NCBI RefSeq assembly: GCF_020253525.1
Contig: NZ_JADCBK010000094.1
Span: forward strand, 1-40,963
Reading direction: 5' to 3'
Source of the DNA: Aquidulcibacter sp.
Lineage (GTDB): Bacteria; Pseudomonadota; Alphaproteobacteria; Caulobacterales; Aquidulcibacteraceae
DNA length: 40,963 bases
Position 1 is the stretch's first letter, and each line of letters starts with the position of its first letter. A model generated the notes under the pieces. That model was not told the DNA's origin. It did not search any database and was given only the letters and a program-made list of their open reading frames with translations. Positions 1 to 40,963 of the stretch are shown one piece after another. A program made the translations under genes and the position numbers.

Positions 1-46
1 ATCCTTCCGGCCCACCAAACCGCAACCGAAATTGTTCTTGCGACAT
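1..46 (-). CDS. Possible 5' end of a truncated gene
   Basis: On the minus strand an ATG at 46 opens a frame that runs off the window edge and reads MSQEQFRLRFGGPEG. The composition looks protein-like, but only 15 codons are visible and there is no Shine-Dalgarno sequence, so this is a weak call. The plus strand is also open from base 1 to a TAG ending at 54, so these bases could instead be the tail of a plus-strand gene. No function can be given. Confidence 0.22.
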   Translation of the reverse strand, partial: MSQEQFRLRFGGPEG

Positions 47-62
47 CGGAATAGTAAAGTGT

Positions 63-179
63 CCGTTTTCTTCGAAAACGGATCGCTTGCGACGCAGCAA
101 AGCTGCGCACTTGACGACCCAGATGTCGCGCTCATCCTCGATCATCCATTTTGGTGAAACAAGGTTTCCACCAAAATGG
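63..179. repeat. Cluster of three hairpins at the contig end
   Basis: Three perfect inverted repeats lie within 120 bases. The first is CCGTTTTC/GAAAACGG at 63-81 with a 3-base loop. The second is CGCAGC/GCTGCG at 93-107. The third is CCATTTTGGTG/CACCAAAATGG at 146-179, with an inner AAAC/GTTT pairing. None is followed by a T-run, so they are not simple terminators. The rest of the first 480 bases holds no gene I can support. Clustered palindromes beside a contig break suggest a dispersed intergenic repeat, but that is inference. Confidence 0.5.
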
Positions 180-481
180 GTCCAGACGGAAAAAACCTTT
201 CAGGCCGCTTCTTCTGGCGGGATCGGGCGATGTGTCGCGTTAAATCGCCCACGAACAATAATGTATGGCTTTTGGGGCAGGCAGGGCCTGCGCATAAGCC
301 TTCCTGACGTAAACTTGAACAGAGCCACTTCAGGTTTTGCTTGACCGTTTGGCATTCAAGGACTGGGATTCACCTTAGGTGCGGCGCTTCTGTCGCCGGA
401 TGACACCGAATGCCACATCACTGAAGCGGCTACCGCTCGCTTTAGATACCGATGCAATTCAGAGCTAAAGGGAAATAACAG

Positions 482-1153
482 GTGACCGAATTCTGGGCAG
501 CAATCGGCTTGATGGCATCCTTTCTGGCGTTAAGGCGTCTGGCTCGCTGGTACAAATGGAGCGCATTGATTCCCTACTTGGCCGTTCTTGGGTTGGGTTT
601 GTTGTTCGCCTTTAGTTCAACCGTTACCTTGGATCGTTTGCGGCAATACTTTACCCCACCCTCTGACATCGCTGGTTTCCTGTCACAAGTTGCCATGACG
701 CTGATCGTAGGCTTGGGAGGTGCGGTTTTATATATCCTGATCCATAAGGCCTTTCGACTGCCGCGTTCGGACGACAACAACCCATATGAGCGCTTTCTCA
801 CCGCAAAGCCTTATCAATTCTGCATTTTCGTTGCGCTTTATCTTCCCGTTATGGCGACGCTAGAAGAACTTGTATTCAGGGTGGCCTTTATTGGCATAGG
901 ATTGTCTGATGGCAGCACGAATTTTGAGACGTTTTGTCTTGTTTTGATGTCGTCAATTATCTTCGGCTTGGCTCATTTGTCGAAGGAAAGGCCGGGGCAT
1001 GCCATCCACGCCGGGATCGCCGGCCTCATCTGGGGCTGTGCCTTTACCATTTCTGGATCAATTTGGGTGCCTTTGGTAGCGCACACCCTACACAATATGA
1101 TCTTCTTTACCGCGCTCTATGTGCGCCTGCAAATCTCTCCGGAGGTAGAGTGA
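482..1153 (+). CDS. CPBP family intramembrane metalloprotease
   Basis: This is a 223-residue multi-pass membrane protein of the CPBP (CAAX protease and bacteriocin-processing, Abi) family. Members are glutamate-type intramembrane proteases that cleave prenylated or small peptide substrates in the membrane. The three family motifs are present: EELVFR with E128, E129 and R133; FGLAH with F161 and H165; and HTLHN with H201 and N205. Hydrophobic segments lie near 5-20, 28-48, 68-88, 112-125, 152-166, 180-200 and 203-214. The start is GTG, preceded by AAAGGGA. It converges on the fumarylacetoacetate hydrolase gene with a gap of about 40 bases. Neighbours do not indicate a substrate. Family is confident; physiological role unknown. 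Confidence 0.88.
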   Translation: MTEFWAAIGLMASFLALRRLARWYKWSALIPYLAVLGLGLLFAFSSTVTLDRLRQYFTPPSDIAGFLSQVAMTLIVGLGGAVLYILIHKAFRLPRSDDNNPYERFLTAKPYQFCIFVALYLPVMATLEELVFRVAFIGIGLSDGSTNFETFCLVLMSSIIFGLAHLSKERPGHAIHAGIAGLIWGCAFTISGSIWVPLVAHTLHNMIFFTALYVRLQISPEVE

Positions 1154-1192
1154 AGTCTAAATCGAGATTATTTCAAATAGGCTGAAAAGGCG

Positions 1193-2197
1193 CTACCCAA
1201 CCACCTTCTGCTCAATCGCCCCAAAGATGGAGTGGCCGGAGGCGTCATCGGCCCAGATGCGTACGACTTGGCCGTGTTTGAGGAAGGGCGTCTTGGCGGC
1301 ACCGTGCAGAATCGTTTCTACGACGCGCACTTCGGCCAAGCAGGAATAGCCAAGGCCACCTTCGGCGATCGGCTTACCTGGGCCACCAGCCGCATCGCGG
1401 TTGGACACCGTGCCAGAGCCAATAATCGTGCCAGCGCAGAGGTTACGGGTACGGGCGGCATGGGCGATCAATTGGCCAAAATCAAACGTCATATCCACGC
1501 CGGTTTCGGCCCGTCCCAAGGGCTTACCATCGAGGTCCACGCTTAAGGTGACATGCAGTTTGCCGCCGTCCCATAAAGGCCCGAGGCTGTCGGGCGTCAC
1601 GGCGACAGGGGAGAACGCGCTGGCGGGTTTGGCCTGGAAGAAGCCAAAGCCCTTGGCCAATTCATTGGGGATCAGATTGCGCAGGCTGACATCATTGACG
1701 AGACAAATGAGAGCGATGTGGTCACGCGCTGCTTCTGCGCTAATTCCCTGCGGCACATCGGTGGTGATGACGGCGACTTCGGCCTCAAGGTCACAGCCCC
1801 AAGCTTCATCGGCCAGCGGGATGGGCGCACGTGGCGGCAAGAAATCGTCGGAGCCGCCTTGATACATTAGTGGGTCGGTCCAAAAGCTTTCTGGCATCTC
1901 AGCGCCGCGGGCTTGGCGCACCAATTGGACATGGTTCACATAGGCGGAACCATCGGCCCATTGATAGGCGCGCGGCAGCGGCGAATGGGCCTCACGTTCA
2001 TGAAAGCGTTCGGTGGGAACTGCACCGCGTTCAAGGGCCTCGCTCAACGTCTGTAGGGCAGGGCCGCACCGGGCCCAATCGTCAAGCGCGGCTTGTAAAG
2101 TTGGAGCGATCAGGCCCGCATCGGTACAATAATTCAAGTCAGACGAGACCACGACGAGGCGACCATCGCGGCCAGATTTGAGTGAGGCGAGTTTCAT
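1193..2197 (-). CDS. Fumarylacetoacetate hydrolase family protein
   Basis: A 334-residue cytoplasmic enzyme that likely hydrolyses fumarylacetoacetate to fumarate and acetoacetate, the last step of tyrosine degradation. The metal-binding acidic residues of the FAH fold are visible as E138 and E140 (LEAEVAVI) and D169 (LVNDVSL). A glycine-rich GTIIGSGTVSN segment follows near 267-277. The length matches the shorter bacterial FAH form found beside hppD rather than the ~430-residue form. The start has TAGGAAA 8 bases upstream. It is the last gene of a minus-strand run from maiA through hppD, about 50 bases after the VOC gene, so context supports the true FAH reaction rather than a generic FAH-fold activity. 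Confidence 0.85.
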   Translation of the reverse strand: MKLASLKSGRDGRLVVVSSDLNYCTDAGLIAPTLQAALDDWARCGPALQTLSEALERGAVPTERFHEREAHSPLPRAYQWADGSAYVNHVQLVRQARGAEMPESFWTDPLMYQGGSDDFLPPRAPIPLADEAWGCDLEAEVAVITTDVPQGISAEAARDHIALICLVNDVSLRNLIPNELAKGFGFFQAKPASAFSPVAVTPDSLGPLWDGGKLHVTLSVDLDGKPLGRAETGVDMTFDFGQLIAHAARTRNLCAGTIIGSGTVSNRDAAGGPGKPIAEGGLGYSCLAEVRVVETILHGAAKTPFLKHGQVVRIWADDASGHSIFGAIEQKVVG

Positions 2198-2246
2198 CAG
2201 CGTTTCCTAAAGGCTGGGTGGTCCCAGACCGTTTCTATGGTACTTT

Positions 2247-2807
2247 TTAAGCCGGATCAGATTTTGCGTGGCTGGCGCGGGCCTTGGCGTGCAGCCAGTC
2301 GGCATGGCGTGGCGCTTTTTTCGTGCGCGACCATTCTTCCAGCATCTCGGGCGCAACCCGTCGCAGTTCGGTTAGTTCTGCAGCAGTGCCGGTATCATGG
2401 GCGAGTTCCAACCTGTGCCCATTGGGGTCGAAGAAATAGATGGAGCGAAAAATGCCGTGATCGGTTGGGCCAATCACCGTGCACCCGCGCGCCTCAGCTC
2501 GCGCCTTGCCAGCGAGCAAAGCTTCTTCACTATCGACCTTAAAGGCGATGTGCTGCACCCATTCGGGCGTATTGGGGTCGCGGCCCATGTCCGGCTGCTC
2601 AGGCAGTTCGAAAAAGGCCAGCACATTGCCGCCGCCGGCATCGAGAAAGACGTGCATATAAGGGTCATAGGCACCGGTAGAGGGCACATGGTCTTCGGCA
2701 AAGGCGATTTGAAAATCCATGCCCAACACGTCGTGATAAAAGTCCACCGTTTCCTTCGCATCGCGGCAGCGATAGGCGACATGGTGAATGCCTCGAAGCT
2801 GGCTCAT
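2247..2807 (-). CDS. VOC (glyoxalase/dioxygenase superfamily) protein
   Basis: A 186-residue protein with two beta-alpha-beta-beta-beta VOC modules. The positions that bind metal in glyoxalase I and extradiol dioxygenases are filled: H8/H9 (GIHHVAY), E67 (FFELPE), H86 (VQHIAFK) and E134 (HRLELAH). DPNGHRLEL is typical of the second module. It therefore probably binds a divalent metal and acts as a lyase, isomerase or ring-cleaving dioxygenase. It sits 15 bases after the isoaspartyl peptidase gene and before the FAH gene in the tyrosine block. That is where a homogentisate-ring-handling step would be expected, but the substrate is not readable from sequence. AAGGGA precedes the start. Confidence 0.8.
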   Translation of the reverse strand: MSQLRGIHHVAYRCRDAKETVDFYHDVLGMDFQIAFAEDHVPSTGAYDPYMHVFLDAGGGNVLAFFELPEQPDMGRDPNTPEWVQHIAFKVDSEEALLAGKARAEARGCTVIGPTDHGIFRSIYFFDPNGHRLELAHDTGTAAELTELRRVAPEMLEEWSRTKKAPRHADWLHAKARASHAKSDPA

Positions 2808-2822
2808 GACTCGTCCCTTATC

Positions 2823-3938
2823 CTAGTTCTCGTCTGCATAAATGGCCACGCGCGCAGGGCTAACCGCACTCATTTGCGCGCGATACATGCCAGGTGTGTT
2901 CATGCTTGCAACCGTCTGCCCCCGCGCATTGACGACAATGACCCCGCCATCACCGCCCAAAGCGGTCAGGTCCTTTTTCATAACCGCATCTGCTGCAGCC
3001 TGCAGGTCCATGCCGGGCTCTGCCGCCTTATCGCAAATGGCACGGGCAACGCCTAAGCGGATGAAATATTCGCCCGTTCCAGTGCCCGAGACCGCGCAGG
3101 TGGGCGTCGCATAAGTTCCCGCCCCAATGACGGGCACATCGCCGACGCGGCCCCATTTCTTGCCGGTGAGACCGCCAGTGGAGGTGCCAGCCACCAACAT
3201 GCCCTTGGTGTCGCGTACCACAATCCCAATCGTCCCAAAGCGCGCTTCCCCTGACTTGGCCGCATTCGGGCCCGAGCGGACGGGGCCATCATTGGTGAGG
3301 CCCGGGGGCTTTGGCGGGATTGGCATTTTTTGTTCGGTCAGAACTTCTTCAAGAATTTGCCAGCGCCGCGCCGTCAAGAAGAAGGTGTTGGGCACTTGTT
3401 CAAGGCCTTGTTCGCGGGCGAATTGATCCGCGCCTTCGCCGATCAGAAACACATGTGGAGTCTTTTCCATCACGGCACGCGCTGCACTGATCGGGTGGCG
3501 AGTTGTCATCATGCCCGCAACTGCGCCCGCCTTAAGGCCTTGGCCAACCATAATGGCTGCGTCCAAGGTCGCTTTGCCAGAGGCATCAATCGCTGCACCC
3601 CGGCCTGCATTGAATAAGGGATTATCTTCCAGATAACGGGCTGTGGCTTCCACCGCGTCGATCCCGTCGCCACCTTTGCGGAGGATATCGGCACCAATCT
3701 CAATGGCTTCTGCCAAGGCGGCGCGATAGGCTTTGTCCTGCTCGGGCGTTAAGTCCTTGCGCTCAATCACGCCAGCCCCGCCATGAATAGCAATCGACCA
3801 AGCAGGCATGGGGGCTGGGGGGCTTGTCAGGAAGGTGCGGGTCTTTTCCGGGCCGTCACCTATTTGGGTGGTCATGGTGCAGGCACCCAGCGCGAAACCT
3901 AAAGCCGCTATGCTGCAAAGCGCACCAAATTTTCCCAT
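2823..3938 (-). CDS. Isoaspartyl peptidase/L-asparaginase, lipoprotein
   Basis: A 371-residue Ntn-hydrolase (plant-type asparaginase, T2 family) that cleaves beta-aspartyl dipeptides and L-asparagine after self-cleavage into alpha and beta subunits. The autocleavage site is the Gly-Thr pair in RFGTIGIVV, making T236 the catalytic N-terminal nucleophile of the beta chain. STGGLTGKKWGRVGD and IGAGTYA are the conserved substrate pocket. The N-terminus is a lipoprotein signal with lipobox LGAC and C20, so it should be exported and lipid-anchored, unlike the cytoplasmic IaaA of enteric bacteria. GGGAG precedes the start, and it lies 24 bases after hppD. Its link to tyrosine breakdown is not obvious. 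Confidence 0.88.
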   Translation of the reverse strand: MGKFGALCSIAALGFALGACTMTTQIGDGPEKTRTFLTSPPAPMPAWSIAIHGGAGVIERKDLTPEQDKAYRAALAEAIEIGADILRKGGDGIDAVEATARYLEDNPLFNAGRGAAIDASGKATLDAAIMVGQGLKAGAVAGMMTTRHPISAARAVMEKTPHVFLIGEGADQFAREQGLEQVPNTFFLTARRWQILEEVLTEQKMPIPPKPPGLTNDGPVRSGPNAAKSGEARFGTIGIVVRDTKGMLVAGTSTGGLTGKKWGRVGDVPVIGAGTYATPTCAVSGTGTGEYFIRLGVARAICDKAAEPGMDLQAAADAVMKKDLTALGGDGGVIVVNARGQTVASMNTPGMYRAQMSAVSPARVAIYADEN

Positions 3939-3962
3939 CCTAAACCGCTCCCAATTTCGGCC

Positions 3963-5039
3963 TTAGCCTTGCAAAACCCCGCGTCGAATCTGGTCCAATT
4001 CGATGCTTTCAAACAGGGCTTTGAAATTGCCTTCACCAAAGCCCTCATTTCCTTTTCGCTGGATAAACTCGAAAAAGATAGGGCCAACGGCATCCTTGCC
4101 GAAGATTTGCAACAACAGGCCTTGGCCTTCGCTTGGCGCACCATCAATCAAGATTTTGCGCTGACGCAGGGCTTCCACATCATGGCCGTGACCGGGCAGG
4201 CGGGTGTCGATCAAGTCAAAATAGGTATCGATCGTGTCCTGCAGTTCGACACCGCGAGCGCGGAGCTGGTCGACTGTGGTCAATAGGTCGGAGGAACCCA
4301 TGGCGATATGTTGAATGCCTTCACCCTTATAGCGCTGAAGGAATTCTTCGATCTGGTCGGTCTTGCCTTCTTCGCCCTTGCTTTCGTTCAAGGGGATACG
4401 GATTTTGCCACAGGGGCTGGTCATGGCTTTAGAAAACAAGCCGGATACTTTGCCTTCAATGTCGAAATAGCGGATCTCGCGGAAGTTGAAGATGCGCTCA
4501 TAATAGTCTGCCCATACGTCCATTTTTCCGCGGAACACATTGTGGGTTAGGTGGTCGAGATAGGTCAGACCTGTTGAATTGATGGCTTCTTCTTCGGCAG
4601 CGCCGGGGATGGGTTTAAAGTCGACATCATAAATGCTTTGGGCACCATAGCGATCAACCAGATAGATAAAGGCTCCACCAATGCCCTTAATCGCAGGAAT
4701 ATCCAGTTCCATCGGCCCGATGGGGCTGTCGACAGCTTCGGCCCCGCGCGCGACTGCCTCCCGGAAGGCGTGGGCGGCATCCTTGACCCGAAACGCCATG
4801 GCATTGGCCGATGGTCCGCGCTGCTGGCGGAACTCAGCTGCTTGACCCACAGGCTCCATATTGAGGATGAAGTTGATGTCGCCTTGTTTGAACCGGATCA
4901 CATTCTTCGAGCGATGCTTGGAAACCGCCGTAAAGCCCAATTGGCGGAAATAGGTCGCCAATGCGTCGGGGTCTGGGCTTGTGAATTCAACAAACTCAAA
5001 GCCATCAGTACCAAGGGGGTTTTCAAACAAGTCCGTCAT
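3963..5039 (-). CDS. hppD: 4-Hydroxyphenylpyruvate dioxygenase
   Basis: Converts 4-hydroxyphenylpyruvate to homogentisate with O2 and Fe(II), the committed step of tyrosine degradation. The protein is 358 residues. The 2-His-1-carboxylate iron ligands are H163 (LDHLTHN), H244 (GIQHIA) and E324 (FFEFIQR). The C-terminal gate helix (NEGFGEGNFKALFESIE) is intact. I chose the ATG at 5039, with GGAG 5 bases upstream and the usual MTDLFENP opening, over an in-frame TTG four codons earlier. It follows marR by about 70 bases and precedes the peptidase gene by 24 bases. Regulation by the adjacent MarR protein is likely. Confidence 0.96.
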   Translation of the reverse strand: MTDLFENPLGTDGFEFVEFTSPDPDALATYFRQLGFTAVSKHRSKNVIRFKQGDINFILNMEPVGQAAEFRQQRGPSANAMAFRVKDAAHAFREAVARGAEAVDSPIGPMELDIPAIKGIGGAFIYLVDRYGAQSIYDVDFKPIPGAAEEEAINSTGLTYLDHLTHNVFRGKMDVWADYYERIFNFREIRYFDIEGKVSGLFSKAMTSPCGKIRIPLNESKGEEGKTDQIEEFLQRYKGEGIQHIAMGSSDLLTTVDQLRARGVELQDTIDTYFDLIDTRLPGHGHDVEALRQRKILIDGAPSEGQGLLLQIFGKDAVGPIFFEFIQRKGNEGFGEGNFKALFESIELDQIRRGVLQG

Positions 5040-5069
5040 CGGGGGCTCCAACCATAGCTAGCCCCATTA

Positions 5070-5087
5070 TAGTTTCATTTGTTACTA
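5070..5087. promoter_or_regulatory. Imperfect dyad between marR and hppD, possible MarR operator
   Basis: The 18-base AT-rich stretch TAGTTTCATTTGTTACTA has outer arms TAGT/ACTA and partial inner symmetry. It lies upstream of hppD, directly after the marR stop codon. MarR proteins usually bind imperfect AT-rich dyads of this size in their own or neighbouring promoters. The assignment rests on position and symmetry only. Confidence 0.3.
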
Positions 5088-5108
5088 ATTGCCAAGATGG
5101 GGCAACAC

Positions 5109-5552
5109 CTATTTTGCCAATTTTTCGGTCTGGTCTTCCAACTTGCGCAGCATGGCTTCCAAGCGCTCAGCGGCTTGGCCGCCAATGGCCTCAATCAGAG
5201 ACTTCTCAAAGGCGAGCGCAACGGGGGCGACCTCTTGAACGATGGAAACCCCTGCTGCCGTCAGGCTCAACTCAACAGCGCGACGGTCTTTTTCGCTCGG
5301 CTTGGATTGCACGAGGCCACGTGTGATCAGGGCTTGTGCTGCACGGCTGACGGTGACTTTGTCCATGGCGGTGCGGGTGACGAGATTTTGCTGCGACAGC
5401 GGCACGCCTTCGGCGAGGATCGCCAACAAGCGCCATTGTGGGATCGTCAACCCAAATCGTGCCTCGTAGGCCTTGGCAATCAAGGCGCTGACCTTGTTGG
5501 AGGCCACGCTTAATCGATAGGGCAGATAGGTTTCAAGATTGAGGGGCTTCAT
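5109..5552 (-). CDS. MarR family transcriptional regulator
   Basis: A 147-residue dimeric winged-helix regulator. The DNA-binding region is visible from about residue 35 to 100: LTIPQWRLLAILAEG, then VSRAAQALITRGLVQ as recognition helix, then KPSEKDRRAVELSLTAAG as the wing containing the signature DRR. The helix near 110-140 (LIEAIGGQAAERLEAMLRKLE) is the dimer arm. MarR proteins of this kind beside hppD commonly repress tyrosine catabolism and respond to a pathway intermediate, which fits here but is inference. Its ATG overlaps the stop of the HEPN-like gene by four bases (ATGA), so the two are translationally coupled. Confidence 0.92.
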   Translation of the reverse strand: MKPLNLETYLPYRLSVASNKVSALIAKAYEARFGLTIPQWRLLAILAEGVPLSQQNLVTRTAMDKVTVSRAAQALITRGLVQSKPSEKDRRAVELSLTAAGVSIVQEVAPVALAFEKSLIEAIGGQAAERLEAMLRKLEDQTEKLAK

Positions 5553-6067
5553 GATCTAGGTGTGGGTCTTTGGTTGGTGAAGACGAGATCAAACGCCAGT
5601 TGTCTGCGTCCTGCTTCGCCGATCTTGGTCAAAGCTTCTAGGGCTTCTTCGGCTTGTAAGATACGGGATTCTGCCTCTTGGAGAGAAGCTGTGAAAAAGG
5701 GGTCGTAGTCTGCAGAATAGCGCGCTTCTTGCAGTGCAATGCAATTGCTTGCCCAAACATGTTGTACGGCCTTGGCAGGACTCATGGGGACTGTTTTTGA
5801 CCGCTCGCGGCCGCCTTCTGCGATCTTAAGCGCTATCTTGCGGAGCGTAGCATGCTCCAAAGCTCGAAAGGCACGTTGATAGCTGGCCTCACTTATCGCC
5901 CCTGCAGCGTGTTCAGGCTCAACAAAGGTTTTGGCGATGGGCGCACACACTTCTGAGAAAATGGCGTAATAGGCGGTGCTCACCGCTCTGTTTCGTGCAA
6001 CTCTTGCCTCTGCGGTTTCGCCAGGCAGAAGCAACAAGCGGGCGACATCCAAAAGCGGATAAGTCAT
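5549..6067 (-). CDS. HEPN-like protein of unknown function
   Basis: A 172-residue, mostly alpha-helical protein that I cannot name. The segment NRAVSTAYYAIFSEVC near residues 25-40 resembles the RAYYAMFHA core helix of HEPN-domain proteins. QRAFRALEH near 64-72 offers an R-x6-H spacing of the kind used by HEPN ribonucleases. A helical C-terminus follows (LQEAESRILQAEEALEALTKIG). HEPN proteins often act as RNA-cleaving toxins or accessory helices beside a nucleotidyltransferase-like partner. Here the partner position is taken by the 93-residue gene ending 2 bases upstream. The gene also overlaps marR by four bases. The coding call is firm from tight packing; the HEPN link is a pattern-based inference. 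Confidence 0.7.
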   Translation of the reverse strand: MTYPLLDVARLLLLPGETAEARVARNRAVSTAYYAIFSEVCAPIAKTFVEPEHAAGAISEASYQRAFRALEHATLRKIALKIAEGGRERSKTVPMSPAKAVQHVWASNCIALQEARYSADYDPFFTASLQEAESRILQAEEALEALTKIGEAGRRQLAFDLVFTNQRPTPRS

Positions 6068-6069
6068 GG

Positions 6070-6351
6070 CTAAGCCGCTTGTACTTTTTCGCCCGCCAAT
6101 CTGAGATACACAGGACGATCAATTTGACGGTCAGCTAGGATGGAAATGATCCAAGTATGCGCAGAGCGATACTCTGGACCACTGAGGAAGGGCTTATGGG
6201 TTGGCAGGTAGAGCGTCACAAACACAGCCTCTTCCCCGGTCGAATCGAGCTCTGTTCGTGCCTCAATGTCGGCAGGACTCCACCCGAGAACATTAAAGCT
6301 GTTCGCAAGGGCCTTTTGCAAAAGGATGGTTAGCTTGTGTTCGTGTTCCAT
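6070..6351 (-). CDS. Small protein of unknown function, partner of the HEPN-like gene
   Basis: A 93-residue protein with no family I recognise. It begins with a helix (HKLTILLQKALANSF), then a strand-rich part (EEAVFVTLYLP), then a helix and final strand (AHTWIISILADRQIDRPVYLRLAGE). The alternating helix-strand layout could match a small nucleotidyltransferase- or antitoxin-like fold, but the GS and DxD motifs of MNT proteins are absent. Its stop codon lies 2 bases before the HEPN-like start, and it begins about 40 bases after the end of maiA. All of these genes share the strand of the tyrosine block. Confidence 0.65.
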   Translation of the reverse strand: MEHEHKLTILLQKALANSFNVLGWSPADIEARTELDSTGEEAVFVTLYLPTHKPFLSGPEYRSAHTWIISILADRQIDRPVYLRLAGEKVQAA

Positions 6352-6392
6352 AGGGTAACTCTAACGTAAACTGCACACTTAAGCTACAAAAA

Positions 6393-7034
6393 TCAGCCTG
6401 CCTGCGTCTCTGGGGCGGTTGCAACAAAGGCCGGATGCGCGCGCGCTTTGGTATCGGCGGCAACCAAAAGCGGGAAGGGGGTCAAGTCCACCCCATAGCG
6501 GCGGGCATTATTCATCTGTGGAACTAAACAGATATCCGCCAAAGTTGGCGACGGCCCAAACAAATAACCCTGTTCTGGTGACCAAACGCGCTTGGCCGTC
6601 TCAATTTCTAATGCGGCAAAGCCTTTGGCAATCCATTCCGCACACCATTGCGTTGTACGTGCTTCATCGGCGCCAAAGTCGGCAGCCAGCTTGCGCCGAA
6701 CACCCAAATTTTGCACCGGGAAGATATCGCTCGCAATGGCATGGGCAAAGGCGCGGCATAAGGCCCGCTGCCACGTATCAGTGGGATAAAGGCTCGGTTC
6801 TGGGATGGTGTCTTCCAACCAGTCCATGATCGCAAACGATTGGGTCAGAACCCCGTGCTCGGTCACGATTGCTGGCACCCGACCCTCGGGGTTGAGAGCG
6901 CGATAGGTCTCCGACAAATGGTCATTGGCAATCAGCGAGACAAAGTGGCTGTCACTGGTCACCCCTTTCAGGGCCAAAGCAATGCGAACGCGGTAGGAAG
7001 CCGAGGAGTGGGAAAATGTATGTAATTGAAGCAT
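6393..7034 (-). CDS. maiA: Maleylacetoacetate isomerase
   Basis: A 213-residue zeta-class glutathione transferase that isomerises maleylacetoacetate to fumarylacetoacetate with glutathione. The N-terminal thioredoxin-like domain carries the zeta signature HSSASYRVRIALALKG, with S10/S11 as catalytic serines. The glutathione-binding NPEGRVPAIV and TQSFAIMDWLE segments follow. The helical C-terminal domain includes LFGPSPTLADICLVPQMNNARRYGVDL. AGGAGA lies 6 bases before the ATG. It heads the minus-strand tyrosine block, so it and the FAH at the far end bracket the pathway genes. Confidence 0.93.
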   Translation of the reverse strand: MLQLHTFSHSSASYRVRIALALKGVTSDSHFVSLIANDHLSETYRALNPEGRVPAIVTEHGVLTQSFAIMDWLEDTIPEPSLYPTDTWQRALCRAFAHAIASDIFPVQNLGVRRKLAADFGADEARTTQWCAEWIAKGFAALEIETAKRVWSPEQGYLFGPSPTLADICLVPQMNNARRYGVDLTPFPLLVAADTKARAHPAFVATAPETQAG

Positions 7035-7265
7035 AGGCTTCTCCTAGCATAGTGCGTGTAGCCTCACCATATGGAAGGCTAACAGGGGTTGAGATCGGCG
7101 GCGACGGTGGCTGCTAGACAAAACGATCAGGCAACTCAATCGACTCATTACGGCCTCGCACACAAAATCGTGTAGTAAAGTTGTCTTGCGTCCAATGCTT
7201 AGCGGCATGATATTAAGGCCAAGCAATGCGACAGAAGGCTGTCCGCATGTTGAAAAGGAAAGAAA

Positions 7266-8015
7266 ATGAACGACCAAAATAGGTTTCACGCTCAAGCGAT
7301 CCCAGCCGGGACTACGATGGACATGTCCGTCGACGCTGGCCTGCGGAGCTTTATGTTGGGCGTCTACAACAAAATGGGCCTTGGCTTGGTGCTCTCGGGC
7401 ATCTTGGCCTATATTACATCATCGGTGCCGCCGGTCCGCGATCTGTTGTTTGTGATGAACAATGGTCGCATTGGCTACACCGGCCTCGGGATGGTTGTGG
7501 CGTTTTCACCCATGGTGATCCTGCTCATCTCGATGTTTGCGATGCGTAACCCATCGAAGACCGGTGCGAGCCTGTTGTACTGGACGATTGTGACGCTGAT
7601 CGGCGCGGGCCTTGGCGTGTTGGCTCTGATCTACACGGGTCAGTCCTTGGCCTCGACCTTCTTCATCACGGCGTCGGCCTTCGGTGCTCTGTCGTTGTGG
7701 GGCTATACCACGAAGCGTGACCTGACGGGCTTTGGTTCGTTCTTGATCATGGGCATGTTTGGCCTGATCTTGGCCGGTATCGTCAACATCTTCCTGCAAA
7801 GCCCGATGATGAATTTCGTCATCTCCGGCTTGGGCGTGTTGATCTTCTCAGGTCTGATCGCTTTTGATACCCAGCGTTTGAAGTTCGAGTATTATTACTT
7901 GAAGGGCAACGAAACCGCGATGTCAGTTGCAACCACGATGGGTGCCTTGAGCCTCTATCTGAACTTCATCAACCTGTTCCAATTCTTGCTCAGCTTCTTG
8001 GGCGACCGCGAATAG
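7266..8015 (+). CDS. Bax inhibitor-1/YccA family membrane protein
   Basis: A 249-residue protein with seven hydrophobic segments, starting near residues 35-55 and ending with LYLNFINLFQFLLSFLGDRE. The BI-1 signature is visible in FDTQRLKFEYYY near the last membrane segment, where paired acidic residues form the proton/calcium sensing site in characterised relatives. The family is thought to be a pH-sensitive ion leak or a modulator of membrane protein quality control. The N-terminus (MNDQNRFHAQAIPAGTTMD) is cytoplasmic and hydrophilic. AAGGAAAG precedes the ATG, and a strong terminator follows 24 bases after the stop. Divergent from maiA across a 231-base gap. Confidence 0.92.
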   Translation: MNDQNRFHAQAIPAGTTMDMSVDAGLRSFMLGVYNKMGLGLVLSGILAYITSSVPPVRDLLFVMNNGRIGYTGLGMVVAFSPMVILLISMFAMRNPSKTGASLLYWTIVTLIGAGLGVLALIYTGQSLASTFFITASAFGALSLWGYTTKRDLTGFGSFLIMGMFGLILAGIVNIFLQSPMMNFVISGLGVLIFSGLIAFDTQRLKFEYYYLKGNETAMSVATTMGALSLYLNFINLFQFLLSFLGDRE

Positions 8016-8038
8016 GCTGATAGGTCCAGCTAAAAAAC

Positions 8039-8074
8039 AAAGCCCGTCGACGAAAGTCGGCGGGCTTTTTGTTT
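8039..8074. terminator. Bidirectional rho-independent terminator
   Basis: A 13-bp stem, AAAGCCCGTCGAC paired with GTCGGCGGGCTTT (one G-T pair), closes a GAAA tetraloop at 8052-8055. It is followed by TTGTTT on the plus strand and by a T-run on the minus strand, arising from AAAAAACAAA upstream. It ends both the Bax inhibitor gene (+) and rmuC (-). Confidence 0.9.
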
Positions 8075-8092
8075 GACCAGATCGGCAAGGCT

Positions 8093-9631
8093 TTAGGCCT
8101 CGTCCCCCTCATCCAGCACATCGTCCAGCAGGTCTTGCGACTGGGCAAAGGGCAGGGCGGTCAGGGGCGCGCTGCCCGGCAGGGTTTCGACCGCCCGCAA
8201 TTGCCGACCCAGCACATTTTCGCGGGTGCGGGCTTGTTGCACAACCGTCTTGGCTTGATCCAGCTTGTCTTCAACTTTCTTCAAGACGCCGCCAAACTTC
8301 TCAAACTCTTGCTTGACCTTACTCAGCACCTGCCAGACTTCGCTGGAGCGCTGTTGGATCGCCAAAGTCCGGAAGCCCATGCGCAGGCTTGTTAGAGTCG
8401 CCATCAAGGTCGTGGGGCCAGAAACCAAGACTTTGAAGTCGCGCTGCAAGCTGTCAACGAGGCCCGGCCGGCGAACCACTTCGGCAAACAAGCCTTCGGT
8501 TGGCAGGAACATGATGGCAAAATCGGTTGTGTGCGGAGGCGCGATATATTTCTCGAATATGTCTTTGGCGGCGATCTTGATGGCGCGTTCAAGACCCTTT
8601 TGTGCAGCATCGATTCCCACCGTGTCGGCCCGTTCTGAGGCATCAATGAGGCGCTCATAATCTTCCACCGGCAGCTTGGCATCAATCGGCAGCCAGACCG
8701 GCGTATCACCATCATTGGGCAGACGGATGGCGAATTCGACGCGTTGGTTGCTGCCCGGTTTCACTTCAACATTCTGGGCATATTGCTCTTGGCTCATTGC
8801 CTGTTCCAGCAGCATGCCCAAAGTAGCTTCACCCCACGTGCCGCGGGCTTTCACATTGGTTAGGACGCGTTTGAGGTCGCCAACGCCGGTGGCAATGGTC
8901 TGCATCTCACCGACAGACTTAAATACGCGCTCTAATTGCTCATTCACTTGGTTGAAGGAGGCACCCAAGCGTTGCTCCAACGTGCCTTGCAGCTTTTCAT
9001 CAACCGTCACGCGCATCTGTTCCAGCTTAGCTTCATTTTCCTGCCGCAGGACATCAAGGCGGCCTTCGACGGTTTGGCGCAGCGCCAGCGCGGTGCGATC
9101 ATTTGCCTCCATCATTTCCTTGATCTGGGTTTGCGCTTTGCTGAGCTCCTCAGCTTGAGAGCGGCCCTGCGCTGTCATGCCGTCGACCAATGTGGCCGAA
9201 AGCAAAGCAATGGCTTTATTGACCTCCTCGCGCAGGGCGCGGCTGTCTTCGCTGGTAGCGGCGCGATACTCCGCCAAACTCACGCCAAAGGCGTCGAGCC
9301 GCTCGCGCTGGGCAGCCGACATGACGTCAATCAGACGCTGCAGGTCTTGGGCGATTCCTGCCATGCGACTGGCCATTTCTTCGCGCGCTTGCAGGTTCTG
9401 GCGTTGGGCTTCTTCGCGAACCGAGGTGATGCCGGTCTGAAGGTCCTGCCGATAATCGACAAAACGCACATTCATGTCCTCAATCCGCCGACCCAATTGG
9501 GTCAAAGGACGGTTAGACCGCGTCAGGGCAAAATAGACCGCGACTAAGAGGATTAACACATAGAGGCCAATAACAGCCATCAAGTTCAAAAATTCGGGCG
9601 AAATGGTTTCCGGGCTCGTGGAGGGGGCCAT
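8093..9631 (-). CDS. rmuC: DNA recombination protein RmuC
   Basis: A 512-residue protein from the ATG at 9631, which has AAGGA about 10 bases upstream. An in-frame ATG at 9712 would add 27 residues with no family likeness. A single N-terminal membrane helix (LMAVIGLYVLILLVAVYFAL) is followed by a long coiled coil of about 200 residues. The conserved nuclease-like core then reads GTWGEATLGMLLEQ, PIDAKLPVEDYERL, and FAIMFLPTEGLFAEV. RmuC belongs to the PD-(D/E)XK superfamily and limits inversions at short inverted repeats. The C-terminus is acidic (SQDLLDDVLDEGDEA). It converges with the Bax inhibitor gene. Confidence 0.93.
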   Translation of the reverse strand: MAPSTSPETISPEFLNLMAVIGLYVLILLVAVYFALTRSNRPLTQLGRRIEDMNVRFVDYRQDLQTGITSVREEAQRQNLQAREEMASRMAGIAQDLQRLIDVMSAAQRERLDAFGVSLAEYRAATSEDSRALREEVNKAIALLSATLVDGMTAQGRSQAEELSKAQTQIKEMMEANDRTALALRQTVEGRLDVLRQENEAKLEQMRVTVDEKLQGTLEQRLGASFNQVNEQLERVFKSVGEMQTIATGVGDLKRVLTNVKARGTWGEATLGMLLEQAMSQEQYAQNVEVKPGSNQRVEFAIRLPNDGDTPVWLPIDAKLPVEDYERLIDASERADTVGIDAAQKGLERAIKIAAKDIFEKYIAPPHTTDFAIMFLPTEGLFAEVVRRPGLVDSLQRDFKVLVSGPTTLMATLTSLRMGFRTLAIQQRSSEVWQVLSKVKQEFEKFGGVLKKVEDKLDQAKTVVQQARTRENVLGRQLRAVETLPGSAPLTALPFAQSQDLLDDVLDEGDEA

Positions 9632-9788
9632 GGCTAAGATGTCCTTGCGACTCAATCTGGAGATAGTCTGACATGTTTGTGCCACAGCTGGTGCCGGGCT
9701 CACACACAGCACGACAGTCTAGTCTAGTTCTACGTCAAAACGGGACGCAGTCGAGCTTTTGATAAAACAGATTGGGAGGTGGCAAGAT

Positions 9789-9820
9789 AAAAAAAGGCCG
9801 CGCCATGGTTAGGCGCGGCC
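9789..9820 (-). terminator. Rho-independent terminator on the minus strand
   Basis: Arms GGCCGCGCC (9796-9804) and GGCGCGGCC (9812-9820) form a perfect 9-bp stem. On the minus strand it is followed by seven T (9789-9795). It lies about 155 bases downstream of the flavin monooxygenase gene, the only minus-strand gene it could serve. The rest of the 9632-9974 gap must hold the rmuC promoter but shows no clear gene. Confidence 0.8.
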
Positions 9821-9974
9821 ACCCTCTCGCGAGAGCCAAAAGGGCGTCTCCTCCCCGAAACGCCGCCGGACCGAAGTCCAAGCCTCTTTTGTGTGACAAT
9901 CTGTCACCTTTCTGTCAAGTCCTTTGGACTCTCTGTTGCAGCAATTCGAAGGACAACTAAATTCCACTGTGCGG

Positions 9975-11447
9975 TCAACACACCTGATAATCTTCCCAAA
10001 TTACAGTATTCACGGCCTCGGCATAAGCGGTGCAATTACGGCCCCAATTTTGTGTAATTTGCCCTTTTTCATTCTTGTACCAAGAATTGCAGCTGGGATC
10101 TGCCCAAACAGTTCGGCCTAAATCTTCTTGTAACTTCGCGATAAACCGTGCCTGAGCCTCGGGCTTAATGCTCGCGGATTTGGCCTTTTGTTCGGCTAGG
10201 CCTGCCAGCATTGCCCGCACATACTCAATCTGCCGCTCAATCATAAAGGTGATGGAATTGTGGCCCAGATTGGTATGGGGGCCATAGAGCATGAAGAAGT
10301 TTGGGAAGCCCGCTGTGGTGATGCCCAAATAGGCCTCAGGCCCTTCTGCCCAGTGATCGGCAAGGCGTGTCCCTTGTTGGCCGACGACATCTAAGCTCCA
10401 GTGCCAGCCGGTCGTTTCAAATCCGGTGGCATAAATCACCACGTCCAAATCATAATGGGTGCCTGTTTCAACGCTGAGGCCCGTTGCATCAAACCCTTCG
10501 ATCCTAGCGGTCTCGAGCGTCACATGGTCTTGGGTGAGGGCGGGGTAAAAGGTGTCGGTGAAAAGAAAGCGTTTGCAGCCAACGGGGTAATTGGGCGTGA
10601 GCTTCGCGCGGAGAACAGGGTCTGCAATCTGCTTTTCCAAATGGCGCTTGGCGATGTCGGCATAGGCAGCGCGGCCTTCCGGGGTCCAGCTAAATGTCTG
10701 CCAGAAATACGTGTCGGCGGTGTCAAAAATCATGGCGCGATTGCGTGCGCCTAGGTCCATCGCCGCTTGTGGGTTGCTGAGCAGAAGCGCAATTTCGGTG
10801 GGTGGGATTTCGCGGTCACCGCGAGGCCCGATATAATTGGCAGAGCGTTGAAACACCACCAGCGAGCCCGCAACCTTTGCGACTTCTGGAATCAATTGTA
10901 CCGCGCTCGCCGCAGAGCCAATGACCCCCACCCGCTTGCCTGTAAGGTCGATGTCATGGTTCCAAGCTGCCGAATGCATGCTGGCCCCCTGAAAGCCTTC
11001 TTGCCCCGGAATCGGCGGGATTGACGGGCGGTTCAATTGACCCAAGGCCGAGATGATGGCCCCGACCTGGTGAACTTGGCCGTCGCGTGTGGTGATCGTC
11101 CAGTGCTGGTGGGTCTCGTCCCAGACAGCAGAAGTGGCTTCGGTGTTCAGGGAAAGCATGGGGCTTAAATCGAACCCCGCGACCAATTGTTCGCAATAGG
11201 CCTGAATTTCGGCCGAGCTGGGATAGGTGTTGGTCCAATGGATCGCCGGGGCAAAGCTATATTGATAGAGCGCAACCGGCACATCGCAGGAGCAGCCGGG
11301 ATAGGTATTCTGGGCCCACGTGCCCCCAACGCGGCTGGCTTTCTCCAGCAGGATCAGATTGGTGTAACCAGCCTGTTTCAACTGAATGGCAGCAGCAAGC
11401 CCACCGAGGCCCGCGCCGATGATTGCGATGGGGGTTGAATGATCCAT
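9975..11447 (-). CDS. Flavin-containing (Baeyer-Villiger type) monooxygenase
   Basis: A 490-residue class B flavoprotein monooxygenase that uses FAD and NADPH to insert oxygen into a ketone or other soft nucleophile. The FAD-binding GAGLGG motif is at 11-16. The Baeyer-Villiger fingerprint FxGxxxHxxxW is at 152-162 (F152, G154, H158, W162). A second Rossmann glycine motif for NADPH begins near 174 (GVIGSAASA). The ATG near GFETTGW is the C-terminal FAD contact. GGGAG precedes the start. Substrate cannot be predicted, since the family spans cyclic ketones, steroids and amines. It is followed by a terminator and preceded, 81 bases away, by a PhoD-like gene on the same strand. Confidence 0.88.
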   Translation of the reverse strand: MDHSTPIAIIGAGLGGLAAAIQLKQAGYTNLILLEKASRVGGTWAQNTYPGCSCDVPVALYQYSFAPAIHWTNTYPSSAEIQAYCEQLVAGFDLSPMLSLNTEATSAVWDETHQHWTITTRDGQVHQVGAIISALGQLNRPSIPPIPGQEGFQGASMHSAAWNHDIDLTGKRVGVIGSAASAVQLIPEVAKVAGSLVVFQRSANYIGPRGDREIPPTEIALLLSNPQAAMDLGARNRAMIFDTADTYFWQTFSWTPEGRAAYADIAKRHLEKQIADPVLRAKLTPNYPVGCKRFLFTDTFYPALTQDHVTLETARIEGFDATGLSVETGTHYDLDVVIYATGFETTGWHWSLDVVGQQGTRLADHWAEGPEAYLGITTAGFPNFFMLYGPHTNLGHNSITFMIERQIEYVRAMLAGLAEQKAKSASIKPEAQARFIAKLQEDLGRTVWADPSCNSWYKNEKGQITQNWGRNCTAYAEAVNTVIWEDYQVC

Positions 11448-11528
11448 GAAAGTCGCTCCCAGTTTTTATTGTGAGCGCCACGATCATACAAAAAGAGCTG
11501 GCTTACAATGCCCCTGTTTGGCTGGGTC

Positions 11529-12665
11529 TCAGGCGCGCAGATCGCCAAAGGCCAGACGATGCGCCCGTGTTATCTTTCCGCCCACGCCGGCAAGCTTGAG
11601 ATCGAGTGTCTGACCTGCCCAATCCACCTCAACAAGGCCAAAGTTAATCGGTCCATAGCCATCACCAATCCGATTGCTGGCAGGCTCTCTTATCCAATCT
11701 GTGCCGGGTGCTGTGGTAAAGCCCTTATTGATCCCAGAGGCTGTGATGTCTGTCAGCGGATAGGCAACGCCGGTTTTTTGTTGATGGATTGAGCCAAAAT
11801 GGCGGTCGCCAGATGCAAAGACGACACCATTGGCCTTGGTTTGGGCAATCAGATCATACAGCCGTTGTTGCGCCCGCGGGAAATTGCCCCAGCGCTCCCA
11901 GCCGTGGCCGTCCGCAATGACTTGGATAGAGGAGATGATGAGGCGCAAATCGGCGGGCTTTTTTAACTCCTCTTCTAAAAACGCCCATTGCGCAGCCCCC
12001 AAAATGTCGGCTTCAGAGCTCAGGGGGTGGGGGATATAGCGTTCTTTGCCCGGTGCATTGCGTTGATCGGTTCGCACAAGGGGGTCGCGAAAATAGCGCG
12101 TGTCGAGCAAAATGACCTGCAAGACTTGGCCAGGCGGGCCTGAACGAAACGCACGATAAATGCCCGGACGCTGGCGAATTGGGTTGTTGCGCGCAATGTT
12201 CCAAAAGCTCACGAACATGGCTTGGGCTTTGGCCTTAAAGGCAAAGTCTCCACCGCCATCATTCATGCCGTAATCATGGTCGTCCCAGACGGCTTCTGTT
12301 GGCGTGGCAGAGACCAGTCTGCGAAAGGCCGGTGCCTCGGAAAGCTTGCGATAGGCTTCTTTCAGGCCGGGCAATTGCGGATCTTTGGGCGTATCAGAGC
12401 CATAGACATTATCGCCCATCATAATCAGGAGATCGGGCTTTGCCGCCTGAACATCGTCAAGCAGGCTCAAGTCCAAGTCTTGGTCTGAACATGAGGTGAG
12501 TGCGATACGTGACACACGGCGATTGCCAAGTCGTGGGCTGATGGGCGCGCGGGGAAAATCGGGCAAATCTTCCAAGAAAGGCTTGGCGGTGACGCAGCCT
12601 GCTAAAGGCAGTGTGGTAAGGGCAGCACTGCCCCCTAGGGTCAAAAATTGGCGTCTTTGAAACAT
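11529..12665 (-). CDS. PhoD-like alkaline phosphatase/phosphodiesterase
   Basis: A 378-residue exported metallophosphoesterase. The N-terminus carries an RRQFLTLGG twin-arginine motif and a lipobox-like LAGC near residue 24, suggesting Tat export and possible lipid anchoring. Metal ligands are seen in LTSCSDQD, MMGDNVYG, VWDDHDYGMNDGG, and SGDRHFG. The family releases phosphate from diesters such as teichoic acid or phospholipid headgroups using Ca2+ and Fe3+. At under 400 residues it belongs to the shorter PhoD-like branch, whose substrates are less known. AAGGGAAAA precedes the ATG. No Pho box was recognised upstream. Confidence 0.87.
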   Translation of the reverse strand: MFQRRQFLTLGGSAALTTLPLAGCVTAKPFLEDLPDFPRAPISPRLGNRRVSRIALTSCSDQDLDLSLLDDVQAAKPDLLIMMGDNVYGSDTPKDPQLPGLKEAYRKLSEAPAFRRLVSATPTEAVWDDHDYGMNDGGGDFAFKAKAQAMFVSFWNIARNNPIRQRPGIYRAFRSGPPGQVLQVILLDTRYFRDPLVRTDQRNAPGKERYIPHPLSSEADILGAAQWAFLEEELKKPADLRLIISSIQVIADGHGWERWGNFPRAQQRLYDLIAQTKANGVVFASGDRHFGSIHQQKTGVAYPLTDITASGINKGFTTAPGTDWIREPASNRIGDGYGPINFGLVEVDWAGQTLDLKLAGVGGKITRAHRLAFGDLRA

Positions 12666-12782
12666 GCTTTTCCCTTAATCCCACTCAGCGTCATCTTCAT
12701 GACAAAGTGAGGGTGAGTCGCACCTGTCATGAAGCGAACGGTCTTGAGCCGGTCAAGGTGTGGGCTTAGCACTGTTAGACAA

Positions 12783-12815
12783 GGGCTGCCGCCACCCGAT
12801 ACGTGGCGACAGCCC
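12783..12815 (-). terminator. Probable terminator of katG
   Basis: A 13-bp stem lies at 12783-12795 and 12803-12815 with a 7-base loop, starting 9 bases after the katG stop codon. In the minus-strand transcript the only non-Watson-Crick position is a U-G pair. The T-run after it is weak (TTGTCT), so efficiency is uncertain. Confidence 0.6.
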
Positions 12816-12823
12816 CGGCTTGA

Positions 12824-15070
<2,247 letters not shown>

Positions 15071-15100
15071 CTAAGGCCACAGGTAACATTGGTCCAATCG

Positions 15101-15133
15101 ATTATATGACGTTGATCAATAGCTTTAATCTAT
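15101..15133 (-). promoter_or_regulatory. katG promoter with OxyR half-site
   Basis: On the minus strand a perfect TATAAT occupies 15101-15106. ATAG-N7-CTAT at 15119-15133 matches the OxyR half-site consensus, including the inner T and A positions. With a 17-base spacer, the -35 hexamer would fall at 15124-15129, inside the OxyR site, the usual place for an activator contacting polymerase. No good second half-site is visible at 7-base spacing. The transcript would start near 15094, leaving a leader of about 65 bases. Confidence 0.7.
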
Positions 15134-15164
15134 GTTGCATGCGCTCGGGTTAGCCGGGGTGGCC

Positions 15165-15383
15165 TTAAGTCGTCTTATGCAGGCGGCTTTGATAGAAGCC
15201 GGGCTTATTCATGACGGTTCCGGCTGCTTCATCCAAAGCCATTACCGCCCGCGACAGCGCCATATATTCGGCCCCCCCAGGCCGATAGGCTTGCGCCATG
15301 GTCAAGAGTTGATCGCGATAGGCGCGCAAGCGCTCAAAATCCTGCTCGGGGGCAAGAAGGCCAAGATAAGAACGTGCAACCAT
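15165..15383 (-). CDS. Small protein of unknown function
   Basis: About 72 residues from the ATG at 15383 (MVARSYLGLLAPEQDFERLR). The frame extends further upstream without family resemblance, so the start is uncertain. It is predicted to be helical, with repeated hydrophobic residues in YRDQLLTMAQAYRPGGAEYMALSRAVMALDEAAG. No signal peptide or membrane segment is visible, and I do not recognise a family. It lies upstream of katG on the same strand, but the katG promoter lies between them. Confidence 0.5.
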   Translation of the reverse strand: MVARSYLGLLAPEQDFERLRAYRDQLLTMAQAYRPGGAEYMALSRAVMALDEAAGTVMNKPGFYQSRLHKTT

Positions 15384-15583
15384 AGCCCATAGTATGTTCT
15401 TCTTTTGTTCTTTTGCAAGGGCCAAATGCGGGCAACAGGCTGTGTCGCAGCATCGGGATGTGGATAGAGCGCGGCAAGCCTTGCGTCTGTCCGGCGCGGC
15501 CTTCCTTGACGCAGACGTCACTTTGGCTTCCTATGCCCGCAATCGCCCACACATGGGCAAAACCCTGGGGAGGCAAACAGATT

Positions 15584-15979
15584 ATGACACCACTTTTAAC
15601 CGTTCTGGCTTGGACTTTGGTTTTGGCCTTTGTCCAGATTCTGTTGTTTGATGTCGCCCGGACGGGCCAATATGGCTTGAAGTGGAACATGGGGGCCCGC
15701 GATGAAACCATGCCGCCGCTCTCGCCCATGGCAGAGCGTCTCCGCCGAGCGCAAGACAATCTCTACGAGACCCTGCCCCTCTTCATTGCCGCAGTTCTGA
15801 TTGCGGTTGCAGCGGGCAAGGAAAACGCGATTACGGTTTGGGGTGCCCATATTTATCTGATCGGACGGATCATTTACGTGCCGCTTTATGCCTATGGCGT
15901 GAAGAATATTCGCTCTTTGGTATGGATTATTTCCACCATCGGCCTTGGCATGGTGATTGTGCCTTTGCTGCTTGGCTAG
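15584..15979 (+). CDS. MAPEG family membrane protein
   Basis: A 131-residue integral membrane protein of the MAPEG superfamily (membrane-associated eicosanoid and glutathione metabolism), with four hydrophobic helices. The bacterial signature is in RAQDNLYETLPLFIAAVL, where R and E of the helix-2 region bind glutathione in relatives. The following YLIGRIIYVPLYAYGV segment is also typical. GGGGAGG lies about 10 bases before the ATG at 15584; upstream ATGs in frame give no MAPEG-like sequence. The bacterial subgroup has no assigned substrate. A GC-rich hairpin at 16004-16030 follows without a T-run. Confidence 0.88.
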   Translation: MTPLLTVLAWTLVLAFVQILLFDVARTGQYGLKWNMGARDETMPPLSPMAERLRRAQDNLYETLPLFIAAVLIAVAAGKENAITVWGAHIYLIGRIIYVPLYAYGVKNIRSLVWIISTIGLGMVIVPLLLG

Positions 15980-16133
15980 GCGATTTGGGCAACCTTTAGG
16001 ACGGCCAGCGCCTTGAGAAGGGGCGTTGGCGGTTCTGCCCGAGGCAAGTGCGTAAGGGTGGCTGGACAGATCACGTCTTATGCGCGCACCATCTTACTAG
16101 CCCAGTAAGATCAAAAGTAATGGAAATCCGACA

Positions 16134-17372
16134 ATGCGTGACCGCTGCTTTCGCCAAGCCAAATTGGCCCTCATAAGTTTAAGCCTTGGGATGCTGGCCT
16201 TTGGCCCAGCGCTTGCCAAGACTATGCCGTCAGAGCGCGCAGCACGCGCGCTGCATGAGCGGATTTTGACGCTTGATACCCATCTAGATACGCCCGCTGT
16301 CGTGGCGCGTCCGGGGTTTGATATTCTCAAGCACAATGACTGGAAGACCGCCTTTGCCCAAGTCGATGTGCCGCGCATGAAGGAAGGCGGGCTCGATGGC
16401 GGCTTTTGGGTGATCTATACGGCCCAAGGTCCACGAACACCTGAAGGCCTCAATGCTGCGCGCGATGCGGGGCTGATGCGCGCCGTGGTGATCCGCGAAA
16501 TGCTGGCGCGCAGTCCCAAAGTCTTTGGTCTTGCCTTGAAGGCCGATGATGCAGCCAGGATTGCCGCTGAAGGTAAGCGCGTCGTCTTCATGTCGATTGA
16601 GAATTCTTACCCCTTGGCCAAGGACGTTTCTCTGCTTGAGACCTTTTACAAACTCGGTGTGCGTATGGTCGGGCCGGTCCATTTTGCCACCAATGACTGG
16701 GCGGATAGTTCAACGGATAAAGCCGAATGGGGTGGGCTTAGCCCGCTGGGCAAGCAATTGGTGGCAGAGGCTAATCGTTTGGGCATGATCCTTGACCAGT
16801 CTCATGCCTCCGACCAAGTACTCGACCAGATGCTGGAATTGTCGACGGCACCCATCATCGCCTCGCACAGCGGCTGTAAGGCAATCTTTGACCACCCACG
16901 CAATTTGGATGATGACCGCCTGAAAGCTCTGGCTGCCAAAGGTGGCGTGATCCAGATGAATGCTTTTGGGGCCTATTTGAAGGCTTTGCCGCAATCGCCA
17001 GAGCGCCGCGCGGCCCTTGCAAAACTGGCGGCTGCTTATCCCAATCTCGCCAGCCGCAGCCAAGCCGATCAAGAGGCTTTCCGCCAAGCCCGCGTGCGCT
17101 TGGATGCAGAGTTTCCCGAAAATCGGGCGACCTTTGATGATTTCATGGCCCATCTGCTCCATGCAATCCGGCTGATCGGCGTGGATCATGTTGGTATTGG
17201 CCTTGATTGGGATGGTGGCGGTGGGGTCGTTGGCCTTGAAGATGCCTCTAAGGTTTGGAAGATCACGCAAGCCTTGATGGCCGAAGGCTATTCTGAGGAA
17301 GACATAGCCAAAATCTGGGGCGGCAATGTGCTGCGCGTGATGCGGGAAGTAGAAGCCAAGGCGCAGAAATAA
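16134..17372 (+). CDS. Membrane dipeptidase (renal dipeptidase family, M19)
   Basis: A 412-residue zinc hydrolase with a signal peptide (ALISLSLGMLAFGPALAK), so it acts in the periplasm. It should cleave dipeptides, including D-residue-containing ones, with a binuclear zinc centre. Zinc ligands are in LDTHLDTP (HxD near residue 48), the bridging glutamate in SIENSYPL, and histidines in LDQSHASD and IASHSGCKA. DHVGIGLDWDG is the conserved C-terminal strand. Bacterial relatives take part in peptide salvage or in modifying amino acid conjugates. It stands alone with no obvious operon; the DUF3237 gene follows by 53 bases. Confidence 0.92.
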   Translation: MRDRCFRQAKLALISLSLGMLAFGPALAKTMPSERAARALHERILTLDTHLDTPAVVARPGFDILKHNDWKTAFAQVDVPRMKEGGLDGGFWVIYTAQGPRTPEGLNAARDAGLMRAVVIREMLARSPKVFGLALKADDAARIAAEGKRVVFMSIENSYPLAKDVSLLETFYKLGVRMVGPVHFATNDWADSSTDKAEWGGLSPLGKQLVAEANRLGMILDQSHASDQVLDQMLELSTAPIIASHSGCKAIFDHPRNLDDDRLKALAAKGGVIQMNAFGAYLKALPQSPERRAALAKLAAAYPNLASRSQADQEAFRQARVRLDAEFPENRATFDDFMAHLLHAIRLIGVDHVGIGLDWDGGGGVVGLEDASKVWKITQALMAEGYSEEDIAKIWGGNVLRVMREVEAKAQK

Positions 17373-17425
17373 GGCTTGCGGGCAGGGCGCTTGGCCAAAT
17401 GGGTCGATGCGTCTAGAAGGGCGTC

Positions 17426-17890
17426 ATGACCCAGTTAAACAGCCAATTTTTGACCGCCCTCCGTCTCCAAGTTGATTTCGCTGCGATGGCACGGATCGGC
17501 AAAACCCCCTTGGGTAATCGCCTCATCGCGCCGGTGACTGGAGGTCGATTTGAAGGGCCCCGTTTGACCGGCGATGTCCTTCCGGGCGGCGCTGATTGGG
17601 CGCTTTATCGCGGGGAAGACCGCATGCTGGTCGATGTGCGTTTGACGCTGAAGACCGATGATGGGGCTTTGATCTATCTGACCTATCAAGGAGCGCTGCG
17701 GACGTCTGCAGAAGATATGGTCCGCTTCAAAAAGGGCGAGATCTTGCCAAAAGAGGCGTTTAACTTGCGTACCGTTACCCGCTTCGAGACAGGTGCCGCC
17801 CAGTATGACTGGCTGAATGATATGATTGGCATTGGCGTCGGGACGCAAGAAGCCACTGGCGTTGTCTACCAGATTTTTGAAATCCTCTAA
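17426..17890 (+). CDS. DUF3237 family protein
   Basis: A 154-residue all-beta cytoplasmic protein of the DUF3237 family. The recognisable features are RLIAPVTGGRFEGPRLTGDVLPGGADWALYR, read here as a glycine-rich lipocalin-like barrel start, the LIYLTYQGALR strand, and the closing YDWLNDMIGIGVG. The family has a compact beta-barrel fold but no proven reaction. AAGGG lies 4 bases before the ATG. The next gene, fhs, begins 82 bases later on the same strand, so co-transcription is possible but no function follows from it. Confidence 0.85.
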   Translation: MTQLNSQFLTALRLQVDFAAMARIGKTPLGNRLIAPVTGGRFEGPRLTGDVLPGGADWALYRGEDRMLVDVRLTLKTDDGALIYLTYQGALRTSAEDMVRFKKGEILPKEAFNLRTVTRFETGAAQYDWLNDMIGIGVGTQEATGVVYQIFEIL

Positions 17891-17972
17891 TCCGCGCTGG
17901 GGCGGCAGCTTTACAAGCTTAGGCCAATGGCATTAGCGAGGCCAAATTGCCGACGTGGGAAGGGGCCAGACA

Positions 17973-19436
17973 TTGCCAACCGATATCGAAATTGCTCAAG
18001 CCGCAACTCCTGTCCCCTTGGCCCAGGTCGCAGCCAAAATTGGCATTCCAGCAGACGCTCTAATCCCCTTTGGCCGCACGAAGGCTAAACTCGACACGGC
18101 ACGACTGGCGGGGGCCAAGCGCGACCATAAAGCAGCGCTCGTTCTGGTCACAGCCATGAGCCCAACGCCTGCTGGCGAAGGCAAGACCACCACGACAATC
18201 GGTCTGGGCGATGGTCTGGCCCGGCTGGGCAAGTCAGTTGCGATCTGCCTACGCGAACCCTCACTCGGTCCCTGCTTTGGGCAAAAAGGCGGTGCCACGG
18301 GTGGCGGCCACGCCCAAGTCATCCCGATGGATGAGATCAATCTCCACTTCACCGGCGACTTCCACGCCATCACTGCCGCGCATAATCTGTTGGCCGCCAT
18401 GGTCGACAACCATCTCTATTGGGGCATTGCACTTGGGATTGATCCCCGCAAAGTCGTGTGGCGGCGGGTGATGGACATGAATGACCGCGCGCTTCGCTCG
18501 ATCGTCAGCTCCCTTGGCGGAAATGGACAACCGGTGGAGACGGGCTTTGACATCACAGTTGCCTCAGAAGTCATGGCTATCTTTTGCTTGGCGAAGGATT
18601 TGGCAGATCTGCAAGCCAGACTGGGGGCCATTATTGTCGCGTATCGGAAAGACCATAGTGCTGTTACCTGCGCAGACTTAAAGGCCGATGGGGCCATGAC
18701 CGCCCTTTTGAAGGAGGCGTTTGAGCCCAATCTGGTCCAGACGTTGGAGGGTAATCCAGCCCTGATCCATGGCGGGCCTTTTGCCAATATTGCCCATGGG
18801 TGCAACAGCGTGGTGGCCACCAAAACAGCCATGGGCTTGGCTGACTTTGTTGTGACCGAAGCCGGTTTTGGCGCGGACCTCGGCGCTGAGAAATTCTTCA
18901 ACATCAAATGCCGCAAAGCAGGCCTCAGCCCGAAGGCGGTTGTTGTGGTCGCCACAATCCGTTCCTTGAAAATGAATGGTGGGGTGGCAAAGTCAGACCT
19001 TAGTCGTACGGATGTGGAGGCTTTGGTTCGCGGCTGCGCCAATCTTGGCCAGCATTTGGAAAATCTCGCCCGCTTTGGCGTGCCCGCTTTGGTGGCAATC
19101 AATCATTTTGTGCAGGATTCAGCTGAAGAGATTGCCGCGGTTGAGCGCTTTGTTGAGGGCCACGGCAGCCGTGCCATCCTGTGTCGTCATTGGGCAGAGG
19201 GCGGGGCCGGCACGCAAGAGCTGGCGCAAGCCGTGGTTGAAGTGGTCGAGGCAGACCGTGCGCGCTTTCAACCGCTTTATGCCGATGATCTGCCCTTGAG
19301 CGCTAAGATCGAAGCAGTTGCCAAAGACATTTATCGGGCCGCCGAGGTGGTGATCGATAAAGCTGCCCTCACCAAACTCCGCCGCTGGCAAGAGGCAGGC
19401 TTTGGTCATCTGCCAGTCTGTATGGCCAAGACCTAA
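17973..19436 (+). CDS. fhs: Formate-tetrahydrofolate ligase, cut short by an in-frame TAA
   Basis: Forms 10-formyl-tetrahydrofolate from formate, ATP and tetrahydrofolate. The P-loop [24 protein letters not shown] and [16 protein letters not shown] segments are intact. I prefer the TTG at 17973, with GGGAAGGGG 7 bases upstream and the usual [10 protein letters not shown] opening; an in-frame GTG lies at 17955. The frame stops at TAA 19434-19436, giving about 487 residues against the family's usual ~557. The TAA replaces the Gln expected in AKTQYSFS (CAA to TAA is one change), and the reading frame continues intact behind it. The product lacks the conserved MTMPGLP C-terminus and is probably inactive unless the stop is read through or a base-call error. 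Confidence 0.9.
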
Positions 19437-19637
19437 TATAGCTTCTCAACCGATCCAACCATCTTGGGCGCGGCGCAAGGCCATGTCGTAACCGTCCGCG
19501 ACGTGCGTCTAAGCGCCGGGGCAGGCTTTGTTGTCGCATTGTGCGGCGACATCATGACGATGCCCGGCCTGCCCAGAATCCCAGCCGCTGAAGCCATTGG
19601 GGTGGATGCAGACCGTCACATCACCGGCCTATTTTGA
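19437..19637 (+). pseudogene. fhs: In-frame 3' remainder of fhs beyond the TAA
   Basis: This is the missing end of formate-tetrahydrofolate ligase in the same frame. It reads [14 protein letters not shown], then [15 protein letters not shown], then [16 protein letters not shown] and a final HITGLF before a TGA at 19635-19637. Every family landmark is preserved and there are no other stops or frameshifts. The TGA overlaps the stop codon of the convergent amylase gene by 9 bases. Intact coding sequence argues that the stop is recent, tolerated or artefactual. Confidence 0.9.
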
Positions 19638-22268
19638 CGGCGCAGCCCCGATCGTAAACGGCCCAATTGCGTCCATGATTTTGGGGTCATTGGCGGATTT
19701 GGCCCCGCCGAAGATAAAGGCCCCAGCCTTGGGCTCTAGCGCGCGATAGGCGGCATCATAATCCCAGGTCGTCAGATAGAGCTTAGCTCCACTCAAATCG
19801 GCTTGCTCACCAAAGCTGGAGCTTGGGAAAATCAAAGTAATCCGCTTGGCGTCTTTATCCACCGAAATGCTGGGAGCCGGACCCGTCTTGGTGCCTTCTT
19901 GGGTCGCACTGGCACCGACATGGCTGAACAGTGCATTGGTCCAGCCATGGGCGCGGAATCGATAGTGCCAACTCATGCCGTCTGGTAATTCCCCGCGCTG
20001 GTTTGGCATGACGCGCGCGCCGCTATCGGTCTCACCTGGCAATTGGATGAAGCCGGTTAGGCTAAGATGGTCAAAGCCATTTTGCGGGCTCCACACTTGG
20101 CTAATCGCGCCCACATCAATCTCGAGCTTGAGAGCACCGCCAGCAGTCGAAGCCCGCACGCCGCGCAAGTCCATGGTGGGCTCGGCAAAGCTCGGGTCAG
20201 TTGGATAAGCATAGGCTGCCCCCGGCGGCCCCGTATCGTCCCCCGCAGGATCGGCCACATTATTGCGCAGGTTCCAAGCCGGGCGCACGCTGAATGTGCC
20301 CGCGTTTGAGGCTTGACCCGAGTTGGTAGCATAGGCCGTCACCCGATGCGTGATGGTCTCATCGACAAAAGCGGCGGTGGAGATTTTCGCGGACCAGCGC
20401 CCTGTGGCATCGGCTTGGACAGTTTGGGCATCGCCCAAATTGCCATCGAGTACGAGCTTGATGGTTTCTGAGGGTGCAGCTTGCCCCCGCACGGTCAAAG
20501 TCGGCTCGGTAATCGGGCCAGAGGGCAAAGGGTCTAGGGCCAAGCTGTTGGGTGCGGCCTTCAGGGTAAGCGGCGGGGCTTTGGAAACCCGCCATACGGC
20601 CCCCGCATGTGGACCCAATTCGGTTGTCAGGCGCTGGTTTTGGCCGACCACCAAGAGAGGGGCCTTGCCGTCCATCGCAAAGAGCGGCTGAAGAACCGTA
20701 CCTGCGCCTTTGCCGATATCGAGATTATCGAGAAGGACCGGATGGTCGGCGGTATTCATGGCAACCACGAGGGTCTCGTTGCCATCCTGCATTAGATAGA
20801 CCAGTGCCCCAGCACCAGCAGCCTCCCCCGCCAAAACTTTCGGCGTGCCGCGCGATAAGACCCGGTTTTCGCGACGCAATTTCGTAAGGCTGGCGATATA
20901 GCGATAAAGCGGGCTTGTGGTGTCGAAATGATCGCGTCCGCCCGAGCCCCAACCTTCGGCAAACATGGCGGCGCGCTGGACGGTGAAGCCTTGCTCTGTC
21001 CCATAATAAATGACGGGAATACCCGGTAGCGTCATCATCATCAGCAGGTTTTGACGCAAGCCCGTTTCTGTTCCGCCACTCAAAAAGCGGTCGACATCGT
21101 GATTATCGAGGAAGGTCGGCATCAGATGGGGCTGTTTGTGCAACGCCATCATAGTTTCGATCCGATAGGCCAATTCTGCGGGCGGTCTGCCGCGCGCGAA
21201 GACATCTGTGGCGGTGCCATAGAGCGGGAAGTTGATCATGCCGGGCGCACGCGCTTCGCCATTTGGGCCGACCATATAGCTGTTGATGCGCCGGGCGACT
21301 TTGTCTTCAAAGCGGCGGTCCATCCCAAAGCCTTCGCCAAAGACATGGAAATTGTCCCGGCCAGTCCGTCGCGCCACTTCGGCAATTCCAGGTGCCTTTG
21401 GGTCCTTGCTGTACAGAAAATCGGTCATTAGTTCTGGCGGCACATAGAAGATCGTATCGACCCGGAACCCATCCACCCCCGCTGCCTTGATCCAATGCGC
21501 ATAGGACTCGCGCAAGGCGCGCTTCACCACAGGATTTTCGGTATTGAGGTCATCGAGGCCGCTTAGTTGAAAATTGAGCTCTTGATCGCGGATGGACAAA
21601 TTATTGATGTCCGGCGTCCAATGATAAATCCCGGCTTCACGGTCCGCCTTCCGGCGCGGGTCATTTAAGGAAAACGGATATTGCGTGGGGGCTGCCATGG
21701 GCACGGAGTTTGGATATGGCGTATAGCCCTTGGTCGGGTCTTTTGGGTCGTAATCTGGCCCATAATTGAAGAAATTACCGGTATGGTTGAGGACGATATC
21801 TTGGATCAGATACATGCCCCTGCCGTGCAGCGCGCGCGATAGGCTTTGATAATCCTGAAGCGACCCCAAATGCCGATCAATGGCTTTGAGATTGCTCGCC
21901 CAATAGCCATGATAGCCGCCATAGCCCGTCGCGGGGTCCAGCCATTGATTTTCGACCGGCGGCGTCACCCAGACGGAGGTTGCACCAAGGCCCTGAATAT
22001 AGTCGAGCCGCTTTTCAACACCTTTGAGATCACCCCCTGAAAATCGCCCGCGCTGGGTGGGGTCAAATTCACCCTTGCCTTGGTCATTATTGCTGGGGTC
22101 GCCATCCTCAAACCGATCGGTCATCACAAAATAAATGACCTGATCACGCCAATCGGGCGAGGGCACATGTAGGGGCCCTGTGGCCTGCGCCATTGCCCCA
22201 CCGCCCGCCAAAGTCGCGCACGTCAGTGCTGCCAAGCTTAAGCCTTTAAGAAGCGAACGAAAGGTCAT
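19629..22268 (-). CDS. Secreted GH13 alpha-amylase with glucodextranase-like C-terminal module
   Basis: An 879-residue exported glycoside hydrolase acting on alpha-1,4 or alpha-1,6 glucans. A signal peptide ends near residue 28 (GGGAMAQA). The catalytic barrel holds the nucleophile D271 (GFRVDTIF), the acid/base E312 (VFGEGFG), and the transition-state Asp of DNHDVD at 389-391. An Ig-like domain follows around 590-670. The last ~200 residues match the C-terminal binding module of glucodextranase-type enzymes ([19 protein letters not shown], then a jelly-roll-like region). The start overlaps the stop of the AraC gene by four bases, so the two are coupled. Exact linkage specificity is not predictable. 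Confidence 0.92.
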
Positions 22269-23149
22269 GCAGAAGTCCTTATGGGCTGGGGTAAGCTGCG
22301 TGTCTGGCCGGCGTGTCGATAGGCACGCGGGGTTAGTCCAAAACGCTGTTTAAACTGAAAGGCAAAATGGGCGGGGCTGGAAAAGCCTGCATCTTGGGAA
22401 ATGATGCCAATGGGGTCCCGGCCTTGAACCAAGCGCCGTGCGGCCAGTTGCAAGCGGTAAATCCGAATATAGGCGGTTAGGCTCATGCCCATAATCTCGG
22501 CAAACCGCCTGGAAAAATAATTGGCTGACATGTGACAAAGCGAGGCCATTTGCTCCAAGGTCCAGTCCTTGCCCGGCTGGGCGCGCAGGGCGTCCAAGGC
22601 TGGGCGCAGGCGGTCGACAGGCAGCGCGACTTGTTGGCCCTTGCCGTGCAATGGGGCGGGCGAAACCCGGGTGGCATGGGCGGCCCACAGGATCAACTCA
22701 GCGGTTCGGGCCACGATGGCCGATTGTGCGTTAGTCTGGCTGGCTTCTAAGAGGAGGTCACAGAGCGTGTTCAGTTGCTTGCTTTGTTGCGGGCTTGGCA
22801 GGCCATAAAATGGATGGCCCAAGTCCAATTCTGGCAGAACTTGAGAAAGTGCCTGCACCGTATCGGCGTCCAGTTGCAGCAATACCCACGATTTTTCCCC
22901 GGGGCTGAAGGCATAATCATGGCTGCACATCGGCGGGACATAGACGACACTGTGTGGCTCAAGTGTGGTCTCTTCCCCGTCCAACCAAAATGAGCCCTTG
23001 CCGGACTCAAAAATCACCAATTCGGCGACGCTGTGATAATGGGGAAAGCGATCTAAACCCGGTGCGTCGGGGCCATGCTTTACCCGCTCAGCCCATACGT
23101 GCGTGCCAGCGGCTAGTTCAACGGGTTCGCAAAGGTGACGCAGCGGCAT
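22265..23149 (-). CDS. AraC family transcriptional regulator
   Basis: A 294-residue regulator with an N-terminal cupin-like sensing domain (HYHSVAELVIFESGKGSFWLDGEE; PHSVVYVPPMCSHDYAF) and two C-terminal helix-turn-helix motifs. The first HTH is at about 205-235 (WTLEQMASLCHMSANYFSRRF) and the second at 250-280 (DPIGIISQDAGFSSPAHFAFQFKQRFGLTPRAYR), the AraC signature. The metal-type His residues in HYHS suggest a small ligand, probably a sugar, given the coupling to the amylase gene. It likely controls that gene, which would make an unusual regulator-first operon. No strong ribosome site is visible before its ATG. Confidence 0.92.
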   Translation of the reverse strand: MPLRHLCEPVELAAGTHVWAERVKHGPDAPGLDRFPHYHSVAELVIFESGKGSFWLDGEETTLEPHSVVYVPPMCSHDYAFSPGEKSWVLLQLDADTVQALSQVLPELDLGHPFYGLPSPQQSKQLNTLCDLLLEASQTNAQSAIVARTAELILWAAHATRVSPAPLHGKGQQVALPVDRLRPALDALRAQPGKDWTLEQMASLCHMSANYFSRRFAEIMGMSLTAYIRIYRLQLAARRLVQGRDPIGIISQDAGFSSPAHFAFQFKQRFGLTPRAYRHAGQTRSLPQPIRTSA

Positions 23150-23220
23150 GGTGTTACCATGACTTGAATTGAGATGGGGTGCAAGATTAGCTTGGCTGAC
23201 GAGGCTGTGAACCGGGCGGC

Positions 23221-24795
23221 CTACCCACCTGAGCGCATCATGTCTCTGGCTAAATGATCGCCCACGCGCAAAGCATTGGCCACAATCGTCAGCGTTGGAT
23301 TGACGGCGGCAGAGGAGACAAACACGCTGGCATCCACCACATAGAGATTGTCCAAATCATGCGCCTTGCACCATTTGTCGACGACCGAAGTTGCAGGGTC
23401 GTCCCCCATCCGCAACGTGCCGCATTGATGGGCTGTGCCATAGAGCGGCAATTCTTGGTCAATGGTGAAATTGGCTTCGAACAAGGAAGAGCGTTCCCGC
23501 GTGAACCCTTCAAGCCCAGCTTCTAACTTCTCGACCAATCTCTTATGCGCCGTCAAATCGCCTTCGGTGTAAGACAGCTTGATCCCGCCATTTTCATTCA
23601 GTGTCACCCGATTAAAAGGCCGAGGCAGGTCTTCCGACATGACCAAAAAGCTGACCATGCGTTCGGCCAATGCGTCCATGAAACTGTCGGGCAGCAGATT
23701 GGGGCTGATGAAGTCTGCTAACTGCCCTTCAAGCGTCTGCCCGGACATATATTCCAGCATTTGGATTTGCCCCATCGGATAGGGGAATTCCTGTTGGGTA
23801 TCGCCATAGTAAAAATCATTGACGCAGAGGGTCTTTGGGAAGCTGGAATCGAAATGCCGCAATGCTACCGAAATCACCGCCGATGTGGTGTGAAACATAT
23901 AATTGCGCCCAACTTGGTCCGAGCTATTGGCTAGGCCATTGGGATGTTGCGCGTTGGCGGACTTAAGCAATAGGGCCGCAGAATTGGCCGCACCAGCGGC
24001 TAACGCGACATAATCGGCGGAGAAGGAGACCTCGCCATCTGGTCCAGAGGCCACCACTTCGGTGACTTTCTTACCACGTGCGTCCGTCTTCAACTCCAGA
24101 ACCTTATAGCCCGGTAGAAGCGTCACATTCGAAAAGGCCTCTAAAGGCTTCAGTGCGGCCGTGCGGGCATCGACCTTGGCCAAGAGACGGCATGGGAAGC
24201 CGCCACAGGTCTTGCAACGCACGCATTTGCCTTCCTGCGGATTGGCATCATTGCGGCGAATACCCAAAGGCAAGGGCGAAGGGGTCCAGCCCAAATCCTC
24301 GAAATGGGCTTTCAGCCGCAGCATGCCGGGGTCATGGGTCAGGGCGGGGAAGGGGTAAGGTGGGTCGTTGGGATCGTCCGTTGGATCAATCCCGCGTTCG
24401 CCATGCACCTCCCACAGGCGCTCTGCCTTCTCATACCAAGGCCGCATATCGTCATAGGTAACGGGCCAAGCTGGGCTGACGCCATCGACATGGTCTACCC
24501 GGTCAAAATCCAGCGGCTTAAAACGCATCAGGGCGGCACCATAGAAACTCGTATTGCCGCCCACCCAATAATGGGTGTTGGGGGTAAAGGGCTTGTCATC
24601 CTTATCGGTCCATTGCTCGTCGGTGCGATAGATTCGGTCGACAAACACCCGTTTCGGGTCCCAGTTTTCACGCCCAACGGGAAGATGCTCACCCCGTTCT
24701 AAGATCAGGATTGACTTGCCCGTGTCCGCCAAAGCTTGGGCAAAGCTCGCGCCGCCGGCACCAGAACCGATAATCACAACATCATAATGGGGCAT
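23221..24795 (-). CDS. GMC family FAD-dependent oxidoreductase
   Basis: A 524-residue flavoprotein that oxidises an alcohol or sugar group. The dinucleotide motif GSGAGG begins at residue 10, and ERGEH follows at the end of the second strand. The GMC substrate-domain segment NTHYWVGGNTSFYGAALMR is present. The C-terminal FAD and active-site region reads YGTAHQCGTLRMG and VDASVFVSSAAVNPTLTI, with the catalytic His and Asn typical of the family. A four-cysteine cluster, CVRCKTCGGFPC near 202-213, marks the bacterial subgroup that may bind an iron-sulfur or zinc centre. No signal peptide. The SDR gene ends 10 bases upstream on the same strand, so they form a pair. Confidence 0.88.
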   Translation of the reverse strand: MPHYDVVIIGSGAGGASFAQALADTGKSILILERGEHLPVGRENWDPKRVFVDRIYRTDEQWTDKDDKPFTPNTHYWVGGNTSFYGAALMRFKPLDFDRVDHVDGVSPAWPVTYDDMRPWYEKAERLWEVHGERGIDPTDDPNDPPYPFPALTHDPGMLRLKAHFEDLGWTPSPLPLGIRRNDANPQEGKCVRCKTCGGFPCRLLAKVDARTAALKPLEAFSNVTLLPGYKVLELKTDARGKKVTEVVASGPDGEVSFSADYVALAAGAANSAALLLKSANAQHPNGLANSSDQVGRNYMFHTTSAVISVALRHFDSSFPKTLCVNDFYYGDTQQEFPYPMGQIQMLEYMSGQTLEGQLADFISPNLLPDSFMDALAERMVSFLVMSEDLPRPFNRVTLNENGGIKLSYTEGDLTAHKRLVEKLEAGLEGFTRERSSLFEANFTIDQELPLYGTAHQCGTLRMGDDPATSVVDKWCKAHDLDNLYVVDASVFVSSAAVNPTLTIVANALRVGDHLARDMMRSGG

Positions 24796-24805
24796 CAGAA
24801 TCTCG

Positions 24806-25627
24806 TCAGGCTTTTGGGTCGGGTAGGGAAAACTTCTTAGCTTGCGGCCGGATCAGGGCCGCCGTCCAACTATCGGGAAGAATTTTCATAAATGCAACTG
24901 CAAGTTTATTGGGCCAGCCAGGCACGACCACTTCCTTGCCTGCCTCATTGGCGGCAATCGCAATGGCAACAACTTCTTCGGCGGTTTGTTTGTAGAGGCC
25001 GGATTTCGCGATCAATTGGTCGGTACCATTCGCCTTGGCAAACTCACTTTCGGTTTGGCCGGGGCAGATGGCGGTCAGTATCACGCCCTTATCTGCCACT
25101 TCAGCGGATAGAGATTGGGTCATTTTCACAACAAAGCTTTTGGCAGCAGGGTAAAGCGTATGGCCCGCTGCACCCGAGGAAAAAGCAACCATGCTGGCCA
25201 CATTGATGATCCGTCCATAGCCGCGCTGGACCATCGCAGGCAAAAGTGCATGGGTGAGGCTGACAACAGATGTTACCAGAACCGCGACAAAATCGGTTTG
25301 CTCTTGGCCTTTAGTGGCCAAAAAGGTCTGGGGCAGGGAATAGCCTGCATTATTGATGAGGATATCACAGGATCGACCTTGTTTGGCCAGAGCGCCGACG
25401 ATTAGGTCAGTGGCCTCGGGTTTGGATAAATCTGCCTGCACAGCAAAAGCCATAATGCCATGTTGCTGGCTCAATTCGAGCGCCAAAGCTTCTAAGCGGT
25501 CGAGACGGCGCGCCACCAGACAAAGGTCCGTATCGCGCTTGGCATAGGCGCGGGCAAAGGCCTCCCCAATCCCCGATGAAGCCCCGGTGATAACGGCAAG
25601 GCGGCGCGTAGGTGCGGGCTCGGTCAT
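24806..25627 (-). CDS. Short-chain dehydrogenase/reductase
   Basis: A 273-residue classical SDR from the ATG at 25627, which has AAAAGG 9 bases upstream; the frame reaches 25834 without family likeness. The NAD(P)-binding TGASSGIG is near residue 14, NNAGYS near 90, the catalytic Ser in INVASMVAFSSGAAG near 142, and Tyr-x3-Lys in YPAAK near 158. The C-terminus (KILPDSWTAALIRPQAKKF) suggests membrane association or a lipid-like substrate, as in related reductases. It is co-directional with the GMC gene 10 bases downstream, and both may act on one alcohol/ketone substrate, though which is unknown. Confidence 0.9.
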   Translation of the reverse strand: MTEPAPTRRLAVITGASSGIGEAFARAYAKRDTDLCLVARRLDRLEALALELSQQHGIMAFAVQADLSKPEATDLIVGALAKQGRSCDILINNAGYSLPQTFLATKGQEQTDFVAVLVTSVVSLTHALLPAMVQRGYGRIINVASMVAFSSGAAGHTLYPAAKSFVVKMTQSLSAEVADKGVILTAICPGQTESEFAKANGTDQLIAKSGLYKQTAEEVVAIAIAANEAGKEVVVPGWPNKLAVAFMKILPDSWTAALIRPQAKKFSLPDPKA

Positions 25628-25918
25628 AACAGATCGCCTTTTCTTGGTGAGTTGGCCCACCCTAATGTGAAACCATAGCACTTGCACAGGTGGCAGGGTG
25701 ATGGATGTGCGTTGCGCACCGGTGCTCATGCAGTCGGCATAATCTTGCCTGCGAATGTCCTGCGGTGTCAGCAACCGCTGAAGCCAACAGGAAATTACAC
25801 GTTCCTTGGTTGGCAAGCGGGAAAAGGGGTGCAACAGTTGACAGTGGAAGTGCTGAAATCAAACTGGACTTGCTCGACCTGCTTTCAGCCTACGGATCAT
25901 TTTGGGGGGCCAAAACGA

Positions 25919-28891
25919 ATGTCTTTGAAGTCTAACATGCTGTGTTGCACCATTTTGGCGACACTCTCCTTTGCCGTTGTCGCACCCGTTTTTGCGCAAA
26001 CAGCACCCGCACCAACCCCAGCAGAACCTGCCAAGGAAGCAGAAGTCGTGGTCGTGGTCGGCACACGCATTGAAGGCGCGAAGGCTGCTGGTGATTTGCC
26101 GGTTTCGGTTCTGACGGCTGAGCGGATTGCCGCCGTTGGCAGCGTCTCGGGCGATGATTTGTTCCGCTCCATCCCGCAGGCAGGCGACGTTCAATTCCAA
26201 GAATCACGCACCACCGGCAATTTGAACGATGCCCGCGGCGACAACTCATCCATCAATTTGCGCAGCGTCGGCACTGGCAACACCTTGGTGCTGCTCAATG
26301 GTCGCCGCATGATCCTGACGCCGGGCACCCAGACAGAAAACTTTGTGCCGGTACAAACCGCCAATACCAACTCGTTGCCAGTCGGCGCGATCAGCCGCGT
26401 TGAAGTATTGCGCGATGGCGCGGCGGCCATTTATGGCGCGGATGCGGTTGCGGGCGTCGTCAATGTCGTGCTCGACAAGCGCTATAAGGGCGTGCGGGTA
26501 GATGTGCGCCATGCATTCGCAGACGGGACCGAAGAATCGACAGCCGCGATCAAGTCGGGCTTTGAGACCCCAGGCGGTGGCCGCCTCATGTTGTTTGGCA
26601 GCTATACCCACCGTACCCCGTTGATGGCGAGTGAACGCGAATTCTCGGCCAGCGAAGATCATCGCGCCGCTTTGTTTGGCACGCCTTGGGCGGGTGATAC
26701 CTCGTTTGATAACCGCTCAACCTCTTCGCCATGGGGGTCGTTCACCGTCCTTCCGGCAACCACGATTGTTCGCCAAGGCACAACGGCTTTGACGGCTTCG
26801 GGCGTGTTCCATGTGGAGCCGGTCAATAACTTTGCAGCCGGTTGCTCCAGCACCGTTTATAATGGCAACCTCTGTCTGCGCAGTGGCACCATCACGGGCG
26901 CAAACTCCCGCGTGTTGCGCTATGATGAAAACCCAGATCGCAGCATTCGTGGTGGTCTAGACCGCGCGACATTTTTCGGCACCTTCAGCCAAGATATTGG
27001 CCCGATGGAGTTCTTCTCAGAGCTTGGCTATTATCACGCGGAATTGGAAGGCCAGCGTGAGCAGTCGGCCCCGATCTCCAGCGCGGTTATCTCCATCCCT
27101 GCCAGCAATTTCTACAATCCCTTCGGTGCGACGACCATTAATGGTGTGGCTAATCCCAACCGTCTGGCAAATCTGACAGGTGTACCGACTACGGGCTTGG
27201 CGCTGCGCATCACCACCTATCGTCCTGTGGACACTGGTCCGCGTACCTTTGTCGTAACCGATGATATGGTGCGTGGTCTGGCAGGCCTGCGCGGCGATTG
27301 GCGCGATTTCAAATGGGAATCGGCGGTGACCTATTCTTGGGCACGCACGAATGACGAGACCCGTAACGCCATCAGCAATACCCTGTTCCAGCAGGCCTTG
27401 GCCAAATCGACGCCAGATGCCTATAACCCCTTCAATGGCGGCACGCAGCCTACCTATTCGTTTGGCGACGCAACCCCCAGCAATGCTGACACGATCAAGT
27501 CCTTCTTGGTGAATGCCAACCGGATTGGCACCACCTCTTTGGCCACCATCGACTTTAAGGCCTCTAAGGCAGAGCTGTTCAAACTGCCTGCGGGTTCGGT
27601 TGGTTTTGCTGGCGGCGTGGAAGTCCGCAAAGAAACCTATCAGGACAATCGCGACTCTCGCCTCGATGGGAAGATTACCTATACCGACATTGTGACCGGC
27701 ATCACCTATGGCACCGACATTATGGGCGCGAGCCCTGCGCCGGATGTGAAAGCAGACCGCACGGTTTCGGCCTTGTTTGCTGAATTGTCGGTACCCGTCG
27801 TCTCCGAAGAGATGGGCGTGCCTTTGATCAAGTCCATCGACTTGCAATTGGCTGCCCGCGGCGAAAGCTACTCGGATTTCGGCGACGTGGTGAAGCCAAA
27901 GATTGCGGGCAGCTGGGTCATTGTCGATGCGGTCAAGCTTCGCACCTCTTGGTCGCAAAGCTATCGCGCGCCAAACTTGGCGCAATTCTATAGTGCCGGG
28001 ACCCAAGTGGCCAACACGCGGACCGACTTTGCCGCGTGCCGCCTCAACAATACGACCTGTACCGGTGTCAGCACGCTGGAAGTGCGGGCTGGCAACCAAA
28101 AGCTGAAGCCGGAAGATGCCGAAACCTTCTCTTACGGTGTCGTATTCCAGCCGGTTAAGGGCCTGACCTTGACGGTCGATTCCTGGTCTTTGAAATCAGA
28201 AGGGGTGATTGGGATCCAAGGGGCTCAAAACCAGATCCTCTACGACCTCTTGTTGCGCCAAAGCGGCAAGTCCAATCCAAACGTGGTGCGCTTGGCCCCC
28301 GTCGGCACCCAAGTGGTGGGTGATCTTTCCTTTGTGCAGGATGATTATTTCAACCTCGGCCCCCGCACTTTGGAAGGGATCGACATTGGCTTGAGCTATG
28401 ACCTCCGGACCAAAAAATATGGCAATTTCAGCATTGATTTGGCCGGTTCCAAGCTGACGGAATTCCAACAGTCCGCCTCACCCTTGCAGCAAGAGCTGAT
28501 CGATGCCAATGCGGCGGGCAAGTTTGGTACGGGCGTGACGATCACCCAAGCTGGCAGCCAAATTCAGGTCAATGGCAATCCTGAATGGCGTGCTTCTGCG
28601 AACCTGACATGGCGCAAGGGCCCGATCAGTATTGGTGCTTTGGTCAATTATGTTGGGCCTGTCTTTGATACGGGCACCTTGTTGGTCGATGGACAGAATT
28701 ACCAGCTCGAATCCATGACTACGGTCAATACCTACATCCAATATCGCAAGGACGGCTATCGGGCTCGCTTTGGCGCACGCAACGCGTTTGACCAAAAACC
28801 ACCCCGTAGCTCGTCCAATTACGGCTTCTTGGGTTCCTTGCATGACCCAATTGGTCGGATGTTCTATCTGGAACTGTCCAAAGACTTCTAA
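25919..28891 (+). CDS. TonB-dependent receptor
   Basis: A 990-residue outer-membrane transporter. I chose the ATG at 25919, which is followed by a signal peptide (MLCCTILATLSFAVVAPVFAQ). A TonB box region (EAEVVVVVGTRI), the plug domain (LPVSVLTAERIAAVGS; NTLVLLNGRRM; ISRVEVLRDGAAAIYGADAVAGVVNVVL), and a long beta-barrel with the terminal aromatic (FYLELSKDF) follow. Such receptors take up siderophores, vitamin B12, oligosaccharides or peptides by energy from TonB-ExbBD, which is not in this window. It lies divergently from the SDR/GMC pair and upstream of the gamma-glutamyltransferase. The barrel alone does not give a substrate. A GGGGGG precedes the start. Confidence 0.95.
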   Translation: MSLKSNMLCCTILATLSFAVVAPVFAQTAPAPTPAEPAKEAEVVVVVGTRIEGAKAAGDLPVSVLTAERIAAVGSVSGDDLFRSIPQAGDVQFQESRTTGNLNDARGDNSSINLRSVGTGNTLVLLNGRRMILTPGTQTENFVPVQTANTNSLPVGAISRVEVLRDGAAAIYGADAVAGVVNVVLDKRYKGVRVDVRHAFADGTEESTAAIKSGFETPGGGRLMLFGSYTHRTPLMASEREFSASEDHRAALFGTPWAGDTSFDNRSTSSPWGSFTVLPATTIVRQGTTALTASGVFHVEPVNNFAAGCSSTVYNGNLCLRSGTITGANSRVLRYDENPDRSIRGGLDRATFFGTFSQDIGPMEFFSELGYYHAELEGQREQSAPISSAVISIPASNFYNPFGATTINGVANPNRLANLTGVPTTGLALRITTYRPVDTGPRTFVVTDDMVRGLAGLRGDWRDFKWESAVTYSWARTNDETRNAISNTLFQQALAKSTPDAYNPFNGGTQPTYSFGDATPSNADTIKSFLVNANRIGTTSLATIDFKASKAELFKLPAGSVGFAGGVEVRKETYQDNRDSRLDGKITYTDIVTGITYGTDIMGASPAPDVKADRTVSALFAELSVPVVSEEMGVPLIKSIDLQLAARGESYSDFGDVVKPKIAGSWVIVDAVKLRTSWSQSYRAPNLAQFYSAGTQVANTRTDFAACRLNNTTCTGVSTLEVRAGNQKLKPEDAETFSYGVVFQPVKGLTLTVDSWSLKSEGVIGIQGAQNQILYDLLLRQSGKSNPNVVRLAPVGTQVVGDLSFVQDDYFNLGPRTLEGIDIGLSYDLRTKKYGNFSIDLAGSKLTEFQQSASPLQQELIDANAAGKFGTGVTITQAGSQIQVNGNPEWRASANLTWRKGPISIGALVNYVGPVFDTGTLLVDGQNYQLESMTTVNTYIQYRKDGYRARFGARNAFDQKPPRSSSNYGFLGSLHDPIGRMFYLELSKDF

Positions 28892-28995
28892 GGACAGACC
28901 AAGCGCGATGGAGGCCTCTTTCAGGTGCACTGCTTGAGAGAGGCCCTGCGTGTTTGAGGTATGTGGATTGGATTTTTAGCGGGGAAGACATAGCG

Positions 28996-30738
28996 ATGAA
29001 GCAAACATCACCACTGATGCGATTGGTTGTGGGGGTTGTTGTTTCAGCCTCGCTGATTTTCACCCCCGTTCAGGCTCAACGCAGACAGCTGCTGGAATAT
29101 CCCAGCATTCATTCCCCCGTTGTCGGCCAGTCCGGCATGGTGGTGACCCAGAATGCCACCGCGTCGAAAGTTGGGGCTGACATCATCGCCGAAGGCGGCA
29201 ATGCGGTTGATGCGGCGGTTGCCATAGGTTTTGCGCTTGCTGTGACCTTGCCGCGTGCGGGCAATATTGGCGGCGATGGCTTTATGCTGATCCATGATCA
29301 GGCCACTGGCAAACAAGACTTTATCGACTTCCGGTCCGTCGCGCCCAAGGCTGCGACTTTGGCCATGTTTATCGATAATGCCGGTAAGGAAAGCCCGATT
29401 GCTGGGCGGGGTTATTTGGCCCCTTCGGTTCCGGGCACCGTCGCAGGCCTTTATTTGGCCCATCAAAAGCATGGCAAACTGCCGTGGGCGAAAGTTGTGG
29501 CCCCGGCCATTGCTCTAGCGCGTGACGGCATCGCCATTACCCCTGACGAAGCTTTTGTATTTGAATGGGCGAAGGAGCGTCTTTCGACCAGCGAGGCAGC
29601 CAAGCGCACTTTCTATAAGCCAGATGGCAGTCTTTATAAGGCCGGTGAGATTCTCAAGCAGCCAGACTTGGCTTGGACTCTGACCCAGATCGCCCGACGC
29701 GGTGCGGATGGCTTTTACAAGGGGCCTGTCGCCAAGAAGTTTGCCGCCGATATGGCCCGCCACAATGGCCTGATTACCGAGGCAGACCTTGCCGCCTATC
29801 GCCCTGTAGAACGCCAGCCCCTCAGGGGTAGTTATCGCGGCATTGAAATTGTGACCGCCCCGCCAGCCAGTGCAGGTGGGGCCACCATGCTCAATATTCT
29901 GAATATGCTTGAGAATTTTGATATGGCCGCCACACGTTCAGGCTCTGCGCAATCCTTGCATTTGATGTCAGAAGCCATGAAGCGGGCCTATATCGACCGT
30001 GCTGAAGTTTTAGGTGACACCGATTTTGTGAAAGCCCCCGTGCAAGGCTTCATTTCGAAGGCATATGGCCAAGAGCGCGCCAAGACCATCGACCCAAATA
30101 AAGCGTCAGAAGTGAAAAAACTGAGTGTGGGTGATCCCATGCGCTTTGAAAGCCCATCGACAACCCATTATTCGGTGGCCGATCCTGAGGGCAATGTCGT
30201 CAGCACCACCTATACCCTGGGGGCAGACTTTGGCTCGGGCGTCATGATTGAGGGGACGGGCATTCTTCTCAATAATCAGATGAATAATTTCGACCATGAA
30301 GGGGCCTTTGAAGCGCAAAAGAACGGCACGCCACCGCCGCTAAATGCCATGGCACCAGGCAAGCGCATGTTATCGACCATGATGCCGACAATTGCCTATA
30401 AGGATGGCAAGCCTTGGTTGGTGGTCGGCACACCTGGGGGCAGCACCATCATCACAACTGTCACCCAACTCATCGTCAATGTGATTGATTTTAAACTCAA
30501 TATTGATGAGGCGACCCATCAGCCCCGTATCTATCAGGGCTGGACTGATACGCTGCGGGTTGAACCCAACTTCAATCCAGACACTGTCGCGATCCTCGAG
30601 CGCATGGGGCATAAGGTGACGTCGGATGAGACGATGGGGAGCGCCCAGTCCATTATGATTGAAAATGGGCTATATCTCGGTGCAGCTGATCCACGTCGTC
30701 CCGGGGCATTGGCTGTTCCGGTGAAGGCGCGGCGCTGA
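28996..30738 (+). CDS. ggt: Gamma-glutamyltransferase
   Basis: A 580-residue exported Ntn-hydrolase that cleaves glutathione and other gamma-glutamyl compounds or transfers the glutamyl group. The ATG at 28996 follows GGGGAAG and opens a signal peptide (LVVGVVVSASLIFTPVQAQ). The large-subunit features are AEGGNAVDAAVAIGFAL and LPRAGNIGGDGFMLI. Autocleavage is expected before the catalytic Thr in PSTTHYSVADPEGN. LNNQMNNF and TPGGSTIITT contribute to the substrate pocket. It works in the periplasm on peptides or glutathione. It lies 104 bases after the TonB receptor gene, and a weak GGCCTCT/AGAGGCC hairpin sits between. A shared role in peptide uptake is possible. Confidence 0.95.
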   Translation: MKQTSPLMRLVVGVVVSASLIFTPVQAQRRQLLEYPSIHSPVVGQSGMVVTQNATASKVGADIIAEGGNAVDAAVAIGFALAVTLPRAGNIGGDGFMLIHDQATGKQDFIDFRSVAPKAATLAMFIDNAGKESPIAGRGYLAPSVPGTVAGLYLAHQKHGKLPWAKVVAPAIALARDGIAITPDEAFVFEWAKERLSTSEAAKRTFYKPDGSLYKAGEILKQPDLAWTLTQIARRGADGFYKGPVAKKFAADMARHNGLITEADLAAYRPVERQPLRGSYRGIEIVTAPPASAGGATMLNILNMLENFDMAATRSGSAQSLHLMSEAMKRAYIDRAEVLGDTDFVKAPVQGFISKAYGQERAKTIDPNKASEVKKLSVGDPMRFESPSTTHYSVADPEGNVVSTTYTLGADFGSGVMIEGTGILLNNQMNNFDHEGAFEAQKNGTPPPLNAMAPGKRMLSTMMPTIAYKDGKPWLVVGTPGGSTIITTVTQLIVNVIDFKLNIDEATHQPRIYQGWTDTLRVEPNFNPDTVAILERMGHKVTSDETMGSAQSIMIENGLYLGAADPRRPGALAVPVKARR

Positions 30739-30771
30739 ACCCAAGCGTGGACAAGGGATAGCTTGATGGTT

Positions 30772-30792
30772 CCAACCTATGCCATAGGTTGG
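30772..30792. promoter_or_regulatory. Perfect 10-bp dyad before the radical SAM gene
   Basis: CCAACCTATG and CATAGGTTGG form a perfect inverted repeat with one central base. The right arm runs into the ribosome site GGGAGGAG of the downstream gene. A one-base spacer suits a DNA-bound dimer, such as a TetR- or MerR-like protein, better than an RNA hairpin. No regulator is adjacent. Any protein bound here could block transcription or ribosome access. Confidence 0.55.
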
Positions 30793-30805
30793 GAGGAGTG
30801 AGACA

Positions 30806-31759
30806 ATGGATCAGGTCATGCAAACCACGCTATCCCCTTTGAAATTCCAAGACCCTTTGCGCACGGCCAAGGGGGAAGAGCGGGCCTGTGTGGCTTTTGA
30901 TCGGTTCCAAACGCTGTGGTTTAACACCGGCACCTTATGCAATATCACCTGCGTCAATTGCTATATCGAAAGTTCCCCCACCAATGACCGTTTGGTCTAT
31001 CTGACCCCGCAAGATGTCGTCCCCTTTCTAGATGAGCTGGCGGCGGTACAGCCGGGGGCGGTCGAAATTGGGTTTACGGGCGGCGAGCCCTTTCTCAATC
31101 CCGATATCCTAGAAATCTTGACCCTTTCTTTGGAGCGTGGGCATCCAATTCTCCTTCTCACCAATGCCATGCGGCCGATGATGCGGCCACGCGTGCGAGA
31201 GGGGATCGCGCGCTTAATTACCCGCTTTGGCGACCAATTGACCTTCCGCATTAGCCTGGATCATTGGAGCGCTCATTACCATGATCAAGAGCGTGGCGAG
31301 GGTGGCTTTGAGGAGACGTGTCAGGGGATTGATTGGCTTGCAGCCCAAGGGGCAAAGCTCGCGATCGCCGGGCGGACTTTGTGGGGGGAAAGCCAAGAAG
31401 AGAGTCAAGCAGGCTTTCATGCTCTGGTGGCAGCGCGCAACTGGCCAATCGATGTGGATCAACCTTTGTCGCTCGTCCTGTTTCCAGAAATGGATGCGCG
31501 GGTGGATGTGCCTGAAATTACCCCAGCCTGTTGGGGGATTTTGGGCGTCGATCCAAAAGGCCTGATGTGTGCAAGCTCGCGCATGATCGTCAAACGCAAA
31601 GGGGCGGTCGCACCTATCGTTCTGCCCTGCACCCTATTGCCCTATGATACCAGCTTTGAGATGGGCACGACTTTGGCGTCGAGTCTTGGGTCGGTCCGCC
31701 TCAACCATCCCCATTGCGCGAAATTCTGCGTCTTGGGGGGCGGTTCCTGTTCGGCCTAA
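30806..31759 (+). CDS. Radical SAM protein of unknown function
   Basis: A 317-residue radical S-adenosylmethionine protein. The cluster motif CNITCVNC (C-x3-C-x2-C) binds the catalytic 4Fe-4S, and GFTGGEPFLNPD holds the SAM-binding GGE. A second set of cysteines near the C-terminus (CWGILGV, MCASS, LPCTLL, HCAKFCVLGGGSCSA) may hold an auxiliary cluster, as in SPASM-type enzymes. A conserved-looking preamble (FQDPLRTAKGEERACVAF) suggests a defined family with no known product. No short precursor peptide was found next to it. GGAGGAG precedes the start. Its stop overlaps the convergent HAD gene by two to three bases. Confidence 0.85.
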   Translation: MDQVMQTTLSPLKFQDPLRTAKGEERACVAFDRFQTLWFNTGTLCNITCVNCYIESSPTNDRLVYLTPQDVVPFLDELAAVQPGAVEIGFTGGEPFLNPDILEILTLSLERGHPILLLTNAMRPMMRPRVREGIARLITRFGDQLTFRISLDHWSAHYHDQERGEGGFEETCQGIDWLAAQGAKLAIAGRTLWGESQEESQAGFHALVAARNWPIDVDQPLSLVLFPEMDARVDVPEITPACWGILGVDPKGLMCASSRMIVKRKGAVAPIVLPCTLLPYDTSFEMGTTLASSLGSVRLNHPHCAKFCVLGGGSCSA

Positions 31760-32403
31760 TCCCAAGTCCGGCCTAACAGGGCACCAAGCTCTTCCAGCAA
31801 TTGCGCCTCGGAAGTCACCTTAATGGTGCGCATCCCCATGGCTTTGGCGGGTTTGAGATTAATCCCGAGATCGTCGAGATAGATGCATGCGGCGGGATCC
31901 ACCTGCAGCGTTTCACACATCAGCTGATAGATACGGGGATCGGGCTTGCGTATGCCGATTTTGGAGCTCTCGATCACATGGTCAAAAATTGTCATCACCT
32001 CGCCTACAGCCTGCGCCTTCTCCAAAGTGCCCGCCATGCCGGCACCGTGGCCCACGGGCACATTGTTGGTGATGCAGCCAAGCCGATACGTGCCTTTCAG
32101 CGCCTTTAGGGCAGCAATGGCGCCGGGGCGTAAGTCTCCCGCCAGCAAGGCCAAGACGTCTCCTCCCGCCACCTTATGGCCCAAGGCGGTGCTTTCGGCG
32201 GTGAACAGGGCATCGAACGTCGCCGCGTCGATTTCGGCCCGCTCAAACAAAGCCCAAGCATTGGTGTCGGGGTTCACACTATTGACTTGGCGAATGAAAT
32301 TTTCGGGCAGACCGCTCTGGCGTTCATAACGGGCGAAGGCTTCAAACGGCGATGAGGTCAAAACGCCGCCAAAATCCCAAATCACTGCCTCAACTTCAAC
32401 CAT
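31756..32403 (-). CDS. HAD family hydrolase (subfamily IA)
   Basis: A 215-residue haloacid dehalogenase-type phosphatase or dehalogenase. I prefer the ATG at 32403 over an earlier one at 32427 because the family opens AVIWDFGGVL; here motif I appears as DFGGVL rather than DFDGVL, so the second acidic residue of the nucleophile motif is missing. Motif II Thr/Ser is in GCITNNVP, and motifs III/IV are seen as IGIRKPDPRIYQ and CIYLDDLGINLKPAK. The DFGGV version is common in epoxide-hydrolase-N-like HADs and acyl/sugar phosphatases. Its stop overlaps the end of the convergent radical SAM gene. Confidence 0.88.
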   Translation of the reverse strand: MVEVEAVIWDFGGVLTSSPFEAFARYERQSGLPENFIRQVNSVNPDTNAWALFERAEIDAATFDALFTAESTALGHKVAGGDVLALLAGDLRPGAIAALKALKGTYRLGCITNNVPVGHGAGMAGTLEKAQAVGEVMTIFDHVIESSKIGIRKPDPRIYQLMCETLQVDPAACIYLDDLGINLKPAKAMGMRTIKVTSEAQLLEELGALLGRTWD

Positions 32404-32558
32404 TCCAGTTCGATGCCCCCAACTCAAGTCTTTAAGGCGACATTAGGCTCTTTCGTGCCATAGGAGCAAGCGTTAGACAAAGCTGTTTGGCCCAACTAGA
32501 TGATCTTTGCCAGTTTGGCCTTGTACACGTTGTTTGGGTCTTTTTGAGGGTGCAAGGT

Positions 32559-34085
32559 GTGAGTGAAGTTTCTAGTGGGCACGCCTATTTCACCGAAACA
32601 GACTATGAGGTCTTCAATATCTTCCCAGGAATGTGCCCCGCGGCCATCCGCTTTGCGGGCCTCATGACGGGTATCAAAACCCCTGATTTTGAACAATCCT
32701 TCGATTTTTTAGACTTGGGCTGTGGGCAGGGATTTGCTTCTAATGCTTATGCCGCCGTTTATCCAAGTGGCCGATTTGTCGGTGTTGATATGGCAGAAGG
32801 TGCCATTCTAGGGGCACGGAAACTGGCAGAAGAGGCAGGCCTCAACAACATCCGATTTGAAGTTGCCACCTTCGCTGACTTTGCCAGAAATACCACTCAA
32901 AAGTTCGATGTGATCGGGTTGCATGGGATTTGGACCTGGGTAGGGATGGATGTCAGGGAAGACGCACTCGAAATATTGCGTACTTTGCTTAAGCCAGGCG
33001 GGGTTGTTTATATCTCAACAAACTCGGCCTATGGGCGCGATCAAGCCAAGCCTGCACATGCGCTTCTCATGGCAATGCGACGCGCCAAGCCAGATGAAGA
33101 CGTCGCAGATCTTATGAAGCGGTTTGGCGACACGCTGAAGCAAAATCCGACAATTCTCGAAAATGCACCTCGCGCGAAAGCTTTCCTTGAATTTCTGATC
33201 AATGGCTCGGCAAATTTCTTCTCACATGAATATCTTTCAAGTGCGTGGTCGCCCGTTTCTTTGGCCGATTTGGCTGCTGATTTGGCCCGCGCAGACTTAA
33301 GCTTTTTGGCTTCGGCTAATCCTTGGACCCTAAACCCAAGTCAGTTTATCAATGAGCCGCATCGCAGCTTTGTCGAGGCTTTCTCGGACCCAATTGATCG
33401 CGCAACGGCCTATGACGCTCTTATGGGTACGGAATTCAGAACTGATCTGTTTATCAAAGGCCCTCAAGTAATCACCCCAGAAGAACAGCGTCAGATGGTG
33501 CTTGCAACGCCGCTGGCATTCAAGAACAAGTCCCGCCTCCAATTGGTGAAGGATGGCCGTGGGGAAGTAGCAAGAATTGCCGCCAACGCGTCCTATTCTT
33601 TGATTTGTGAGCGATTGTTACAAGGACCCTGTACGATTGGCGAAGCGTTGAGTGGAACCGAACTTGAAGCGATTGATACCCAAGATCTGCTGGATTCGCT
33701 GCACTTGCTGAAAGTCGTAGGTGCGGTTTCAAGTGGGATCGGTGCAATCGATGATCCAGAGATTAGAGCGCGCGCCCAGCGCTTTAATGCCGCCGCACTG
33801 GCGGTCCATGCGAGCCTGAATGGTACCACGCCCTTGATTTCGCCAGTGTGTCGCGGCCCGGTAACGGTCTCAATCATCGACAGCATTGCGATACGCGCCG
33901 AGAAAGAGCCAATTGATCCGGTTGCGACCCTCCTTAAAGTCGCAGCTAAGGAGAGGGTCAGCCTCCAAGTTGACGGCGTCGCCGTGGAAGATGCTGAGGC
34001 GGTAGCAAAGTCTTACCGCCGCACCTTTGCAGCATGGCCGCTGGTCAGGCGACCCGCTTTAGCCAGCCTTGGTGTTCTATCTTAG
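32559..34085 (+). CDS. SAM-dependent methyltransferase with regulatory domain
   Basis: A 508-residue protein from the GTG at 32559, with GAGGG upstream; the frame extends to 32487 without family likeness. The N-terminal Rossmann methyltransferase has motif I FLDLGCGQGFASN near residue 48, motif II GVDMAEG, and a post-motif GLHGIWTWVG. The central and C-terminal part (FFSHEYLSSAWSPVSLADLAADLARA and onward) matches the methyltransferase regulatory domain often following class I enzymes of unknown target. The C-terminus has winged-helix-like repeats. The target could be a protein, lipid or small molecule. It stands alone on the plus strand between the HAD gene and the peptidoglycan-binding gene. 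Confidence 0.88.
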   Translation: MSEVSSGHAYFTETDYEVFNIFPGMCPAAIRFAGLMTGIKTPDFEQSFDFLDLGCGQGFASNAYAAVYPSGRFVGVDMAEGAILGARKLAEEAGLNNIRFEVATFADFARNTTQKFDVIGLHGIWTWVGMDVREDALEILRTLLKPGGVVYISTNSAYGRDQAKPAHALLMAMRRAKPDEDVADLMKRFGDTLKQNPTILENAPRAKAFLEFLINGSANFFSHEYLSSAWSPVSLADLAADLARADLSFLASANPWTLNPSQFINEPHRSFVEAFSDPIDRATAYDALMGTEFRTDLFIKGPQVITPEEQRQMVLATPLAFKNKSRLQLVKDGRGEVARIAANASYSLICERLLQGPCTIGEALSGTELEAIDTQDLLDSLHLLKVVGAVSSGIGAIDDPEIRARAQRFNAAALAVHASLNGTTPLISPVCRGPVTVSIIDSIAIRAEKEPIDPVATLLKVAAKERVSLQVDGVAVEDAEAVAKSYRRTFAAWPLVRRPALASLGVLS

Positions 34086-34261
34086 CTTCGAACAAACTTC
34101 GGTTCAGGCTAAGCCAACGGGCTCAGTAATTTCCTAAATGACATTATTGAGCACCAGATTTGGGTCGCGGATAGCTTGCGTTCTTTGTTGTGAGTTCCCG
34201 ACTTGATTGCTTGGTAACTTCGCCTTTAAAGCGAAGTATGAGGTAAATATTACGCCATTAA

Positions 34262-34275
34262 CATGTATATACATG
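34262..34275. repeat. 14-bp perfect AT-rich palindrome
   Basis: CATGTATATACATG lies in a 292-base AT-rich gap upstream of the peptidoglycan-binding gene, about 100 bases before its ATG. It could be an operator for a helix-turn-helix dimer, but AT-rich palindromes also arise by chance. The remainder of the gap holds no gene I can support. Confidence 0.35.
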
Positions 34276-34377
34276 ATTTTTATTGACTTTATATCTTCAA
34301 AATGACTTTCTGCTTGCGGTAACCACTGCCTAAATAACTGCACAGTCGCACCAAGTCTTGTTTGTAAGGTCGCATCT

Positions 34378-35328
34378 ATGAAACGCATCGCCCTTTGGTC
34401 TGCATCGGCATGCTTGCTGGTCCCAGCGCTCGCCTCGGCACAACAACCAATGGATTTACAATTGCCCACCAATGCGAAAGCCGGGCAATGTTTCGCGCGT
34501 GTCCTCGTGCCTGCAACCTATCGGGCCGAAACGGTGCCCGTGATTGTTCGCGATGCCCACGAAAGCGTGCAGGTTCGCGATCCAGTATTTAAGTCAGAGG
34601 TAAAGACCTTTCAGTTGAGTGACGCCTATAAGGATTATGTCGTCACACCACCAACCTTCCGGACCGAACAGCAGAAGATTATTGTTCGTCCAGCCCATGA
34701 GCGCTTGCGTGCTTCCCCGGCCGTGATTGGAACCCGTCCCGTAACAGTGGTGATCCGCGAGCCACGACTGGTTTGGCGTCCCGGTAGCAAGGGCTCAGAT
34801 GTGCGCCGCATTGATGCGGCCACGGGCGAAGTATTTTGTCTGGTCGAAGAACCAGCCAAGACGACGGTAATGCATCGCGAAGTGCAGATCACCCCAGCAC
34901 ACGTCACGCGTGAGTCTGTTCCCGCGGTCGAAGAGACGATTGTGCGCCGCTATTTGGTGACGCCACCCTCCGTGCGGGAAGTATTGGTCAAAGCAGAGAC
35001 AAAAGATATCAAGGTGGATACTTTGGTTGAGCCAGCTCGCGAGGTCCGCACGAAAGTAGAGCCTCGGATGGGCAGCATGCAGCGTGAAGTCGAAGTCTCG
35101 CCGGAGCGCTATGAATGGGTGCCCGTCGTCTGCGTCGATACGCCAGAGGGTAAACAGTCGATCCAGGCGGTTCAGCGCGCCTTGGCCGCCCGCAAACTCT
35201 ATAATGGCCCGATTGATGGCGTCGTTGGGCCAAAGACCAAGCAGGCACTGGCTGCTTTCCAGCGCGCTACTGGCTTGCCGGGCCAAGGTAGTTTGACGGT
35301 AGAAACAACGCGCGCGCTTGGACTATAA
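34378..35328 (+). CDS. Periplasmic protein with C-terminal peptidoglycan-binding domain
   Basis: A 316-residue exported protein with signal peptide (IALWSASACLLVPALASAQQ). Residues 25-225 form an unnamed beta-rich region with repeated segments such as VVTPPTFRTEQQKIIVRPAHERL and RRYLVTPPSVREVLVKAE, which look like internal duplicates. The C-terminal 65 residues are a classic PG_binding_1 fold (QAVQRALAARKLYNGPIDGVVGPKTKQALAAFQRATGL), with the LYNGPIDGVVGPKTKQAL core. It therefore likely anchors at the cell wall; the N-terminal part has no known catalytic residues. AAGG sits 9 bases before the ATG. A short AAACAATC/GATTGTTT hairpin overlaps its stop. Confidence 0.86.
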   Translation: MKRIALWSASACLLVPALASAQQPMDLQLPTNAKAGQCFARVLVPATYRAETVPVIVRDAHESVQVRDPVFKSEVKTFQLSDAYKDYVVTPPTFRTEQQKIIVRPAHERLRASPAVIGTRPVTVVIREPRLVWRPGSKGSDVRRIDAATGEVFCLVEEPAKTTVMHREVQITPAHVTRESVPAVEETIVRRYLVTPPSVREVLVKAETKDIKVDTLVEPAREVRTKVEPRMGSMQREVEVSPERYEWVPVVCVDTPEGKQSIQAVQRALAARKLYNGPIDGVVGPKTKQALAAFQRATGLPGQGSLTVETTRALGL

Positions 35329-35455
35329 ACAATCAATCATTTAAGATTGTTTGCCCGGTGAAAAGGCTGGAATACTTCTCAGTTGATCTGAACCCAGTCT
35401 CTTGCGCTAATATTTTCTTCGGGTATCAGTTTCGCCACCTTGGAGAACTTGTGCT

Positions 35456-35959
35456 TTGGCTGCATCGACTTCGATTCCCATAACCATAATGATTGTCGAC
35501 GATAATCAGCATATGCGCGGGATCTTGAAGGAATTGCTGCGCGCGGCTGGCGTCAATGACATCAAGGAGGCCTCCGACCCAGTTGAAGCTTTCGAGTATA
35601 TGAAGGCGAGCTCGGTTGATTTACTTCTTGTCGACTTGGCGATGCCATTGATCGATGGTGTTGAATTCACCAAAATGATCCGCACAAGCGACGATAGTCC
35701 AAACCCCTTCCTGCCCATCATTATGATCACGGGCCACTCAGAGCGTTCCCGTGTGAGTGCAGCACGCGACGCGGGCGTGAATGAGTTTCTGGTAAAGCCC
35801 GTAACCGCCAAAAGTTTGATGGAGCGCCTGACGTTGATCGTCAACAAGCCCCGAAACTTTGTGAAGAGTAAGACTTATTTCGGGCCGGACCGCCGTCGGA
35901 GACCCGATCCGAATTATGGCGGCAGTGAGCGCCGCAAAGACCTGCAAGCCAAAGGCTGA
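35456..35959 (+). CDS. Single-domain response regulator (CheY-like)
   Basis: A 167-residue protein with one receiver domain over residues 12-130. The acidic pocket is in IMIVDDNQ, the phospho-acceptor Asp in LLLVDLAMP, the switch Thr in MITGHS, and the Lys in FLVKPV. A short basic tail (YFGPDRRRRPDPNYGGSERR) replaces an output domain and recurs in alphaproteobacterial receivers. It must act through protein contact or as a phosphate shuttle. The start appears to be TTG at 35456 with GGAG 10 bases upstream, since no ATG precedes the conserved strand except inside it. No histidine kinase is nearby. Confidence 0.9.
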   Translation: MAASTSIPITIMIVDDNQHMRGILKELLRAAGVNDIKEASDPVEAFEYMKASSVDLLLVDLAMPLIDGVEFTKMIRTSDDSPNPFLPIIMITGHSERSRVSAARDAGVNEFLVKPVTAKSLMERLTLIVNKPRNFVKSKTYFGPDRRRRPDPNYGGSERRKDLQAKG

Positions 35960-36144
35960 GACAGGCCGCGTGTGCCTTGCGTGGCAAGGTGAGATTCCCC
36001 TGAAGTTTCGTGACTTAAGAAGACTGGCGAATTCCATGCCAGATTCTTTGAAAAAAGTGCAGCAAAAAAACCTAGATAGAATATTGAAAAATAACAGCTT
36101 TTCGAGGATTTTTTTGAAGCTGTTTTTTGAGGTGAAAAAAACGA

Positions 36145-36172
36145 TTGCGCCACGGAAAAATAGCCTTATACG
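36145..36172 (+). promoter_or_regulatory. Candidate sigma-70-like promoter of ornithine decarboxylase
   Basis: TTGCGC at 36145-36150 and TATACG at 36167-36172, spaced 16 bases, follow an A-rich stretch. Transcription from it would begin near 36179, giving a leader of about 200 bases before the decarboxylase ATG. The call rests on hexamer match and position. Confidence 0.45.
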
Positions 36173-36182
36173 CGCTTCTTCC

Positions 36183-36378
36183 GGCGGACCTGGAAACAGC
36201 ATCCAGTCCACTAACGCCCCCTCGGGCCCAGGCCACACGGCAGCGGCTTCCATCCCCGCTTCCGGCGTAAGCTTCCAAGGGCGGACCTGACTTACATCCG
36301 GGTAAGGATCGGGGTTCCGATTTTTGCCTAGCATGTCCGACTAACGCCGGCCTGGGTTTAGATCATAGGGGGGTCCGC
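36183..36378 (+). ncRNA. Structured leader of ornithine decarboxylase, probable speF-type motif
   Basis: This leader has internal duplication. GGCGGACCTG occurs at 36183-36192 and 36280-36289, and ACTAACGCC occurs at 36210-36218 and 36340-36348, each preceded by GTCC. Both GCGGACC copies are complementary to GGTCCGC at 36372-36378, which abuts the start codon. CCCAGGCC (36227-36234) is complementary to GGCCTGGG (36349-36356). A small hairpin CTTAC/GTAAG at 36291-36306 competes with a terminator-like stem 36308-36325. Alphaproteobacterial ornithine decarboxylase genes are known to carry a conserved RNA (speF motif) in this place; I could not align it, so the identity is inference, but the pairing is directly visible. 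Confidence 0.6.
36304..36325 (+). terminator. Attenuator-like hairpin in the decarboxylase leader
   Basis: AAGGATCGG pairs with CCGATTTTT across a GGTT loop, with 5 Watson-Crick pairs at the core plus G-U extension, ending in five T. It lies 54 bases before the decarboxylase ATG and overlaps the GTAAG arm of the preceding hairpin, so the two folds exclude each other. This suggests conditional termination. Confidence 0.5.
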
Positions 36379-37575
36379 ATGGATCACTTCAATTCTGCGC
36401 ACGACGCTGTCGTGAAGCTGCGTCCGGATGTGCCATTGGCCGTCAACCGTCCGCATCTTGTTCGGGCGGCTGCACGTTGGTTCCTCGATTCATTCGAGGG
36501 TGATATTCTCTATGCCGTGAAGGCAAACCCTTCGCCATGGGTGCTGGAAGCTTTGTGGCGGGAAGGCGTTCGTCATTTTGACGTCGCGTCGGTCAATGAG
36601 TGTAAGCTGGTGCGGGACATGTTTCCAACCGCAACCTTGGCCTTCATGCATCCTGTGAAGAATCGCGCCGCGATTGCGCGTGCTTATCATGAGTTTGGTT
36701 GCCGCATTTTCGCGCTTGATAGCGTGGAAGAGCTGCAAAAGATTCTCGATGAGACCGGCGGGGCCACCGATCTGACGTTTATTGTGCGCTTGCGCGTCAG
36801 CAATGCGGACGCCAGCTTGAAGCTCGAAGCCAAGTTTGGTGCCATGGGCGACGAGGCTGTAACCTTGTTGCGCCAAGCCCGCGCTGCAACGCAAGAAGAT
36901 TTGGGTGTGTCCTTCCATGTGGGCAGCCAATGCATGAACCCAAGTGCGTGGCGCGCAGCCCTTCGCGAAGCTTCCCAATTAATCATCCAAGCTGGTGTCA
37001 CCATTGATGTGGTTGATGTTGGGGGTGGCTTCCCATCCATTTATCCAGGCATGAACCCGCCACCGATGCAGCTCTTCATCGATGAAATCCATCGCGTGTT
37101 TGACGCCATGCCGGTGACGATGAATTGCAAGTTGTGGGCAGAACCCGGTCGCGCGCTTGTGGCAGAAGCAACCTCGATTGTTGTCAAAGTTGATCTGCGC
37201 AAGGGTGATGCGCTTTATATCAATGACGGCTCTTACGGGAACTTGTTTGACGCCACTCATGTTGATTGGGTCTATCCGGTCGCCATGATCCGTCCTGAAG
37301 GTGGTGAGCCGTCTAAACTAGCTGACTTCCGCTTCTATGGGCCAACCTGTGACTCCATGGATGCCGCAAATGGTCCATTCCGTTTGCCTGCCGATATCGG
37401 CGAAGGCGATTGGATCGAGATCGGCATGCTGGGCGCTTATGGTGTTGCCATGGCTACGCGGTTTAATGGCTATGGGGAGAGTGTGGATGTCATCGCAGAA
37501 GATGCGCCCCATGCTTCGATGTTCCCATTGCCAGAGCGCGTCGCCGCGCGTGTCAGCCGGTTTGCAAAAGCCTAG
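36379..37575 (+). CDS. Ornithine decarboxylase (fold-III, PLP-dependent)
   Basis: A 398-residue enzyme of the alanine-racemase-fold decarboxylases that makes putrescine from ornithine; some relatives also take lysine. The PLP lysine is in YAVKANPSPW near residue 52. H of FHVGSQC stacks on PLP, GGGFPSIYPG and AEPGRALVAEA bind the phosphate, and CDSMD near 332 provides the catalytic Cys and Asp of the partner subunit. The GAYGVAMATRFNGYG segment completes the site. The start follows GGGGGG at short spacing inside a structured leader, so translation is probably controlled. A clear terminator follows. It is isolated from other polyamine genes here. Confidence 0.93.
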   Translation: MDHFNSAHDAVVKLRPDVPLAVNRPHLVRAAARWFLDSFEGDILYAVKANPSPWVLEALWREGVRHFDVASVNECKLVRDMFPTATLAFMHPVKNRAAIARAYHEFGCRIFALDSVEELQKILDETGGATDLTFIVRLRVSNADASLKLEAKFGAMGDEAVTLLRQARAATQEDLGVSFHVGSQCMNPSAWRAALREASQLIIQAGVTIDVVDVGGGFPSIYPGMNPPPMQLFIDEIHRVFDAMPVTMNCKLWAEPGRALVAEATSIVVKVDLRKGDALYINDGSYGNLFDATHVDWVYPVAMIRPEGGEPSKLADFRFYGPTCDSMDAANGPFRLPADIGEGDWIEIGMLGAYGVAMATRFNGYGESVDVIAEDAPHASMFPLPERVAARVSRFAKA

Positions 37576-37597
37576 TTGAAGCTGGATCGTTTTCGGG

Positions 37598-37635
37598 AAG
37601 GCAGGTGCGCGATAAGCCACCTGCCTTTTCTTTTT
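37598..37635 (+). terminator. Rho-independent terminator after ornithine decarboxylase
   Basis: AAGGCAGGTG (37598-37607) and CACCTGCCTT (37618-37627) form a perfect 10-bp stem with a 10-base loop. TTTTCTTTTTG follows. It lies 23 bases after the stop codon. Confidence 0.9.
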
Positions 37636-37684
37636 GAGGCCCGCACTTTACTGCACTCCAGCGCCCCTAACCCTTTGCCGAAGC

Positions 37685-37723
37685 TTGAGACTTGGACTAT
37701 GTCACCTATACCGCAGTCGGTAT
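37685..37723 (+). promoter_or_regulatory. Candidate sdhB promoter with overlapping dyad
   Basis: TTGAGA (37685-37690) and TATACC (37707-37712), spaced 16 bases, fit a sigma-70-like promoter. A perfect inverted repeat ATACCG-CAGT-CGGTAT at 37708-37723 overlaps the -10 and ends 16 bases before the sdhB ATG. Its position suits a repressor operator. No adjacent regulator is seen. Confidence 0.4.
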
Positions 37724-37738
37724 GAGGATACGCGTCGC

Positions 37739-38521
37739 ATGGTACAGCTTACACTTCCAGCCAATTCTCGAGTGACCAAGGGCAAGCATTATCCTGCCCC
37801 TGCCGGCGCTAAGAAAGTGCGGACGTTTAAGATTTACCGCTATGACCCAGAAACGGGCCAGAACCCCCGCTGGGACACCTATGATGTCGCCGTCGATCAA
37901 TGCGGCCCTATGGTTCTCGATGCGCTGATCCATATCAAAAGCACGATGGATGCGACCTTGACCTTCCGCCGTTCCTGCCGCGAGGGCGTGTGCGGGTCGT
38001 GCGCGATGAATATTGGTGGGCGCAACACCTTGGCCTGCACCAAGGGCCATGACGAAATTCCGGGCGACACGCTGTCGGTCAGCCCATTGCCACACATGCC
38101 CGTCATCAAGGATCTGGTGCCGGACCTCACCAACTTCTACGCCCAATATGCCTCCATTGAGCCTTATATGCAGACAACGACGCCTGCGCCGGAAAAGGAA
38201 TGGAAGCAAAGCCCAGAAGATCGCGAAAAGATGGATGGCCTCTATGAGTGCATCCTGTGCGCCTGCTGCTCCACCTCTTGCCCATCCTATTGGTGGAATG
38301 GCGACCGTTATTTGGGCCCCGCCGTGCTTTTACAAGCCTATCGCTGGCTGATCGACAGCCGCGATGAGGAAAAGGGCAAGCGTTTGGATAATCTGGAAGA
38401 CCCCTTCCGGCTCTATCGCTGCCACACCATCATGAATTGCGCCCAAGTCTGTCCAAAGGGCCTCAATCCCGCCAAGGCCATCGGCGAGATCAAGACCATG
38501 ATGGTTGAGCGCGCGCTTTAG
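37739..38521 (+). CDS. sdhB: Succinate dehydrogenase iron-sulfur subunit
   Basis: A 260-residue subunit of complex II, which passes electrons from the flavoprotein to the quinone site. The ATG at 37739, with GAGGA upstream, gives the standard length; the frame reads upstream without family match. The 2Fe-2S ligands are in [21 protein letters not shown]. The 4Fe-4S and 3Fe-4S ligands are in [17 protein letters not shown] and [17 protein letters not shown]. It lies at the inner face of the cytoplasmic membrane. The usual partners sdhC, sdhD and sdhA are not next to it: a terminator lies upstream and OmpW downstream, so the operon is split or its other genes are elsewhere. Confidence 0.97.
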
Positions 38522-38712
38522 GCGTATCTTCCACCCCATAAGAACCGATTAGAGGTCTGCGCCTGTGAGGGCGTTTTGCCCAAGCTGCGTCAATCTTACG
38601 CGCGGCACGCCGTCGCGCGGCAAAGTGTCAAATCGAATTTAGTGGCGCATAGGTCCAGAAGTTTCCGCGTTCTCAAAGCCTGATTTGAGGCAATTTTCTT
38701 GAGGGGACGCAG

Positions 38713-39360
38713 ATGAAAAGACTTCTAATCGCTTCAATTGTCGCCATGACACTGACCGGAGGCGTTGCCTGCGCGCAAGACGCCTTCCAAACTCCCAAAG
38801 CTGGAACCATCAAGCTGGATGTCCGCTTGACCGGGATTGTCCCAGATGAAAGTGGCTCGATCCGGACTGCCGCAGGGGCTGCGACAGGCCTGAATGTAAA
38901 GGTCAATGACTCGTTCGTCCCCACCATTGGCCTTGAATATTACGTCAATCCTTCGCTCTCGCTGGAACTTATCGCAGGGTCTGGCAATCATAAGGTAAAG
39001 GCGGTTGGTGGGGCGACCAATGTAGAGGTTTTGGAGCTGTGGCATGTGCCGCCCACGTTGACGGCCAAATATCATTTTGCCCCAGATGCCCGTGTCTCGC
39101 CCTATGTCGGGGCCGGTCTGACCTATATTTGGTTTGCGTCTGAAGACGGCAAGAATGGCTTCAACGTCGATCTGAAGGACGACTTTGGCTATGCCCTGCA
39201 AGTGGGGGCTGATATTGCCACAAGCGGGCCTTGGTCGGTCAATCTAGATCTCAAGCACATCGCCTTTGAGACCGATGCCAATATTAATTTCGGCGCGCTG
39301 AAGTCCAAGGTCACGCTAGACCCTTGGGTGGCTTCGGTCGGAATTGGCTATAAATTCTGA
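38713..39360 (+). CDS. OmpW family outer membrane protein
   Basis: A 215-residue outer-membrane beta-barrel with signal peptide ending at VACAQ. It has the OmpW pattern of eight strands, with NPSLSLELIAGSG, WHVPPTLTAKYHF, SPYVGAGLTYIWF, WSVNLDLKHIAF and a terminal VGIGYKF ending in Phe, the BAM signal. The family forms small hydrophobic channels and is often induced by stress or hydrocarbons. GAGGGG sits before the ATG, and a strong bidirectional terminator follows. It lies 191 bases downstream of sdhB with nothing else recognised in the gap. Confidence 0.92.
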   Translation: MKRLLIASIVAMTLTGGVACAQDAFQTPKAGTIKLDVRLTGIVPDESGSIRTAAGAATGLNVKVNDSFVPTIGLEYYVNPSLSLELIAGSGNHKVKAVGGATNVEVLELWHVPPTLTAKYHFAPDARVSPYVGAGLTYIWFASEDGKNGFNVDLKDDFGYALQVGADIATSGPWSVNLDLKHIAFETDANINFGALKSKVTLDPWVASVGIGYKF

Positions 39361-39370
39361 TCGCGCTCAA

Positions 39371-39405
39371 CGAAAAGGGGCATCACAAACCTGATGCCCT
39401 TTTCG
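39371..39405. terminator. Bidirectional rho-independent terminator
   Basis: CGAAAAGGGGCATCA (39371-39385) pairs with TGATGCCCCTTTTCG in effect (39392-39405, one unpaired base) across CAAACC. The stem carries its own A/T tracts on both sides, so it can end both ompW (+) and the convergent repeat protein (-). Confidence 0.75.
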
Positions 39406-39422
39406 TGCACCTGGTGCATGGC

Positions 39423-39836
39423 CTAAAGCCGGATGACACTTTCGATCTTATGGGCCAAATGGGCATATTGGGGATAGTCTTCACATAGGATTTGCAGGAA
39501 GACATCCCAAGGCGGAATATTGCTCATATAGACGGGGCCTTCGAGGCCCGCATAGGCACCACCGCCAACCCCCGTGTACAGACCGCCGCCTGGACCGGTG
39601 TAAAGGCCGCCGCCGGGGCCAGTATAGAGACCGCCGCCGGGCTCCCGGCTTAGGCCGCCGCCACGCCCGTTTGAAAGGCCCCCGCCGGGCCCCTTATAGA
39701 GCCCGCCGCCCGGACCATCATAAAGCCCGCCGCCTGGTTCCTTAGACCGACCGCCGCCTGGACCTGTGTATAGACCGCCGCCGGGGGCCGTGCTGCGCCC
39801 GCCGCCTGCTCCGACAGATTGATTACGTGGCCACAT
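39423..39836 (-). CDS. Glycine-rich 8-residue-repeat protein
   Basis: A 137-residue protein from the ATG at 39836, with GGAG 8 bases upstream; an earlier in-frame ATG at 39866 is possible. Residues 11-98 are eleven repeats of eight residues with consensus GGGLYTGP (variants GGGRSKEP, GGGLSNGR, GGGAYAGL). The C-terminal ~35 residues form a short helical end (PPWDVFLQILCEDYPQYAHLAHKIESVIRL). There is no signal peptide. Repeats of GGG-x-Y-x-G occur in bacterial proteins of unknown role and may form a beta-flower-like fold, which I infer and cannot show. It converges with ompW. Confidence 0.7.
   Translation of the reverse strand: MWPRNQSVGAGGGRSTAPGGGLYTGPGGGRSKEPGGGLYDGPGGGLYKGPGGGLSNGRGGGLSREPGGGLYTGPGGGLYTGPGGGLYTGVGGGAYAGLEGPVYMSNIPPWDVFLQILCEDYPQYAHLAHKIESVIRL
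39543..39806 (-). repeat. Tandem 24-bp repeats encoding GGGLYTGP
   Basis: Eleven 24-base units in one reading frame code for the glycine-rich octapeptide array. Units 8-10 are nearly identical, suggesting recent unit duplication; outer units diverge. Such arrays change copy number by slippage. Confidence 0.85.
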
Positions 39837-39914
39837 GTCCTGCACTCCAATCGAAGAAAGAAGCAATCTTAGCGCCTAAAGTTTAACTTTGACTGACTCA
39901 AAGACTAAACGAAT

Positions 39915-39941
39915 AAAGGCCGGAGGGGCTCCGGCCTTTTT
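39915..39941. terminator. Rho-independent terminator of lemA
   Basis: AAAGGCCGGA (39915-39924) and TCCGGCCTTT (39930-39939) form a perfect 10-bp stem with a GGGGC loop. The T-run is strong on the plus strand (TTTTT) and weaker on the minus strand (TTTATT), where it would end lemA. Confidence 0.75.
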
Positions 39942-39954
39942 GATGCACTTTATT

Positions 39955-40518
39955 TTAGTTGAAACTGACTTTTGGAACCGCGCTTACAGAGCCGCGTTCA
40001 TTTCGGTCGAGTTCAAAATACGCCCGTTCTGGGAAGTTGAACACCGCGGCAACCATGTTGCTGGGGAAGGACTGGATCGCGGTATTATAGCTGGCTACCG
40101 CGGCGTTAAAGGCCCGGCGCGAAGCACCGAGTTTGTCTTCAATATCGGCCAATTCACCCTGCAGGGTCTGGAAATTGGCGCTGGCCTTCAGCTCTGGATA
40201 ATTCTCGGCGACCGCCATGAGATTGCCCAAAGCACCAGACAATACTTTCTCGGCCTTTTCCAACTGGTCGGGGGACTTAGCGTCCAAAGCACCGGCGCGT
40301 GCGGCGATCACTGCCGTTAGCGTGCCAGATTCGTGGGTGGCATAGCCTTTCACGGTCTCAACCAAATTTGGCACCAAGTCATGACGTTGGCGCAGCGCCG
40401 CATCAATATCGGCCCAGCCTTGGTTGCAATTCTGGCGTGCGGCAACGAGATTATTATACATGCCGGCGACCAAGAAAATCAGAATGACCGGTATGCCGAC
40501 CCAGATAAACAATTCCAT
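39955..40518 (-). CDS. LemA family protein
   Basis: A 187-residue membrane-anchored coiled-coil protein. I chose the ATG at 40518, with GGGAG upstream; the frame reaches 40608 with no family match. A single N-terminal helix (MELFIWVGIPVILIFLVAGMYNNL) is followed by the LemA signature VAARQNCNQGWADIDAALRQRHDLVPNLVETVKGYA. Then come long helices and the closing YNTAIQSFPSNMVAAVFNFPERAYFE. LemA proteins adopt a four-helix bundle and are of unclear function, often paired with membrane protein partners. Divergent from the partial gene at 40713, which may be such a partner. Confidence 0.93.
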   Translation of the reverse strand: MELFIWVGIPVILIFLVAGMYNNLVAARQNCNQGWADIDAALRQRHDLVPNLVETVKGYATHESGTLTAVIAARAGALDAKSPDQLEKAEKVLSGALGNLMAVAENYPELKASANFQTLQGELADIEDKLGASRRAFNAAVASYNTAIQSFPSNMVAAVFNFPERAYFELDRNERGSVSAVPKVSFN

Positions 40519-40712
40519 GGCTTCTACTCCCAACAGTCTGGCGCAAGCGCCTTCAGGCCCGAACGCCGCCCATTTGGCCTGCACGCGGCACCTCACACGC
40601 GCCTCCATGCCATAGGAAAGACTATAAATCGTTAAGCACTTTGGTGCGCGGTTCTTCTAGGCTTCATTCTTGGTTGCTTTCTGTTTACTTGGCCGCGCTA
40701 AACTTCGCGCCC

Positions 40713-40963
40713 ATGAGACATCAAGCCCTTTTCGACCATGTTATGTCTAACGGCCTGCGGGACTGGCTCGATAGTCAAACCGCCGCGCGTGAAGAGGCTA
40801 AGCGGCGCAATCTACAGATTCTGATGGTCGGGATGGGGCTTGCGGCTGCCGCCGCGATTGCCGTGATGGCCTATATGCCTGATCAGGCCGAATACGGCTT
40901 TGTGGTTGGGGCTTTGATCGGGGGCGTCACATGGTGGATTGCCAATAGATCGGAAGAGCGTAG
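40713..40963 (+). CDS. N-terminal part of a membrane protein, possibly DUF3137 type
   Basis: The frame opens at ATG 40713 (MRHQALFDHVMSNGLRDW) and runs off the end. It has a charged helix (AAREEAKRRNLQILM), a hydrophobic segment (VGMGLAAAAAIAVMAYMP) and a second one (YGFVVGALIGGVTWWIA). DUF3137 proteins frequently lie beside lemA and start in this way, so that family is a reasonable guess. The last five or six codons fall within adapter sequence and should be ignored. No clear ribosome site is seen. Confidence 0.5.
   Translation, partial: MRHQALFDHVMSNGLRDWLDSQTAAREEAKRRNLQILMVGMGLAAAAAIAVMAYMPDQAEYGFVVGALIGGVTWWIANRSEER
40947..40963 (+). other. Illumina adapter remnant at the contig end
   Basis: Bases 40947-40961 read AGATCGGAAGAGCGT, the exact first 15 bases of the common TruSeq-type adapter, followed by AG instead of CG. 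This lies at the very end of the window and is very unlikely by chance. It marks untrimmed library sequence rather than genome. Confidence 0.9.

Follow-up and report, generated by a model that had tools for sequence, protein, structure and literature searches.

A doubled RNA leader upstream of an ornithine decarboxylase gene in Aquidulcibacter, with single-copy relatives in the Caulobacterales, probably hides the start site

Background

The speF leader (Rfam RF00518) is a known element of ornithine decarboxylase (ODC) genes in alphaproteobacteria. In the passages of PMC1273637 that deal with it, in-line probing of speF RNA disclosed no binding of ornithine, putrescine, spermidine and other compounds, which is a warning against assuming a polyamine ligand for such leaders. 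Besides speF, the only comparable element found in our literature searches is odc1 (uORF-25-1). According to the sections of PMC8632094 on this motif, of which 272 examples are published, it is an ODC leader of alphaproteobacteria with the ribosome-binding site sequestered in a stem, it presents two UUG starts two nucleotides apart and an upstream ORF (uORF) of 11 residues with no evidence of length variation, and mutations in it altered reporter expression in E. coli. In the gammaproteobacterial speF leader of Salmonella, too, the ribosome-binding site of the ODC gene is sequestered; a short upstream ORF, orf34, takes part, and the leader works through arginine codons, Rho and RNase G (PMC6386406, in the parts that treat this leader). 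No leader like the one described below is named in the portions consulted of PMC3766115, on Caulobacterales RNA motifs, or of PMC4117421, on Caulobacter crescentus transcripts, where the word ornithine is absent.

An earlier note, made from the letters of one stretch of DNA, had described a duplicated leader in front of an ODC gene, with an attenuator-like hairpin, and, pointing to the speF motif of such genes, had read it as a polyamine- or ornithine-responsive leader with two competing start-blocking arms. We report here a computational analysis of that leader and of its relatives. The window is the whole stretch analysed, 40,963 nt from Aquidulcibacter sp. (contig NZ_JADCBK010000094.1); the nearest named relative is Aquidulcibacter paucihalophilus, of the order Caulobacterales, with an ODC identity of 99%.

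Results

The features of the locus are collected in Table 1. At E<=1e-30 the product of 36379-37575 matched three PDB sequences, all of them lysine/ornithine decarboxylases (5gjm, 5gjo and 2plj), and the NCBIfam matches to it lay below the curated cut-offs. The repeated blocks are where the earlier note had placed them: GGCGGACCTG occurs at 36183-36192 and again at 36280-36289, and GTCC-ACTAACGCC at 36206-36218 has a second copy with one extra G, GTCC-G-ACTAACGCC, at 36335-36348. The complementarities that it listed are likewise present, namely that of GCGGACC (36184-36190 and 36281-36287) to GGTCCGC (36372-36378), which adjoins the ATG at 36379, and that of CCCAGGCC (36227-36234) to GGCCTGGG (36349-36356). 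The stretch 36175-36385 folds better than 200/200 shuffles (z -2.80), and the leader blocks, which a DNA search found throughout the window's family, are conserved there far beyond chance. A regulatory leader in front of the ODC gene is supported. The leader probably begins near the 5' end of the mRNA, because a TTTACA-like hexamer stands 37-40 nt before it in 89/95 relatives examined, all outside the window's genus; the promoter-like site at 36145, for which a sigma-70 consensus scan gave no site at 36145-36171, has the same spacing of 37 nt. Elsewhere in the window, the open frame at 39423-39866 on the minus strand, listed as a glycine-rich repeat protein, may be spurious.

Table 1. Features of the ODC leader region, in coordinates of the window
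Feature	Position	Strand	Remarks
Promoter-like TTGCGC-15-TTATAC	36145..36171	+	Weak, by eye; begins 37 nt upstream of CGGCGGA
P1 5' strand CCGGC, pairs 36346-36350	36181..36185	+	Nearly invariant in all leader forms
Repeat copy 1, GGC-GGAC..GTCC-ACTAAC-GCC	36183..36218	+	Contains P2
P2	36186-36189 with 36206-36209	+	Arms conserved, little variation
P3 5' strand GCCC, pairs GGGC 36279-36282	36216..36219	+	Covariation; overlaps anti-Shine-Dalgarno CCCCC 36217-36221
CCCAGGCC, complement of GGCCTGGG 36349-36356	36227..36234	+	No variation in either arm among the 22 sequences of A1
CCGGCGTAAGCTTCC, degenerate counterpart of the anti-start arm CCGGCGTAAGCTCCC of other genera	36262..36276	+	Poor pairing with the start in the window's genus
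Repeat copy 2, GGC-GGAC..GTCC-G-ACTAAC-GCC	36280..36348	+	Contains P4 (36283-36286 with 36335-36338)
Apical stem of P4, the T-tailed stem of the earlier note	36300..36329 (36300-36312 with 36317-36329)	+	13 bp, genus-specific
GCCGGCCTGGG, P1 3' strand plus conserved tail	36346..36356	+	GCCGG-NY-TGGGTT also conserved in single-copy relatives, few exceptions
Shine-Dalgarno GGGGGG plus TCCGC	36368..36378	+	Predicted paired with 36217-36221 and 36184-36189, probabilities 0.69-0.82
Fold-III ornithine/lysine decarboxylase family gene (398 aa)	36379..37575	+	Pfam PF02784 and PF00278

The leader is a real, conserved RNA control element that is absent from the Rfam copy searched. The speF family, which the earlier note had brought up, shares with it the downstream gene family and the bacterial class. 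However, RF00518 gave no match in 35950-36500 even at E<=10, the only two Rfam matches found there at that threshold were upstream of the leader and far below their cut-offs, and the whole window had no match at the Rfam gathering threshold. Among 61 relatives RF00518 yielded none above its cut-off and a single one below it, outside the leader. In the class at large it was found in 6/190 sampled genomes at E<=0.001 (four above the cut-off), and in alignments judged by eye these speF-like leaders look unrelated to that of the window. That the leader is a member of the speF family is, on this evidence, scarcely credible. As a separate observation, in all six speF-like loci (L095-L100) a same-strand match to the Rfam ar45 sRNA stops 7-8 nt short of the speF leader; the two may belong to one ODC leader transcript, with ar45 as its 5' part.

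Resemblance to odc1 is closer. The window leader also lies upstream of an ornithine decarboxylase in alphaproteobacteria and its ribosome-binding site is predicted to be in a stem, the arms of which do not covary. It differs in that its one start is ATG, position -5 holds no start codon, and the 5' domain is duplicated and looks different; it is not filed as odc1 because it has neither the second start nor the uORF. A uORF like that of Salmonella was not seen in it either. The single-copy leaders of other Caulobacterales, described below, are like odc1 in that a first start codon precedes the main one by 2 nt and a uORF overlaps the gene, but their first start is GTG, their uORF is mostly of 29 or 31 codons and their 5' domain is another-looking one. 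The odc1 start layout itself (two TTG codons, 11-codon uORF) was found in three sphingomonad ODC leaders (L050, L051 and L054), with a 5' domain that by eye looks unlike the Caulobacterales leader and no Rfam match at E<=0.5. For eight Caulobacterales leader loci searched at that threshold the only match was one to tmRNA, weak at 19.8 bits against a cut-off of 50, which overlaps the L039 leader. Two further observations concern other alphaproteobacterial ODC genes. The three sphingomonad leaders contain a stretch, GGGGACTTCCAA, that is the complement of TTGGGGGTCCC at the Shine-Dalgarno (SD). Many of the Rhodospirillales-like genes (L053, L055, L056, L058, L060, L061, L062, L064-L066, L086, L091 and L092) share other conserved stretches upstream, which by eye include a hairpin of the GCCGC-YGAAA-GCGGC type.

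Within the window's family, the covariance model of the tandem leader (R1) matched 53/60 listed genomes with E 3e-16 or better, and in the 30 loci L001-L030 an ODC gene followed in every case; 13 genomes of family f3 were matched weakly (E 0.001-0.009). A single-copy form was found in front of the ODC genes of loci that are named Caulobacteraceae and Phenylobacterium. Its model, R2, matched 108/299 Caulobacterales genomes at E<=0.05, and of 70 loci fetched from 110 R2 matches, 67 had ODC downstream, the exceptions being L187, L191 and L204 (E 0.0037 or worse). R2 matched 4/289 genomes across the class, two of them of the same order and two weakly and without ODC (L133 and L134, E 0.0038 and 0.0065, listed only as of the same class). 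Model R3, which covers the tail, start and first codons of the single-copy leader, matched 107/299 genomes of the order, 105 of them at E 1e-8 or better; in 385 genomes from across the class its matches were confined to three genomes of the same order plus a weak one (E 0.04). The leader of the Caulobacterales is therefore without a clear match elsewhere in the class. Single-copy leaders range from about 60 nt (family f4) up to forms with large inserts (f2), and one member of the window's own family, L193, is single-copy. From the distribution of the three models, these lengths and L193, we infer that the tandem is the derived form, which would have arisen within one family by duplication of the P2-ACUAAC unit of an order-wide single-copy leader. 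The alignments comprised 22 (A1) and 25 (A2) fetched tandem loci, and 62 distinct of 75 single-copy loci (A5). Two genomes (G027 and G459; L023, L165, L166 and L167) each carry two tandem leaders, both before ODC genes. In most of the reduced f4 leaders (L172-L190), GGAGG followed after 5-6 nt by ATG was seen by eye in the P1 loop, where it may open another short uORF, about 7 to 12 codons long.

The two copies of the tandem do not simply repeat one another as folding units. The 3' end of copy 1 pairs with the 5' start of copy 2 in helix P3, as is shown by the two changing together: copy 1 ends GCCC, GTACCC, GCGCCC, ACCTAAA and ACTTTGG are met by copy 2 starts GGGC, GGGTGC, GGGTGC, TTTAGGT and CCAAGGT, respectively. 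Over 15 distinct strand pairs the mean pairing energy was -8.15 kcal/mol for own strands vs -5.10 for swapped ones, and 0/50,000 permutations were as good as the own pairs (1/50,000 with the 11 pairs that are distinct at 5 nt), a statistic that ignores sequence kinship. This test used 68/69 loci (L169 left out), and it counted distinct pairs since some places had been fetched twice. The cross-copy helix is possible in 14/15 distinct pairs; two independent local hairpins, one per copy, were also considered and rejected, since of the 15 pairs 8 would allow a local 3-bp closing of copy 1 and 10 one of copy 2. P1 (36181-36185 with 36346-36350) would close the whole tandem domain. In A1 (22 sequences) P1 is nearly invariant and CCCAGGCC/GGCCTGGG, a pair absent from L039-type leaders, wholly so, leaving no variation for covariation. 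Conserved structure with covariation is thus found in P3 and, within the genus, in the tip of P4, the other helices being invariant or not above shuffles. Tandem riboswitch aptamers also place two like RNA units in one leader. Those units fold separately, whereas the units of the window share helices, P1 and P3 joining the copies. It is this doubled, helix-swapped architecture that is new: our literature searches found no description of a tandem ODC leader layout, in agreement with the suggestion of an undescribed variant. Two other candidates were discarded. The mini-ORF ATG-TCC-GAC-TAA of copy 2, considered as a leader peptide, has no ATG in L011, L012 and L016, and a loop-GACCC/tail-GGGUU switch, proposed by eye, was dropped because GACCC is missing from f4 leaders.

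In the predicted ensemble of the window leader, GGGGG (36368-36372) is paired with CCCCC (36217-36221) and GTCCGC (36373-36378) with GCGGAC (36184-36189), the latter with a probability of about 0.7. The start-blocking fold suggested earlier is accordingly the one preferred by the thermodynamic model, in which the SD has an unpaired probability of 0.02. Enforcing the four-helix core raised this to 0.18 and that of the AUG from 0.39 to 0.54. Core and blocked folds are mutually exclusive, because P3 (36216-36219) and P1 use bases of the blocking arms. In the window the core is predicted to cost about 13 kcal/mol relative to the blocked fold and leaves the SD just 0.18 unpaired, so that it would need help from a ligand or from folding during transcription.

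Two competing start-blocking arms did not hold up as a general device. On the covariation test that the earlier note had itself set as refuting, neither GCGGACC/GGTCCGC nor CCCAGGCC/GGCCTGGG covaries: the former has one partner that is unconserved outside the genus, and the latter is invariant in both arms. GGTCCGC was present in 8/9 loci of the genus and, with one extra base, in 2/27 other distinct start regions of the family (29 distinct). Other genera mostly carry GCCGG just before the start (23/29 distinct start regions), which is complementary to the CCGGCGUAAGCUCCC of the module; the pairing of CCGGCGUAAGCUCCC with the SD/start stretch (such as GGGAGCU-GCCGG-AUG) reached z<-2 against shuffles in 23/29 distinct regions of the family, in a test with 64/65 loci (L114 left out). 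In the window's genus the pairing of the degenerate counterpart CCGGCGTAAGCTTCC with the start is poor and no better than in shuffles, at -11.4 and -6.3 kcal/mol (z -0.3 and 0.6). When arms were swapped between species, own combinations were not significantly better for the SD with either the CCCCC arm (16882/20,000) or the CCGGCGUAAGCUCCC arm (1644/20,000; 4639/20,000 in an earlier version), and for this reason the blocked folds of the tandem family are plausible rather than proven. The start region also sets this family apart: the window has a single ATG, with no start codon at -5 and no uORF, and among 29 distinct start regions only that of L030 (GTG-CG-TTG) has a start at -5. In this family the dual start is almost completely gone, and the doubled domain stands in its place. 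L030 itself combines a tandem leader, the dual start and, by eye, an apparent 11-codon uORF, and is possibly an intermediate form.

In the single-copy leaders, the tail GCCGG-NY-UGGGUU, the SD CAGGGG and the start codon are able to fold into one hairpin with an arm in the coding region that starts six codons downstream of the main start (CCC CTG GAC CTG GTC CGN). The cells of its two helix parts are paired in 94% and 95%, and those of the start-codon stem, which had z<-1 in 47/62 leaders, in 77%; overall pairing was 90% vs 18-53% in slid versions. Covariation in this hairpin amounted to two pairs changed on both sides, a number reached in 233/500 shuffles. In 71 distinct genes five of the hairpin codons are nearly invariant (69/70, 67/67, 71/71, 70/71 and 70/70) and many other codons vary. 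The overlapping uORF, which mostly encodes PWTWS at this place, offers another possible explanation for the invariance.

This uORF is opened, out of frame with the ODC gene that it overlaps, by a start codon 5 nt before the main start in 74/75 single-copy loci (two of them counted twice, as L131 = L207 and L132 = L208) or 69/70 distinct genes. Its stop is under selection. In the 70 distinct genes of the 75 loci, the uORF is exactly 31 codons long in 46, vs a mean of 2.2 and a maximum of 7 in 1000 synonymous reshuffles, and 29 or 31 codons long in 57 vs 8.4 expected, a class picked after the lengths were known; these statistics ignore sequence kinship. The 31-codon form was found in 34/41 genes of f3, 6/18 of f4, 5/10 of f2 and the 1/1 single-copy gene of f1. 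In all 46 its stop is made by GTA, CTA, ATA or TTA before G, codons with a combined share of about 1.4%. The remaining uORFs are of 2, 11 (L198), 17, 23 or 48 codons, the last being that of L201, which lacks the -5 start codon. A role of the RNA is also favoured, because GGACCTGGTCCG is kept in L199 and L202, with a 2-codon uORF, and in L201. In L203, also with a 2-codon uORF, two of the GGACCTGGTCCG sites are changed, one with a matching change in the SD arm.

Discussion

The leader probably hides the ODC start site from the ribosome, and we consider it likely that it is a cis-acting translational start-occlusion switch on the ODC mRNA, in which a four-helix core is set against a blocked fold. 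By default, the SD and the bases before the AUG would be paired with an upstream arm, giving low initiation; in the window's genus, CCCCC and GCGGAC would be the blocking arms, closed by CCCAGGCC/GGCCTGGG. In the alternative fold P1 would close the domain, P2 and P4 would be GGAC/GTCC hairpins, and P3 would connect copy 1, at its end, with the beginning of copy 2, the two ACUAAC linkers lending the core a twofold look. Formation of the core would release the start, as P1 and P3 take up bases of the blocking arms. In the order-wide single-copy leader the start can be blocked by the arm in the coding region, and a second start codon and the overlapping uORF are also present, as in odc1. We infer the switch and its direction, and ornithine or a polyamine would be candidates only for any ligand.

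Other explanations start from parts of the same evidence. Transcription attenuation, in which the hairpin at 36291-36306 and the T-tailed stem that the earlier note gave at 36308-36325 would compete to stop transcription, takes up the fact that a short stem followed by T exists in the window, and it is highly improbable. The two elements as given do not overlap and so do not exclude one another; the hairpin clashes only with the longer stem 36300-36312/36317-36329, where the T-run is itself paired. Within the genus, L007 and L009 have retained the stem without its T-run, and L007-L009 have lost the CTTAC/GTAAG hairpin that would compete with it. In most other genera the stem is missing; a terminator scan did not list it, and a G+C stem with an unpaired, conserved U-run, as expected of an intrinsic attenuator, was not found here. 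The T-tailed stem is part of a non-terminator hairpin. Another reading makes the leader a landing site for a regulatory protein or a small RNA, or a 5' stabiliser, rather than a metabolite sensor, with the partner setting start occlusion. Very little sequence change is seen across families in P1, the CUAAC linkers and UGGGUU, which fits a recognition site, and for the unrelated speF RNA no binding of pathway metabolites was observed (PMC1273637, in its account of that motif); the covariation of P3, however, shows that folding matters. We lean against this explanation but give it real weight.

For the single-copy leaders, control may be sought in the overlapping uORF alone, that is, in a choice between two starts 2 nt apart, with the RNA structure secondary and control lost in the tandem family. 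The near-universal -5 start and the strong excess of 31-codon uORFs, ended at rare NTA codons, speak for it. Yet few parts are as well conserved as the upstream P1/tail block, GGACCTGGTCCG persists where the uORF has 2 codons or its start is missing, and the tandem family retains the upstream RNA without a uORF, so that we judge uORF-only control unlikely. A bolder extension of the start-occlusion switch, put forward tentatively, is that the ODC mRNAs of Caulobacterales carry an uncatalogued metabolite-sensing RNA that would choose between starts and that would have been rebuilt in the window's family by loss of the dual start and duplication of the sensor. The sensor would then be a pseudo-symmetric four-helix junction, perhaps for two ligands, with P3 competing with the anti-SD, and the choice would lie between starts two nucleotides apart, the stop of the out-of-frame uORF being maintained by rare ODC codons.

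Conclusions

ODC leaders of alphaproteobacteria have resisted explanation, and no ligand is given for speF or odc1 in the parts of PMC1273637 and PMC8632094 that describe them. The present analysis adds an order-wide set of leaders, including those of Caulobacter relatives, with single-copy, reduced and doubled variants and a lineage that has lost the dual start. These natural variants make the sensed signal and the role of the overlapping uORF testable in laboratory strains.
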